Part shown: positions 1 to 64,000 of the stretch, piece by piece | How positions within the stretch are numbered: the first letter of the stretch is position 1 | Layout of the letters: each line of letters opens with the position of its first letter | Source of the DNA: Spirochaetales bacterium | GTDB lineage: Bacteria; Spirochaetota; Spirochaetia; DSM-2461 | Direction: 5' to 3' | Length of the DNA stretch: 64,000 bases | NCBI GenBank assembly: GCA_028532905.1 | Contig: JAQQAM010000016.1 | Coordinates: 1-64,000 of the forward strand | The notes under the pieces: generated by a model | Told to the model about the DNA's origin: nothing | The model's database searches: none | What the model saw: only the letters and a program-made list of their open reading frames with translations | Translations under genes and position numbers: made by a program

Positions 1-692
1 TCCACGGGAATCTGGGCACACTGATCTCCTCCCGGCCTGTAATCCTCTGCCGAACCGTTCAGGTCTCCGGCGATGAGAATATTTTCCACCCCTTCCTCCC
101 GGAGCTCCCTGATACGGCGGCACAACAGGGACGCAGAAAGAAGGCGCCCCTCCTCGGTAGCCATCTGCCCTCCGCCCCTGGACTTCCAGTGATTATTGAA
201 AACAGCAAGATCTCCTGAAGGAAGGGAAAAATGGATTTCCGCCAGAGGCCGGAGGGGCATGCCCCTGTAGTCTCCGGGAAAATGGACATGAACCAGATCC
301 GGCATAACCCGGGTCATGATTCCGCAGCCCACTGCCGAAGATGTATCCTTCCAGGCATCACAGAACTGATAATAACCGTCCAGGTACTCCTCATTGAGAA
401 TCTCAAGAATGTTTGTATTTTCCACTTCCTGAAGAAGGAGCAGATCCGGCAGTCCCCCATCCAGAGCCAGCAGAAGGGTCTGGATATTTTCCAGCCTGAT
501 TCTCATCTTCTGTTCATTCCAGTCCGACCTTTCCGGATCATATTCGGGATATTCGGTTCCGTCGGATACAGAGTCAAACAGGTTCTGAACATTCCAGCTC
601 AGTAAGGTCAGAGATTCTGCTTCCGGCTTATCCGGCATCAGGCAGGACAGGAGCCCAAAGGGGAAAATCAGAAAAAATAGAAACCGTCTCAT
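1..692 (-). CDS. Endonuclease/exonuclease/phosphatase family protein, lipoprotein-like signal (3' end truncated by window edge)
   Basis: Reverse-strand reading from ATG at 692: MRRFLFFLIFPFGLLSCLMPDKPEAESLTLLSWNVQNLFDSV...LLLQEVENTNIL...NNHWKSRGGG...ILIAGDLN; EEP motifs (SWNVQNLFD, QEVEN, NHWKS, GDLN). Missed by ORF track because it is open at the edge. Confidence 0.85.
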   Translation of the reverse strand, partial: MRRFLFFLIFPFGLLSCLMPDKPEAESLTLLSWNVQNLFDSVSDGTEYPEYDPERSDWNEQKMRIRLENIQTLLLALDGGLPDLLLLQEVENTNILEILNEEYLDGYYQFCDAWKDTSSAVGCGIMTRVMPDLVHVHFPGDYRGMPLRPLAEIHFSLPSGDLAVFNNHWKSRGGGQMATEEGRLLSASLLCRRIRELREEGVENILIAGDLNGSAEDYRPGGDQCAQIPV

Positions 693-744
693 TACATACC
701 TCTGCCTTTACCAGCAGCAGAATCGGGCTCCGAATTCAAATAAG

Positions 745-773
745 ACAAAAAAAACCGGCCTCTCCAGGCCGGT
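745..773 (-). terminator. Intrinsic terminator downstream of clpP
   Basis: Perfect stem ACCGGCCT-ctcc-AGGCCGGT (754-761/766-773) followed on the minus strand by a T-tract. Confidence 0.8.
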
Positions 774-796
774 ATGCAATCCTCTTCAGGAACAAT

Positions 797-1405
797 CTAC
801 TTTTTCTCGATCTTTTCCAGTTCATCCCTGGTGGAGATAATGGTGTTCACCAGTTTATACTCCAGAGCTTCGTCGGCGCTCATCCAGTAGTCTCTGTCCG
901 TATCTTCACTGACTTTCTTTTCATCCACACCGGTTTCTTCGGCAATCAGTTTATTGATCTTCACCCTCAGTTTCTCAAGTTCATTGGCATGAATCTCAAT
1001 CTCTGTGGCCACACCTCTGATACCGCTCAGGGGCTGATGAATCAGGTAGTGTGAATTGGGAAGGGCGATTCGTCTTTCAAGAGGAGCCGCCAGAAGGATA
1101 ATGGAACCGGCACTGGCCACAAGCCCCATACCGATTGTATAGACATCGGGTTTGATAAAACGGATCATATCATAAATGGCAAAACCGGCATCCGCATCTC
1201 CCCCGGGTGAATCGATGAAAACCTTGATGGGGTCATCCCCGTCAGCTTCCAGAAGAAGGAGCTGTTTGATCACTCTTTCTGCCAGTTCCTTGTTTATCTC
1301 TCCCGAGAGAAGGATCGTTCTGGTTTTAAGCATTTTCTGAGAGAGGGCATCCTGTTCAGCTTCGCCTTTCTGCTGTTTTTCCTCTTCCTCCAGACGTCTG
1401 ATCAT
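797..1405 (-). CDS. clpP: ATP-dependent Clp protease proteolytic subunit
   Basis: FIDSPGGDADAGFAIYDMIRFIKPDVYTIGMGLVASAGSIILLAAP, HYLIHQP; Ser/His/Asp catalytic residues present. Confidence 0.93.
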   Translation of the reverse strand: MIRRLEEEEKQQKGEAEQDALSQKMLKTRTILLSGEINKELAERVIKQLLLLEADGDDPIKVFIDSPGGDADAGFAIYDMIRFIKPDVYTIGMGLVASAGSIILLAAPLERRIALPNSHYLIHQPLSGIRGVATEIEIHANELEKLRVKINKLIAEETGVDEKKVSEDTDRDYWMSADEALEYKLVNTIISTRDELEKIEKK

Positions 1406-1515
1406 TGTATAGTCTCCTTAGTAGCTATGGGTAAAACAGGCCAAAAGCGGCCGGCCTTCAACAAAATATATTCAAAATGTCAGGAAAAGGCAATTTATCC
1501 AGAAAGGAAAGAGAC

Positions 1516-2388
1516 ATGAAATCAGCATTTGTTGCCATAATCGGCCGCCCTTCGGCGGGAAAATCGACCCTTCTCAACGCCCTGTGCCGGGAAAAGGTAT
1601 CCATAACCGCCGATGTTCCCCAGACAACCAGGAATAAAATCCGGGGGATCGTCACCGAAGAAGAGGGACAGCTGGTTTTCATTGACACCCCCGGCTACCA
1701 CCATTCGGACCGGAAATTCAACCAGTACCTCAAGGACGTGGTCTATTCCTCCCTGGAGGAAGCGGATATGGTTCTGTACGTTGTAGATGCCACCCGGCCG
1801 CCGGGAAGTGAGGAGAAGGAGATCATTGAACTCCTGAACAAACAGAAAGACAAACCCGTCCTTCTGGTCATCAACAAATCCGACCTGAAAGCCGGCTATA
1901 CCAATGAGATCCGGGGACTGCTGACAGTGAATGTCCACCCCGATGCCCTGATGGAGACCTCCGCACTGGAAGGGACCGGTGTGGATGCCCTGCGGGACCG
2001 TCTGATCGAACTGGCTCCCGAAGGGGAACTCATGTATCCCGAGGACTACTATACCGATCAGGAGCCTGAGTTCAGGATTGCCGAAATCATCAGGGAAAAA
2101 GCCATCAGCCAGACCAGTCAGGAAATTCCCCATGCCCTTTACGTGGAAGTGGCGGACACCGAAATGAAAGACAACGAACTGTGGGTCAGAGCTTTTATTA
2201 CGGTGGAGTCGGAATCCCAGGTGGGGATTGTTGTGGGAAAGGAAGGAAAGCGGATCAAATGGATACGCATCGCCTCCCTCAAGGAATTCAGAAAAATTTT
2301 CAGTTACAAGGTGCGCCTGGACCTGCGGGTCAAAGTGAATCCCCGGTGGAGACGGAAAGACTACCTTCTGAAAGGAATGTTGAAATAA
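1516..2388 (+). CDS. era: GTPase Era
   Basis: IIGRPSAGKSTLLNAL (G1), DTPGYH (G3), NKSD (G4), C-terminal KH-like VGKEGKRIKWI; ATG at 1516 preceded by purine-rich RBS (ORF may extend to 1477). Confidence 0.93.
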   Translation: MKSAFVAIIGRPSAGKSTLLNALCREKVSITADVPQTTRNKIRGIVTEEEGQLVFIDTPGYHHSDRKFNQYLKDVVYSSLEEADMVLYVVDATRPPGSEEKEIIELLNKQKDKPVLLVINKSDLKAGYTNEIRGLLTVNVHPDALMETSALEGTGVDALRDRLIELAPEGELMYPEDYYTDQEPEFRIAEIIREKAISQTSQEIPHALYVEVADTEMKDNELWVRAFITVESESQVGIVVGKEGKRIKWIRIASLKEFRKIFSYKVRLDLRVKVNPRWRRKDYLLKGMLK

Positions 2389-2425
2389 AGGGGTCTCCCC
2401 AGACGTACCCGCCCGCTTGAGCAGG

Positions 2426-3736
2426 TCAGTTTTGCAGCCTGTTCAGGGGAACGGATATTCTGAAAAGAACTCCGGGATCTTCACTGCGGATATACCGGAT
2501 GTCTCCTTCCAGCCGGAGGGTGATGATATTATAGACGATATGCATTCCCAAACCGGTTCCGCCGTTCTCTCTGGCTGTTGTGTAAAAAGGATCGAAGATT
2601 TTATCTGCCTGCTGATCAGTGAGTCCGCAGCCGTTATCACTGTAATCGAGGTGAACCCTGTCCCCTTCAGTGGTGACTGAGATGGAGACGATTCCCCCGC
2701 TTTTCCATCCTTTAAATCCATGAACCACAGAGTTGATGATCAGGTTGGTCAGAATCTGGGACCAGTCTCCCGGAACCGTAACGGTTCTGATCCCCCGGAG
2801 CCCGCCGATATTGACGATATGCCGTTTCCACTGGGGATAGAGGCTCTGCACCACCTCTTCCAGATAGCCCAGGAGTTCAATCTCCCGGGACTGTTCGCTA
2901 CTCTGATCCACGGAAACCTGTTTGAAGGATTTGATCAGTTCTCCCGCCCGTTCCAGATTGGTCTGGACCAGAGACGCGGACTGACTGATATAATCCAGAA
3001 AATCAATAAATTCCTCTTCTGTAAGATTTCCTTCTTTATGGGAGGCCTTCAAAGCATTCACTTTGGACACCAGGGCACTGGAAGCGGTGAGTCCGATTCC
3101 CAGGGGATTATTGATTTCATGGGCCACACCGGCAACCATCGTCCCCAGAACCGCCATCTTTTCGGATATGATCAGCTGATCCCGTGTATCCTTGAGAATG
3201 GCCATCTGCTCTTCAATGGAGGCGGTTCTCTCCTGCACCAGATCCTCCAGATGGTCATTGATCTCAATCAGCTTCTGTTCCGCCCTGATCCTGTGGCTCA
3301 CATCCCGTCCTATCACGACCCACAGGGATTTCTGGCTTATCTTTACGGGTCTTACATCCACCTCTCTGACAACAGACTCACCGTCTGCACCGGGAGTTTC
3401 GATGATCGGTTCGTTCCCTTCTGTATCTGAAGAACCCCTTTTCAGCTCTTCAAAACGGCCTTCCAGAAGATCATCCGCATTCATATCCAGCATTTCAGAC
3501 CGGCTTCGGGAGAAGACCAGCTCCGCCGCCTTGTTCAGATCCAGAATTGCTCCGTTCTCATCGGCAATAAGAATCATATCGGGGATCTCTTCGATCACCG
3601 CCCTGAAGCGGATCAGAGCGTCCCGGGACTGTTTCAGGGCAGGATAATAATTCTTGCTGTGACTCCCCTCACCCAGCCCGATAATCTGCTGTCTCAGGTC
3701 GTCCCAGTTTTTATCGTACTGTGAAGGTTTCTTCAT
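2426..3736 (-). CDS. Soluble PAS-domain sensor histidine kinase (ErcS-like), translationally overlapped with upstream ercA-like gene
   Basis: PAS (IPDMILIADENGAILDLNKAAELVF), H-box AGVAHEINNPLG, N box, GTGLGMHIVYNI; no TM segments; ATG at 3736 lies inside the upstream gene. Confidence 0.85.
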   Translation of the reverse strand: MKKPSQYDKNWDDLRQQIIGLGEGSHSKNYYPALKQSRDALIRFRAVIEEIPDMILIADENGAILDLNKAAELVFSRSRSEMLDMNADDLLEGRFEELKRGSSDTEGNEPIIETPGADGESVVREVDVRPVKISQKSLWVVIGRDVSHRIRAEQKLIEINDHLEDLVQERTASIEEQMAILKDTRDQLIISEKMAVLGTMVAGVAHEINNPLGIGLTASSALVSKVNALKASHKEGNLTEEEFIDFLDYISQSASLVQTNLERAGELIKSFKQVSVDQSSEQSREIELLGYLEEVVQSLYPQWKRHIVNIGGLRGIRTVTVPGDWSQILTNLIINSVVHGFKGWKSGGIVSISVTTEGDRVHLDYSDNGCGLTDQQADKIFDPFYTTARENGGTGLGMHIVYNIITLRLEGDIRYIRSEDPGVLFRISVPLNRLQN

Positions 3737-4862
3737 ACAGAGAAACAATCTCCTTCAGTTCCGGTTCCCGGGGGTTGGTCACAATACAGGCATCTTTCAG
3801 GGACATCTGTGCCAGAGTCCGGCATTCGGGAGAGGAGAGTTTGAATTTCCCCAGCTCCTCCCGGACGCCGCTTCCCTCTACAAGAATGGCCAGTGCCTCT
3901 ACCAGAGACTCCTTACCGTGAATATCGTCACAGGAGCCCCGGAGTGCTTTGGTAATCCGGTCATACCGTTCGGGACAGGCATCATAATTATAGGAGCACA
4001 CATTCTGCAGAAGGAGTCCGTTGCAGATGCCATGGGGAAAGTCCTTGAGTCCACCCAGAACATGGGCCATGGCGTGCACCAGCCCCAGACTGGCATTGGA
4101 AAAAGCCAGTCCCGCTTCCAGGGACGCCTGCATCATATAGGCCTGAAGAGTCCGGTCCTCCCTGTGGCTCAGAGCGGGAATAAGATGTTCCCCCACCAGT
4201 TCGATTGCCCCCAGGGCATGGCGGTCTGTCATAAAGGAGTGGGCCTGTGAGACATAGGCTTCTATGGAATGGGTCAGAGTATCCAGACAGACCGCAGCCA
4301 TCAGTTCATGGCTCATGGTTTCCAGGGTATCCGGATCGATGAGAGCAATATCGGGAACAACCGATTTTGAGATAATGGCGATTTTCCGGTGTCCCTTTGT
4401 ATCGGTGATAATAGCAAACTGGCTGACATCGGCAGAGCTGCCGCAGGTTGTGGGAATGCAGATCAGGGGAGGGATGGGTTCAGGTATGGCATCCACTCCC
4501 TCGTAGTCAAGGATATGACCGCCGTTGGCCGCAACAATTCCGATTCCCTTGGCGGCATCCAGCACGGAGCCACCTCCCACAGCGAGTATCACATCACAAT
4601 TCTGCTCTTCATAAAAAGCAGAGCCCTCCATGACCTGTGTATCTCTGGGATTGGGAAGGATGGCATCGTAGAGTTCATAGGAAATATCCCGTTCTTCCAG
4701 AGAAGCCTGAACAGCTGCCGTCCATCCGGCGTCCCGGACCCCCGGGTCGGTAACAAGAAGGACTTTGGAAGCCCCCATGTGCTCTGCATAGCGTCCGGCT
4801 AGAGAAACAGCCCCAGATCCGAAAACGAATTCGGGGCACAGAAATTTTCTCATTTCATTCAT
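3711..4862 (-). CDS. ercA: Iron-containing alcohol dehydrogenase, ErcA-like
   Basis: VGGGSVLDAAKGI, IPTTCGSSADVSQFAIITD, metal ligands in CLDTLTHSIEAY and LVHAMAHVLGGLKDFPHG; followed directly by a histidine kinase gene. Confidence 0.8.
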   Translation of the reverse strand: MNEMRKFLCPEFVFGSGAVSLAGRYAEHMGASKVLLVTDPGVRDAGWTAAVQASLEERDISYELYDAILPNPRDTQVMEGSAFYEEQNCDVILAVGGGSVLDAAKGIGIVAANGGHILDYEGVDAIPEPIPPLICIPTTCGSSADVSQFAIITDTKGHRKIAIISKSVVPDIALIDPDTLETMSHELMAAVCLDTLTHSIEAYVSQAHSFMTDRHALGAIELVGEHLIPALSHREDRTLQAYMMQASLEAGLAFSNASLGLVHAMAHVLGGLKDFPHGICNGLLLQNVCSYNYDACPERYDRITKALRGSCDDIHGKESLVEALAILVEGSGVREELGKFKLSSPECRTLAQMSLKDACIVTNPREPELKEIVSLYEETFTVR

Positions 4863-4917
4863 AAAGATGTATCCCCTCTAACTATTCTAAAAGGAAGAGG
4901 GGATAAAGAGCAAAGGA

Positions 4918-6507
4918 TTAATACAGTTTCAGCAGATTAACGACTTTTTCCCGGCCCAGGGTATACAGAAAACTGATCAGCCGGGGACCCTTTTCTTTGG
5001 AGATAAGAGCCTGGTAGACGGCGGTGAAAAAATCGGCAGATTCCAACTCCAGTTCTTTCATCATATCGTATACAAGGGTACCGAATTCTTTCTCGTCCAT
5101 GGTGTCGATGTTTTCATCCACAATAACAGCCAGACGTTTTACGGCTTCTCTGTTTTTGTCATCCAGCTCAACAGGACCGTCTTCAACGGTTCTCAGGGCG
5201 TAGCGGAAATCCTCAGGAGCGAATTCTTTTACCCAGTTCCAGGCGCAGGCACAGCGCTGTCTGAAGCGTTCTTCCTGTTCGGGAGTCAGATCATCCAGAG
5301 AGGCGACGACCGCATCCACATCTCCCGAATGAACCTGCAGGAGGTTGCACAGGTGTCTGATCTGCATCTGGTAGGGCATGGTTTCAGGAACGTCTCCCAC
5401 CTGGGACAGCTCATAAATACGGGCCTGTTTCTCCCATTTCTTGAGAGCCTTGGGGCTGTCGGGCTTATTGAAGTACGTCCGTTCGCACTTATCGTAGTCT
5501 TCGTAGATTTTCAGAACATCCAGGTCAAAGCTGATGGCAAACTCCGTATTGGGTCTGGTTCCGGCAAACATATAGCGGATGACCTCTGGCTGGTAGACCT
5601 CAAGGACATCCTGGAGTGAGATAACCTCTCCTGTGGATGAGGAGATCTTTCCTCCCCGTCCCTTGATCCTGATAAAATCATACTGGAAAGTTACAGGAGG
5701 TTCATGACCGTACACTTCCTTGCCGGTCTTTTTGGCTGTATCGAAGGAGCCGCCCTCGGAATGGTGGTCTTTTCCCGCGGGCTCGAAGTCCACATCCTCT
5801 TCCTTCCATCTCATGGGCCAGTCAATTCGCCAGGGGAGTTTGACCGCAGATGTTTTACGCAGATCCACAGTTTCGCTATGGCCGCATTCACATTCGAAGC
5901 TGACACCGTAATCTCCGTCCCATCCTGTTACTTTGGTTGTGTCTCTGTCACAGGATGTACAGAAAACGGAAACGGGCATCCACTCGGCGGGGAGGTCGCT
6001 GGTCCGGCTCTCATTGAGCTGACGCCGGATATCATCCTGATGTACCAGGGCTTTTTTGATCCCTTCGGCATACTCGGAGTTCCGGTAGCGTTTGGCCTGA
6101 TAGATATATTCGGGGAAAACGCCCACCTGGGGCAGAAGTTTTTCCAGTGCTTTCTCATTGGATTCAGCATAACTTTCGGCATCTCCCAAAACATCGGGAA
6201 CAATGACGATAGGCTTTCTGAGGTATGTTTCCAGCAGTTCCTGCTGAGGCATGTTTTTAGGTACTTTCCTGAAGACATCGTAGTCATCCCAGGAGTAGAT
6301 GAAACGAACCTTCTGTCCTTTGTCCCTGAGGGCGCGGACAACAAGCTCCACAGAGATGATCTCTCTGAAATTTCCTATATGAACAGTTCCGGAGGGGGTA
6401 ATTCCCGAAGCACAGGTATAATGCTCCTTGTCCCCTCTTTCCCGGATAATTTTATCGGCGGTAATATCCGCCCAGTGGGTCGATTTTGGTTTGCTATTAT
6501 CACTCAT
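4918..6507 (-). CDS. lysS: Lysyl-tRNA synthetase, class I
   Basis: ASGITPSGTVHIGNFREI (HIGH-like), IRIKGRGGKISSSTGEVISL (KMSKS-like); class I LysRS as in spirochaetes/archaea. Confidence 0.93.
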   Translation of the reverse strand: MSDNSKPKSTHWADITADKIIRERGDKEHYTCASGITPSGTVHIGNFREIISVELVVRALRDKGQKVRFIYSWDDYDVFRKVPKNMPQQELLETYLRKPIVIVPDVLGDAESYAESNEKALEKLLPQVGVFPEYIYQAKRYRNSEYAEGIKKALVHQDDIRRQLNESRTSDLPAEWMPVSVFCTSCDRDTTKVTGWDGDYGVSFECECGHSETVDLRKTSAVKLPWRIDWPMRWKEEDVDFEPAGKDHHSEGGSFDTAKKTGKEVYGHEPPVTFQYDFIRIKGRGGKISSSTGEVISLQDVLEVYQPEVIRYMFAGTRPNTEFAISFDLDVLKIYEDYDKCERTYFNKPDSPKALKKWEKQARIYELSQVGDVPETMPYQMQIRHLCNLLQVHSGDVDAVVASLDDLTPEQEERFRQRCACAWNWVKEFAPEDFRYALRTVEDGPVELDDKNREAVKRLAVIVDENIDTMDEKEFGTLVYDMMKELELESADFFTAVYQALISKEKGPRLISFLYTLGREKVVNLLKLY

Positions 6508-6625
6508 GGCAAGGAATTATACAGATGCATCCCGCCAATGACAACAGAGGATGCCCTTCCAAAAGCTTAAAAGGACATCCTCATCTGATATTTTTTAGAC
6601 TTTTTTAATCAAAGCCCTGTTTTCA

Positions 6626-7168
6626 TCAGGCATCACTGCCGTCGAAACGTCCGCCCTGAGGGCCTCTGCCGCCTTTTCCGCCGCGGCTTCTTCCGCCCAT
6701 ACGGTCAAATGCCAGGTCCAGCTCTTCCCCGTCAATTTCGGCCGTCAGAACTCTGATAAATGTGGACTCGGTCTCATTACCCCATCTGTCAGTGGGCATA
6801 TCATAACCGGTTACCGCTACAGACTCGCCCCCTTCCAGTTCAAGATCTGCCATTGCAAAAGGGGGAACCATGAGAAACACTTTTCCGCTGTCTGTGTTCA
6901 GATAGGGAAGTGTTCCTTCTTCCAGAACCAGAGTTCCTTCGGCGCTGATCTGTTCAGGTTCAATCCAGTTGCCGTCTTCATCATCGCACTCTTCCATAAA
7001 AGGACCTCTGGGACCGTCCCAGTCGCCCCGGGCCATATCCCGACCCTGAGCAGGCCGTCCGCCGCCTCTTCCGTAATATTCCTGAGTCTCCTCATCCTTA
7101 TTTCCATTGGCGAAGAGAGCCGCCGTGCTCATAAGAACCAGTGCTGTTACTGCTAATGTCTTTTTCAT
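6626..7168 (-). CDS. Hypothetical exported protein with Arg/Gly-rich segments
   Basis: MKKTLAVTALVLMSTAALFANGNKDEE signal peptide; RGGGRPAQGRD near N-terminus and GGRSRGGKGGRGPQGGRF at C-terminus; ORF track start at 7351 is probably too far upstream. Confidence 0.7.
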   Translation of the reverse strand: MKKTLAVTALVLMSTAALFANGNKDEETQEYYGRGGGRPAQGRDMARGDWDGPRGPFMEECDDEDGNWIEPEQISAEGTLVLEEGTLPYLNTDSGKVFLMVPPFAMADLELEGGESVAVTGYDMPTDRWGNETESTFIRVLTAEIDGEELDLAFDRMGGRSRGGKGGRGPQGGRFDGSDA

Positions 7169-7316
7169 AAATAACCTCCGCGTTATTATTTTCAAACTTG
7201 ATGATTTGAAAGATAATTGGCAGATATAAACAAAATATGAACGGGCTATGCAAAGAGTCTGAATGAAGTACAGGGAAAAACTGAAGCCCCCGGGACTCTC
7301 TGCCGATAGTGTGAGC

Positions 7317-7901
7317 ATGAATAAAAATCTCATTCTCATAATAATGGTCATATTTGTCTGCGTCTCGGGACTGCAGGCCTATGAAGAAGAGGGCATAGCC
7401 TCCTGGTACGGGGGTAAATTCCACGGCCGGCTGACCGCCAACGGTGAAACATTCAATACCCATGAGCTGACTGCCGCCCACAAGCAGCTCCCTTTCAATT
7501 CAATAGTAAAAGTGACAAACCTGACAAATGGAAAAACAGTGGTTGTCCGCATTAATGACAGAGGACCATTTATCGATGGCAGGAATATTGATCTTTCCTA
7601 TGCGGCCGCGGTTGAACTGGATATGATAAAAAGCGGTACGGCACCGGTTCGTCTTGTTGTGGAAGATATGGAAACCCTGCAGATCCGTTTCTCCATTCAG
7701 GTGGGAGCCTACAGGAATCTGGAGAATGCAACAGCCATGAAACGGAAACTGGAGGCCAACGGCTTTTCTCCCAAGGCCAGCCTGAACAGTAAGGGAATCA
7801 CCAGAATCTACCTGGCGGATATCCCGGAAGAGGAGACCATGGTCTATGCTGAACGCCTGAGCAACATGGGCATAACCAACATCCTGATAAAACAGAACTG
7901 A
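7317..7901 (+). CDS. RlpA-like septal ring lytic transglycosylase with SPOR-like C-terminus
   Basis: [60 protein letters not shown] is the RlpA double-psi barrel signature; C-terminal [14 protein letters not shown] resembles SPOR. Confidence 0.9.
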
Positions 7902-8566
7902 TGCGCCTTCCTTTCCCATTCCCTGCCGGACTCTTCAGAACAGCCCTTCTGAGTCTGCTACTGTTTTCTCTCCTTCTGCCCCTTGCTGCCCAGGGAAGGG
8001 AGGATAATGAAATATCTTTGCCCTGGTTCGGTCAGCTTGAAGAAAACTGGGGCAGCTCCTCCCTGGGTGACAGCCCGGTCATAGACATTGCTCACGGCGG
8101 CTGTGCCCTGGTCTCCACGGCCATGGTTTTAAAGCATTACGGTGTTAAGACTGATCCTCTGAAACTGAACAAGTGGCTTCTGAAAAACGGCGGCTTTGAT
8201 AAGGGCTGGGATGATGATACAGGGGAGTATCTGGGACTGGTTCGAATTATATGGGACATAGTAGCCTCGGGCCACAGTGAAATAGGAGTCTACAGACGCT
8301 ATGACTTCACCGCCCTTCCGGCCGACCTGTACCTGATCAGAGGCTACCTGGACGGAGGGATTCCCGTAATTGCCGAAGTGCTGCGTCCCGGAAACATACC
8401 CCACTTTGTCGTTCTCACCGGTTACGAGGGGGATGATTTTCTCATAAGAGATCCCCTGGATGAAACCACACGCCTTCTCAGTGAGTCCTACAGAATTGCC
8501 GACCGTCACGGCAGCGGCGCCGCCAGAAATATCTTCGGTGTCAGGATATTTGTTCCGGCTGAGTAA
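7901..8566 (+). CDS. C39-family peptidase-like exported protein
   Basis: Signal peptide; AHGGCALVSTAMVLKHYGVKTDPLKLNKWL, PVIAEVLRPGNIPHFVVLTGYEGDDFLIRDPL (Cys/His/Asp layout of peptidase_C39_2). Confidence 0.8.
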   Translation: MRLPFPFPAGLFRTALLSLLLFSLLLPLAAQGREDNEISLPWFGQLEENWGSSSLGDSPVIDIAHGGCALVSTAMVLKHYGVKTDPLKLNKWLLKNGGFDKGWDDDTGEYLGLVRIIWDIVASGHSEIGVYRRYDFTALPADLYLIRGYLDGGIPVIAEVLRPGNIPHFVVLTGYEGDDFLIRDPLDETTRLLSESYRIADRHGSGAARNIFGVRIFVPAE

Positions 8567-9734
8567 GGAGGCGGGGACCAAAAAACCGGATTCCCAGCAG
8601 CCCTAAAGGCGCAGTGAACAGAATAGCCAATACTGCCAGAGCCAGTATCAGTTCTCCTTCAGCCACTCCTGCGGCCAGAGGAACAGAGCCCATGGCGGCC
8701 TGTACAGTGGCTTTGGGCAGATAGGCGATAATACAGAACAGCCGCTCCTTCTGATTGAGGCCGCTGCCCAGAGTAGCCAGCCATACCCCCGCCGAACGGA
8801 ACAGCAGCCCGCCGCTGATAATGAGAATCCCTGTAAGCCCCGCATTCCAGGCCACCTGCAGATCCACCGACAGACCGATCAGAACAAAAAGAATGATTTC
8901 CGCAAAGATCCAGATTTTCTTCAGTTTGGCTGCCAGCTCATGAGCCACATGCTCCACCCGTTCAAGCAGGATAAATCCTGTGGTCATCACACCCAGAAGG
9001 GCCGCTGTATGCACAGATTCTCCGATATCCACAAGGAGGATGGACAATCCCAGCAGAAGAAGAATCTTCTCGGTGGCCCGGACCCGCTCATGGTATTTTC
9101 TGAAATACCAGGTCAAAGCAAATCCAACGGCGATGCCCGGCAGAATACCCCCCAATATGGAGAAGGGAATATTCAGAACTGCCCGACCCACCTGAACATC
9201 CGCCCCGGTGGACAGCCCCAGAAAGATGGAAAACAGGGTGATGGCAAACACGTCATCCAGAGAGGCTCCCGCCAGGACCAGTGTGGGAACCTCCTTGTCC
9301 TGCCCCAGACCGCTTTCCTGAAAATTCAGCATGGAAGGAACCACAACAGCAGGAGAGACCGCCGCCAGAATAAAACTGCATGTTCCCGCTACGGTCCAGG
9401 AGAAGCCCAGAATAAAACGGAGCAGCACCATCAGGGCAGCCCCTTCCAGAATACAAGGCAGAAAAGACATGAGCAGCGCCGTCCGGCCGACTCTTTTCAA
9501 GGTTGAAGGGCTGATCCCCAGGCCGGCTCTCAGAAGAATAACAATGAGAGCCATGGACTTCAGAAAGGGGCTCAGCTCATTCAGGGATGAGGGAGTGTTC
9601 CCTCCTGAGAAAATGCCTAAGAGGATCCCCCAGATAATCATACCCAGAACATTGGGAAGTCCGATTTTCTTGAAGATTCTGGAAAAGATCCAGCCTCCAA
9701 TAAGAGTCAGGACAATCAGCAGATTCAGACTCAT
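8541..9734 (-). CDS. Cation:proton antiporter (CPA family)
   Basis: MSLNLLIVLTLIGGWIFSRIFKKIGLPNVLGMIIWGILLG, multiple TM segments, AGASLDDVFAITLFSIFLG. Confidence 0.85.
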   Translation of the reverse strand: MSLNLLIVLTLIGGWIFSRIFKKIGLPNVLGMIIWGILLGIFSGGNTPSSLNELSPFLKSMALIVILLRAGLGISPSTLKRVGRTALLMSFLPCILEGAALMVLLRFILGFSWTVAGTCSFILAAVSPAVVVPSMLNFQESGLGQDKEVPTLVLAGASLDDVFAITLFSIFLGLSTGADVQVGRAVLNIPFSILGGILPGIAVGFALTWYFRKYHERVRATEKILLLLGLSILLVDIGESVHTAALLGVMTTGFILLERVEHVAHELAAKLKKIWIFAEIILFVLIGLSVDLQVAWNAGLTGILIISGGLLFRSAGVWLATLGSGLNQKERLFCIIAYLPKATVQAAMGSVPLAAGVAEGELILALAVLAILFTAPLGLLGIRFFGPRLLTQPEQIS

Positions 9735-10984
9735 TCTTTTACAGCTGCCGCCGCCTCCTCTGCTATAATGCGGATGCCCTCTTCCACAGAGTCGTGACAT
9801 TGAGAGTAGTTGATCCGGATACACTGCCGGCTGTGCTCCCAGTCCTCATCCAGACCGAAAAAGAAATATTCTCCCGGGACAACAATAACCTTTCTTTTCT
9901 TCAGCCTTTCATAGAGTTCCATGGTGGTAATGGAAAGATTCCGGAACCAGATCCACAGAAATATAGCCCCTTCGCTTTTATGAACCCGGTAATCCACCTC
10001 TATAGGCATATATTTCCGGATCAGATCCTGGGCGGTATCCGATTTATCCTTGTAAAAGGGCATCACCAGATTTCGGCTGATGTCCAGGATTTCCGAAGTC
10101 CGGAACAGTTCTTCTGTCAGAACCTGACCGATATTCACATTGGCCAGATTGATGATGGCATTACAGGAAGAGACCGCCTCAATAATCTCCGGCCGGGCTA
10201 CAATGATGCCGGTACGCACCGAGGGCAGACCTATTTTGGACAGGCTCATGCTGATCACAGTGTTTTCATTCCAGAAGGGATTCACATCTTCAAAAATAAT
10301 TCCCGGAAAAGGAGCCCCGTAGGCATTATCCACAAAAAGAGGGACCCCCGCTTTTTCCGCCAGGACCGAGAGCTGAGCCATCTCGTCATCACTGATCACA
10401 TTCCCCGTAGGATTGGTGGGACGGGATACGCAGACGGCGCCGATGTCATCGGTAATTTCCAGTTTGGAGAAATCAACACGGTATTTGAAGCTGAAGCCGT
10501 CTATCTCCTGGATGGCGGCAGGACAGGTTGAGAACAGACCCTCTTCTATCCCCTGATCCGCATAGCCGATGTATTCAGGGCAGAGGGGAAAGAGGATCTT
10601 CTTTTTAACACCCCGGGCATCGGTTCCTGCAAAAAGGTTGAACAGGATAAAAAAGGCCGGCTGGCTTCCATTGGTGACAGCCACGTTTTCAGGCCCTATA
10701 TCCCAACCGAAATTCTCCTTCAGAAGAGAGGCCACGGCCTCCAGAAAGACCTGCCGCCCCTGGGGCGTGTCATAGGAAACCAGAGCATCACCCAGAGCTC
10801 CGTTTTTAAGCAGTCCTTCCAGTTTTTCCTGCCAGACGGCCTGAACCTGATCTATCCTTGCGGGGTTTCCACCCCCCAGCATACAGACCTTCTCACTGCC
10901 TGCAACAGCCTTGCCCAGGTCGTCCATCAATTCCAGAATACCGCTTTTTGCTGTGAACTTTTCACCGAATACACTCATCTTCAT
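9731..10984 (-). CDS. avtA: Valine--pyruvate aminotransferase (AvtA-like PLP aminotransferase)
   Basis: MSVFGEKFTAKSGILELMDDLGKAV...MLGGGNPARI...SRPTNPTGNVISDDE...SMSLSKIGLPSVRTGI (PLP lysine). Confidence 0.85.
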   Translation of the reverse strand: MKMSVFGEKFTAKSGILELMDDLGKAVAGSEKVCMLGGGNPARIDQVQAVWQEKLEGLLKNGALGDALVSYDTPQGRQVFLEAVASLLKENFGWDIGPENVAVTNGSQPAFFILFNLFAGTDARGVKKKILFPLCPEYIGYADQGIEEGLFSTCPAAIQEIDGFSFKYRVDFSKLEITDDIGAVCVSRPTNPTGNVISDDEMAQLSVLAEKAGVPLFVDNAYGAPFPGIIFEDVNPFWNENTVISMSLSKIGLPSVRTGIIVARPEIIEAVSSCNAIINLANVNIGQVLTEELFRTSEILDISRNLVMPFYKDKSDTAQDLIRKYMPIEVDYRVHKSEGAIFLWIWFRNLSITTMELYERLKKRKVIVVPGEYFFFGLDEDWEHSRQCIRINYSQCHDSVEEGIRIIAEEAAAAVKE

Positions 10985-11165
10985 TCTGCCATTATAGAGT
11001 AAATAATAAAAAGATCCACAGGTCTGTTTACAATGACTCCTACGGCTGAAAAGGGGATTCTGCCAGACCCTGATGAGCCCGGCAGGACCAACAGAAAACC
11101 GTTGCATTTCACTCCGGGCTGACGTATTCTGGAGGAACGATCGAAGGAGAAACAGGGGAAGAGTC

Positions 11166-13523
11166 ATGATTACAGTTTCCAGTGATAATAAGGTATTCCA
11201 TATACAGACAGCAGGCAGTTCCTACATATTGAGAGTCACAGACAAGGGACACCTCAGCCACTGCTATTTCGGAAAGAAAATCAGACAGCCAAAGACTATG
11301 GACAATCTGTTCAGACCCCTGCCCATCCCCTACGGCTGCTCCACATCCTACAGCAGTGAGGACCCCGCCTACTCCCTGGATTATATAGGAAGAGAAGAAG
11401 CCACGCCGGGCAAGGGAGACTACCGCTCCCCATCCCTTATTCTGAAAGACGGGGACAGGGGAGATAGTGTTTTTGATTTTATCTATGAGACCCACAGTCT
11501 GTCCGAAGGAAAACCGGAACTGCCGGGGCTGCCCTCCTCCCTGCCGGGTGAAGACAGGGATGTTGAAACCCTGATGATCCGCCTGAAGGATCTGAGCCGG
11601 AATGTTTATCTGAACCTGAATTACAGCTGCTTTCCTGAAGCCGGTGTCATAACCCGCTGGGGAGTCCTTGAAAACAGAAGCGGCTCTCCTCTGGTGCTGG
11701 ACCGTTTTATGAGCTGCTCTCTGGATATGGATCTGCAGGATATGGAGCTGATCAGCCTGAACGGCGCCTGGATCAGAGAACGCCACATCCACCGTGCCCC
11801 CGTCACTCCCGGACTGACAGAACTGGGAAGCCGGAGAGGGGTGAGCAGCTCGGACCACAATCCCTTTTTCGTTCTTGCCGCCGGAAACACTGATGAAAAT
11901 GCCGGCGGGTGCTACGGATTTTCCCTGGTCTACAGCGGAAGCCACAGCTGCCGCATAGAACAGAGCCCCCAGAATCAGCTCAGAGTTCAGATGGGCATAC
12001 AGGATGAAGGGTTCCGCTGGCTCCTGAATGACGGTGAGGATTTCCATACCCCCGAGGGGGTTCTCTCCTTTTCAGATGAAGGGCTCAGCAGCCTGAGCCG
12101 TAACTTCCACCGCTTTGTACAGAATCACATTGTCCGGGGATACTGGCAGTATAAAGAGCGCCCGGTACTGATCAACAACTGGGAAGCCACCTATTTTGAC
12201 TTTAACGAGAAAAAGCTCCTGGCTCTGGCCAAAGAGGCCGCGGCAGCCGGGGTGGAACTCTTTGTCCTGGATGACGGCTGGTTCGGAAAAAGAAATGATG
12301 ACACCACCAGCCTGGGAGACTGGTTTGTGGACACAAAGAAACTTCCCGGCGGACTGGAGGGGCTTCAGAAAAAGATAAAAAAAGCCGGTCTGGACTTTGG
12401 TCTCTGGGTGGAGCCGGAGATGATTTCCGAGCAGAGTGAACTGTACAAGGCGCACCCCGAATGGCTGGTCCGCTCGCCCCGTCAAACCCCCTCTCCCGGG
12501 AGGAATCAGTTTCTTCTGGACCTGACAAACAAAGAGGTGCGGGACTACCTGATACAAGTTCTCGGCGATGTGTTTTCCAGTGCGGAAATCAGTTATGTGA
12601 AATGGGATATGAACCGGAACTTCAGCGACTGTTTCAGCAGCAGCCTGCCGGCAGACAGGCAGGAGGAGTTTGCCCACCGCTATGTTCTGGGTCTTTATGA
12701 AATACTCCGGGCTCTGACCGAAGCCTTTCCGAAGATTCTCTTTGAATCCTGTGCCAGCGGAGGAAACCGCTTTGACCTGGGCATGCTCTGCTATATGCCC
12801 CAGACCTGGACCAGTGACGACACGGATGCCGTAGAGCGCCTTCCCATTCAGTACGGAACATCTTTTTTTGCTCCCCCCTCCACCATGGGCGCCCATGTCT
12901 CTGCGGTACCCAACCATCAGGTTCTCAGAGAAACCTCTCTGGAATCCCGGTTCAACACGGCCGCCTTCGGCGTTCTGGGTTACGAACTGGATATGACAAA
13001 AGGGAGTCAGTTCGACAAGAAGGTGATCAGAAAACAGATCAAGTTTTATAAAGCACACCGGGCTCTGTTCCAGTTTGGAGAATTCCGCCGGATTCAGGGA
13101 GGTCCGGACTCAAATGAATATCTCTGGATGGTTATTTCAAAAGAGAAGGACGAAGCCATGGCCGGCTGGTATCAGATACTGGCCCGCCCCAATTCCTATC
13201 CCCGGCGTCTCCGCTTTCCCGGACTCCTGGCAGACAGGGACTACTCGGTTACCAACAGGATACAGTATGAAAACATCCGGCGCTTCGGTGAACTGGTGAA
13301 AGAAGCCCTCCCTGTAGACCTGAAAGAGGGAGGATTTGTGCTGAACAAACTGGCGGATCATTACCTGTATAAACTGGAGGAAGATTCCATTACCGCAGGA
13401 GGAGACTTTCTGGAATCAAAAGGCTACCTACCCCGGCCCGGTTTTTACGGCAGCGGTATGAAAGAGGGGATTACCTTTGTCGGTGATTTCGGCTCCCGGA
13501 TTTATCATATAAAAGGCCTTTGA
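11166..13523 (+). CDS. Alpha-galactosidase, GH36
   Basis: FVLDDGWFGKRNDDTTSLGDW, LWVEPEMISEQSELYKAHPEWL, YVKWDMNRNFSD (nucleophile), FESCASGGNRFDLGML, WTSDDTDAVERLPIQYG. Confidence 0.93.
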   Translation: MITVSSDNKVFHIQTAGSSYILRVTDKGHLSHCYFGKKIRQPKTMDNLFRPLPIPYGCSTSYSSEDPAYSLDYIGREEATPGKGDYRSPSLILKDGDRGDSVFDFIYETHSLSEGKPELPGLPSSLPGEDRDVETLMIRLKDLSRNVYLNLNYSCFPEAGVITRWGVLENRSGSPLVLDRFMSCSLDMDLQDMELISLNGAWIRERHIHRAPVTPGLTELGSRRGVSSSDHNPFFVLAAGNTDENAGGCYGFSLVYSGSHSCRIEQSPQNQLRVQMGIQDEGFRWLLNDGEDFHTPEGVLSFSDEGLSSLSRNFHRFVQNHIVRGYWQYKERPVLINNWEATYFDFNEKKLLALAKEAAAAGVELFVLDDGWFGKRNDDTTSLGDWFVDTKKLPGGLEGLQKKIKKAGLDFGLWVEPEMISEQSELYKAHPEWLVRSPRQTPSPGRNQFLLDLTNKEVRDYLIQVLGDVFSSAEISYVKWDMNRNFSDCFSSSLPADRQEEFAHRYVLGLYEILRALTEAFPKILFESCASGGNRFDLGMLCYMPQTWTSDDTDAVERLPIQYGTSFFAPPSTMGAHVSAVPNHQVLRETSLESRFNTAAFGVLGYELDMTKGSQFDKKVIRKQIKFYKAHRALFQFGEFRRIQGGPDSNEYLWMVISKEKDEAMAGWYQILARPNSYPRRLRFPGLLADRDYSVTNRIQYENIRRFGELVKEALPVDLKEGGFVLNKLADHYLYKLEEDSITAGGDFLESKGYLPRPGFYGSGMKEGITFVGDFGSRIYHIKGL

Positions 13524-13548
13524 CCATTATTTTTTTGTTCTCCGGCGA

Positions 13549-13585
13549 ATTATTGATTGCCCCTTAAGGGGAATTAGCCAATAAT
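13549..13585. promoter_or_regulatory. Compound inverted repeat immediately upstream of the GGDEF/EAL gene
   Basis: ATTATTG(13549-13555)...CCCCTTAAGGGG(13560-13571)...CAATAAT(13579-13585): outer 7-bp perfect arms around a perfect 12-nt palindrome; no T-tract. Confidence 0.55.
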
Positions 13586-13596
13586 TAAGGGATCAT

Positions 13597-15765
13597 ATGC
13601 AAAGTAAACATTCAAAATCGGAGACTCAAAAGCCGCCTTCCATCAAAGACAAGATCAGCCTCAAGGCTGTTATTGATTCCATGGGAGTACCTGCCGATAT
13701 CATTCTCAGCAACGCGGTGGATCCGATCCTTCATATAAACTGCAACGGTGAAATACTGAACTGCAACAGCACGGCCCGGGTGATCTTGGGCTATGATGAA
13801 GGAGAACTGAAAAACTGCAATATCTTCTCCCTTATCCCTGAAGAATACACACCCTTCATCAAAGAGAGAATTCCCTGCTGTAATGAAGATGAGACTCCCG
13901 GTGACAAAGAACAGGAGAAAGAGGATATGTTCCTTCTACGCTTTCCCGACAGCAAAGGCATCCTCAACAGCTACGAATGTGTCATCTTCCCCTTCTGTGA
14001 GGATGAAGCAACATCATTTTTCCTTAATCTGTGGATACCGGACCATAGCAGAAATGAACTGTCCAGCAAACTGCAGGAAGCCAGGAGCAACTATGAAGCC
14101 CTGACCGAAACCATTACCGAAGCGGTTGTCATGGTAGATGAGTCGTTCAATATCATTTACGCCAACAGCTCCTGCAAGCGGGTGTTCGGTTACACCCGGG
14201 AAGAGTTGACCGGATCCCCCTTTGCCATGCTCTTCCCCCGGGAAGTGTTCAGCCGCTACGCCGATGAGTTTAAAAAATACTTTTATATGGATGCACAGGA
14301 CGATCAGAGTGTCAGGAAGGAACTGGAGGTTCTGGGACGGAGTAAAAACAGAGGTGTATCCCCCCTTGAGATTTCCTTCGGCAACTCCCGGGAGCTGGAA
14401 CAGAGAACAATCATCTGCATCATCCGGGATATTACCCAGCGCAAAAAGCAGGAGAGACAGCTCCGCTATCTGGCCTACCATGACAAACTTACGGAACTGG
14501 GAAACAGGGATCTGTTTCATACGGATATTGAAGAATTCTTCAAAATTAACAAGTCCCACGAAGAACTGTGCGGAGCCCTCCTGTTCCTTGATCTGGACGG
14601 GTTCAAGCAGGTAAACGATACTCTGGGACATCAGGCAGGTGATCTTCTGCTGATCTCAACAGCCAAACGCTTGAGAGGGCTGATGAGAGAGTCTGACATG
14701 ATCTACCGTTTCGGAGGGGATGAGTTTGTCATACTCATTACCAGACTCAGCAGTCAGTCCGATGTGGATCTGATCTGCCGGAAGATTCTACAGGTGATTC
14801 AGCGCTCCTATAACTTCGAGAAGAACAATCAGAATCACAAAGTCAATATCGGTGTGAGCATCGGAGTGGCCCTGCTGCCGGCACACGGTACGGACCGGGA
14901 AACCGTCACAAGACACGCCGACCTGGCCATGTATAAATCAAAGGAATCGGGTAAAAACCGCTACACTATTTTCTCGGAAGAACTGACCCTGAAGGCTAAG
15001 AACAAATGGCTCATCGATCAGGGGCTGAAAACAGCACTGGTCAATCAGGAGATGTATCTTCTCTACCAGCCCATTGTCAACAGAGACGGAGACATTACGG
15101 GAGTGGAAGCGCTGATCCGCTGGAATCACCCGACCCAGGGTCTGATATCACCTGACGATTTTATACCGCCTGCTGAGGAATCGGGCCTGATCAACCCCAT
15201 CGGCCGCTGGGTACTGGAACATGCCCTGATGGACATTAAAGAGTTGAACCGGATCATGAACAGGCAGCTCTATGTCTCAATCAATATCAGTACCCGGCAA
15301 CTCAATGCACCGGACTTTCTGGAAATAGTAGGCCGGGCCATCAAGCGCTCGAAGATCAAACTGGAGAATCTCAGATTCGAACTGACAGAAACCTTTATCA
15401 TGCAGTCTCCCGAACAGGCCATCAGGGTTCTGGAACAGCTGAAAAAGAATCATCCCGGCCTCAAACTGGTCATAGATGACTTCGGCAAAGGATACTCCAG
15501 CCTTCAGTATCTGAGCCGTCTGCCTGTGGATGTCATTAAGATTGACCGCTCCTTTATCAAGGAGATTCCGGCGGAAAACAACAGAAAAGTCATTACCTCG
15601 ATTGTAAACCTGGCCAACAGCTTAAATCTGGGAATTGTGGCAGAGGGAATTGAAACTGAAGAGCAGAGGGAGTATCCTCCCCTAAAAGACTGTCAGTATA
15701 TGCAGGGGTATTTGTTCAGCAAGGCAATAACCTACAAAGAGCTTCTGCAGTATCTGAACAGATAA
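13597..15765 (+). CDS. PAS-PAS-GGDEF-EAL cyclic-di-GMP signalling protein
   Basis: YRFGGDEFVILI (GGDEF), GVEALIRWNHP (EAL-type), FELTETFIM, IDDFGKGYSSL, IKIDRSF; two upstream PAS-like segments. Confidence 0.92.
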   Translation: MQSKHSKSETQKPPSIKDKISLKAVIDSMGVPADIILSNAVDPILHINCNGEILNCNSTARVILGYDEGELKNCNIFSLIPEEYTPFIKERIPCCNEDETPGDKEQEKEDMFLLRFPDSKGILNSYECVIFPFCEDEATSFFLNLWIPDHSRNELSSKLQEARSNYEALTETITEAVVMVDESFNIIYANSSCKRVFGYTREELTGSPFAMLFPREVFSRYADEFKKYFYMDAQDDQSVRKELEVLGRSKNRGVSPLEISFGNSRELEQRTIICIIRDITQRKKQERQLRYLAYHDKLTELGNRDLFHTDIEEFFKINKSHEELCGALLFLDLDGFKQVNDTLGHQAGDLLLISTAKRLRGLMRESDMIYRFGGDEFVILITRLSSQSDVDLICRKILQVIQRSYNFEKNNQNHKVNIGVSIGVALLPAHGTDRETVTRHADLAMYKSKESGKNRYTIFSEELTLKAKNKWLIDQGLKTALVNQEMYLLYQPIVNRDGDITGVEALIRWNHPTQGLISPDDFIPPAEESGLINPIGRWVLEHALMDIKELNRIMNRQLYVSINISTRQLNAPDFLEIVGRAIKRSKIKLENLRFELTETFIMQSPEQAIRVLEQLKKNHPGLKLVIDDFGKGYSSLQYLSRLPVDVIKIDRSFIKEIPAENNRKVITSIVNLANSLNLGIVAEGIETEEQREYPPLKDCQYMQGYLFSKAITYKELLQYLNR

Positions 15766-15798
15766 CATCCTTCCTATTTTCATAGACGGACTCCAGGA

Positions 15799-16788
15799 GT
15801 GCAGCAGATGATGCGATTTTTGTTTTCCATAGCCCTGATTCCCGCAGGCCTGATCATCGGGCTAATTCTGAAATCATACCTGAGTAAAAAAAATGCTCCC
15901 GATGAATTAAACGAAAAAATCAGAAAATCCCTTCAGGTCATATCCATTCTGGTACTGAATCCCATAGCCTTTACAGGCGCAGTCTGGGTAATCCCTCTGG
16001 ATGATCTGGAAGTTATTTTTCTCCCCTTTCTGGGAATAGCGGCCATAGCTCTGGGAGGATTTATATCCATACTCTACACCGGAATCAGAAAAATGGACCG
16101 GCCTTTCCGGGGAAGCCACTTCTGTGCCAGTTACTATACCAATATCGGATCCATCGGAGGGCTGATTGTCTTTGCCCTTCTGGGTGAGCCGGGCTTTGCC
16201 CTGATGCCCTTTTACAAACTCATGGAACCGGCCATGTATTTCGGCCTCGGCTTTCCTATTGCCTCCCGGTTCGGTGATAAAAAAGACAAGGGAAAGGGAC
16301 TTCTTCAAATTCTGAAAGATCCCTTTGTCACCATCTCAATGGGCTCTATTCTGCTGGGATTTATTTTCAACATGAGCGGACTTGAACGTCCCGGATTCTA
16401 TGCCGGACTGAACAGCATACTGATTCCTCTGGGTTCCGCCCTTCTGCTGATCTCAATCGGCATGGCCATGCACATGGAAAAGATGAAAAAATATGCGGGC
16501 TCCACCTACTCGGTTCTGCTCATTAAATTCGTTCTTGTCCCCTTTATTATTACAGGAGCAGCATGGCTGCTGGGACTGGGCAGGATTCAGGAGGGGATTC
16601 CCCTGATGACAGTATTTATTCTCTCTTCCATGCCCGCCGGATTTGTGGCGATCATGCCCCCCTCCCTGTATAAGCTGGATCTCCATTTTGCCAATGCCGC
16701 CTGGCTGTCAACCATGCTGGCACTGGTGATAGTTGTCCCCTGGCTCTATTTCAGCCTGAACTACCTGTTGCCTTTCCTGATTCAATAG
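15799..16788 (+). CDS. AEC-family (auxin efflux carrier-like) transporter
   Basis: About 10 hydrophobic segments; NPIAFTGAVW, MSSMPAGFVAIMPPSLYKLD near C-terminus. Confidence 0.75.
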   Translation: MQQMMRFLFSIALIPAGLIIGLILKSYLSKKNAPDELNEKIRKSLQVISILVLNPIAFTGAVWVIPLDDLEVIFLPFLGIAAIALGGFISILYTGIRKMDRPFRGSHFCASYYTNIGSIGGLIVFALLGEPGFALMPFYKLMEPAMYFGLGFPIASRFGDKKDKGKGLLQILKDPFVTISMGSILLGFIFNMSGLERPGFYAGLNSILIPLGSALLLISIGMAMHMEKMKKYAGSTYSVLLIKFVLVPFIITGAAWLLGLGRIQEGIPLMTVFILSSMPAGFVAIMPPSLYKLDLHFANAAWLSTMLALVIVVPWLYFSLNYLLPFLIQ

Positions 16789-16790
16789 AG

Positions 16791-17672
16791 TCAGGATTCC
16801 TCAGAGTCTGAGCTCTGAGAAACCAGGGACTCCCGAACCAGCCGGAGCCATTCATCTTCCCGGGCTGGTTCAAACTTCAGAAGGAACCCTCCGGGATGAC
16901 AGAATATGGTTTCAGACGGCCGGCAGTGGGAAAAATCCAGAAATCCCAGGCCGTGACCTGTGCGGAAGAGGGCCCGTCCGGCGGGATTTTTTTCATCAAA
17001 GGAGAAAACAGCCCCGATCTTCTGCTCATCCACCATCTCCTTGTCTGCCGACCGGAGGGCTGAAGCCAGTTCTTCCGGGGGCTGGACTCTGTAGGCAAGG
17101 ACTTTTACACCTTCTATTTCCACCACCTCTGTATGCTCTTTGTTTTCCAGCCAGACCAGAGCCTTGTTTCTCATATGCTCAAATTCAATGCTGTCCTTCA
17201 AAGCCTCCGAGACCATCCGCACCGCATCGGAGGGATCAAGTTCAAAACCTTTGAGAAGAAGTTTCTGGGAAAAGGAGCAGTAGGAGCCGCTCTCATCCAG
17301 GCTGCCGTAATCGTTGAGCGACTGAATCCCTCCGGTGTCCACCCGGGACAGGAGCATCAGGGAGTCATGCAGCCTGGACCCCTGGAGCTCGGGAAAAAAC
17401 TCATTGAATATCAGAAGTGCCGCCGACGGAAGCTCTCCATCCTGATGATGATCATACAGCCGGCGGGACGGATCATACTCCATACCGCAGTCCAGTACCC
17501 AGTCCTTTTCCTGGAGAGCATTCTCCTTTATAAGAGCCTCGGTAACTCTGTTTTCCTGCCTGATAATCTCAAAAGGCTGGGTTCCGCGGGAAACAGCCAG
17601 AAGTGCGCAGGCCACCAGTTCATCCAGATGAGCCTTGCCGGCATGTGTTATAATTCTGTATTTCTCTTCCAT
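16791..17672 (-). CDS. MYG1-family (UPF0160) predicted phosphoesterase/exonuclease
   Basis: ITHAGKAHLDELVACALLA and VLDCGMEYDPSRRLYDHHQDG (DHH motif), FCHPGGFLL. Confidence 0.85.
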   Translation of the reverse strand: MEEKYRIITHAGKAHLDELVACALLAVSRGTQPFEIIRQENRVTEALIKENALQEKDWVLDCGMEYDPSRRLYDHHQDGELPSAALLIFNEFFPELQGSRLHDSLMLLSRVDTGGIQSLNDYGSLDESGSYCSFSQKLLLKGFELDPSDAVRMVSEALKDSIEFEHMRNKALVWLENKEHTEVVEIEGVKVLAYRVQPPEELASALRSADKEMVDEQKIGAVFSFDEKNPAGRALFRTGHGLGFLDFSHCRPSETIFCHPGGFLLKFEPAREDEWLRLVRESLVSQSSDSEES

Positions 17673-17674
17673 AC

Positions 17675-18295
17675 CTATGCCTCCATACTCATCATCAGAA
17701 ATCCGGAAAATGCGGCATTACTGGGAGACAGGGACGGATCTGCATGGGTTTTCAGTTCATTGATCAGATCTCTGTAGGCACTGTAAAACTGGTAGGAGGG
17801 CCGGGGTCTGTAGACAAGGTCCTCCACTTCCAGGAATTTAAGAATTCCCTTTGCTGTGGTGGGTTTGATAAAAACATCCTTTTCCGGTCTCAGATAGGCG
17901 GGAACAACGGTCATAAGAGTCCATTTGGCCAGCTTCCCCATGGACAGAACATCCAGGAGGCCGTTGAATCCTGTCTCTTCATCCAGATAGAGCATTTCAT
18001 AGAGGCTGTTTGTCAGATGATCCCGGTCATGACTGCTTAAAGAGCGGATAAAATCTCTGGTCCGGGGCTTCTCAAAAACCGAAACCATGGATGAAGAGGT
18101 AACTATTTTAATATACTTTTCGGCCAGTTCCTCACCATTGGAGAAGCGGTCTTCTCCAAAAGATTCGGCTGCCAGGGCAACCATCTTATCCATTTTATGT
18201 TTTTTTCCAATGGCAACCATTTCAGGGTCCTGAAATCCTCCGGGATAACGGAGCATAAAGTCCTGTTCCGCCTTTTTCAGCTTATCTATATTCAA
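17675..18295 (-). CDS. Conserved hypothetical protein
   Basis: 206-aa ORF, start MNIDKLKKAEQDFMLRYPGGFQDPEMV, 2-nt gap to the downstream MYG1-like gene. Confidence 0.65.
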   Translation of the reverse strand: MNIDKLKKAEQDFMLRYPGGFQDPEMVAIGKKHKMDKMVALAAESFGEDRFSNGEELAEKYIKIVTSSSMVSVFEKPRTRDFIRSLSSHDRDHLTNSLYEMLYLDEETGFNGLLDVLSMGKLAKWTLMTVVPAYLRPEKDVFIKPTTAKGILKFLEVEDLVYRPRPSYQFYSAYRDLINELKTHADPSLSPSNAAFSGFLMMSMEA

Positions 18296-18374
18296 TATCC
18301 CTCTCCTCGATTCTGGTCAATTTCAAATGAATTATGTCATACTATAGCCATAAAACAGACATAGGATAAGACAT

Positions 18375-20492
18375 ATGAATACCCCCGATTACAAAAACAG
18401 CAAACTCCCTTTCAACACAAGGGTCAAAGACCTGATCTCCAGAATGACACTGGAGGAAAAAGCCTCCCAGCTTCTCTTCAATTCCCCCGCCATCGAGCGG
18501 CTGGATATCCCCGAGTACAACTGGTGGAACGAATGCCTCCACGGTATAGCCAGAGGAGGGAAAGCCACGGTCTACCCTCAGGCCATAGGACTGGCAGCGA
18601 CCTTTGACAGAGAGCTTATCCAGGAAATTGCTTCTGCCATCAGTGAAGAAGCCCGGGCCAAATATCACGATGCCGTAAGAAAAGGAAGGCGGGAACAGTA
18701 CCAGGGGCTCACCTTCTGGACCCCGAATGTCAATATTTTCAGAGATCCCCGCTGGGGCAGAGGACAGGAGACCTACGGTGAAGACCCCTATCTCACCGCC
18801 GAGATCGGTACACGGTTTGTCAGGGGACTGCAGCAGACCAGCGGTCCCTATATGAAAGCGGCGGCCTGTGCCAAACACTTTGCCGTTCACAGCGGCCCCG
18901 AAGGGAAAAGGCACGGATTCGATGCCATAGCCTCAGCCCATGATATGGCGGAAACCTATCTTCCGGCATTCAAGAAGCTGGTGGAAGAGGATGTTGAATC
19001 CGTCATGGGAGCCTACAACCGGACCAACGGCGAAGTCTGCTGCGGCAGTCCCACTCTGCTGAAAAAGATTCTCCGGGAGGAATGGGGATTCAAGGGACAT
19101 GTGGTCTCAGACTGCTGGGCAATCCGGGACTTTCATGAAGAACATAAGGTGACCGAAAGACCCGAAGAATCGGTGGCTCTGGCTCTGAACAACGGCTGCG
19201 ACATCAACTGCGGCTGCACCTATGAATACATCCTCAAGGCCCATGCCGAAGGACTGATTACAGAAGAACAGATTGAGGAGTCTCTGGAACGGGCTCTGAT
19301 GACCCGGATGAAGCTGGGAATGTTCAACAGCCCGGAAGAGGATCCCTTCTATACAGACTCGGTGGACAGCATCAACTGCAGGGAGTTCAGATCCCTTTCC
19401 CGGAAAGCGGCTGCCGAATCCTTTGTCCTGCTCAAAAACAACGGCATCCTTCCCGTACAGCGGGAACAGTACAAAAAGATGCTGATTACCGGCCCTACCG
19501 CAGCAGATCTGGAAGCCCTGATGGGAAACTACAACGGCCTTTCCGGTAACATGACCACCCTTCTGGAAGGTCTGTTCCAGGAATTTGACGACGGGATGCA
19601 GATCGAATACAGAACCGGCTCTTTTCTGGCCCACACAAAAAGCAATGACCTGGACTGGGCCGCCTTTGAAGCGGAGAAATCCGATATAATCATAGCCTGT
19701 ATGGGGCTCACCCAGATGATTGAGGGGGAAGAGGGAGATGCTCTGGCCTCCTCCACATCAGGAGACCGGATGGATCTCAGATTACCCGAGAGCCAGAGGG
19801 TCTTTCTGGAAAAACTCCTGCACACTGGAAAACCTGTTGTCCTTCTTGTAACAGGAGGCAGTCCGGTGGACTTAAGAGACTATGCAGACCGATGTGCCGC
19901 CATGCTGTGGCTGTGGTATCCCGGAGAAGAGGGGGGACTGGCTCTGGGGGATGTTCTGTCCGGACGCATCTCTCCAGCAGGAAAACTGCCCATCACATTC
20001 CCCCTCTCAACCGATGATCTGCCCCCCTTTGAAGATTACTCCATGAAGGGGAGAACCTATAAATATATGGAAAAGACACCCCAGTACCCCTTCGGCTTCG
20101 GGCTGAGTTACTCCCCCTGCCTGCTGGACTCTGCGTCCGCCTCCCGAAACAGTATAAAAGAGGGTGAGTCTCTGGAGGTCTCTGTAATGGTCAAAAACAG
20201 GGGCAGCTACGATACCGACGAAGTGGTTCAGCTGTATATCTCCAAAGAAGTGGAGGGAGAAGACCTCCCCCGGCAGGAACTGATTGATTTTGAAAGGATC
20301 AGCCTGAAAGCGGGAGAAGAAAAACAGATGAACTTCAGCCTCTCCCCTGAGGCCTTCCGATATTTTGACAGCAGAGGAGCATCCTCCTACGGAAAAGGAC
20401 ACTGTACCATTACAGCCGGTACCGCCTCTCCCGGAAAAAGGGGAGAAGAACTGGGAGCATCCTACAGCGGGGTTTCTGTGACAATGGAATAA
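18375..20492 (+). CDS. Glycoside hydrolase family 3 (beta-glucosidase/beta-xylosidase)
   Basis: NWWNECLHGIARGGKATVYPQAIGLAATFD, TFWTPNVNIFRDPRWGRGQETYGEDPYLT, KHFAVHSGPE, VVSDCWAI; C-terminal Fn3-like domain. Confidence 0.93.
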   Translation: MNTPDYKNSKLPFNTRVKDLISRMTLEEKASQLLFNSPAIERLDIPEYNWWNECLHGIARGGKATVYPQAIGLAATFDRELIQEIASAISEEARAKYHDAVRKGRREQYQGLTFWTPNVNIFRDPRWGRGQETYGEDPYLTAEIGTRFVRGLQQTSGPYMKAAACAKHFAVHSGPEGKRHGFDAIASAHDMAETYLPAFKKLVEEDVESVMGAYNRTNGEVCCGSPTLLKKILREEWGFKGHVVSDCWAIRDFHEEHKVTERPEESVALALNNGCDINCGCTYEYILKAHAEGLITEEQIEESLERALMTRMKLGMFNSPEEDPFYTDSVDSINCREFRSLSRKAAAESFVLLKNNGILPVQREQYKKMLITGPTAADLEALMGNYNGLSGNMTTLLEGLFQEFDDGMQIEYRTGSFLAHTKSNDLDWAAFEAEKSDIIIACMGLTQMIEGEEGDALASSTSGDRMDLRLPESQRVFLEKLLHTGKPVVLLVTGGSPVDLRDYADRCAAMLWLWYPGEEGGLALGDVLSGRISPAGKLPITFPLSTDDLPPFEDYSMKGRTYKYMEKTPQYPFGFGLSYSPCLLDSASASRNSIKEGESLEVSVMVKNRGSYDTDEVVQLYISKEVEGEDLPRQELIDFERISLKAGEEKQMNFSLSPEAFRYFDSRGASSYGKGHCTITAGTASPGKRGEELGASYSGVSVTME

Positions 20493-20537
20493 TATGCAGG
20501 CCCTCGTAGGGAAGGTCTGTTCCTGCGGGGGCGGGAT

Positions 20538-20577
20538 AGAACAGGTCCCGGTTGAATCTCAGCCGGGACTGTTTTTT
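20538..20577 (+). terminator. Intrinsic terminator after GH3 gene
   Basis: ACAGGTCCCGG...CCGGGACTGT stem (one bulge) followed by TTTTTTT. Confidence 0.75.
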
Positions 20578-20606
20578 TCTCTGTTACTGGAAAACGCTTC
20601 AGGCAC

Positions 20607-20638
20607 AAAAAAAGCACAGAACCAACTGTGCTTTTTCG
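20607..20638. terminator. Bidirectional intrinsic terminator between convergent genes
   Basis: AAAAAAGCACAG-aaccaa-CTGTGCTTTTT. Confidence 0.75.
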
Positions 20639-20847
20639 TTTTACAGGAGCCTTAATGCTCCATTCAGATCTCAAAAGAAACCTGTAAAAATTATAGAATC
20701 AAAACAAAGGAAATTGTCGGACTACTCTCATCATTCATAGTTAAATCTCCTTACAATCATTTCGTTTTTTCGTTCTTACGAACTTACTTATAAGATAATC
20801 CCCGGCAGACAATACTGCAAATTAATTCTTCATTTTTTTTTGGAGTT

Positions 20848-21606
20848 TTATAATGAGAACTCTCTGTTGAAAGATTTCTGGGAGGCGGTGAAAATAAAGG
20901 ACCGGACCTTCTCCTTCATCTTTACCGGATCATCCGCTTTGAACAGAAACACATATATGGTCTGCTCCCCTTCAATGACTCTTGTTCCCATAAGAATGGC
21001 ATCTGTATTGGCAATGGAGGCTCTCAGCCTGAGCTGCATATCACGAATCAGCTGATTTTTCACAATTCCCTGATGGGCACTCAGAAGACAGGACATCCCC
21101 ACTGAGGAGATATCCAGTATGGTTCCGTCAATCTGCAGATCGCTGAGGGAAAAATTCAAGGACACACGGTCCTCTTCACTGCATTGATAGCGGAGATACT
21201 TTCTCCGGCCCTTCACCTCATTGGCCCTCAGAACCTTCATCATCATATCAGCCGCCGCTTTTGTCCCCTGCTTCAGCTGAATAAATCCGCAGCTGATACC
21301 CAGATCCAGCAGGTAATACTGCATCTGCTGTTGATCGGTAATCTTAAAGGACATGACTCCCAGTTGAATGCCGGGAATCTGTGAGTTCATCTTCTCAATG
21401 AAGATCTGCCACTCCTCCTCGGATTGAGCCGCATCAATATTCAGAAAAAAGATAGTGTCTGGATATTTAGCCGCAATTTCCGGGACTTTGAGGTGATTCA
21501 TCAGAATATAGACTTCCACTTCCTCATCTGCCAGAATCTCCATAATGGGTCCTTTAACAAGATCAGGAGGATTCACAAAAACTATTTTCTTTCCAAGGAA
21601 ATCCAC
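20848..21606 (-). CDS. PilZ-domain protein (c-di-GMP receptor candidate)
   Basis: RRKYLRY (RxxxR) followed by GTILDISSVGMSCLL (D/NxSxxG); N-terminal region resembles a degenerate receiver. Confidence 0.8.
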   Translation of the reverse strand: MDFLGKKIVFVNPPDLVKGPIMEILADEEVEVYILMNHLKVPEIAAKYPDTIFFLNIDAAQSEEEWQIFIEKMNSQIPGIQLGVMSFKITDQQQMQYYLLDLGISCGFIQLKQGTKAAADMMMKVLRANEVKGRRKYLRYQCSEEDRVSLNFSLSDLQIDGTILDISSVGMSCLLSAHQGIVKNQLIRDMQLRLRASIANTDAILMGTRVIEGEQTIYVFLFKADDPVKMKEKVRSFIFTASQKSFNREFSL

Positions 21607-21731
21607 TTCTTCAATCCTTTATCAGTCACTGATTGTAAACCTGTTTTTATATTCTGATTATAAGGGCTTCCTGAACAGCTGGCAACCAGGTTTCAGAACG
21701 ACTGTGAAAAACAGGTTCTTCCCGTACAGCT

Positions 21732-22919
21732 TCAGAATGATGCCTCCACTGTGAAAAAGACTCCCCCGCCGATAATGTCCCCGTCACGGATTTCGGTTTT
21801 GTCAAAAGCACCTTTTGTATAGGACGGTGACGACCACAGGTTGTGATCGCTATACCCTGAATAGAGTGAAAAAGTCCCCAGTTTCACACAGACCCCCGCC
21901 TCCCAGGACAACCCGGGATCATCCAGAATACCGATTCCCGCTACGGCTCCGATCAATCCGAATACAGGATTGATCATGCTCTCCACATCAAGACCGAAAT
22001 TCATAAAGCTTCCCTCCCCCGTCTCCGAGAGAATCATGGCATTACTGCCGGACAGATTGGCCTTCATTCCCCCCAGGACGGGGATCTCAAAACCGGCAGC
22101 CCATTCGGCCTGCATTATATCGCTCTCGTCTCTATCATACATCAGAAAATATTCGGTCATTCCAAATCCGAAAATATCAATACCCGCAAAGCTCATCACA
22201 AGAGTCCCCCCGATGCCCAGGGTCATGGCTGTATCTGTCTCTCCATAATTTCTGTTATTCTTCAGATTGGCCAGAGAGTCATAAAAAAGCTGCATGGAGG
22301 AGCTGGTAAAGTGAATCAGAGACCCCCAGGAACTGCCTCTGTGATCATTTTCCAGATAAAAAGCCCCGAAACAGTCGGGAACAGGCAGATCCGTACTGCC
22401 GAAGGATGCCGGATTGACTGCCCCGCTCAAATAATAACTCTCTCCCAGCCGGATCCGCCCTCTGAAATTGAAACCGTCTATGCCGGAAGTGGTGGAGTGT
22501 TCAAACCGGTAACGGCTGTGCTCGAATCTCAGAACCTCCTGGCTGCTCCCCCGGGAGAATTTCAGATTCAGAGGAACTGCCGGATCAAAACCGGCTTCCT
22601 GGAGTACATCCGACTCAATCAGAAACAGATTCCTGTTGAATCCTTCAAGATTTTCACTGAACCCCGGGGCTCCATCAGTCCAGCCGGCATCGTACCCCTT
22701 TAGGGGATTCAGTTCCAGCCGGAGGCTGAAACGGCTGAATTCTGTGATGTCTCCATCCAGAGTCAAGCCGAGCTCATCCGCCAGATTATGGGCTGATCCG
22801 TTCTTTTCCACCTTCAGACTGTCTCTTACAACAGCTCCAACCTGAAAGAGGGGATATTGAGCATGCAGGGGCAGAGCAGTGACTGCCAGAATGAGGAGGA
22901 GAAACCTTCTTTTTTTCAT
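21732..22919 (-). CDS. Hypothetical exported protein, probable outer-membrane beta-barrel
   Basis: Signal peptide MKKRRFLLLILAVTALPLHAQYP; alternating Gly/aromatic-rich amphipathic strands; C-terminal ...GGGVFFTVEASF ends in Phe. Confidence 0.65.
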   Translation of the reverse strand: MKKRRFLLLILAVTALPLHAQYPLFQVGAVVRDSLKVEKNGSAHNLADELGLTLDGDITEFSRFSLRLELNPLKGYDAGWTDGAPGFSENLEGFNRNLFLIESDVLQEAGFDPAVPLNLKFSRGSSQEVLRFEHSRYRFEHSTTSGIDGFNFRGRIRLGESYYLSGAVNPASFGSTDLPVPDCFGAFYLENDHRGSSWGSLIHFTSSSMQLFYDSLANLKNNRNYGETDTAMTLGIGGTLVMSFAGIDIFGFGMTEYFLMYDRDESDIMQAEWAAGFEIPVLGGMKANLSGSNAMILSETGEGSFMNFGLDVESMINPVFGLIGAVAGIGILDDPGLSWEAGVCVKLGTFSLYSGYSDHNLWSSPSYTKGAFDKTEIRDGDIIGGGVFFTVEASF

Positions 22920-23020
22920 AAACGAACCTTCCGGAGTTTGGGATAATGACCATAATACACCATCTTCGGGTTTACAACAGAGAACAGACCGTCAGCCGGT
23001 ATACAGATCTGTTTCGGGAA

Positions 23021-25318
23021 TCAGTGGATGATACTGTCCAGGAGTTCTCCCAGTTCATCCGCCAGAAACGGTTTCTGCAGAAAGCCGGAGAGTCCGTGCT
23101 TTTTCATCTCATTCAGATTTTCATCCTTCGTATAACCTGAAGCAATGATAAAAGGACAGTCTGCCCCAATTTCCTGTATTTTATAGAACAGCTCTTTGCC
23201 GTTCATTCTGGGCATAATCATATCACTGATAACCAGAGAAATCCTGTCCTGATTTTCCCGGAACTTAACAAGACCGTCCTCACCATCCTCGGCCAGAATG
23301 ACGGTATAGCCGAGATTCTTCAGCAGAGGTGCCGTAGTCTGACGGATAACCTCTTCATCCTCTACCAGCAGAATGGTTCCGCTCCCTTTTTTCAGGGGCG
23401 TCTTCTTCTTTTCCACAGTTTCCGAAGCCTCTTCCGAGCAGGGAAGATACAGATGAAAAGAAGTTCCCCTTCCCACCTCGCTCTCAACCCGTACAGCTCC
23501 TTTCAGATTCTGCATAGTCCCGTACACAGAAGACAAACCCAGGCCGGTCCCGCTGCCCTGGGACTTGGTGGTATAAAAAGGTTCAAAGATCTTTCCCAGA
23601 TCTTTCGACGCGATGCCGACTCCTGTATCGGCTACAGTCACTTCTATATATTCCCCGGGAATCAGATCAAAAGGACTTAATCGACAGAAACTGTCATCCA
23701 GAAACAGGTTTCTTGTACTGACCCTGAGTTCGCCGCCGTCTTCCATAGCATGAGACGCATTGATGGAAAGATTCATAATGGTGTTCTGAAGGGCTGAAAA
23801 ATCCCCTGTAAAAAAGGCCTTTTCCGCATCCGGATTTTTAATTATCTCAATCTTCCTGTCCAGTGTTCTTTCCAGAAGAGCCAGAGTTCCGTTGATCACT
23901 TCATGAATATTCACAAGAGATGAAGACAGCCTGTTTTTTCTGCCGAATGACAGAAGTTTGGCCGTTAAATCCGCCGCTTTACCCGAAGCATCCAGTATGA
24001 GATCCAGGTATTTGGCAGACTTGTCCTCCTGATTCAACAGAGACTTCATCAGAGAGGCTGCTCCTGTAATACCGGCCAGCATATTATTGAAATCGTGGGC
24101 CACTCCCCCTGCCAGCTGACCGATGGCATCCATCTTCTGAGCCTGTACAAGCTGTTCTTCCAGAACTGTCTTTTCAGTCACATCATCAATACGGATAACA
24201 GCACCCATATCATCAGTATTTTTCAGGGGGTATATGGTGATATCGTCATAAAAAGTCATCTCCCCTTCGGTTCTGAACTGCTGAGGATAATACTGGACAA
24301 TTCCTTTCTGTACTCCGGATTTTATATTCTGCAGATCGATATCAGGAAAGGGGAGGACCTCATCCACCGGACGGCCCATAGCAGAAACTGATGGCAGACC
24401 TGTCAGTTCTTCGGCACGGCTGTTCCACTGTGTGATTTGACCTTCCCGGTCAATTCCTATGATAACTGAGGGCATTGAATCTATTACACTGAAGATATAG
24501 TTTCGGGCTCTCTCGAGTTCACCTTCTATCTTTTTCCGTTCCTGAATTTCATGGTTAAGATCTTCAATTTTCTGCTTCACAGCCCCCTGCATGGATTCAA
24601 AACTTCGGGCCAGAACACCTATCTCGTCCCGGCTCCTGATATCCACAGGATGATTCAAATATCCCTCGGCCATTTTCTGAGAAATTTCTGTAAGTTGAAC
24701 AATGGGCCGTACAAAACTATAGAGGATCAGGGCAAGAACCGGCAGCAGAACAACAGCCAGCATGAACAGAACCACCATCAGCATGCTCATAAAACTCTGT
24801 CCATCCCTGTACTTCTCACTCAAGGGTACTGTGTAGAAGACAAGCCAGTCCCAGGGGGCAAATTCCTGATAGATAAACCACTGCTCCCTATCCTGAAAAA
24901 CCGCTGTGAACTCACCGCTGCCGGATAAAGGGCTTACAGAGTTTCCTTCTGACAGGAGAAAAGAAAGATCTCCCTCGCCCAGAACCGGATGGAGTATGAC
25001 TGAATAATGACTGTCTACGATAAAAGGATACACCCCTGGATCTTCTTCTGTATAATAGTTTTCAGTCAGATTCTTCAAAAGAGTGTTCTTGAAATCATCA
25101 AAATAGGCTTCAACCAGCCCTGTTCTCTGGAGTCTGTTTTCTGTCCGTTCCAGTTCATTGACTATGATTTCCAGTTTTTCCCTGTAGATCTCACTCTGGC
25201 TTTTATCCAGTATCCTGTGAAGCTGTCTGTCTGAAATCAGAAGAATGGAGAAGAGACTGATGATGTATGTTCCCAGCATCAGAAGCAGAAGTTTGGCTGA
25301 TATGGATTTAAACTGCAC
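23021..25318 (-). CDS. Membrane-bound hybrid histidine kinase (Cache-like sensor, HAMP, PAS, HisKA/HATPase, receiver)
   Basis: GQLAGGVAHDFNNMLAGITG, GTGLGLSSVYG, C-terminal receiver TILLVEDEEVI...LVISDMIMPRMNGKEL. GTG at 25318 overlaps the upstream TAG stop and is preceded by GAGGAG (ORF track extends to GTG at 25351). Confidence 0.88.
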   Translation of the reverse strand: MQFKSISAKLLLLMLGTYIISLFSILLISDRQLHRILDKSQSEIYREKLEIIVNELERTENRLQRTGLVEAYFDDFKNTLLKNLTENYYTEEDPGVYPFIVDSHYSVILHPVLGEGDLSFLLSEGNSVSPLSGSGEFTAVFQDREQWFIYQEFAPWDWLVFYTVPLSEKYRDGQSFMSMLMVVLFMLAVVLLPVLALILYSFVRPIVQLTEISQKMAEGYLNHPVDIRSRDEIGVLARSFESMQGAVKQKIEDLNHEIQERKKIEGELERARNYIFSVIDSMPSVIIGIDREGQITQWNSRAEELTGLPSVSAMGRPVDEVLPFPDIDLQNIKSGVQKGIVQYYPQQFRTEGEMTFYDDITIYPLKNTDDMGAVIRIDDVTEKTVLEEQLVQAQKMDAIGQLAGGVAHDFNNMLAGITGAASLMKSLLNQEDKSAKYLDLILDASGKAADLTAKLLSFGRKNRLSSSLVNIHEVINGTLALLERTLDRKIEIIKNPDAEKAFFTGDFSALQNTIMNLSINASHAMEDGGELRVSTRNLFLDDSFCRLSPFDLIPGEYIEVTVADTGVGIASKDLGKIFEPFYTTKSQGSGTGLGLSSVYGTMQNLKGAVRVESEVGRGTSFHLYLPCSEEASETVEKKKTPLKKGSGTILLVEDEEVIRQTTAPLLKNLGYTVILAEDGEDGLVKFRENQDRISLVISDMIMPRMNGKELFYKIQEIGADCPFIIASGYTKDENLNEMKKHGLSGFLQKPFLADELGELLDSIIH

Positions 25319-27300
25319 TATTGGGGCTCCTCGTTGACTGTGTGATTCCACAAAATGGCATCTTCCATAAGATCCGGGGGAAATATTATCTCCATATGTT
25401 TAGCCATATCCATGTTCAGAAAAAGCCTTGTCTCTCTGTTAGTCACCAGGGGGATATCTGCCGGAGAGGTTCCTTTCAGAATTCTGATCACCGTTTTAGC
25501 CGTCCACCAGCCCTGCTCTTCCGCTACTTTCGTAACCCCCAGAAGAGCATACTGAATTTGCTCCGAGACCGAAATCCCCGTCGGAATTTTTGTGTGTTCA
25601 TATAGAAATTGCTGCGCATCATCCTCATCCCACCCCTCTATACCGATAGGGTTTAACAGCAATAGACTGTCAACCGATTCCTGCAGCGACAGAAATCCTT
25701 CCTTCCACTCCCTGAAGGTCTGAACGCCCACTGTACGGTCAATGCTGATCTCTCCGCGGTCAGCTATGTTTTTCAGAATTTTCTCAGAGCTTAAATCATT
25801 GCGCATCAGAATGCCGACTGTATTTCCGGCGGCAAACTGACCAAGAATTTCAAGGGTCTCTTTCAGAGGATCAACCTCAACCATCCCGGTTATATTCCCG
25901 ACAGGGAATCCGTACTCTGATGCATCCCAGTTGACCCCGCAGAACACAAAGGGTATTTCAGAATTTATAAAATAGGGAACAATCACATATTTTGAAAAAA
26001 CATCATCACTTCCGGCAACAATATCGGGCTTCCACTCTTCAATAAGGTCTCTGACATCCCGGGAAGCATTCATAATAAAGGCTTCATCATTATGATTTTT
26101 GGTATCCATTCTTACCATTCTGATTTCAAGATCTTCATGGTGGGTCTGAAAGGCTTTCAGGAATCCCCGTTCTATGGCATCGCTCCACACATACCCCTTA
26201 TGGTATGAATTCACAAATAAAATCTTTCTTTTTCCCTGCTCTCCCCTAAGCAGCTGAGCCCGCTCAATCAGCCCGGGGGAAAATTTGAGATCCATCTTTT
26301 CCGCCAGATCCAGACTCAGATAAATACCGGTTTTTTTATTCAGGGAAAGGGGAATATCCGAGGGGGACTCTCCTGAAAGGATACGGAGGGCGGCATAGGA
26401 AGCCCATTCGCCCTGTTCTTCAGCAACACTGACAAATGAGATCAGGGACGTCTCCGCCATCCAGATGTCCCAGGAACCGGTAGGAATCTTTGTTTCATCC
26501 AGAATGAATCCTCTGAGGGAGCTGTCTCTTTCATCCCAGTCCTTCAGAGACGAAAGATTCCCCAGAAGGAGTATATCCACTTCCTCCTGAAGACGGACAA
26601 ACTCCTCCTTCCACCGGGCAAGACTATCAACAAAAACGGTCTCTGATTCATGGTCCAGAAGCCTCTCTATATAGAAAGATTCCTTTCTGCTGGAGAAGGA
26701 ATCGCCCTTTAAAAAAGCGATCCTGTCACCCCCGCTGTATTTTTTCAGTTCTTCCACAAGCTCCGGGACATGTGAGACTTCAACCATCCCGGTCACATTG
26801 GATACGGGGAATCCGTAAACCGAGGCGTCCCAGTTGACGCCGCAGAAAACGAAAGGAATGGAACTGTCCATATAATAGGGGACAAGCAGAGACTTGACTG
26901 CATTATCATCACTGCAGATTACCAGATCCGGATTCCAGGACTCTATGAGATCCCTGGCTTCCAGGGCGGATTTTTTAATATACTCCTCTGAAGGATTTCG
27001 CTTTGTATCCATATGGAAGACTTTCAAATCAACCGGGCTGTTTTTGAAATCAAGAGTTCCCTGTTCATCTGTATGAATATCGAAGCCCGACAATATTCCC
27101 TCAAAAATCCCCCTTGCCCAGAAATATTCTGCATCATAGGAATTGACATACAGAACTTTCTGTCTGCCTCCGGCTGTATCTGTCCTGGTCTGAAGTGAAT
27201 CTTCTGTCTTCTCTCTTTCAGCGGAGCAGGACAAAACTGCCAGACTCAACAGCAGGACAGAGATGCCCCTTGATATAGAATGAAAAGCCCCATAGCCCAT
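25318..27300 (-). CDS. Tandem ABC_sub_bind-type periplasmic binding protein lipoprotein (two repeats in one chain)
   Basis: Two homologous halves: KVLYVNSYDAEYFWARGIFEGI...IPFVFCGVNWDASVYGFPVSNVTGMVEV and KILFVNSYHKGYVWSDAIERGF...IPFVFCGVNWDASEYGFPVGNITGMVEV; lipobox-like LAVLSCSAE. Confidence 0.85.
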   Translation of the reverse strand: MGYGAFHSISRGISVLLLSLAVLSCSAEREKTEDSLQTRTDTAGGRQKVLYVNSYDAEYFWARGIFEGILSGFDIHTDEQGTLDFKNSPVDLKVFHMDTKRNPSEEYIKKSALEARDLIESWNPDLVICSDDNAVKSLLVPYYMDSSIPFVFCGVNWDASVYGFPVSNVTGMVEVSHVPELVEELKKYSGGDRIAFLKGDSFSSRKESFYIERLLDHESETVFVDSLARWKEEFVRLQEEVDILLLGNLSSLKDWDERDSSLRGFILDETKIPTGSWDIWMAETSLISFVSVAEEQGEWASYAALRILSGESPSDIPLSLNKKTGIYLSLDLAEKMDLKFSPGLIERAQLLRGEQGKRKILFVNSYHKGYVWSDAIERGFLKAFQTHHEDLEIRMVRMDTKNHNDEAFIMNASRDVRDLIEEWKPDIVAGSDDVFSKYVIVPYFINSEIPFVFCGVNWDASEYGFPVGNITGMVEVDPLKETLEILGQFAAGNTVGILMRNDLSSEKILKNIADRGEISIDRTVGVQTFREWKEGFLSLQESVDSLLLLNPIGIEGWDEDDAQQFLYEHTKIPTGISVSEQIQYALLGVTKVAEEQGWWTAKTVIRILKGTSPADIPLVTNRETRLFLNMDMAKHMEIIFPPDLMEDAILWNHTVNEEPQ

Positions 27301-27491
27301 GTAAACCTACCATTCATTAATTCTAATATAGATAGACAGGAAAACAAGTTTCCTTTTAGAATCCGATCAGTAAATACTCGGGAAACGTCCCGGAACAGGG
27401 ACGGGAGTATATACAAAAAGCTTTTAATGCTGTTACTGTTTTCAAAATAGAAATTAAGACAATAAGCGGTAAAGCGAATAGAGGATAAACA

Positions 27492-27785
27492 ATGCTGAAA
27501 GAAGAAGATCTCGAAAGAGTCAGCGGTATAGCCCGATACCATGAAAGAATGTGGATACAGAGGGATGAAGAAGGAAAAATCAAACAGGTTTATGATCTGA
27601 ACCTGAATCCCATTGATAAGACACTGCTCCACCGTTCCTTCGAAAGTACGACCTGTGAAGACGGTTTTATCTATAAGGGTGAGTTTATCCCCATGGATGA
27701 TTCCAGAGATATTGCCAGGAAACGTTCACAGGGATACCAGCGCCACAACAAGGGACACGACACGGAAAACGTCCTGCAGAGCTGA
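27492..27785 (+). CDS. Small hypothetical protein (97 aa)
   Basis: MLKEEDLERVSGIARYHERMWIQRDEEGKIKQVYDLNLNP...; ATG preceded by AGAGGA; no recognised family. Confidence 0.5.
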   Translation: MLKEEDLERVSGIARYHERMWIQRDEEGKIKQVYDLNLNPIDKTLLHRSFESTTCEDGFIYKGEFIPMDDSRDIARKRSQGYQRHNKGHDTENVLQS

Positions 27786-27860
27786 AATATAATATATTCT
27801 GTTGAAAGAATTGAATTCCATTCTGCAGCATCACTAGAATTAAATCAGGACTAAAAAGGT

Positions 27861-29072
27861 ATGAAATATGTAAAACCTTCTGTTTCATTATTCTTCCTGT
27901 TAACTCTGATTTTTATTACATCATTTTCTGCAAGACAGCTCTCCTCTCAGGACAGAGCCTCAGAATCAGAACCTTCACGGCTGCATATCAGATTAACCGA
28001 AAAAGAACAGCAATGGCTTGATAAGCATAAAACAATACGTATAGGGGGCCCAAAGAGCTTTCCTCCTTTTCATGCCTACACAGAGAAGGGGATGTCTGAA
28101 GGGATAGCCAGTGACTATGTAGATCTTATACTCAGCAGTCTGGATGTTGAAGTCATTTCGGTACCTGATCTGCCCTGGCCGGAAGTACTCAAAAGGACAA
28201 GAGACAAAGAGCTGGATCTGATCGCCTGTTCAGGTAAAAGTCCTGACAGGGAAGAATACTTACTGTTCACAGAACCCCACCTCTCCTTCCCCCTGATCAT
28301 CATAACCAGAGAGGATGCTCCCTTTATTTCAGGTCTTCAGGATCTGACAGACAGGAAGGTGGCCCTTCTGCCCCAGAATATTATCAGCGACTGGCTGGAA
28401 ACAGACGGTATTGAAGTTATCCCTTTCAGCGCAGATTCTCCTCTGAAAGCCCTTGAGGCAGTTTCCACCGGTGCGGCAGAAGCCTATATAGGGAACCTGG
28501 CGGCCACCAGTTATCTGATCAGTGAATATGGACTGGTCAATCTGAAAGTTGCCGCTCCCACAGAATACGGGAATTACAATCTGTATATGGCTGTACGGGA
28601 GGACTGGCCAGAGCTGGTATCCATCCTGAACAAGGGGCTGGAGGCCATAAGCGTCGAACAGCATAGGGTCATACGAAACAACTGGCTCTCCATTAAATAC
28701 GAGTACGGCATCAGTCCCCGGGATATTATCCGAACGGTCGTAATCGTTGGGGCAGCGGCAGCGGTCATTCTGCTTATTATTCTCAGATGGAACCGTCTGC
28801 TCAGACAGGAGATAGAAAACCGGAAAAAAACCGAGACCGAACTGAAAGCCGCTTTCGAAGACATCAAGACTCTGAACGGACTACTCCCCATTTGCTCCCA
28901 CTGTAAGAACATCCGGGATGACAAGGGATACTGGAACAAGCTGGAAGCATATCTGGAAGAACATACAGACGCCTCCTTCTCCCACAGTCTCTGTCCCAGA
29001 TGTGCCCGTGAACTCTATGGAAATGAAGAGTGGTTTACTGCAGACCGGAAGGAGAATGAAAAGAAGGAATAA
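27861..29072 (+). CDS. SBP_bac_3-type periplasmic sensor - TM - coiled coil - C-terminal CxxC/CxxC module
   Basis: Signal peptide; WLDKHKTIRIGGPKSFPPFHAYTEKGMSEGIASDYVDLIL; TM VVIVGAAAAVILLIILRW; C-terminal LLPICSHCKNIRDDKGYWNKLEAYLEEHTDASFSHSLCPRCARELYG. Confidence 0.82.
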   Translation: MKYVKPSVSLFFLLTLIFITSFSARQLSSQDRASESEPSRLHIRLTEKEQQWLDKHKTIRIGGPKSFPPFHAYTEKGMSEGIASDYVDLILSSLDVEVISVPDLPWPEVLKRTRDKELDLIACSGKSPDREEYLLFTEPHLSFPLIIITREDAPFISGLQDLTDRKVALLPQNIISDWLETDGIEVIPFSADSPLKALEAVSTGAAEAYIGNLAATSYLISEYGLVNLKVAAPTEYGNYNLYMAVREDWPELVSILNKGLEAISVEQHRVIRNNWLSIKYEYGISPRDIIRTVVIVGAAAAVILLIILRWNRLLRQEIENRKKTETELKAAFEDIKTLNGLLPICSHCKNIRDDKGYWNKLEAYLEEHTDASFSHSLCPRCARELYGNEEWFTADRKENEKKE

Positions 29073-29314
29073 TGCTCCGGCCTGACTTCGGCAGCCCAAG
29101 AATTTAATCCGGATTATATTTCATATATATAAATTACAATTCACAATTATCACGCCGTGTGTCAGAAAAAATTAAATAAATCATAGCAAATTTTCACTAT
29201 TTTAAGATTTTTTAACAGTTTTTCGGTAACAGGGCTTTATCTTCTATCTGTTAAAACCGCTATAATAACTTTTTATTTTTTTATTAAGACCAAAACAATA
29301 GAAATGGAGAAATA

Positions 29315-30526
29315 ATGTCACAATTGAAAAATGCCGGACTGATCAGTATGGGAGGATACCTCCCGGCCAAGAATGTCCCTGAAAATAAAAGAGAAAATCT
29401 GGTGAAGTTCCTGAGAAAAGAGACTCTCCTTCATCATGAATATATCGACGAAATTGAAGAAAAGGGTCATATGCCCGGCCGGATTGAAACAAATTACGAC
29501 GGATGGGAGTCACAGCCCTGGTTTGATGAATGGGTATCCAGACTTCCCCCTAAAAAACAGTCCAACCCCTTTCAGGGGGCTGTAGAGAGAAGACGGGTTC
29601 CCATGGACCCTGTATCTGTAAAAAAATCCATACATCCCCACCCCATGCTCTCATCTGATGCCGAGACCATTGCAGCGGCCAAGGCTATTTACAATGCAGG
29701 GATCGACAAGGACGAAATTGACCTTGTCCTCTGTTCTTCTCTGGTTCCCGATCTTCCCGTTCCCCAGAACGCGTCACTGGTTCAGCACAAACTGGGACTC
29801 AAGAATGCGGGGGCCATTAATGTGGATACATGCTGTTCCTCCTTCATCACAATGATGGAGATAGCCATGAATTATGTCCGCTGCGGGGCTAAGAAAAAGG
29901 TTCTGATTGTAGGCAGTTCTCTGGATTCCATAATCAACGATAAATCCACTTACTACAGTGTGTATATCGGTGACGGAGCAGTGGCCGGCATTGTGGGAGA
30001 AGTGGAAAACGGTTACGGCTATATTGCCTCCCATTCCCACAGTATCGGGAAACGCCATAAGGCTATTATCTTTCAGAAACGGGCTCCCAGTATCTTTATT
30101 CCCACATCCCAGGGACCCAGTTACGAGCAGGAATTCGTTACCTTCTATGACAAGGACATGCAGAAAGAGATTGCCCATGAGACTCAGAACGATATCCGCA
30201 GAGTCAGCAGCAAGATGTTCGCAAAGACAAAATACACAGAGAAAGATATAGACTTCCTGGTAACCCACCAGCCTGTTCCCTGGACTCCAGATTCCTGGAG
30301 GGAATGCCTGGGGGTTCCCAAAGAAAAGCTCTATCATTCCTGGGAAAAATATGGAAACATCGCCGTCGCCTCCTCAGCAGTAAACCATTTGGAAGCCATT
30401 GAACAGGGTCTGATGAAAGCCGGTGACAAAACCATGATTGTCTCCTCGGGTGTGGGTGAAAATCACATAGCTCTGTTCCACAGAATCTCACCGACCCTGG
30501 TAGAAAATGTAAAACATGAGTGCTGA
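29315..30526 (+). CDS. 3-oxoacyl-ACP synthase III-like / thiolase-fold ketosynthase
   Basis: NVDTCCSSFITMMEIA (Cys), VTHQPVPWTPDSW (His), YGNIAVASSAVN (Asn), GDGAVAGIVG; unusually long N-terminal segment before ERRRV. Confidence 0.85.
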   Translation: MSQLKNAGLISMGGYLPAKNVPENKRENLVKFLRKETLLHHEYIDEIEEKGHMPGRIETNYDGWESQPWFDEWVSRLPPKKQSNPFQGAVERRRVPMDPVSVKKSIHPHPMLSSDAETIAAAKAIYNAGIDKDEIDLVLCSSLVPDLPVPQNASLVQHKLGLKNAGAINVDTCCSSFITMMEIAMNYVRCGAKKKVLIVGSSLDSIINDKSTYYSVYIGDGAVAGIVGEVENGYGYIASHSHSIGKRHKAIIFQKRAPSIFIPTSQGPSYEQEFVTFYDKDMQKEIAHETQNDIRRVSSKMFAKTKYTEKDIDFLVTHQPVPWTPDSWRECLGVPKEKLYHSWEKYGNIAVASSAVNHLEAIEQGLMKAGDKTMIVSSGVGENHIALFHRISPTLVENVKHEC

Positions 30527-30947
30527 TCTGGATCACATCGCTGTAAAAGTATCCGATATTGAGTCCTTCAGCTCAGCTCTGGCAGGACTGGGGTACACTC
30601 TGGAATCTGTGAAGCAGCATGATGAAGTGGGAATGAAGATTGCCTTTATGGCGCCTCCCTCCCCTTCGGCAGCAGAAAAGATGGAACTTCTTGAGGTTAC
30701 GGATCCGGACAGTCCCATTTCGGGAGACCCTGAAGGTCTCCACCACCTGGCTGTTTCCGTACCGGATATTGAAGAAAGCTACAGAATGATGTCGGAGGAC
30801 CCTCTGTATGCGGTGGAGGGAACCATCAGGCAGGGGGCTCATACCCGGATTTTCTTTTTCAGAATGACCGGACAGAAGGAGCCTCTGTTTGAATGCTGTG
30901 AACAAAAAGGCAGACCTTCGGAAACCAGGGGAGAGAACAGGCAATGA
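30516..30947 (+). CDS. VOC-superfamily protein, methylmalonyl-CoA epimerase-like
   Basis: LDHIAVKVSDIESFSSALAGLGYTLE, MELLEVTDPDSPI, EGLHHLAVSVPDIEESY, KEPLFECCE; putative His/His/Glu metal ligands kept. Confidence 0.78.
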   Translation: MSADLDHIAVKVSDIESFSSALAGLGYTLESVKQHDEVGMKIAFMAPPSPSAAEKMELLEVTDPDSPISGDPEGLHHLAVSVPDIEESYRMMSEDPLYAVEGTIRQGAHTRIFFFRMTGQKEPLFECCEQKGRPSETRGENRQ

Positions 30948-31729
30948 ATATGAAACTTGACGGAAAAACAGCCCTTGTCACAGGCGGTGCCGGCGGCATC
31001 GGCAGAGCCGTCACCCTGACCCTGGCGGCAGCCGGAGCCCGGGTGATTGTTGTCTGCCGGGACGTGGAGAAAGCGGAAGAGACCCTTACACTGGCGGAAA
31101 AGCTGGATGGACAGGTGGAATATACCCTTATGGATCTGGCGGATGAGCAGAACCGGGAAGAAGTGATGAACGGAATTCTGGCTGGAGCCGGTACAATCGA
31201 TATCCTTGTAAACAATGCAGGAATCTCCGGATATATGGGTCCCGTCAGCGAGACACCCCTTGATGAGGTGAAGTCCGTTCTGGAAGTGAATCTGAATGCC
31301 CCCTTCCATCTGGCTCAGAAGGTAATTCCTTCCATGACAAAAAAGGGATTCGGCCGGATTATCAATATCAGCTCCGTGGCACCCAGAGTCAATCCGGCCT
31401 TTACGGTCAGCTACAATATGAGCAAAGCCGGACTGAATTCTTTCACCACCTCCCTCTCAAGAGAGGTGGGAGCTAAGGGCATCACAGTCAATGCCCTGGC
31501 TCCCGGGCTGGTCATGACTGAGAGAATCAGAACCAAAAGAATCCCCGGACTGGCAGCCGAAAGAGGACTCACAGAAGATGAGATTCTCAATGGCATGAAA
31601 TCCAAGTCGGATACAAAAGAACTGACAACCGAGAAGGAACTGGCAGAAACAGTGCTGTTTCTCTGCTCTTCCTCTGCCAAAAATATTAGCGGTGAGATTA
31701 TTGAACTCTCCGGGGGATATCAGGGATAA
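30944..31729 (+). CDS. Short-chain dehydrogenase/reductase (FabG-like)
   Basis: ALVTGGAGGIGRAV, NNAGISG, INISSVAPRVNPAFTVSYNMSKAGL (Ser/Tyr/Lys); ATGA overlap with previous gene. Confidence 0.9.
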   Translation: MNMKLDGKTALVTGGAGGIGRAVTLTLAAAGARVIVVCRDVEKAEETLTLAEKLDGQVEYTLMDLADEQNREEVMNGILAGAGTIDILVNNAGISGYMGPVSETPLDEVKSVLEVNLNAPFHLAQKVIPSMTKKGFGRIINISSVAPRVNPAFTVSYNMSKAGLNSFTTSLSREVGAKGITVNALAPGLVMTERIRTKRIPGLAAERGLTEDEILNGMKSKSDTKELTTEKELAETVLFLCSSSAKNISGEIIELSGGYQG

Positions 31730-31773
31730 TAGGGAACCGGCACCTTCAGTTCCGGAGAAAGGATTTAAACACA

Positions 31774-32223
31774 ATGGTAGACTACAACAAATTCAAAACA
31801 TTTATGGAACAGTACTTCAAGGACTACAGCCAGTACGCACAGGATGCGGAAACAATGCCCAAAATGGACAAATACTGGACTGAGGATATAAAGGTCACAG
31901 CCTATTTCCAGCTGCCCGGGGGTGACTACCCTTTTAAGATGGACAACCGGCGCGTATGGGAAGACTTTCTTATCAAGGGACATCTGACAATCTGGGAAAA
32001 TCTGAGCCCTACAGATATGATGATCGATACGGTTCAGCTTAAGGCGACAGCCATGCTGAAGGTCGTTAAATTCGACCGGAAAACAGACAAGGAACTGGTG
32101 AACCTGGACGGTATAGGATATTACACTCTGGTGGAAAAGGAAGGCGGAACTCTTCAGATAAAGAGCCTGGATTTCTTTACCGGTGATGCCGGTACTTTTG
32201 CCAGCCTCTACACTCAGGAATAA
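31774..32223 (+). CDS. NTF2/SnoaL-like small protein
   Basis: About 149 aa with predicted cone-fold pattern: KFKTFMEQYFKDYSQYAQDAETMPKMDKYWTEDIKVTAYF...; in operon context. Confidence 0.55.
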   Translation: MVDYNKFKTFMEQYFKDYSQYAQDAETMPKMDKYWTEDIKVTAYFQLPGGDYPFKMDNRRVWEDFLIKGHLTIWENLSPTDMMIDTVQLKATAMLKVVKFDRKTDKELVNLDGIGYYTLVEKEGGTLQIKSLDFFTGDAGTFASLYTQE

Positions 32224-32302
32224 CAGTAGAAATTGAAGAGCCTCCGGGCTTGAATAAATACCAGAAGAGGCTCCGGGGAGCCTCAAAAGGAAGGGGAGAC
32301 AT

Positions 32303-32737
32303 ATGGACAGTAAAGCAGTATTGGTAACCGGCGTTATTGGTGAAGACGTGCATGTAACCGGCATCAGGATTCTGGAACATGCTCTGCGAAAGGACGGCTT
32401 CACTGTTCATTCTCTGGGGATTCACAACTCCCAGGAAGATTTTATCAGCAAGGCTGCGGAAGTAAAAGCCGATGCCATACTGATCTCTTCCCTGGCCGGA
32501 CATGCGGAGATGCTTGTTCAGGGTTTCCGGGAAAAATGCGACAAAGCCGGTCTGAAACAGACTGAACTCTATATTGGCGGCCAGCTGGTAATCCATGCGG
32601 AAGAGTGGGAAGCAACGGAAAAACGCTTTCTGGATCTTGGCTTTACAGCCGTTGCCGTCCCTTTCAATCCCCCCGGAAATGTTCTGGCAGAGCTCAATGA
32701 ACGGTTCTGTGACAGCCGGAAAAAAACCACAGCCTGA
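32303..32737 (+). CDS. Cobalamin-binding small subunit of a B12-dependent mutase (methylaspartate/glutamate mutase S-like)
   Basis: VTGVIGEDVHVTGIRILEHAL (DxHxxG), ILISSLAGHAE, ELYIGGQL. Confidence 0.88.
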   Translation: MDSKAVLVTGVIGEDVHVTGIRILEHALRKDGFTVHSLGIHNSQEDFISKAAEVKADAILISSLAGHAEMLVQGFREKCDKAGLKQTELYIGGQLVIHAEEWEATEKRFLDLGFTAVAVPFNPPGNVLAELNERFCDSRKKTTA

Positions 32738-32775
32738 GGCAGGATTCCGCCAGGCAGAAACAGGAGAACAGATAA

Positions 32776-34218
32776 TTGGAAATCTCAAACAGGAAATGGT
32801 CGGATGATTTCTTTCAGAAAGAGAGGGAAGAGGTACTGTCCCAGTGGTCCACCGGTGCAGATGTGGACCTTGACGACGCTGTGGCCTACCACAAGAGCCT
32901 GCCGGACTCACAGAATGCGGCTCTGAAAACTCTGAAAGCCAGAGAAGAGGGAAAGACTCTCCTTTGCCCTTCCCTGGGTTCCGATACTGTTGAAAACCAT
33001 AAAAGTCTCCTGCTCCATATGCAGAATGAAGCCGGTGTTGATATCCTGACATCCTATATAGACAGCCTTACAAGAAACTGCCGGTTTGAGATGGCCAGCC
33101 AGGGGCTGATGAAGGCGGAAGCCACAGGACGGCCTGTATTAAACGGCTTTCCCTTTGTTGTCCATGGAGTTCAGAAAACAAGAGAAGTTATGAATGCCGT
33201 CGATCTGCCGTCCATGCTCTTCGGCCCCACCCCCGACGCCAGACTGACCCACGAAATCGGACTGGCCGGCGGTCATACAGGATATTCCGGCGGCCCGATG
33301 ATTTCCTTCTGGAACTACACCAAGAATGTTCCTGTAGAAAGTGTTATTCACAATTTTCAGTATATAAACAGACTCATGGGCACTTATGAAGAGCAGGGTG
33401 TTCCCATCCTTTATGCCGTAAGCGGAGCCATGCCATCGGTCAGCCCGCCTTCACTGATGATTGTGCCGGAAATAATTGAAGTCCTTATTGCCGCCGGTCA
33501 GGGGGTTAAGCACATTCAGTTGAACAACTGGCTCCAGGGACATGTGGCCCAGGATCTGGCCTATATTCAGGTGCTGAAAGAGAAGGCTGATTACTATCTG
33601 AAAGAGTGCGGTTTCGACGATGTGGAAACCATAACCTACAGTGTCAGCCCCACAGGCCGTTTCCCTGTAGAGGCAGACCAGGTGTATGCGCTGATTTCTC
33701 ACTTTACCATGATCGGAGTCATGGGAGGTGTTCAGGTCTGCGGGTCAAGGACCATTGATGAGGCTCTCCATATTCCCACAAAAGAAGGCTCTGCTCACAG
33801 CTTCCGGAATGCCCGAATGTTTCTGAATATGCTTCAGCCCCAGAAATTCGATATCTCCGGCCACAGTGAAATTCAGCAGGAAAAACAGATTATGGAACTG
33901 GAAGTGGACTGCCTGATGAAGAAGATTCTGGAAATCGGGGGCGGCGATATTGTCAAAGGAACCGTCAAAGCTGTGAAGCTTGGCATTCTTGATCAGCCCT
34001 ATTCCACATCCCAGCTGGTGAAAGGTGAAGTTCTGGGCGTCAAGGATGAAAAAGGTGCCGCCCGGTATTTCGATATGGGTCAGCTTCCCTTCAGCCGGGA
34101 GATCAAAGATTTTCACAGAGAAAAAATCGAAGCCAGAGAAAAAATCCTGGGTGAAAAGGTCAGCTATGACACCATCATTCAGGACATGACAGCCATCAGT
34201 GCAGGTTCAATTCTCTAA
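32776..34218 (+). CDS. Glutamate mutase epsilon-subunit-like protein (B12-dependent carbon-skeleton mutase, divergent active site)
   Basis: TTG start; colinear with GlmE from residue 1 (NRKWSDDFFQKEREEVLSQWSTGADVDLDDAV), LNGFPFVVHGV, TPDARL, IPTKEGSAHS, VKGTVKAVKLGILDQPYS. Confidence 0.88.
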   Translation: MEISNRKWSDDFFQKEREEVLSQWSTGADVDLDDAVAYHKSLPDSQNAALKTLKAREEGKTLLCPSLGSDTVENHKSLLLHMQNEAGVDILTSYIDSLTRNCRFEMASQGLMKAEATGRPVLNGFPFVVHGVQKTREVMNAVDLPSMLFGPTPDARLTHEIGLAGGHTGYSGGPMISFWNYTKNVPVESVIHNFQYINRLMGTYEEQGVPILYAVSGAMPSVSPPSLMIVPEIIEVLIAAGQGVKHIQLNNWLQGHVAQDLAYIQVLKEKADYYLKECGFDDVETITYSVSPTGRFPVEADQVYALISHFTMIGVMGGVQVCGSRTIDEALHIPTKEGSAHSFRNARMFLNMLQPQKFDISGHSEIQQEKQIMELEVDCLMKKILEIGGGDIVKGTVKAVKLGILDQPYSTSQLVKGEVLGVKDEKGAARYFDMGQLPFSREIKDFHREKIEAREKILGEKVSYDTIIQDMTAISAGSIL

Positions 34219-34229
34219 ATGACGACCGG

Positions 34230-34263
34230 CAGCCTGACGAATTTGTCAGGCTGTACCGATTTT
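34230..34263 (+). terminator. Intrinsic terminator at end of B12-mutase operon
   Basis: CAGCCTGAC-gaattt-GTCAGGCTG followed by taccgaTTTTT. Confidence 0.75.
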
Positions 34264-34404
34264 TCACATGTTCATGCAAATTCTGAACTCCTGATCATTC
34301 TCAAAACAATAAAATGAATGTAAAATCATTAAAATCTCTTTGGATTTATTAGTGAATTCATCCGTTATAAAAATAACGTCTACAGCATTTTATTTGAGGA
34401 TTTC

Positions 34405-37400
34405 ATGAGCAGAAAAGTATTGACTGTCCAGACTAAGCTTCTGGCCGGATTTTTAGGCATACTCATCCTGGCCGGATATGCAGGAATAACCGGTATAAGG
34501 GGCATTTCAGAAATAAATTACCAGAACAGCATTGGTACGGTAGTTGATGAACTTGTGGCCTACACAGAGAACGCTCAGGCTGCCTCTCTCAGATATATTA
34601 TTTATGAAGACGAGAGTTTTCACGATGCGGCAATGGAAGCAGCCGACACGGTTCTTGAACTGGCGGGTACAGCAGAATCCATGATGCTGGTGGAGGCCAA
34701 CAGAAAGAATACTCAGAAACTGACAGAAACAATGGAACAGTACAAGAGCCTGATTTCCGCCTCAAAACAGGTGGAACAGGAGAAACTGGAGTCCCAGACC
34801 ACCAGACAGACAGTGGGTATCAATGTCATCAGAATGCTGGAGGATCTGCTGGCATCCCTCATTCAGCAGCAGAAGGTGTCAGTCTCCCGGAGTGAACTGG
34901 ATTATCTGAATACCACCATTGAAGAAATACAGCTGATCCTTTCCCTGATGAATGAGTTTAGATCGGATGCGCTGAATTACAATATTGAGAGAACCGACAA
35001 GGACCGGGAAAAAGCCTATGCAGCCTGGATCAGTAAACTGGACGAACTGCTCACAGAACTGAACATCCTTGAAGAAAATGCCATCAGTTCTGTTCATAAA
35101 ATGAATTTCAACACCATAGCTGCGTCTCTGAAACAATACAGAGCAGAAGTACAGAGATTCCACACCCAAACGGCAGAGATGTGGCAGAAACAGTATGATC
35201 AGCGGGAAGTAGCCGCTCAGGTAATGACCCAGGTTCATCTGGTGCGGGACGGCGTACAGTCAATTATTAAAGAAGAAACAGACAGCACGAAGCGAGCCAT
35301 CCTGTTCAGTCTGATTATGGCCGTCCTTTTCAGCATTCTCATTGCTCTGCTCCTCTCAAAAAACATTACAGTTCCTCTGATTCAGGGAATCAGTGTTGCA
35401 GGGAATATTGCTGCTGCCAGACTGGACAACAAACAGCTGAACCTGAACAGAACTGATGAGCTGGGAGAACTGGCCAGGGCACTGGACACAATGACTCACA
35501 GCCTTCAGGTACAGAACTGGCTGCAGGAGGGAAAACAGGGGCTGGACGATGAACTGAGGGGAGATTTCGACCTGAAAGACCTGGCTCAGAAGTTCATTAC
35601 CTTCCTGACAAAACATATGAATGCTCAGCTGGGAGCCTTTTATCTGTATGACGAAAAAGAGACCCTTGAGCTGATATCTTCCTACGCCTTTACCGATAGG
35701 GCCGGCAATTTCAACAGAATAAAACTGGGGGAAGGTTTTATCGGACAGGCCGCTATGGAGAAAGAAGTTCTGTACTTCTCCAAGCTTGATGAGGCACCCG
35801 GATATAACTACGGAGCAGGCGAAGAGAAGCCCGATCACTTTCTCACAGGGTCTCTGATCTTCAAGGATGAACTGATAGGCTCATTTCTTCTGGGATCTTT
35901 CACCCCCTTCAATGAAGATCAGAAAGAGTTTATTTCATCCACAATCGACAACGTTGCCGTCCTGTTCAATGCGGCCAAATCCAGAGACACCATTAGTCTA
36001 CTGCTCAGCAATTCCCAGCAGCAGCAGGAAGAGCTGAAGAAGATTAATGAAGAACTGGAAGACCAGACCAGAGCCCTCAGGGAATCAGAAGCTGAGCTCC
36101 AGGCACAGCAGGAAGAACTGAGGGTGACCAATGAGGAGCTGGAAGAAAGAACCCAGGCTATTGAAGAACAACGTGACTCAATCCGCATTAAAAACGAAGA
36201 GCTAGTGCAGGCTCAGCAGGATATAAGCAAAAAAGCTGAGGACCTGGAGCAGGCCAGCCGCTACAAATCAGAGTTTCTGGCCAATATGTCTCATGAGCTG
36301 AGAACCCCTTTGAACTCGATTCTTATTCTGGCACAGCTTTTATCTGCTAATAATGATGGAAATCTTACTGAGAAACAGGTGAAATCCGCCAGTGCTATCC
36401 ACGCTTCCGGCTCTGACCTGCTAAAACTGATCAACGATATTCTCGATCTGTCCAAGGTGGAAGCCGGTAAGGTCGAACTCAATATGGAAACAGTAAATTT
36501 CAACACCGTAATTGATGATCTGAAGAGAGTTTTTAATGAGTCGGCCACCGAAAAAGGGTTGGAACTGAGCTTCACAAAACAGGAAGGCATCAGAGAGACA
36601 ATACAAACCGACGGCCACCGACTGCAGCAGGTCCTCAGAAACCTTCTGACCAATGCCATTAAGTTTACCGAAAGCGGTTCGGTATCCATGGACATCGTTT
36701 TGCCAGACAAAGCCTGGAAAGGGATGAAAAAGGGTGAATATTTCCAGATCAGAGTAAAAGACACGGGTATCGGTATACCCGAAGAAAAGCAAAGTGCCAT
36801 TTTTGAAGCCTTTCAGCAGGCCGACGGCAGCACTATGCGCAAGTTCGGTGGAACCGGACTGGGGCTCTCCATATCGAAGGAACTGACAAAACTTCTGGGA
36901 GGAGAACTGAAACTGGAAAGTGAAGAGGGAAAAGGCAGCACCTTCTATATAACCCTACCCTTTCCGGAGGACAAACCTGCTGAGAGCTTGCCCGAGCAGG
37001 AGACAGGGAACCAGTTATCTGGATCAGACCCGGCAGAAGAAACAGCCGGCACCAGTCCGGAAACAAAACAGCCCTCCCCCCCTTTAAAGTATGAAGACTC
37101 TGAAATTGTGGATGACAGATTGGATCTGCATGATGAAGACAAGACGATTCTCATTATCGAAGATGATCCCAATTTCGTTTCCGTTCTGTCAGATCTTGTG
37201 AAAGAGAAAGGATTTAAAACTCTTATCGCCGCGGACGGGGAGACAGGGCTCCACTTTGCCGATTACTACAAACCGAATGCCATTATTCTGGACATCGGAC
37301 TTCCGGGCATTGACGGATGGACAGTCATGGAGCGGCTCAAGGACAATCCGGAACTCAGGCATATTCCCGTTCACTTTATGTCGGGGCGGGATGACAACCT

Positions 37401-38310
37401 CCAGGCTATGCGTATGGGTGCCATCGGCTATCTGACCAAACCGGTTTCTGTCAGCGACATTGACTCGGCACTGTGTAAAATTGATAAATTTACAGAATCC
37501 CACATCAGTACTCTTCTGGTTGTGGAAGATGATGATATTCAGAAGGAAAGCATAATCGAGCTCATCGGCAGTGATGATATTGAAATCACTGCTGTGTCCA
37601 CAGGCAAAGAAGCTTTTAAAGCACTTAAAAGCAGCTGTTTTGACTGTATGATCCTCGATCTGGGCTTGAAAGACATGTCTGGTTTCGATCTTCTGGAACA
37701 TATAAACGATGATCCCGGATGCGCTCGGATTCCCATCATCATCTATACCGGCAGGGAACTCAGCAAAGAGGATGAGGAATCTCTGAATAAATATGCCGAA
37801 AGCATAATCATAAAAGGCATAAAATCCCCTGAACGGCTGCTGGATGAAACATCCCTTTTTCTCCATCGAATAGAATCCCGGCTCCCTGAAGAGAAACGGA
37901 AGATGTTGAAGGGAATCCATAACAGTGAATCTGTTCTGGAGGAGAGAAAGATTCTCCTTGTGGATGATGATATGCGCAATGTTTTCGCCCTCACCAGCAT
38001 TCTGGAAGATAAAAAGATGGAAGTGATTGTGGCACGGGATGGTCTGGAAGCTGTGGAAAAGGTTAAATACGAAGCGGGAATAGATCTTGTTCTTATGGAT
38101 ATTATGATGCCTAAAATGGATGGATATGAAGCCATGCGGCAAATTCGGAAAGAACATCAGTTCAGGAATCTGCCCATCATTGCTCTGACAGCCAAAGCCA
38201 TGAAGGGCGACAGAAATAAATGCATTGAAGCCGGAGCCAGTGACTATCTGGCAAAACCGGTGGAGACGGAAAAACTCCTCTCCATGCTGCGGGTGTGGTT
38301 GTATAGATGA
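34405..38310 (+). CDS. Hybrid sensor histidine kinase: MCP-like periplasmic helical sensor, HAMP, GAF, coiled coil, HisKA/HATPase, three receivers
   Basis: FLANMSHELRTPLNSILILAQLL, GTGLGLSISKELTKLLGG, three receiver cores TILIIEDDPNF, TLLVVEDDDIQ and KILLVDDDMRN; GAF FITFLTKHMNAQLGAFYLYD. Confidence 0.92.
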   Translation: MSRKVLTVQTKLLAGFLGILILAGYAGITGIRGISEINYQNSIGTVVDELVAYTENAQAASLRYIIYEDESFHDAAMEAADTVLELAGTAESMMLVEANRKNTQKLTETMEQYKSLISASKQVEQEKLESQTTRQTVGINVIRMLEDLLASLIQQQKVSVSRSELDYLNTTIEEIQLILSLMNEFRSDALNYNIERTDKDREKAYAAWISKLDELLTELNILEENAISSVHKMNFNTIAASLKQYRAEVQRFHTQTAEMWQKQYDQREVAAQVMTQVHLVRDGVQSIIKEETDSTKRAILFSLIMAVLFSILIALLLSKNITVPLIQGISVAGNIAAARLDNKQLNLNRTDELGELARALDTMTHSLQVQNWLQEGKQGLDDELRGDFDLKDLAQKFITFLTKHMNAQLGAFYLYDEKETLELISSYAFTDRAGNFNRIKLGEGFIGQAAMEKEVLYFSKLDEAPGYNYGAGEEKPDHFLTGSLIFKDELIGSFLLGSFTPFNEDQKEFISSTIDNVAVLFNAAKSRDTISLLLSNSQQQQEELKKINEELEDQTRALRESEAELQAQQEELRVTNEELEERTQAIEEQRDSIRIKNEELVQAQQDISKKAEDLEQASRYKSEFLANMSHELRTPLNSILILAQLLSANNDGNLTEKQVKSASAIHASGSDLLKLINDILDLSKVEAGKVELNMETVNFNTVIDDLKRVFNESATEKGLELSFTKQEGIRETIQTDGHRLQQVLRNLLTNAIKFTESGSVSMDIVLPDKAWKGMKKGEYFQIRVKDTGIGIPEEKQSAIFEAFQQADGSTMRKFGGTGLGLSISKELTKLLGGELKLESEEGKGSTFYITLPFPEDKPAESLPEQETGNQLSGSDPAEETAGTSPETKQPSPPLKYEDSEIVDDRLDLHDEDKTILIIEDDPNFVSVLSDLVKEKGFKTLIAADGETGLHFADYYKPNAIILDIGLPGIDGWTVMERLKDNPELRHIPVHFMSGRDDNLQAMRMGAIGYLTKPVSVSDIDSALCKIDKFTESHISTLLVVEDDDIQKESIIELIGSDDIEITAVSTGKEAFKALKSSCFDCMILDLGLKDMSGFDLLEHINDDPGCARIPIIIYTGRELSKEDEESLNKYAESIIIKGIKSPERLLDETSLFLHRIESRLPEEKRKMLKGIHNSESVLEERKILLVDDDMRNVFALTSILEDKKMEVIVARDGLEAVEKVKYEAGIDLVLMDIMMPKMDGYEAMRQIRKEHQFRNLPIIALTAKAMKGDRNKCIEAGASDYLAKPVETEKLLSMLRVWLYR

Positions 38311-39155
38311 GAACACCGGCAACCAGCACAAAAGAAATCCTGGATAACGAATATCTGGAACTTGAGCTTCTTCTGGAAGGGATCTACAGGAAATACGGAT
38401 TTGATTTCAGGGACTATTCAGGAGTTCATATTAAACGCAGACTGAATCACCGTCTTTCAGCTTCGGGTCTTCAGAATTTTACCCAGATCCTGCACCGGAT
38501 CATTTACGATGAGGAGTTCTTCAAACAGATCCTCCTGGATCTCTCAATCAATGTCACCGAAATGTACAGAGACCCCCAGTTTTATCTGGAACTCCGACAA
38601 AAGGTGGTTCCCTATCTGTCCACCTACCCCTTTATCAAAATTTGGCATGCGGGGTGTTCTGCGGGTCAGGAGGTGTATTCCGATGCCATTCTTCTGGAGG
38701 AAGAGGGCCTTCTGGAAAGAGTGCAGATCTATGCAACCGATTTCAACGAGAAGATCCTGCAGAAGGCCAAAGAGGGAATCTATCCGGTTGAAGAGATACG
38801 CCGGTATACGGAAAACTACCAGAAAGCCGGAGGTACAGAATCTTTCTCCGACTATTACACTGCCCATTATGACTCTGCAATGATCAAAAAGAGTCTGCGC
38901 AACAACATATTGTTCTCCTTTCATAACCTGGTCACTGATGGAGTGTTCGGCGAGATGAATATGGTGTTCTGCCGTAATGTTCTTATCTATTTCAACAAGG
39001 ACCTGCAGAACCGAGTACTGAAACTCTTCCATGACAGCTTGATTCCGGGAGGATTCCTGTGTCTGGGCAGCAAGGAATCTTTGAAGTTTTCCGATCTGGA
39101 AGACAGGTTTGAAATTATCTCTGCCAAAGAGAAAATATACAGGAAGAAAAGATGA
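38307..39155 (+). CDS. cheR: CheR-type protein-glutamate methyltransferase
   Basis: FSDYY...IKIWHAGCSAGQEVYSDAILLEEEGL, VFCRNVLIYFNKDLQ, GGFLCLGSKESL; ATGA overlap with kinase. Confidence 0.9.
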   Translation: MRTPATSTKEILDNEYLELELLLEGIYRKYGFDFRDYSGVHIKRRLNHRLSASGLQNFTQILHRIIYDEEFFKQILLDLSINVTEMYRDPQFYLELRQKVVPYLSTYPFIKIWHAGCSAGQEVYSDAILLEEEGLLERVQIYATDFNEKILQKAKEGIYPVEEIRRYTENYQKAGGTESFSDYYTAHYDSAMIKKSLRNNILFSFHNLVTDGVFGEMNMVFCRNVLIYFNKDLQNRVLKLFHDSLIPGGFLCLGSKESLKFSDLEDRFEIISAKEKIYRKKR

Positions 39156-39730
39156 ACAGGTACAGTGCTCTGGTTATCGGCACCTCTGCCGGCGGTCTGA
39201 ATGCCCTGACCCGGATCATACCGGCCCTGAATAAAGGCTTCCCTGTCCCCATTATTATTGTTCAGCATATGAGCCCGGAAGGATCAAACTTCACCTCCTC
39301 TTACCTGGATACAATTTCCAGCCTCAATGTGAGGGAAGGAGATGAAAAAGAGATGCTTGAACCGGGAACAGTCTATCTGGCAGCACCCAATTACCATCTT
39401 CTTATAGACCGGAACAAAACACTGAGCCTGTCTGTAGATGCCAAGGTGAATTACTCCCGTCCCTCCATAGATGTTCTGTTTGAAAGTGCCGCAGAGGTTT
39501 ACAGAGAAAAGCTCCTGGCGCTGGTCCTCACAGGGGCAAACAGCGATGGGACAAAGGGAGCATTGAAAGTCATCGAATTCGGAGGATCTGTTCTGGTTCA
39601 AGATCCGGAAACAGCAGAAGCTGCCGCCATGCCCCTGTCTGTCATTGAACACTGTCAGGTAGAAGCAATACTCCCTTTGGATGAGATTGCCGATTACCTG
39701 AATACCAAAATATACGAAAAAGAGAATTAA
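39152..39730 (+). CDS. cheB: CheB-type methylesterase without receiver domain
   Basis: VIGTSAGGLNAL (Ser), IVQHMSPEG (His), LALVLTGANSDGTKG (Asp). Confidence 0.9.
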   Translation: MNRYSALVIGTSAGGLNALTRIIPALNKGFPVPIIIVQHMSPEGSNFTSSYLDTISSLNVREGDEKEMLEPGTVYLAAPNYHLLIDRNKTLSLSVDAKVNYSRPSIDVLFESAAEVYREKLLALVLTGANSDGTKGALKVIEFGGSVLVQDPETAEAAAMPLSVIEHCQVEAILPLDEIADYLNTKIYEKEN

Positions 39731-40729
39731 ATGGAAGAATTTAAAATACTGATTGTTGATGATATAAAAGAGAACCTTTACTCCCTGGAACTGCTCCTTG
39801 AAGATGAGGATATAACCCTTGTTACTGCCCGTTCAGGAGAAGAGGCTCTGGCCAGAACACTGGACCACCGTTTTTTTCTGATTCTTATGGATGTGCAGAT
39901 GCCCGGTATGAACGGATACGAGACAGCCGAGCTGCTCAGAGGCAACAGCAGAACAAGGGATATACCCATCATCTTTATTACTGCGAACAGCAGAGATGAA
40001 GATCAGCTGTTCAAGGGTTATGATCTGGGTGCTGTGGATTATCTGGTTAAACCCATAGCCACACCGGTTCTGAAAAGTAAAATCAATGTATTCAGAACCT
40101 TCCACCGACAGCAGCAGGAATTGATGATAAAGACCAGAGAATTGAATGGTACGATCTCCGAACTGGAGGAGCTGCAGCAGGAACTGGAAGAGAAGAATGA
40201 ACAGCTTAAAATCCTATCCAGTGAAGACGCCCTGACCGGACTGTACAACAGAAGGCTGCTGGATATATTCCTGGATGAAGAGTGGAGCAGGGCTATGCGG
40301 AACAAAACGCCCCTCTCAATTATCATGGGCGATATTGATGAGTTCAAACTTTATAACGACTATTACGGACACCCCAAGGGAGATGACTGTCTTGTTAAAG
40401 TGGCCCGGGAGTTCAAAGGTGCTTTTCAGAGACGGATAGACCGGGTTGCCCGGTACGGAGGAGAAGAGTTTATAGCTCTCCTCCCTGAAACGGACCTGAA
40501 AGGTGCGGAAGGACTGGCCGAAAATCTCCTGAAACAGCTGCGTCACAGAAGGATCCCCCACGAAGGCTCAGCCCGGAATGAATTTCTTACCATAAGCCTG
40601 GGGGTCTGTACTACCATTCCCAAGGAAGGACACGATCTGGACGAACTGCTGAAAAATGTCGACCAGGCTCTTTATGAAGCCAAAGACAAAGGCCGGGACA
40701 GATATGTATCCCGGCTCTGTGAATGCTGA
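39731..40729 (+). CDS. Response regulator with GGDEF (diguanylate cyclase) output
   Basis: ILIVDDIKENL, LILMDVQMPGMNGYE, VARYGGEEFIALLPET (GGEEF). Confidence 0.92.
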   Translation: MEEFKILIVDDIKENLYSLELLLEDEDITLVTARSGEEALARTLDHRFFLILMDVQMPGMNGYETAELLRGNSRTRDIPIIFITANSRDEDQLFKGYDLGAVDYLVKPIATPVLKSKINVFRTFHRQQQELMIKTRELNGTISELEELQQELEEKNEQLKILSSEDALTGLYNRRLLDIFLDEEWSRAMRNKTPLSIIMGDIDEFKLYNDYYGHPKGDDCLVKVAREFKGAFQRRIDRVARYGGEEFIALLPETDLKGAEGLAENLLKQLRHRRIPHEGSARNEFLTISLGVCTTIPKEGHDLDELLKNVDQALYEAKDKGRDRYVSRLCEC

Positions 40730-41761
40730 TCAGGACCGTTCATACTGTTTGGGCTTATATTTAAGCTTGACTCCGGCTTTTTGGGCACTGCTTAAGGGGA
40801 AATAGGGATTTCTAAGCAGTTCCCTGCCCAGAAAAACCAGATCACACTCCTCGTCAGCAAGAATCTGTTCGGCATGTTCGGCCTCGGTGATAAGCCCTCC
40901 CCCGGCAACCGGCAGATCTGTCAGGGTTTTGATGATTTTTGCCGCCGGTATCTGAAATCCAGGAGCAGCGGGAATGACAACATGGGGAACCACACCCCCT
41001 GTACTGACATGAACAAGATCCAGTCCCTCATCCTTAACGAGGTTGATCATTTCCGCCAGGTCTTCGGCTTCATTCCCGTTATCACCGTAATCAAGTGCTG
41101 AAACTCTTAATATCAGGGGATTCTCCTGTGCCCACACAGACCGGACAGCCTGGATAATCCGTTTCAGGAATTCGGCCCGCCCCCCGGCAGAACCTCCGAA
41201 CTCATCCTGACGGAAATTGGTCAGAGGAGAGAGGAACTCGCTGATCAGATAGCCGTGGGCTCCGTGAATTTCCAGCGCCTCATATCCGGCCTGGGCGGCC
41301 CGGACAGCGGCATTCTTAAAAGAGGCAATAACAGCGTCTATATCTTCAGCAGACATCTCCCTTGGCGTCAAATACAGAGGGTCCTCTGAATCAAAACAGA
41401 CTGGAGAGGGAGCGATCACATCTTCTGAGGAGACAGTGCATTTTCTTCCTGCATGTGCCAGCTGTATCGCCGGCACAGCCCCCTCTTCCTTTATCCCGTC
41501 CACAATACTCTGAAGTCCAGGAATCTGATCATCACTCCAGATGCCGAGATCCCTGTCGGAGATTCTCCCCCGTGCTTCCACGGCTGTTGCTTCCTGAATA
41601 ATCAGTCCCGTTCCTCCCTGGGCTCTGGTACGGTAATGGAAACTGTGCCAATCTGTAGCCTTGCCGTCAGACCCGGCACTGTACATACACATGGGGGGCA
41701 TAACAATTCTGTTTCGCAGCTCCATGTTTTTGACTCGAAACGGGGTAAAAAGTGCATTCAT
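40730..41761 (-). CDS. namA: NADH:flavin oxidoreductase / old yellow enzyme (YqjM/NamA-like)
   Basis: NALFTPFRVKNMELRNRIVMPPMCMYSAGSDGKATDWHSFHYRTRAQGGTGLIIQEATAV, ALEIHGAHGYLISEFLSPLTNFRQDEFGGS. Confidence 0.9.
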   Translation of the reverse strand: MNALFTPFRVKNMELRNRIVMPPMCMYSAGSDGKATDWHSFHYRTRAQGGTGLIIQEATAVEARGRISDRDLGIWSDDQIPGLQSIVDGIKEEGAVPAIQLAHAGRKCTVSSEDVIAPSPVCFDSEDPLYLTPREMSAEDIDAVIASFKNAAVRAAQAGYEALEIHGAHGYLISEFLSPLTNFRQDEFGGSAGGRAEFLKRIIQAVRSVWAQENPLILRVSALDYGDNGNEAEDLAEMINLVKDEGLDLVHVSTGGVVPHVVIPAAPGFQIPAAKIIKTLTDLPVAGGGLITEAEHAEQILADEECDLVFLGRELLRNPYFPLSSAQKAGVKLKYKPKQYERS

Positions 41762-41905
41762 ATTCTTATCCTGATATTTATTTCTTTTAATGTCGCCTAT
41801 TTCCTGGGATGATGCAAATAATCTTATTTGGAATATTACGATGTTGACAGAAACCGAACCCGGGATTATATTGATCTCATCTTAAAGTGACCTGAGGAGG
41901 CGTAT

Positions 41906-41959
41906 ATGTCAGCTATTGTTATCAAAGATGTTCCTGTTCAGGGAACTTGTGCCCGCTGA
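41906..41959 (+). other. Possible 17-codon micro-ORF or remnant of a ribbon-helix-helix antitoxin gene
   Basis: cctGAGGAGGcgtatATG..TGA encoding MSAIVIKDVPVQGTCAR; strong Shine-Dalgarno; N-terminus resembles FitA/VapB-type antitoxins. Confidence 0.3.
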
Positions 41960-42086
41960 TTTTTTAGATTTATTTCTGAGATTCAGCCCGGCCTGATTTT
42001 CCCTATCTGAAAAATTCTATTAATTTCTAACAGAACAGGACATCCCATACCCCGCACACCAGGGTTTACAACCTGAAGGAAAAGGT

Positions 42087-42458
42087 ATGTCCAGATACAA
42101 TCAACAAGACAACAATTACAAAGACACATTTATCTGCCGTTTCTGCGGTATGACTGTTCCTCCCCCTGAGACAGGCGGGAGTCATCGCAACCACTGCCCC
42201 CACTGCCTGTGGAGTCTCCATGTGGATCTAAGAAAAGGGGACCGCCGCTGCGGATGCAGAGGCCTGATGGAACCAATCTCCGTTTGGGTCAAGGCATCAA
42301 AAGAGTGGGCTCTTATTCACCGCTGCAGAAGCTGTGGATTTATCAGAACAAACAGGATTGCAGGGGACGATAATGAGATGATCCTGTTCAGACTGGCAGC
42401 ACAACCCATAACCATGCTGCCCTTCCCCGTTAAGAATACATTGGAGAAAATCGTATGA
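42087..42458 (+). CDS. RNHCP-domain protein
   Basis: FICRFCGMTVPPPETGGSHRNHCPHCLWSLHVD..GDRRCGCRGLMEPI: RNHCP motif with CxxC pairs. Confidence 0.88.
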   Translation: MSRYNQQDNNYKDTFICRFCGMTVPPPETGGSHRNHCPHCLWSLHVDLRKGDRRCGCRGLMEPISVWVKASKEWALIHRCRSCGFIRTNRIAGDDNEMILFRLAAQPITMLPFPVKNTLEKIV

Positions 42459-43555
42459 GTAAAGCATCATGGGGCTGGAACAGCAGCCTCGAAAAAGAAT
42501 ATGAAAGCCGCCGCACAGAAGGCCTTGAAGCCGGACGGATTACCAGAGAAGTAAGACACCTGTATACGGTGGCTGCAGAAGATTCCTCCGGTTCGGAAGA
42601 GACTCTCAGAGGTGAGGTTTCGGGAGCCTTTCAGTATAAGGCGGCCGGCCCGGCAGACTATCCGGCCATTGGAGACTGGGTTCTCTTCAGAAGAGCGTCA
42701 GAAGACAGGATCGTCATTGAAGGACTCCTGCCCCGTTGGAGCAGTTTCTCACGGAAAGCCGCCGGAGACCGGACGGATGAGCAGATTCTGGCGGCCAATA
42801 TAGACATCATCTACCTGGTCTTCGGAATCAATGGCGGGAGAAACTTCACCTCCGGCGGGCTGGAACGGTATATGACTCTGGCCTGGGAGAGCGGTGCCAC
42901 ACCTGTTGTGGTTCTGAACAAAGCCGATCTCTGCTCCGTGGAGGAGAAGGAATCAGCTGTTTTAAAAGCGGAAAATGCTGCTCCGGGAGTGGAGATCCAT
43001 CTTGTCAGTGCCGTAAGCGGAGAGGGGCTGACAGAGCTTACGGATCATCTCAAGCCGGGCATGACCATCGGGCTGACCGGACCATCAGGAGTCGGAAAGT
43101 CCACAATCATCAATGCCCTGGCCGGAGAAGCTCTGCAGAAGACCACATCTCAGAGGGAAGGCGACCTCAGAGGCAGACATACAACGACCCACAAGGAAAT
43201 GTTCCGTCTGGAGTCCGGAGTCATTCTTATAGACACTCCGGGATTGAAGGAAGTGCAGCTCTGGGCAGATGGAGATTCTCTGGCCGAAACCTTTCAGGAT
43301 ATCACAGAGATTGCAGAAGGCTGCCGCTTCAGAGACTGCAGTCATCAGGGAGAACCGGGCTGTGCGGTACAGAACGCACTGGCTGCAGGAGAACTGGAAC
43401 ACAGACGCTATGAAAACTATCTGGAACTGCAGAAAGAACTGAAATACCTGCAGGCCAGACAGGAAAGCAGTGCAGCCCGGGTGGAAAGGGAAAAGTGGAA
43501 ACATGTGGCACAGTATGTTAAAAGCGAGTTTTATTCGGGACGAAGAAAGAGGTAA
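42455..43555 (+). CDS. rsgA: Ribosome small subunit-dependent GTPase A
   Basis: Circularly permuted GTPase: NKADL (G4), GLTGPSGVGKSTIINAL (G1), DTPGLKEV (G3), CRFRDCSHQGEPGC zinc site. Confidence 0.92.
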   Translation: MSKASWGWNSSLEKEYESRRTEGLEAGRITREVRHLYTVAAEDSSGSEETLRGEVSGAFQYKAAGPADYPAIGDWVLFRRASEDRIVIEGLLPRWSSFSRKAAGDRTDEQILAANIDIIYLVFGINGGRNFTSGGLERYMTLAWESGATPVVVLNKADLCSVEEKESAVLKAENAAPGVEIHLVSAVSGEGLTELTDHLKPGMTIGLTGPSGVGKSTIINALAGEALQKTTSQREGDLRGRHTTTHKEMFRLESGVILIDTPGLKEVQLWADGDSLAETFQDITEIAEGCRFRDCSHQGEPGCAVQNALAAGELEHRRYENYLELQKELKYLQARQESSAARVEREKWKHVAQYVKSEFYSGRRKR

Positions 43556-43628
43556 CAGAGGGTCAGAGGAATTCATTTCCGGCAACATTTCAGACCGATC
43601 CATTTGGCAACAATTACAGATAAATGTT

Positions 43629-43675
43629 CGAAATGGGGCTGAAACAGCCTCTGAAGGGTGTTTCAGCTCATTTCG
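43629..43675. repeat. Long imperfect inverted repeat between rsgA and pfkB-family gene
   Basis: CGAAATG-gg-GCTGAAACA ... TGTTTCAGC-t-CATTTCG; 16 paired bases with one small internal bulge. Confidence 0.7.
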
Positions 43676-43788
43676 TTCCTGCAAAGATGACTAGTGGGAC
43701 AGCAGACCGGAGCTACCGGCCCCAATCCTCCGGAAACAGGAATAATCGGCAATTGACAGATGGGAATTCAGGGCGTAATGTGATCCTC

Positions 43789-44739
43789 ATGATGAAGAAA
43801 AAAATTCTGACAGTGACCCTGAACCCGGCAATAGACTACACAATCGAAGTAGTTAATTTTGCTGTAGATACAGTGAACAGAGCAAGTGCCAGCAGGAGAG
43901 ATCCCGGTGGTAAAGGGATTAATGTGGGAACAGCCCTTTCTCAAGGGGGCTTTCCGGTGTGTCTGACAGGATTTCTGGGAAAAAGCAATGAGGAACTTTT
44001 TATTAAACATTTCTCAGCCAATTCCATGGAAGACAGATTTCTTCATGTTGAGGGACCGACCCGTGAAGGAATCAAAGTTGTAGACCCTGAGAATAGTGTT
44101 ACAACAGATATCAATTTTACCGGATTCAACCTGGAATCCGGGGATGTTGAAGACTTCCTGCAGCGGTTCAGCACGATTGTCAAAGACTATGATTTTGTCG
44201 TTATGTCCGGCAGTATCCCGGCTGGAGTTCCCGCGGCGATTTATGCTCAGATAGCGTCCATTGCCAAAGCAGCTGGCGCCTTTACGGCAGTAGACACCAG
44301 TGGAGAAGCCCTGAAGGAAGTGATCAATTCGGGAGCCGCCGATTTGATCAAACCGAATATTGATGAGCTTTCGGAAATCTATGAAGAGCTCCGAAAGGCG
44401 GAAGACAAGGATAAGGCTGTTGAAGAACTGACAGAGCAGATCCTTAAAAAGGTCGGATGGATTGCCCTTTCCATGGGTGAAGAAGGCAGCCGGCTGTATA
44501 CAGGAAAGGGAAGCTACCGGGTCTCTGCACCGGAAATAAATGTTAAAAGTACCGTAGGGGCAGGAGACACCTATCTGGCAGGACTGATTGCCGGTCTGGC
44601 AGAAGGACTCGACGAAGAAGGTGTGCTGAAATCCGCATCTTCCTGGGCGGCTTCAAAGCTGACCATGTTCGGACCGGGACTGAATCCGGCAGAACCGCCG
44701 GAACAGTATCTGGACAGAATCATAGTAGAACAAATCTGA
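43789..44739 (+). CDS. 1-phosphofructokinase family hexose kinase (PfkB)
   Basis: KILTVTLNPAIDYTIEV, RRDPGGKGINVGTALSQGG, STVGAGDTYLAGLIAGL. Start MMKKKI at 43789 preferred over the ORF-track start. Confidence 0.9.
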   Translation: MMKKKILTVTLNPAIDYTIEVVNFAVDTVNRASASRRDPGGKGINVGTALSQGGFPVCLTGFLGKSNEELFIKHFSANSMEDRFLHVEGPTREGIKVVDPENSVTTDINFTGFNLESGDVEDFLQRFSTIVKDYDFVVMSGSIPAGVPAAIYAQIASIAKAAGAFTAVDTSGEALKEVINSGAADLIKPNIDELSEIYEELRKAEDKDKAVEELTEQILKKVGWIALSMGEEGSRLYTGKGSYRVSAPEINVKSTVGAGDTYLAGLIAGLAEGLDEEGVLKSASSWAASKLTMFGPGLNPAEPPEQYLDRIIVEQI

Positions 44740-44899
44740 TTATCAAATGGTCAGTCAGATCAAACATCTGATTCCATTAAGCTGTATGACTCTAATCAGA
44801 ACAGTCAGAAAATATTCGTTTTTTTTAAATTAAATTTTCATTCTTCTATTATCCTTACTATATTTGTAATATCTAATCTATGATTTCAAGGAGATAGAA

Positions 44900-45400
44900 A
44901 TGGCAAATATAACATTACAGGGTAATCCGATCAGTACTGTGGGAGAACTCCCGGCAGTAGGCAGCGCGGCTCCGGACTTCAGTCTTGTGCAATCAGATCT
45001 TTCAGATATTAAACTATCCGACTACAAAGGAAAAAATGTTGTTCTAAACATTTTTCCCAGCCTGGACACTTCAACCTGTGCCGCTTCAGTTAGACGCTTC
45101 AACAAGGAAGCCTCATCCAAAGAAAATACCGTGGTGATCTGTATATCCGCAGACCTGCCCTTTGCTGCAGGTCGCTTCTGTACCACAGAAGGACTGGAAG
45201 ATGTGTTTACGGCATCTGTTTTCAGAGATGCAGCCTTCGGCAAAGACTATGGAGTTGATTTTGCAGACGGACCTCTGGTAGGACTCCTGTCACGAGCCGT
45301 TGTGGTCGTCAATCCGGAAGGAAAAGTCAGCTATACGCAGCAGGTTCCAGAAATTGCAGATGAACCTGATTATGCCTCTGCCCTGGCGGCACTGGTATAA
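44900..45400 (+). CDS. tpx: Thiol peroxidase
   Basis: [58 protein letters not shown]. Confidence 0.93.
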
Positions 45401-45407
45401 ACAGACC

Positions 45408-45468
45408 AATCCCTGCCCAGCAGCCCGACGATCCTTAGGATACCGGCTGAATGCAGGGATTTTTTTTG
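45408..45468 (+). terminator. Intrinsic terminator after tpx
   Basis: AATCCCTGC ... GCAGGGATT followed by TTTTTT; internal secondary hairpin possible. Confidence 0.65.
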
Positions 45469-45475
45469 ATTATTT

Positions 45476-46303
45476 TCAGGCTATACCCTCGGTAGAACTG
45501 TTTCTCAGATGTACAAAATAAAATACTGAGGCCACAAGAACCGCTCCCCCGACGATGTTTCCTGCGGTAGAAAAAAGAAGGTTTCTCAGGAAATTGAAAA
45601 TGGTCAGAGCCCCCTCAGGATCGGCTGCAGGATGAGAAGAACGTGACAGAATACCGGCAGGAATAAAATACATGTTGGCAATGCTGTGCTCAAAGGATGA
45701 CGCGGCAAAGCCGGTGATGGGAAAGAAAGCCGCCCAGATTTTACCGGTAACATCTGTTGCCGCCATCATCATCAGAATGGCCAGACAGACAATCCAGTTT
45801 GCCAGAATACCTCTTATAAAAATCTGAACGCCTGTCAGAGATGCCTTGGATGCGGCAATCTTAACAGCTGTATAGCCGGCCGATCCCTCCAGCAGGCCGC
45901 TGAGACCGGCAATCATCCATGCCAGAACAAGAGATCCAATCAGATTCCCCAGCCAGACAATGGCCCAGTTTTTCAGCATTACAGACAGGCTGATTTGTCC
46001 CCTGAACAGGGCCGCCGGCATCAGGCAGTTTCCTGTGAATAATTCTGCCCCCAGTAAAAGAACCAGCATCAGACCGACACTGAAAGAGGCTCCCAGTAGA
46101 AACTTGGAGAGACCATAAAAAGCAGGCTCTCCCTGAACCTGCCACCCTGTGGCAACGATCGTGGCAAAGTTGGCGGCAAAGCCGATAAAACCGCCTGCCA
46201 TAATGCTCAGGATCAGTAGATTTCCAAAGCTGTGACCAGCTTTTTTAACCCCCAGCTTTACCATTTCTTCTGCAATGGCGGGTGGAGTGAGATATGTATT
46301 CAT
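45476..46303 (-). CDS. Formate/nitrite transporter family protein
   Basis: NTYLTPPAIAEEMVKLGVKKAGHSFGNLLILSIMAGGFIGFAANFATIVATG; AELFTGNCLMPAAL; EHSIANMYFIPAGIL. Confidence 0.92.
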   Translation of the reverse strand: MNTYLTPPAIAEEMVKLGVKKAGHSFGNLLILSIMAGGFIGFAANFATIVATGWQVQGEPAFYGLSKFLLGASFSVGLMLVLLLGAELFTGNCLMPAALFRGQISLSVMLKNWAIVWLGNLIGSLVLAWMIAGLSGLLEGSAGYTAVKIAASKASLTGVQIFIRGILANWIVCLAILMMMAATDVTGKIWAAFFPITGFAASSFEHSIANMYFIPAGILSRSSHPAADPEGALTIFNFLRNLLFSTAGNIVGGAVLVASVFYFVHLRNSSTEGIA

Positions 46304-46462
46304 ATAAAATCCTTATATTTATTTCGTCTGCAGAACTACAGTTAGAATCTGACTATACAAAGAAATAGAGGGGGTTGAAAAGTATTTGAGACAGGGAATT
46401 AAATGATTTCAACAGGAATTGGAAGTATCCGGCAACCCTTTACAGGCTACCGGAAAAATAGG

Positions 46463-47293
46463 TCATCCCTTTACAGATCCCTGGGTCATACCTGCTATGA
46501 TGTATTGTTGCACAAACATATACAGAATGGTAATTGGCAAAGCTGTAAGAATCAAACTGGCAAACACATTATTCCAGATTCTCATATACTGACCGAAGAA
46601 GTTGTATACAAGTAGAGGCATTGTCCACTTCTCAGAAGAGCTGAAAAAGTAGATTGGGATCTGAAAATCATTCCAGACATTCATGGCAATAAATACCATA
46701 CAGGTCAGCATAATGGACCTGAGCAGAGGTGTGATTATCATCAAGAACATTTTATAGGGACTGCATCCGTCCAGAATGGCAGCTTCATCAAGCTCCCGGG
46801 GAATTGTTTTGACAAATCCCGTCATCAGGAACAGACTCCAGGGAATAAAACGTGCAGTGTACAATGCAATACCTCCCCAATAACTTCCATATAACCCCAG
46901 AGCTCTGATAACAACCACTGTGGGAATAATGGATATGGGAGCAATAATTCCCAGCATAAACACAGAGAAGAGCCCTTTCATAGCCCTGTTGTTACGTCTG
47001 GCGATCACAAATGCTGCCGGGGCAGATATCATCAGAACCAGAAATGTTGATATCGACGTCAGAAAAAGGCTGTTGAAAAATGACCGAAAAATAGGACTTC
47101 TGCTTACAACCGTTTCGTAGGATGAAAAATCCCAGGGAGCCGGGAGAGTCAGAGTAAAGTGAGCTGCATCACCCCTTGTTTTAAAGGAACCGAGAACAAC
47201 AAGCAGCAGGGGTGCAATTATTAGAAAAGCCATACACCACAAAATGACTGTCCGAACTGTATTGTTTATTCTTTTATTATTACTAAGGTTCAT
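46463..47293 (-). CDS. Carbohydrate ABC transporter permease (MalG-like)
   Basis: Six TM pattern, EAA loop LDEAAILDGCSPYKMFLMIITPLLRS. Confidence 0.9.
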   Translation of the reverse strand: MNLSNNKRINNTVRTVILWCMAFLIIAPLLLVVLGSFKTRGDAAHFTLTLPAPWDFSSYETVVSRSPIFRSFFNSLFLTSISTFLVLMISAPAAFVIARRNNRAMKGLFSVFMLGIIAPISIIPTVVVIRALGLYGSYWGGIALYTARFIPWSLFLMTGFVKTIPRELDEAAILDGCSPYKMFLMIITPLLRSIMLTCMVFIAMNVWNDFQIPIYFFSSSEKWTMPLLVYNFFGQYMRIWNNVFASLILTALPITILYMFVQQYIIAGMTQGSVKG

Positions 47294-48165
47294 CAGTAGG
47301 ACACCTCTTTGTTACTGAGGAATCTGTACATTAAGACTCCCAATGCCAGTGTTATAACAATCTGGATCATTCCCATAGCTGAAGCTTTTCCATAATATCC
47401 CTGGCTGAAAGATTGATAGACCATGGTTCCGATGACCTGGGATGAATAGCCGGGTCCCCCGCCGGTCAGTCCAAGGACCTGTTCAAAGACATTGAGACCT
47501 CCGATACAGTTGGATGTCATATTAATAGTCAAAGCCGGCATAAGAAGAGGCAGTCTGATATGAATCATTTTCTGCCAGTAGGATGCCCCGTCAATGGAAG
47601 AAGCTTCATAAAAAGAATCTGGAATGGACTGAAGACCGGCAATAAATATAGCCATATTAAATCCGCTCCAGCGCCAGACATCCATTGTGACAATTGTACT
47701 CATTACAGTTTTACCATTACCCATCCAGTCCTGACGCAGAAAATCAAGATGCATGAGTTCAAGAAAATTGTTCAGAAGACCATCCATTCTGAATACGGTC
47801 TGAAACATGATTGCCACGATAATCGGGCTGAGTATACAGGGCATATAAAAAAGTGTTTTCAACAGGGAGCCGGAACGCAGAGGCTGTACGAGCAGTAAGG
47901 CAAGCACCAGTCCTATCACTGTTTTCAGAATTGTTGAAAAAACAGCAAATTCAATAGTATTCCAAAAAGCGGACATAAACTGGGGATGCTGGAACAGATA
48001 CTTGAAGTTATCAAGACCGTTATAAGTCAGAACCTGCTGATAGACGCTGTACTGGGTGAATGCCAGTCCAAAACCCATAATAGTGGGTAATACAAAAAAT
48101 AAGCCGAATACAAATACAGCAGGAACCAGAAAACTTGCTGGATAAAATTTATATAAATTATTCAT
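47293..48165 (-). CDS. Sugar ABC transporter permease (MalF-like)
   Basis: Six TM pattern, SFYEASSIDGASYWQKMIHIRLPLLMPAL (EAA loop). Confidence 0.9.
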   Translation of the reverse strand: MNNLYKFYPASFLVPAVFVFGLFFVLPTIMGFGLAFTQYSVYQQVLTYNGLDNFKYLFQHPQFMSAFWNTIEFAVFSTILKTVIGLVLALLLVQPLRSGSLLKTLFYMPCILSPIIVAIMFQTVFRMDGLLNNFLELMHLDFLRQDWMGNGKTVMSTIVTMDVWRWSGFNMAIFIAGLQSIPDSFYEASSIDGASYWQKMIHIRLPLLMPALTINMTSNCIGGLNVFEQVLGLTGGGPGYSSQVIGTMVYQSFSQGYYGKASAMGMIQIVITLALGVLMYRFLSNKEVSY

Positions 48166-48224
48166 TTGGGGTCCTTACAGGAAGCGGAGATCTACAGAAC
48201 ACCGCTTCCTGAAAATATTAATGA

Positions 48225-49511
48225 TTACCAGCCGGCCTGACCGGAGGCTTGCATATGATCGGCAACAGTTGCATCCCAGTAGGCAAGGACCTCTTCCGTG
48301 CTCATGGAACCGGAGGCATGCTCAACATAAGAACCCCATAACTCACCCCAGAGAACGGCCAGGGGAGCCATATAATCGTTCATCTGATATACAGTATTTC
48401 CTGCACTCATATATTTATCAGTCATAGCTGTGAGTGAGGGATTAATCGGACCGCCGTTAATACCTTTGATTCCAGGAAATCCGGGCTTGGCTGCAAAATA
48501 CTGATCCATATATTTGGGTGATGAAAATTTCTCAAGAAACATCAGAGCCCCTTCTTTACTGGCAGCTTCTTTGGGAACAAAAAATCCCTGCACATAGGCA
48601 CCTGTACTCAGAGAATTGTTTTCTCCCCAGGGAACGGGAAAACAACCGATCTTTGCCCCTTCAGCTTCTAGGCTGGAAACAGTCCATTCTCCGTTATAGA
48701 TCATGGCCGCTTTACCTGAAGCAACGGCGGCAAGGCCTTCATCATAGCCAGCAGAAAGGTGATCTTCATTCACATAACCTTCGGCTATGAGTGAGTAGTA
48801 ATCATCAAGTACTTCAGTAAACTCAGGGACATCGGAAAACTTGAGTTTATTGGCCATGATGCTGCTATAAACATCGGGGCCTCTGTCTCCCAGAGCGATG
48901 GAATAACCGCAGGTCATAAAAATCTGGGTTGTCCAGTTATCCCTGTGATTCATAAAAAGAGGAATTGTATCGGGAGACTTGGCTTTGATTTCAGCAAGCA
49001 GGTCTTTGTACTCATCGAATGTTTTAGGTTCAGGATTAGTGATACCCATTTCTGCGAGAAGATCTGCATTGTAGTACATGGCACCGAAAAAGGAACCTGA
49101 TTCAAGAGGCATTGCCCAGACTTTACCATTCTTGTCAGTCACTATATCAGGATTTACCATACTGGGAATCCAGCTTTCACCGGAAAGATCTTCACAGGTG
49201 GAATCAACTTTCAGTGACTGATAATGTTCCGGTGCATTATGCATAAATACGTCGGGAACCTCTTTGCTTGTCAGTTTAATCTGGAGAAGATTCTGATACT
49301 GATCATCGGGAATAACCTGAATATCCACTTTCATCTGATCATCACTTTCCATCTGAGCAAAAATATCTCTGAAAACTTCCTGAAACTTGGCGGCAGAGGT
49401 CATGAATTTGATGCTGTGACCTTCTTCTCCTCCCGCTTCCTGTGAACCACTGGCCCAAAGACCGCCTGCAAGGCAGAAAAAGGCAAAAGATATTAACAGA
49501 ACTCTTTTCAT
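48225..49511 (-). CDS. Extracellular sugar-binding protein of ABC transporter
   Basis: Signal peptide MKRVLLISFAFFCLAGGLWASGSQEAG; SBP_bac_1 features, YNADLLAEMGITNPEPKTFDEYKDLLAEIK. Confidence 0.9.
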   Translation of the reverse strand: MKRVLLISFAFFCLAGGLWASGSQEAGGEEGHSIKFMTSAAKFQEVFRDIFAQMESDDQMKVDIQVIPDDQYQNLLQIKLTSKEVPDVFMHNAPEHYQSLKVDSTCEDLSGESWIPSMVNPDIVTDKNGKVWAMPLESGSFFGAMYYNADLLAEMGITNPEPKTFDEYKDLLAEIKAKSPDTIPLFMNHRDNWTTQIFMTCGYSIALGDRGPDVYSSIMANKLKFSDVPEFTEVLDDYYSLIAEGYVNEDHLSAGYDEGLAAVASGKAAMIYNGEWTVSSLEAEGAKIGCFPVPWGENNSLSTGAYVQGFFVPKEAASKEGALMFLEKFSSPKYMDQYFAAKPGFPGIKGINGGPINPSLTAMTDKYMSAGNTVYQMNDYMAPLAVLWGELWGSYVEHASGSMSTEEVLAYWDATVADHMQASGQAGW

Positions 49512-49644
49512 ATAAAACTCCTTTAAAAAATCTGATATATTATCTGATCAGGATAACTGAGAAGTATATGCACATTTTTTTAAAATCACATAGACATTTT
49601 CACCCTCACATTGAGAGGCCAAATGAGCTGTGTTACAGTAGATT

Positions 49645-51390
49645 ATGAGCAGAAGCCTTTCTCTCCCCACTAAAATACAGATCACGTTCTCCCTTGTTCT
49701 GATTGTCTTTCTAACCATTAACACAATGACTTCAACATACTATCTTAAAAAGTCATTAACCCGGCTGCTGCAGATAAATTATTCCCATATTCTCGGTCAG
49801 ACATCAGAAAGAATAGAAAATGAACTTAGAAGGATTGATGGTATAGCACTCAAAGTTTTTTATCAGCAGAAGTTGATAGATATTATGAAAAAAGCGGCTG
49901 AAGAAGAGGGGGACAGTTACTTCATCAGGAACTACGCGGATGCCAGAACCGCTAGGACTGTTCTTCACCAGATGATAGGATCAGATGATATTCCCTTGAG
50001 ACTGACTCTTTTTAACAGACAGGGAGACTATATTGATTTCGGATGGCAGCCGATTTCCCCGGAATATGTTAAGAAGCAGTTTCAGTCAGGAACAATGGGG
50101 CATCTGGCAGATATTATGGATTACCATGAGGGAGGGAAATATTTATCAGCTCCTGATCGGGATATCTGGTATGACAAAGACAAGGAAGACATTATTTCTG
50201 TATTCAGAGAATTCAGGGATCTTCAAAATCACTTTGCCTATATTCATATTCAGGAAAAACTGAGTGTCATCACAAATCATCTGAAAACAGATCTTCCGGG
50301 AGCGACCTTTACCCTGATTGACAGAGAAGGCAAACTTATTTTCGGAGAGAAAACCGGAGATTCGAATGACCGGCAGTTTTTTATTCTCTCAGAATATTCA
50401 GATTATAGCGGCTGGGAACTGAAACTGATTCAGGATATGAGATACTACATGTCTCCTGTCAGAGATATGCAGCTTGTGACCCTTGTTGTGGCGGCGGCAC
50501 TGCTTATAAGCGGTTTTATAACAATTCTATTGCTGACATCCATACTGACAGCACCCCTGAAGGCACTTCATGAATCCATATACAAAGTGGATTTTGAAAA
50601 CCTGAAAATATCCATTAGCAGGAAAGATTCCCATCAAATTATCAAGCAGCTTGATGAGGGGTTTCAAGTAATGTTTCAGCGCCTGAAAGACTCAATGGCA
50701 GAGAAACTTGAAAGTCAGGATCGTGAAAACCAGGCGCATATGGCAGCGTTACAGAACCAAATGAATCCCCACCTGCTGTTCAACATGCTTTCCCATATCA
50801 ACTCTCTGGCATCTGAAGATGAAACAGAAAAGATTGAAGAAATATGCCAGAGGCTGACCCGTTCTCTCCGTTACCTGACCCGTGTTGATAATAAACCTGT
50901 TCCTCTGCAGGACGAAATCAATCATCTTCAGGATTATCTGTCACTCATGGAATCCCGATATTCACCACTCTTCAGTTTTAATATTGAAATCAGGGAAGGG
51001 GTAACAAGGAAAAATTCTGTTCCGAAGTTGATATTCCAGCCTCTGGCTGAAAATGCGTTCAGTCATGGTTTTGAAAACAGTTCACCTCCCTGGAAAATTT
51101 TTGTAATAGTTGATTTCTCTAACCCCGGTTACTGGAAGGCATCCTTTACAGATAACGGATCAGGAATAGAACAGGATAAAAAAGAAATAATTCTGGCATT
51201 GCTCAGTGAAGATCTTGAGGCGGTTAAGGATAGAGCGATGCACAGGTCGCCCGGCGGGCTGGGACTGATCAACACAATAACCAGACTGCGTCTTTTGTAC
51301 GGGACAGACATGATCTTTGAACTGGACAGTAAACCGGGAAAGAACCGCATCAGTATAGGAGGTCCCCATGTTCCGGATTTTACTGATTGA
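49645..51390 (+). CDS. YesM-like sensor histidine kinase
   Basis: LQNQMNPHLLFNMLSHINSLA (His_kinase), PKLIFQPLAENAFSHGF, LGLINTITRLRLLYG; two TM segments. Confidence 0.9.
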   Translation: MSRSLSLPTKIQITFSLVLIVFLTINTMTSTYYLKKSLTRLLQINYSHILGQTSERIENELRRIDGIALKVFYQQKLIDIMKKAAEEEGDSYFIRNYADARTARTVLHQMIGSDDIPLRLTLFNRQGDYIDFGWQPISPEYVKKQFQSGTMGHLADIMDYHEGGKYLSAPDRDIWYDKDKEDIISVFREFRDLQNHFAYIHIQEKLSVITNHLKTDLPGATFTLIDREGKLIFGEKTGDSNDRQFFILSEYSDYSGWELKLIQDMRYYMSPVRDMQLVTLVVAAALLISGFITILLLTSILTAPLKALHESIYKVDFENLKISISRKDSHQIIKQLDEGFQVMFQRLKDSMAEKLESQDRENQAHMAALQNQMNPHLLFNMLSHINSLASEDETEKIEEICQRLTRSLRYLTRVDNKPVPLQDEINHLQDYLSLMESRYSPLFSFNIEIREGVTRKNSVPKLIFQPLAENAFSHGFENSSPPWKIFVIVDFSNPGYWKASFTDNGSGIEQDKKEIILALLSEDLEAVKDRAMHRSPGGLGLINTITRLRLLYGTDMIFELDSKPGKNRISIGGPHVPDFTD

Positions 51391-52843
51391 TGACGAACCA
51401 CACCATATCGAGCATCTCACAAAAATCATAACATCCTCAGAAATGCCTTTTACAATCTGTGGTACGGCGTTTGATGGACAGTCGGCTCTGGAGCTTTATA
51501 TAAAACAGAACCCTGACCTGATCATCAGTGATATAAAAATGCCCATGAAAAACGGGCTGATCATGACTGAAGAACTGAAGGTTTTGAATAAAGAAATACC
51601 TGTGATCCTGATCAGTGCTTATCAGGATTTTGAATATGCCCGGAAGGGACTTCAGCTGGGGATTCTGGATTACCTGTTAAAACCAATTGAAGAAAATGAA
51701 TTAAAAGGGGTTTTACAAAAGGCAGAACAGTTATTAACAGCCTCCAGAACCAATATGCTTCGACGGTCTCTTTTTTCTGTTCCCGGCAAAGAAAAATCCT
51801 TCTCTCCGGATATAGAAAAATCACTCAGAGCTCTGGGATCATACAGGCTGGCACTTTATATTTCCCAACCGGAAGGAGAGAACCTGGAAAAGTTATGGTA
51901 TCAGAGCGGCAGGAACTGTCCCGGAGAAATTCTGGAACTGGAAACCCGACCTGACGGATGCAGACTCTTCCTCTTTACAGAAGGGAATACAAATAATGTC
52001 CGCTGTTTCAAAGACTCAGGAATCCAGAAAGGACAGATTATTCTTTCCGACCTCAATCCTCATATACTTTCCTGGGATACCTTATGTAGAGAGATGAACG
52101 AAAGGATATGGGAAGCTGCAACATGGGGAGGCAGCGGAATTTCTTATATTAGTCAGGATTTTCCCTTTTATGAAGAAACAACACCTTTTATCCAATATGA
52201 GTGGGAACTGAAGATTGCTCTTGCAGGAGATTTGAAGAAAGACTTTCAACCGCTGTTAGTACAGATTCTTGAGGAATATCAATCTCGAAAGCCCTCAATA
52301 ATCCAGTTGAAAGAGGCCATTTCATTAATGGACCGGATACTGATAAAAAATTATGCTTTCAAAAAAAATATATCCGACTCCCATATCAGAAGGATTCTGG
52401 AAAAACTGAATATGGATCTTGTCCGAATGAACTTTGATCTTCAGGACATAGCAGCTGGTCTAACAGATGCCCTGTCAGCAGCAGTTCCTGAAGAAGTTTG
52501 CCGCTCCTATTCTATTCAGAAAGTAAAAGAGTATATGGACAGCAATTACGCTCAGAACATTGATACCACCAGCCTTGCTGATATGACCGGTGTTTCTGCC
52601 AAAACCCTCAATCATCTGTTTCTGAGTGAATTCGGAGTATCACCTTCCAAGTACCTGATTGAGATACGAATGGAAGTAGCAAAAAAGCTTCTTTCCACAA
52701 GACCGGATCTTCAGATTAAAGAAATCGCCAATGAAACTGGATACGAGGATCCTCTGTATTTCAGCCGGATCTTCCACAGAAAAGTGGGAATGAATCCGAC
52801 TCAATACAGAACAGAGAATCAGTCTTCTGCAACCACCATCTGA
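51368..52843 (+). CDS. YesN-like response regulator with AraC HTH
   Basis: ILLIDDEPHHIEHL, LIISDIKMPMKNGL; C-terminal TSLADMTGVSAKTLNHLFLSEFGVSPSKYLIEIRMEVAKKLL...GYEDPLYFSRIFHRKVGMNPTQYR. Confidence 0.92.
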   Translation: MFRILLIDDEPHHIEHLTKIITSSEMPFTICGTAFDGQSALELYIKQNPDLIISDIKMPMKNGLIMTEELKVLNKEIPVILISAYQDFEYARKGLQLGILDYLLKPIEENELKGVLQKAEQLLTASRTNMLRRSLFSVPGKEKSFSPDIEKSLRALGSYRLALYISQPEGENLEKLWYQSGRNCPGEILELETRPDGCRLFLFTEGNTNNVRCFKDSGIQKGQIILSDLNPHILSWDTLCREMNERIWEAATWGGSGISYISQDFPFYEETTPFIQYEWELKIALAGDLKKDFQPLLVQILEEYQSRKPSIIQLKEAISLMDRILIKNYAFKKNISDSHIRRILEKLNMDLVRMNFDLQDIAAGLTDALSAAVPEEVCRSYSIQKVKEYMDSNYAQNIDTTSLADMTGVSAKTLNHLFLSEFGVSPSKYLIEIRMEVAKKLLSTRPDLQIKEIANETGYEDPLYFSRIFHRKVGMNPTQYRTENQSSATTI

Positions 52844-54870
52844 TGACAGGTAAATGTATCGACTTTGACCGTTAAAACACCGTCTTTCCATTCGTAGAAC
52901 TCCGGCTCCAGATGTTGAGGTTCCAGATAAACCTGTGATGGCTTATCCATCTTTATTGACAGTTCCACATTACTCAAGGGGAGAAGGTTTTCAATAATCT
53001 CAACAGAACGAGGAGGTACACCCTCTCCACCGACACCGCCAACCAGTGCCATACCACCACCCCGGGTGACTGTATTTCCATAAAGAAAATGAATGACTGT
53101 CCTGGATTCCCTCTCCTGCCGGTTTACAACTAATCGTGCTGTAGAAGGAAGGTTTGTAGTAACACTAAAGTCATTTTTCATTAGATCATGGAATGCTCTT
53201 TCCAAAAACTGTCTGTGCATAACAGCTCCATAGGAGCGGTACAGAGTAAAAATTCGATGAGGAAGATAGAGGATATTTCCCTTCCGGACACCACAGGAGA
53301 ACTCGGTTTTATCCGGATCAAAGGGGGCATGCTGATGACTGCAGAAATGATCATAGGCTCTATTAAAATAGGGATCCAGAACACTTCCAAGAGAGATTCC
53401 CTCCTTTACCACAAGTCTTCTGCTTTTCGCATACATGACCATTGGTGAATCTATATTATCCGGCTGGTACTTTATCTCTGGCAGAATATAATCTGGACTG
53501 TATGGACTTTCATCTCCAACATCAGCGCCGAGATCAAAAAGAGGAGATCCTTCTTCATCAAGACCACTCTCTCCGCTGAGAAACAGCTTCCCTCCACTAG
53601 ATAGATAGGTATTTATTTTTTGTTTCAAATAAGAATCCACTTTTATTTCATCAGGGAGAACCAAAACCTTATACCTGCTGAAATCACATTCATCATCAAT
53701 CACATCAAACAGATAGTGTCCTTCCAGGAGAAAACGGGACGCTCCAACATCAGCGGAATGATCTCTATTCGAGGGGTCCCAAAGATCCGTCAAACGTTCT
53801 TTGTTAGCAACACAGCTCAGCATACCTATATCAGCACAACCCACTGCATCTACACACCAGGGCTCCTTTTCTTCAACCTCTTTATAGGCCTCACCAATTA
53901 TTCTGTATGTTGAAGAATCCATAAGTCCCTGGGGATGCAACTGATCACCAATGCTGCACTTAGCTCCCAGGGCTATCATAGCAGCGCACTCATACCGAAG
54001 AGCATCTGCTGTTTTAAAACCGCCGAATTCACCCCATGTAGTATGAAACTTGCCAGTCATGCCTAAGAAATCCTGACCAGTAGTGGATGCATATCTGGCA
54101 GTGAGCGGAAAATGATCATACCCCCAGCCCCCTGTAGGAAGAGATTCCAGTTCCTGATGGCTGAACCATTGAAATACACTCCGTCTGCCCATAGGGATAT
54201 TCCCGCTGTTATGAAAAACCGGCATATCGGGATTAAGGCTTTTTACAGCCTCACAGGTTCTTTTATAGTACTTCTCGAGCCCGGAACGTGCGTTTTTAAG
54301 TCTATCCTCTTTTGACAGAGGATTCAGATTATTCTGCTTCATCTCCTCCATACAGAACTCACAGCAACAGTCTTCCTGACTTATAATATCAAGGAATATA
54401 CCATCTGCATCGGGATACTGTCGAACGACCTCTTCAATTTTCCCACAGAGATAATCCAGGTAGGGAGAATGAAAACAAAGAGTTTTAAATCCTGGTTCCA
54501 GTGTTGAGCTTACCCATCCGGAATATTGACCTTTATGATTTATTTCCCGCCACTCGGGATGCTTTTCTGCAATCATATTATCTACTCCGGCGGTGAGATA
54601 AACCGGAACCTTCACGTCTATCTCATGTGCAGCATCCATTTGAGCTCTCAACAGATCAAAATTTAAATGGGGATGTATCGTTCCTTTTACCGTTGGATGG
54701 TAGGACCATCCATGATGACAGGAAGAAAAGCATGTTATGGAGTTCACATGACCTTCCAGGAGGGCATTCTGAAACTGTTTTTTATCAAAAGCTGTACCAA
54801 TCCCTTCAATAACCGGGGATGTATGAAAGTCCAGATGGACCTGTCTAAATCTGAGTTTTTTGTTTTTCAT
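52819..54870 (-). CDS. Predicted glycosyl hydrolase (GHL6/beta-galactosidase-trimerisation-like architecture)
   Basis: FRQVHLDFHTSP, HPEWREINHKGQYSG, DADGIFLDIISQEDCCCEFCMEEM, LPDEIKVDSYLKQKINTYLSSGGKLFLSGESG. Confidence 0.7.
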   Translation of the reverse strand: MKNKKLRFRQVHLDFHTSPVIEGIGTAFDKKQFQNALLEGHVNSITCFSSCHHGWSYHPTVKGTIHPHLNFDLLRAQMDAAHEIDVKVPVYLTAGVDNMIAEKHPEWREINHKGQYSGWVSSTLEPGFKTLCFHSPYLDYLCGKIEEVVRQYPDADGIFLDIISQEDCCCEFCMEEMKQNNLNPLSKEDRLKNARSGLEKYYKRTCEAVKSLNPDMPVFHNSGNIPMGRRSVFQWFSHQELESLPTGGWGYDHFPLTARYASTTGQDFLGMTGKFHTTWGEFGGFKTADALRYECAAMIALGAKCSIGDQLHPQGLMDSSTYRIIGEAYKEVEEKEPWCVDAVGCADIGMLSCVANKERLTDLWDPSNRDHSADVGASRFLLEGHYLFDVIDDECDFSRYKVLVLPDEIKVDSYLKQKINTYLSSGGKLFLSGESGLDEEGSPLFDLGADVGDESPYSPDYILPEIKYQPDNIDSPMVMYAKSRRLVVKEGISLGSVLDPYFNRAYDHFCSHQHAPFDPDKTEFSCGVRKGNILYLPHRIFTLYRSYGAVMHRQFLERAFHDLMKNDFSVTTNLPSTARLVVNRQERESRTVIHFLYGNTVTRGGGMALVGGVGGEGVPPRSVEIIENLLPLSNVELSIKMDKPSQVYLEPQHLEPEFYEWKDGVLTVKVDTFTCHQMVVAED

Positions 54871-54904
54871 AGACTTATCTTACAGGATCAGGTCTCTTAA
54901 GAAC

Positions 54905-55771
54905 ATGGAAAAAGCTGTTGACAACTTGCACAATCCTTTTACTCTTTTATATATGATAAAGCTATTATCCATTGGATCATCAATGAGCTATCCTGAAAGA
55001 AAGGCCTCAGATATTTATAAAAATGATGGGGGGTTCGGACACTGGGTGTTTATGCATTTCACAACAGCCTTCAGGGTCATGACTCCCCAGGGCCTCATGG
55101 AACGGAAAGCAGGAGACTTTCTGATAAACAGTCCAGAATATCCACAGTGGCACCAGGGTATAAACTGTTGTTTTAAAAATGACTGGTTTCACTTCGATGG
55201 AGATTCAATTGATAAATATTTAAAAAAATACCAGATTCCAGTAAACATTCCTTTTACTTGTTTTCAGGAGTCCCGTGTTCTGGGGATTGTACATGAGATA
55301 CAGAGAGAACATATTCTTCAGGATCCCTATGAGAATGAGAAAATAGATCTGCATGTGAAGACACTTTTGATTGAACTCGCCAGAGGCATGAAAAACCAGA
55401 GAGAAAGAAGTCTGAGTGTACGGGAAAAAGAGCTTCTTCCCCGCTTTCAGGAGATAAGACTGGAAATGGGAAGAAGTCCAGAAAAAGACTGGCCGATTTC
55501 TTTAATAGCTGACCGGCTTTCACTGAGTGCGAACCGCTTTGCCGTACTATACAAACGGTTTTTTGCCGTCACTCCCCGACAGGATCTCTTAAGTATCAGG
55601 CTAAACAAGGCCTCTGCACTTCTTCTGAACCAGACAGGGAAAGTGGAAACCATTGCCAGAGAATGCGGTTTTTCATCGGAGCAGTATTTCTGGAGAATGT
55701 TCAAAAAAAAATACAATATATCTCCGTCTGAGTTCAGAAAATCCAGTCCTTATCAGCATGGAAAAACATAA
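54905..55771 (+). CDS. AraC-family transcriptional regulator
   Basis: C-terminal WPISLIADRLSLSANRFAVLYKRFFAVTPRQDLLSIRLNKASALLLN...ARECGFSSEQYFWRMFKKKYNISPSEFR. Confidence 0.9.
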   Translation: MEKAVDNLHNPFTLLYMIKLLSIGSSMSYPERKASDIYKNDGGFGHWVFMHFTTAFRVMTPQGLMERKAGDFLINSPEYPQWHQGINCCFKNDWFHFDGDSIDKYLKKYQIPVNIPFTCFQESRVLGIVHEIQREHILQDPYENEKIDLHVKTLLIELARGMKNQRERSLSVREKELLPRFQEIRLEMGRSPEKDWPISLIADRLSLSANRFAVLYKRFFAVTPRQDLLSIRLNKASALLLNQTGKVETIARECGFSSEQYFWRMFKKKYNISPSEFRKSSPYQHGKT

Positions 55772-55909
55772 AAGGAGTCCGGACTGTTTCTCTAAAACTA
55801 TATTAAAATAAATATATATAATTTATTTGCAATCTCCACGGCCATTTATTACTATTTAATCAAATACAATATTTAGCTATGCCTAACAAATAAAACAAGG
55901 AGTTTTTTT

Positions 55910-56671
55910 ATGAAACGTATTTGGTTAATAAGCATTGTTTTGTTTTTAATGTCACTGCCGTTATTCGCAGATGACTCAATACATACTGAAGAGATAACAT
56001 ATACAGTAGACGGGCAGAAACTGGTGGGTTTACTGGCCTATGACCAGTCAACGATGGCAAAAAGACCGGGAGTACTGGTTGTTCATGAGTGGCAGGGAAT
56101 AAATGATTATGCAAAAAAGAGAGCTGTTGATCTGGCGAAAGAAGGTTATGTAGCCTTTGCTCTTGATATGTATGGAGACGGTAAGGAGATTCCCCGTTCT
56201 GAGGCAGGAGCCAAATCCCGTTCGGTAGGTTCTGATTTCACCCTGATTGAAAAACGTTTTAATGCAGCCCTGGCAATTCTGAATAAGAACAAATACACTG
56301 ACAGCAGAAATACGGCAGCCATCGGATACTGTTTCGGAGGCGGTGTCGTTCTGAACATGGCCAGACTGGGAACAGAGATCAAGGGAGTTGTCGGATTTCA
56401 CTCCTCACTGAATACTGGACTGACAGCAGAAAAGGGTGACATAAAAACCAGGATTCTGGCCATTCAGGGGGATAAAGATCCTGTTGCCCCCCCCGAAAGA
56501 CAGACGGCTTTTAGAAATGAAATGAATGCCAGCGGTGCTGATTACAACTATATCATCTATGAAAACGTTGAAGCTCACAATTTCACCAATCCTGCCGGTT
56601 CCTCTTATTATGAAAAGGAAGCTGAAATGGCCTGGGACAGTATGCTTGAGTTCTTTGATTCCATTTTCTGA
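55910..56671 (+). CDS. Dienelactone hydrolase family protein, exported
   Basis: Signal peptide; GVLVVHEWQGINDYAKKRAVDLAKEGYVAFALDMYGDGK, IGYCFGGGVVLNMA, AHNFTNPAG. Confidence 0.9.
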   Translation: MKRIWLISIVLFLMSLPLFADDSIHTEEITYTVDGQKLVGLLAYDQSTMAKRPGVLVVHEWQGINDYAKKRAVDLAKEGYVAFALDMYGDGKEIPRSEAGAKSRSVGSDFTLIEKRFNAALAILNKNKYTDSRNTAAIGYCFGGGVVLNMARLGTEIKGVVGFHSSLNTGLTAEKGDIKTRILAIQGDKDPVAPPERQTAFRNEMNASGADYNYIIYENVEAHNFTNPAGSSYYEKEAEMAWDSMLEFFDSIF

Positions 56672-56825
56672 TACATAAGGGCTCCCCGCCAGGCACCGGA
56701 GCCGGATTCATTAGTTGATATCAGGGACAGCGTTGGAACCTACGGTAAATCAAAACTGCCGGGCTGGTATTATGCTTTTATCATAGTATAGGAGTCTCAT
56801 GCCGGAGAATCTTAGGTTATCCGAC

Positions 56826-56852
56826 AGGCCCGACTGAGTTATCAGCGGGCCT
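56826..56852. terminator. Hairpin between convergent genes, possible terminator
   Basis: AGGCCCG-actgagttatcag-CGGGCCT followed by AT-rich sequence. Confidence 0.45.
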
Positions 56853-56862
56853 ATTCTGTTTA

Positions 56863-57906
56863 TTAGTGAGAGAGAGTGAAAATAAGACTGGTTCTGTTAT
56901 CCACACCGGCCTTATTGTATATATTCCAGATATGCTTTTTCACCGTTGACCTGGCAACCTTCAGTTCTCTGCAGATATCATCAGTGGTACAGCCTCTGTA
57001 GATACAGTCAATCACATCTTTTTCCCTGCTGGTAAAAGCGAATGCATCCAGCCGTATGGGTTCAGAAACAAGGGTATTATCTCTCAAGGAAATTTTAACA
57101 AAAGGGAAGTCCGCTCCTTCTCTTTGAAAGGGGCTGCCGTGGTAACTGAACTCCAGCAACAGTTTTCTGTCATCCAGTGAAAAAGAAAAATCCGCATCAG
57201 CAGGTGTCGACAGGGGAGATATCAGTCTGTCCCAGGAAACAGTAAAATCCCGGGAATACATGGTTTCTGACCAGAGAGGCTGTTTCCATTTGTCTCCGAA
57301 CAGGCGGATCAGAACCTCTCTGATTTCCTCACCGGCATTCTGAATCTCTCCGTTTCTGGAGGCATAGGCGGTCTTTAAATCAGGATCAGGCAGTCTGAGA
57401 CTCTGTTTGATGGCATCTCCCAGTATAGAACTTACAAAACGGATTACCTTGAGCTCATTATCGCTGAACGCAGAAACCCCCTTTCCGCCTCTGGCAATAC
57501 CGATAAATCCCGACAGACGATCCTGGATGAGAACCGGATAGTAGGAACAGTCCGAGACAGGCCGGAGCTTATTCAGGTCGTTTACAAAGTCATGTTTATA
57601 GGAAATATCCTTCCGGTACTCCACACTGTACAAAGACGGCTGAACCGTTTCAATAAGATTATGCATAATAAAATCTTTATCCTGAATCTCATAATACAGT
57701 TTATTGAAATCAGATGGATTATTGGTGATGTATATGGGTTCCGGAATAAGGGGGCCGGGAAAGAGGACAATGGCAAAATAATGGCAATCGGTAATTCGCA
57801 GAATCAGAGGGGTCAGCTTCTGAACCAGAGCGTTATCAAGAGTGCTGCTGAACAGGACAGAGATTAATGACTGAATATTCTGGCTCTGGTCATCCCGGAG
57901 ATACAT
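56863..57906 (-). CDS. GAF-like/LuxR-type HTH transcriptional regulator
   Basis: C-terminal AFTSREKDVIDCIYRGCTTDDICRELKVARSTVKKHIWNIYNKAGVDNRTSLI; N-terminal GAF-like region. Confidence 0.85.
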   Translation of the reverse strand: MYLRDDQSQNIQSLISVLFSSTLDNALVQKLTPLILRITDCHYFAIVLFPGPLIPEPIYITNNPSDFNKLYYEIQDKDFIMHNLIETVQPSLYSVEYRKDISYKHDFVNDLNKLRPVSDCSYYPVLIQDRLSGFIGIARGGKGVSAFSDNELKVIRFVSSILGDAIKQSLRLPDPDLKTAYASRNGEIQNAGEEIREVLIRLFGDKWKQPLWSETMYSRDFTVSWDRLISPLSTPADADFSFSLDDRKLLLEFSYHGSPFQREGADFPFVKISLRDNTLVSEPIRLDAFAFTSREKDVIDCIYRGCTTDDICRELKVARSTVKKHIWNIYNKAGVDNRTSLIFTLSH

Positions 57907-58001
57907 GGATTCAGTATACCCTATGAGGAGGTATGAATGAAGTTATTTTATATTATTAGTAAACAAATATACATCAACTGGTTCTGACTGAACTGCAGTT
58001 T

Positions 58002-60800
58002 CTATTCCATTCCTTTTAAAAGGACTTTCGAAACAATCCGGCTTAACTCGGCGCTGGTGAAGGGTTTTTGAATAAAACCGGACAATCCCTTTGCCTTTAA
58101 ATCAGAAAGGTCTTCCGCCTTGAGAAAACCGGATGCAAGAATAACCGGAATTTGACTTCGGATGTCTTTAATACGGAAGAAGCATTCCCGTCCGTGCATA
58201 TCCGGCATGATCATATCCATCAATACCAGATCAATTTCACCTTGTTTTTCACGGAATATCTAAATGGCCTGATGTCCATTCTCAGCAAGAATAACATCAT
58301 AGCCCAGACTCTCCAGAATACCGCCTCCCGTAGCCCTCATAACGGCTTCATCATCCACAAGAAGAATCTTTCCTGCACCGGCAACCGGTGTCATCTCCTT
58401 CTCATGAACAGAACGGATTCCTATGGCGAGAGGCAGCAGTATCCGGAAGCAGCTCCCCTTTTCCAGTTCGCTGCTCACTGAGATCAGGCCTTTATGCTGC
58501 TGAACCGTTCCATAGGCGGCGGCCAGTCCGAGACCCGTTCCCTTTCCCTGCCCCTTTGTCGTAAAAAAAGGTTCAAAGATCCGCTCCAGATGCTCCTCTG
58601 TAATGCCTGAACCTGTATCCCTGACTTCAATCTCTATAAATTCACCCGGGGATATATCAAAAGGACTGCCTGCACAAAACTCGTCATTCACAGTAATTTT
58701 TTGAGTCGAGAAGGTCAGAGTGCCCCCATCGGGCATGGCGTGGGAAGCATTAATTCCAAGGTTCAGAAAGACGCTTTGCAGCTGGGCATTATCACCGATA
58801 ACCAGGCTGGCATGGGCATCCAGATTCTTGACGATCTCTATCCGTTTATCGATCGTGTTCCCAAGAAGAGCGACTGTATCCTTAATAATTTTATGAATAT
58901 CCACCGGTGTTGACCCTGCCGCCTGGCGGCGGGAAAAAGCCAGCAGATTAGCTGCCAGATCTGCCGCCCGTCCTGCAGAGTCCAGTATCATTTTCAGAAA
59001 CGGAGAACTTTCGGGAGAATCAGCGCCTTTAAGTTTCAGCAGCTCCGCAGCTCCAATTATGCCTCCCAGCATATTATTGAAATCATGTGCCACTCCGCCG
59101 GCCAGCTGCCCCACAGCATCCATCTTCTGACTCTGGATAAAACTCTTCTGAAGGGCATGTTCCTCCGTTACATCCCGAAATGTGATAACCGCGCCGAAGA
59201 TTTTTCCTGAGCCATCCAGCATTGGAGTGTAGCTGTCATCAATCTCATATTTTTTTCCCTGTCTGGAGACAAGAATAGTCTCTTCAGGCAATGATGATAC
59301 AGAACCTTCCTTCAGAACCGTCCAGATTGGATTGATCCTCTCATTTCCGTTTTTGGAATTGACGATCCGGAAAACTCCGGTGATAGTCATGCCCACCGCT
59401 TCTTCTGCTGCCCAGCCTGTGAGCTGTTCAGCCGCTCTGTTCAGGCTGCGAACTGTCCCGGACGTATCACAGGTTATGACTCCATCTTCAATTGATCTGA
59501 ATGTAGCCGATATATACTCCCGGCTTTTCAGTAATTCCTCAGCCGTCCTTTCACGCTCTTTTATCTCATCCTTTAGAAGATTGATCTGCTGAATTATGGA
59601 AGACTGCATCTTGGCAATAGAACTTGCCAGCCGGCCATGTTCATCCTGTCCCCGAACATCAATCTGAACATCAAGATGCCCGTTGGCTATGTCTGATGTA
59701 GAATCAGTAAGAGTTTGTATAAACCTGAGAGTTTTCCTGGACACAAGGACCGTAAAGGCGAAGGAGATGAAAATGGTCAGGAAGGATATTCCCAGAACCA
59801 CAGCCAGCATCCTTTCAATTTCAGCTTCTTCCGACTGCCTGGAAAAATGAATCGAAATAAAGACGGCCGCATTACCATAGGAATCTTTTAATACGGTACT
59901 CCCCCGGTAGTAAGACTGAGATCCTATGCTGGTTTGGGAAATATGGATATTCCTTGCCGTTTCATCCAGAATATCCGGACCGGAGATCAGTTGCTCTTTT
60001 ATCTCCCGATCTACCGGATGCAGGTCTCCCAGTGTTCCCACACTCCAGGAATTTCCTGTGAAAATATCCACGTCTGTTTTACTGAGACGGGCATAGTGTT
60101 CGGCCATTTCCTGTGTGTAGTCAGATTCCACAACCAGAACCCCCACTTTCTCCCCTTTATGAATTACAGGGGCATACATTCTGAGAGCCAGCACATAACC
60201 GTCATGGAAATGCTCGCTAAGCAGTTCATCAGGAATAATCCGTCCCAGATAGGGGGACATTCCCAGGGGCATTTCCTGTTTGGGGATATTCTGTCGGGTA
60301 ATAAGGAGTCTGCTGTAATCTGCTGTTGAAAGATAGGAATTCTGAGAATCCTGATTAACGATGTAGGCTCCGATCTCTTCTTCCTGTCCATCATTGTTAT
60401 AGGAAACAAGCAGACGTCCGTCTGCAGCATACAAGAGCAGTCTGCTGGCAGAAATGTAACGGCTGAAACTGGCAAGTTCTTCGCCAATGGTCGTTATATA
60501 GGATGAGTAGGTGGGATCCGCAAAGAACTCCCGTTTATCCTGTTTTTTTGCATACCAGGAGAGTTCCCAGGGGATGGCAGACACCTGCCTGAAAAACTCT
60601 TCTATTCTGAGAGTTCTGTTTTCAATTCTGGTCAGAATATCATCACGGATTATTGAATGGGCAATCTCCAGACGAACCCGGGAAGCCTGCTGTTTTTCCT
60701 GCTTTGTCAGAAAATAGTATGAGAGTGAGAGTGCCAGTGAGGTAAACAGAATCAGAACGATGCTGAGAGTAAACAGTTTCAGACGTATGGATTGCTTCAT
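58002..60800 (-). pseudogene. Hybrid histidine kinase (Cache-like, HAMP, PAS, HisKA/HATPase, receiver) with an in-frame amber codon inside the receiver
   Basis: ORF 58260-60800 ends ILLVDDEAVMRATGGGILESLGYDVILAENGHQAI-TAG (58260-58262); same frame continues IFREKQGEIDLVLMDMIMPDMHGRECFFRIKD...SGFIQKPFTSAELSRIV to 58002. Kinase core itself is intact. Confidence 0.85.
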
Positions 60801-61843
60801 TGATTCTCCAGCAGCTCCCGTACAGCGTCAGGTCCATATTCTATATACCCTTCTTCCGCAAGCTGCATGGCCTGTTCAACGGAAAAGACCTTTATATCTT
60901 CAGGAAACCCGTTCTCCCGGCAGATTCTGTAGCTGTCCTCCCCCAGAACCAGAGGAGTATAAAAATTATAGTCTTTTTCCACAGGGAAACCCTTGTGAAT
61001 CAGATACGCCAGATAGACAAAGTTCCATCCCTCCCGAGTGGCACTCAGCAGAACATCAGCCTTGACAGGACCGTTGTTTTTCATTCTTTCAAGAATAGCT
61101 TTGTCTCCGTCATAACCGAAAAAGAGAAGATTATCCCGTCCAAGATCCCGGGCAACCTCCATAGCAGGATACAGATAGGAATCCGTCACTGCCGATATGG
61201 CATCCAGATCAGGGAATCTGTCATACCATTTCTCTGCCAGACGGAGAGCCTTGGCCGTATCCCAATCTGCCGGTTCCTGTGCCAGAACCTGGATGCCGGG
61301 GTACCTGCTCAAAGCATCCTGAATCCCCTGCAGACGTTTCTCACCGGAGGACATTCCCCGGGCTCCCAGCATAATCGCAATACGGGCACTTCCGTTAAAA
61401 TAGGTAGCCAGAGCCAGTCCCTGATTGTAACCGTTCTCCAGGTCACCCAGGAGAAAATTATAATCCGCATCTTTCTCATAATTATGAACAGAAACCCACA
61501 CAATACCCTTCTCCCGGGCTCTGATCATCAGAGGCCGGACTGCCGAAGAACTGATGGCATTCACAAAAAGAATATCCACATCTTTTTCCAGCTCTTCTTC
61601 TAGCTGTGCCAGCTGATCTTCCACACGGGAGGCTCCCCTCCAGTAGCCCTGTACATCACCGAAAGCGTTATTATAGGCGGCAAGAGCGGTTTCAAACCCG
61701 GCCAGCCACTCCACATGGTAGGGATTGGTATACCCGTCATTGCAGAAGACGACTGTCAGGGAATTATCCTCTGAGAATAAAGGCAAGGTTGCTGTTAGAA
61801 AAATGAAAATGGTTGAGATATAAACCTTTGATAGTCCATTCAT
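60797..61843 (-). CDS. Periplasmic sugar-binding-like protein (RbsB/Peripla_BP_4 type), partner of downstream hybrid kinase
   Basis: Signal peptide; LTVVFCNDGYTNPYHVEWLAGFETAL, DILFVNAISSSAVRPLMIRAREKGI, LDAISAVTDSYLYPAMEVARDLG; ATGA overlap with kinase gene. Confidence 0.87.
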   Translation of the reverse strand: MNGLSKVYISTIFIFLTATLPLFSEDNSLTVVFCNDGYTNPYHVEWLAGFETALAAYNNAFGDVQGYWRGASRVEDQLAQLEEELEKDVDILFVNAISSSAVRPLMIRAREKGIVWVSVHNYEKDADYNFLLGDLENGYNQGLALATYFNGSARIAIMLGARGMSSGEKRLQGIQDALSRYPGIQVLAQEPADWDTAKALRLAEKWYDRFPDLDAISAVTDSYLYPAMEVARDLGRDNLLFFGYDGDKAILERMKNNGPVKADVLLSATREGWNFVYLAYLIHKGFPVEKDYNFYTPLVLGEDSYRICRENGFPEDIKVFSVEQAMQLAEEGYIEYGPDAVRELLENQ

Positions 61844-62090
61844 TTTTTCAAGCCTTTTTAGATAAGAACAGGTTGATATGGATCGTCTATCTGATACTCC
61901 CCCTGTTGTTAATCCTTACATAATTTAACAATAAGACAGGGTTCGGGGCTTGTCAATTTATCTGATGGATCACCGGTTCGCTCAGCGGCTCAACTGGAAA
62001 ATAGATCGGTTTCTGGAGTTCAATCCATATAATATTTGTATTCTATAACCATATTTATTAGAATTTCCCTCCACAAACGGGGGACAGAAT

Positions 62091-63221
62091 ATGAAACAAG
62101 TCTTCTTAACAATACTGTTAGCTCTCTCAACTGTACTGTTTACCTTTGGAGAGACTGAAAACACTGTGATCAGGGGAACTTCCGGATCGAAGCTCCAGGC
62201 AGTCAGTTTCGGTCATTTTGATGAACCCTGGGCCATGACCTTTCTGCCTGACGGGCGACTCCTTGTGACAGAAAAAAGCGGGATCCTTCTCCTTGTTGAT
62301 CTGATGTCGGAATCAAGAATAAATGTTCAGGGTGTCCCTGATGCAGCCTATGGCGGGCAGGGAGGTCTGGGAGATGTCATCCTTCATCCCGGTTTTACAG
62401 AAAACAACGTCATCTATCTCTCCTATGCGGAAAAGGAGAGGGGAAATAACAGGAGAGCTGCTGTGCTCAGGGCTGTGCTGAAAATCAAAGCCGATGAAGC
62501 CAAGCTGGAAGAGGGAGAAGTCATCTGGCGTCAGACTCCGGCTGTTTCCGGTTCCGGCCACTATTCCCACCGGCTGGCTTTCAGCCCTGAGGGTAAACTC
62601 TTTATCACATCAGGGGACCGGCAGCTGCAGAGCCCGGCACAGAACTGGACTGGAAACCTGGGCAAGGTCATCCGTCTGAACGATGACGGCTCAGTGCCGG
62701 AAGACAACCCCTTTCAGAACAGGGGAGACCTGGCTCGTACATTCTGGTCAATAGGCCACCGGAACCTTCTGGGTATAGCCTTTGATAAAACAGGCAGACT
62801 GTGGACCCACGAAATGGGCCCCCGGCACGGAGATGAGTTTAACCTGACCCTGCCGGGAGAGAATTACGGCTGGCCCCTTGTGTCCTGGGGAGACCAGTAT
62901 TCCGGTCAAAAGATTCCCGATCACGATACCCGTCCCGAATTTCACGCACCAGAAGCCTACTGGGTTCCCACCATAGCCCCCTCGGGTCTGATCATATACG
63001 GGGGAAGTCTTTTCCCGGAATGGCAGGGGAATGCATTTATCGGAGGACTGAGATCCGAAGCTCTAATCCGAGTGGTTATTGAGGGAGAACAGGCCCGTGA
63101 AGAGGAACGATTTGCTATGGGAAAGAGAATAAGGGAGGTGGAAGAAGGACCCGATGGTGCCCTATGGGTTCTGGAAGACCGGAAAGGAGCCCGCCTTTTG
63201 AAACTGACTCCTGTACAATAG
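62091..63221 (+). CDS. PQQ-dependent sugar (aldose) dehydrogenase, GDH-B type
   Basis: Signal peptide; [81 protein letters not shown]. Confidence 0.9.
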
Positions 63222-63256
63222 GATTATATCCTGCATACAGGAATCAGTCATCACGT

Positions 63257-63676
63257 TTACCGGGGATCTGTATCGCTGAGGGGCATGCCATCGTAGATCA
63301 ATGTTGATTTATCATCTGAGACAGAATATTCCACTTCTTCAGGGTCAGCATTGGAATCAACAAGAGCCATTTGCTCTGAGTCATATTCCTGGGTAGACTG
63401 ATATTCCAGAAGTGAATCTGATATTTTTCTAACAGTACCTATCTCAACTTCAACTTCCATACCCAGGTTAATAATATAGGTTGAAATGGAAAGGGTCGTA
63501 TCTGTAAAGGAATAGATGAGAATCTGATCTCCGAACCCGTCATTAAAATTCATTACACCACTATACCAGGTTCCTGCGTAATCCTCATTCATGGTCAGTT
63601 CATCAGAACCGTCATCACAGGAGATAAAAAATAGAGAAACAGCCATCAATAATAAGAGCCACTTTGTTTTATGCAT
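63257..63676 (-). CDS. Hypothetical lipoprotein
   Basis: MHKTKWLLLLMAVSLFFISCDDGSDE: lipobox FISC; no family recognised. Confidence 0.7.
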   Translation of the reverse strand: MHKTKWLLLLMAVSLFFISCDDGSDELTMNEDYAGTWYSGVMNFNDGFGDQILIYSFTDTTLSISTYIINLGMEVEVEIGTVRKISDSLLEYQSTQEYDSEQMALVDSNADPEEVEYSVSDDKSTLIYDGMPLSDTDPR

Positions 63677-63833
63677 GTAAAACCTCCGTTAATGTTATTA
63701 TTTATAAATCATGTTTTTAAATAATACCAATTTATACTAGAATAACAGTCGGATATAAAAAACTCCAGAATAAAGAAAAAAACATTTTCTCATTCAGAAG
63801 GAGAGCTTAAAGTTGAAAACAGGAGAATATCTA

Positions 63834-64000
63834 ATGAGAAAGGTCATACTGCTACTGCTGATTATCCTTCCTGGATACGTTCTATCTGCAAGAGAGAATA
63901 AGGATGTCTGGTGGATTACTGGTCTCAATGGGGGAGTGTACAGTTATATCAGAGAGGATATTCCCGAGACAGAAATTGATGAAACCTTACCGGGAGGTAA
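63834..64000 (+). CDS. Hypothetical exported protein (truncated by window end)
   Basis: ATG at 63834: MRKVILLLLIILPGYVLSARENKDVWWITGLNGGVYSYIRED...; signal peptide. Confidence 0.6.
   Translation, partial: MRKVILLLLIILPGYVLSARENKDVWWITGLNGGVYSYIREDIPETEIDETLPGG

Follow-up and report, generated by a model that had tools for sequence, protein, structure and literature searches.

The gene at positions 32776–34218 of the window, by which we mean the whole 64,000-nucleotide stretch of DNA analyzed here, encodes a homologue of GlmE, the catalytic subunit of glutamate mutase. It is preceded by five genes that all run in the same direction, and together they form a six-gene operon in the order KAS III-like synthase, methylmalonyl-CoA-epimerase (MCE)–like protein, short-chain dehydrogenase/reductase (SDR), SnoaL/NTF2-fold protein, MutS, and MutE. 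The genes, followed by the pocket residues of MutE, are:

29315..30526, + strand: KAS III-like ketosynthase, 403 amino acids, with an N-terminal extension of ~100 amino acids (PF08541/PF08545)
30516..30947, + strand: MCE-like VOC/glyoxalase protein, 143 amino acids (PF13669)
30944..31729, + strand: SDR, 3-oxoacyl-reductase-like, 261 amino acids (PF00106/PF13561)
31774..32223, + strand: predicted SnoaL/NTF2-fold protein, 149 amino acids (AlphaFold2 model with a mean pLDDT of 94.2, and Foldseek)
32303..32737, + strand: MutS/GlmS-like cobalamin-binding subunit, 144 amino acids (NF002612, 147.6 bits; cut-off, 110)
32776..34218, + strand: MutE/GlmE-like catalytic subunit, 480 amino acids (TTG start with AGGAG upstream; PF06368, 389 bits; TIGR01503, 400.3 bits)
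32971..32973, + strand: Ser66 (codon TCC), replacing GlmE Arg66 of the upper arginine claw
33073..33075, + strand: Arg100 (codon AGA), retained; clamp of the acrylate/propionate carboxylate
33220..33222, + strand: Phe149 (codon TTC), replacing GlmE Arg149 (Leu in loci L025 and L026)
33286..33288, + strand: Ser171 (codon TCC), replacing the amino-group contact Glu171 of GlmE
33304..33306, + strand: Ser177, replacing GlmE Tyr177 (Ala in L025)

The substrate pocket of MutE

A sequence-only reading of this DNA had claimed that MutE carries Ser, Arg, Phe, and Ser at positions 66, 100, 149, and 171, and these residues and codons were found exactly as described. The claim depended on a colinear numbering of Clostridium cochlearium GlmE, which turned out to be right: in phmmer comparisons, residues 1–479 of MutE aligned with residues 1–478 of GlmE (359 bits for 6h9e and 355 bits for 1cb7) at 38% identity, and the alignment was gapless until after residue 219. 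An AlphaFold2 model of MutE, for which the input comprised 12 sequences from the window and the loci (pTM of 0.90, mean pLDDT of 87), superposed on 1cb7_B with a TM-score of 0.96 and an rmsd of 1.7 Å over 481 columns. Sequence and structural alignment agreed on the substitutions R66S, R149F, and E171S with R100 retained; a proper alignment placed no Arg/Arg/Glu at positions 66/149/171, which are faced by S66, F149, and S171. Two further changes came to light, namely the replacement of the pocket residue Y177 by S177 and a conservative change of K326 to R325. Apart from the latter, the catalytic framework (R100, N123, Y181, and E330) was intact.

In structures of glutamate mutase published in 2022, R66, R149, and E171 bind the glycyl half of the substrate, and R100 and Y177 bind the acrylate half (PMC9545868). 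Judged by these published roles, the window enzyme would have nothing left of the glycyl site and a single one of the two contacts to the acrylate half. No new positive residue replacing R66 or R149 appeared in the listed pocket columns, except for R295 (in the G296 column). Canonical GlmE has 167 columns with a conservation of 95% or more; in the window-type clade described below, 52 of these were switched to another residue and 77 were kept. All four documented sites were among the switched columns (hypergeometric 0.009, a guide only, as the columns are not independent). Summed over the 12 listed switched pocket columns, side-chain volume was lower by ~490 cubic angstroms, a bookkeeping of tabulated residue volumes and not a measured cavity; thus, the cavity of the window MutE should be larger.

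By overall family and fold, MutE belongs with the glutamate mutases, as it matches PF06368, exceeds the TIGR01503 equivalog cut-off of 390.1, and superposes on the known structure. It retains the lower carboxylate clamp R100 together with N123, Y181, and E330; however, it has neither the upper arginine claw (S66 and F149) nor E171 and Y177 (S171 and S177). Because the fold and cofactor features are present while the substrate-site features are missing, we regard MutE as a putative variant within the family that shares the glutamate-mutase fold rather than as a glutamate mutase. Its score above the curated cut-off means that automatic annotation would name it "methylaspartate mutase subunit E," which, for an enzyme without a glutamate site, is probably a misnomer. 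The accompanying MutS, which scores slightly under the TIGR01501 cut-off (130.4 of 135.8), keeps D15-x-H17-x-x-G20, S62-S63-L64, and G92-G93, and its DxHxxG motif is invariant in 11 homologues.

A clade found in three phyla

We collected 70 MutE rows, drawing on plasmids, genome contigs, and whole genomes. The 42 canonical GlmE sequences placed in the tree invariably kept R66/R100/R149/E171/Y177 (RRREY); this holds even for three outlying rows, at 24 to 31% identity or strongly diverged, among them homologues from Streptomyces (L111, 24% identical to the window) and Roseibium (L112, 31%). In contrast, 12 window-type rows had S66 and S171 in common, together with F149 (Leu in two of them, L025 and L026) and S177 (Ala in one, L025); the row of G1021 is a fragment with positions 66 and 100 outside its coverage. 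In a tree built without the pocket columns, these rows formed a single clade with 100/100 support, comprising members of Spirochaetota, Acidobacteriota/Aminicenantes, and Bacteroidales. Because the 12 rows from three phyla share these states while 42 canonical rows keep RRREY, the comparison indicates that the pocket pattern is not chance drift. All that could be examined by sequence agrees with the earlier suggestion of an apparently active B12 mutase whose substrate is not glutamate: across the clade, the glycyl-site residues appear to be gone, while the radical/cofactor framework and R100 are retained. The word "lost," used in that suggestion, presumes a direction of change that an unrooted tree such as ours does not settle. 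Likewise, the IPTKE motif had been called kept, which does not hold throughout the clade, as L014 and L015 carry IPTPE.

Within the family to which the window genome belongs, 4 of 26 genomes carried the clade. It is rare: it occurred in 1 of the 395 Spirochaetota genomes sampled, 1 of 396 genomes of the phylum of L028, and 3 of the 295 genomes sampled from the order Bacteroidales, each of these three counts including the query's own genome. Its carriers include Aminicenantes/Acidobacteriota metagenome-assembled genomes (MAGs; L024, L025, L026, L028, and L029) and Bacteroidales (L027, G915, and G1021). Clade proteins from different phyla were 61 to 66% identical, as compared to 35 to 38% identity to canonical GlmE of the window's own class, which suggests that the clade may have spread by horizontal transfer. 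Phage records yielded no MutE homologue, no plasmid homologue exceeded 38.5% identity to the window MutE, and the four plasmid MutE loci that we read out had the canonical RRREY pocket. Within the genus, where dS could be estimated, dN/dS was 0.04 to 0.08 for MutE and 0.04 to 0.18 for the other five genes; thus, MutE and the operon genes are under purifying selection. An annotation error or frameshift in MutE was rejected given the open frame, the low dN/dS, and the concordant orthologues.

Ten loci, distributed over the three phyla, had the identical six genes in the same order. G1021 is consistent with this order, its operon being split over two contigs, while L025 is irregular: neither SDR nor MutS is present in its complete copy, and another KS-SDR lies 7 kb further on, at the contig end. 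We looked for an extra conserved gene that would complete the pathway and rejected this possibility, as no gene outside the six was widely shared among the operon loci; the six-gene core thus appears self-contained. Pairwise-identity correlations were 0.78 to 0.90 among the ketosynthase (KS), MCE-like protein, SDR, MutS, and MutE and 0.41 to 0.71 with the 149-amino-acid protein, consistent with the six genes having been inherited as a unit. We found no description of this operon in the literature, a weak absence given that the search covered open-access papers; within that scope, the six-gene set, common to unrelated anaerobic bacteria, was previously unnoticed.

The surroundings of the operon vary. 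The Aminicenantes copies (L025:8200-14095, L029:13017-15093, and L026:9129-10121) are accompanied by B12-binding radical SAM proteins (in L025 and L029) and by repeated SpoIIAA-like proteins of ~137 amino acids, a hint of a larger cluster there. A Cache-type chemoreceptor gene lies just upstream of the three Bacteroidales copies (L027:3098-4966, L103:5087-6931, and L105:4227-5963). In the window, the operon is followed at 34405–40729 by genes for a hybrid histidine kinase, CheR-like and CheB-like proteins, and a GGDEF response regulator; a kinase and a CheR-like gene likewise adjoin the operon in L013.

Four other noncanonical MutE types were found, namely RRRAS, RRRPW, GRRPD, and RRLLY, whose operons differ from that of the window. 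All four kept R100, as did every MutE row covering position 100, and all four had E171 changed; R149 was kept in RRRAS, RRRPW, and GRRPD, and R66 in all but GRRPD. The window clade was joined with RRRAS, RRRPW, and GRRPD at 100/100; the placement of long branches is uncertain. That all groups have R100 and yet differ in the remaining half of the pocket suggests that the GlmE fold may serve as a "propionate + X" mutase: the R100/propionate side would stay fixed, and the migrating group X could differ between lineages.

These groups also have neighborhoods of their own. MutE-MutS fusions of the RRRPW type were found in L116 (6359-13520; G144:C67) and L117 (G563:C90). The fusion in L116 adjoins GlmL, a glycyl radical enzyme (GRE; 854 amino acids, under every NCBIfam equivalog cut-off), and its activase, and an activase is also found near the copy in L117; a new GRE + B12-mutase pathway is possible at these loci. 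RRRAS-type MutE/MutS are flanked by several CaiB/BaiF and other CoA-transferases in L114, L115, and L119 (G637, G715, and G691) and probably constitute an amino-free dicarboxylate mutase of another pathway. The GRRPD-type MutE of L107 (7475-9347; G144:C54), which is accompanied by MutS and has an OYE-type reductase and an SDR close by, is also above the TIGR01503 cut-off (391.7 of 390.1).

Partner proteins and a candidate pathway

The best PDB matches of the KAS III-like protein are of the FabH, PqsD, and CerJ types; it is below the FabH cut-off (TIGR00747, 134.6 of 292 bits), and its Cys174/His318/Asn348 triad is invariant in 14 homologues. The MCE-like protein gave a profile match to 6qh4/3rmu MCEE and is under the TIGR03081 equivalog cut-off (52 bits versus 115). 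Of the metal ligands of MCE, which we take to be His, Gln/His, His, and Glu, it retains three (H7, H77, and E126), with Val38 at the Gln/His position; with one ligand missing, it may not be an epimerase. A role of this gene in ordinary propionate metabolism was also considered and is unlikely in eight of the 12 clade genomes because these carry a separate true MCE. The SDR has Ser-Tyr-Lys by alignment and falls below the cut-offs of the NCBIfam FabG/3-hydroxybutyrate dehydrogenase subfamilies. The 149-amino-acid protein matched no Pfam or NCBIfam family and no PDB sequence, and its assignment to the SnoaL/NTF2 fold is by predicted fold only: its model was closest in Foldseek to SdnG, [4+2]/[6+4] cyclases, and a putative polyketide cyclase (E ~1e-6 to 1e-5), with a TM of ~0.7 to NTF2-fold cyclases. 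Its conserved residues are Y14, Y18, H70, and D85. In L024, a second SnoaL-like copy with a signal-peptide-like N terminus lies upstream of the operon (3915-4442).

Canonical glutamate-mutase operons, such as those of Peptoclostridium and Ensifer, carry GlmL, of the mutase reactivase family, and methylaspartate ammonia-lyase, while the clade operon has polyketide/acyl-type enzymes instead of this glutamate-fermentation set. GlmL was over the cut-off in 2 of 12 clade genomes: in L029 its gene immediately follows MutE, and in G440 it lies at another site. It was not found in the window genome. Methylaspartate ammonia-lyase (PF07476) was over the Pfam cut-off in none of the 12; several of these are incomplete MAGs, so that single absences are weak but the agreement of all 12 is not. 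The METHYLASPARTATE pathway was rejected on this absence and on that of a second MutE from the window genome.

We infer the activity, substrate, and direction of MutS/MutE from these data. The gene pair at 32303–34218 is likely, though not certain, to encode the catalytic, nonglutamate adenosylcobalamin (AdoCbl) mutase of the six-gene operon, and its substrate, judging by the pocket, is probably a different, less charged molecule. Against this reading stand the TIGR01503 score above the cut-off, the presence of GlmL in only two of the 12 genomes, which do not include the window genome, and the MCE-like protein being one ligand short.

In the proposed mechanism, MutS-bound AdoCbl would be homolyzed, and the 5'-deoxyadenosyl radical would take a hydrogen alpha to the carboxylate held by Arg100. 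A group X on the neighboring carbon would then migrate (X-CH2-CH2-COO- <-> X-CH(COO-)-CH3). The X of glutamate mutase is a glycyl group, bound by R66, R149, and E171. As this site is replaced by Ser, Phe/Leu, and Ser, together with Ser177, X in the window enzyme would be neutral and probably larger. Acyl or beta-keto chemistry would be the task of the remaining four proteins of the operon, and it is from this operon company only that we tentatively prefer an acyl group as X. The KAS III-like synthase might then make a 4-oxo acid, which the mutase would rearrange to a 2-methyl-3-oxo acid; the MCE-like protein could epimerize its alpha-centre, the SDR could reduce the ketone, and the SnoaL-like protein might cyclize, dehydrate, or isomerize the product. 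The full version, in which acyl migration on a CoA-free or ACP-bound 4-oxo acid forms a methyl branch within a minimal six-protein polyketide-like pathway spread among anaerobic phyla, is conceivable but clearly less likely than not.

The same genes might instead serve a degradative pathway that straightens a methyl-branched acid, the KAS III-like protein acting as an acyltransferase or in reverse. AdoCbl mutases are reversible, methylmalonyl-CoA mutase (MCM) and GlmE often run catabolically, and the MAGs carrying the clade belong to mostly anaerobic lineages, all of which would suit such a role. However, the operon is not conserved together with any CoA ligase, dehydrogenase chain, or transporter, KAS III-fold enzymes are mainly synthetic, and the SnoaL-like protein comes closest in fold to biosynthetic cyclases; we therefore rate degradation as rather unlikely. 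Less probable still is an amino-free dicarboxylate substrate (2-oxoglutarate, methylsuccinate, or similar), of the kind that sister groups keeping R66/R149 and lacking E171 may use. The 100/100 grouping with the RRRAS and RRRPW types, found near CoA-transferases or a glycyl radical enzyme, speaks for it, but in the window clade, which has neither R66 nor R149, a second carboxylate would have no obvious partner.

That the enzyme is still a glutamate mutase, binding glutamate by a rearranged set of residues, seems very improbable. The equivalog score, the 38% identity with the same fold, and the kept R100 would all fit, yet canonical rows keep RRREY even at 24 to 31% identity, the listed columns offer no positive substitute for R66/R149 other than R295, methylaspartate ammonia-lyase is missing from all 12 genomes, and the operon company is unlike that of glutamate fermentation. 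Last, a noncatalytic, sensory or regulatory cobalamin-binding pair, to which the chemoreceptor or hybrid kinase genes flanking some copies might point, is hardly credible given the kept radical framework, the intact triad of the KAS III-like partner, the GlmL adjoining MutE in L029, and the lack of conservation of the sensory neighbors.

Comparison with known mutases

There are few carbon-skeleton B12 mutases, and the name of the family is taken to settle which substrate each one uses. A GlmE fold working as a "propionate + X" mutase with changeable X would parallel the acyl-CoA mutases, and the small size and specificity of the six-gene operon make the proposed nonglutamate mutase directly accessible to expression and testing.

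The closest known system, GlmS/GlmE of C. cochlearium (EC 5.4.99.1; 1cb7, 1ccw, and 6h9e), has in common with the window enzyme the fold (TM of 0.96), the two-subunit split, the cofactor motifs, and R100, N123, Y181, and E330. The window enzyme differs from it by R66S, R149F/L, E171S, Y177S, K326R, and ~50 switched columns, and it lies in a different operon without methylaspartate ammonia-lyase. The vicenistatin-type VinH/VinI and other natural-product MutS/MutE likewise place a glutamate-mutase pair in polyketide-type biosynthesis, and there the alpha-methyl centre is epimerized later, as in the pathway proposed here (PMC11284099). Unlike our reading of the window enzyme, those mutases convert glutamate to 3-methylaspartate (PMC11284099). 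The divergent Streptomyces homologue L111, which is not VinI itself, keeps RRREY, whereas the window clade does not.

Methylmalonyl-CoA mutase and its epimerase provide another case in which an AdoCbl mutase is paired with an MCE homologue; in contrast to MCM, the window MutE matches PF06368 only, and the structural similarity between the two is low (TM ~0.5). In isobutyryl-CoA mutase, the specificity switch relative to methylmalonyl-CoA mutase is from Tyr/Arg to Phe/Gln. There, too, the substrate is changed through the replacement of a carboxylate-binding arginine, as we propose for the window enzyme.
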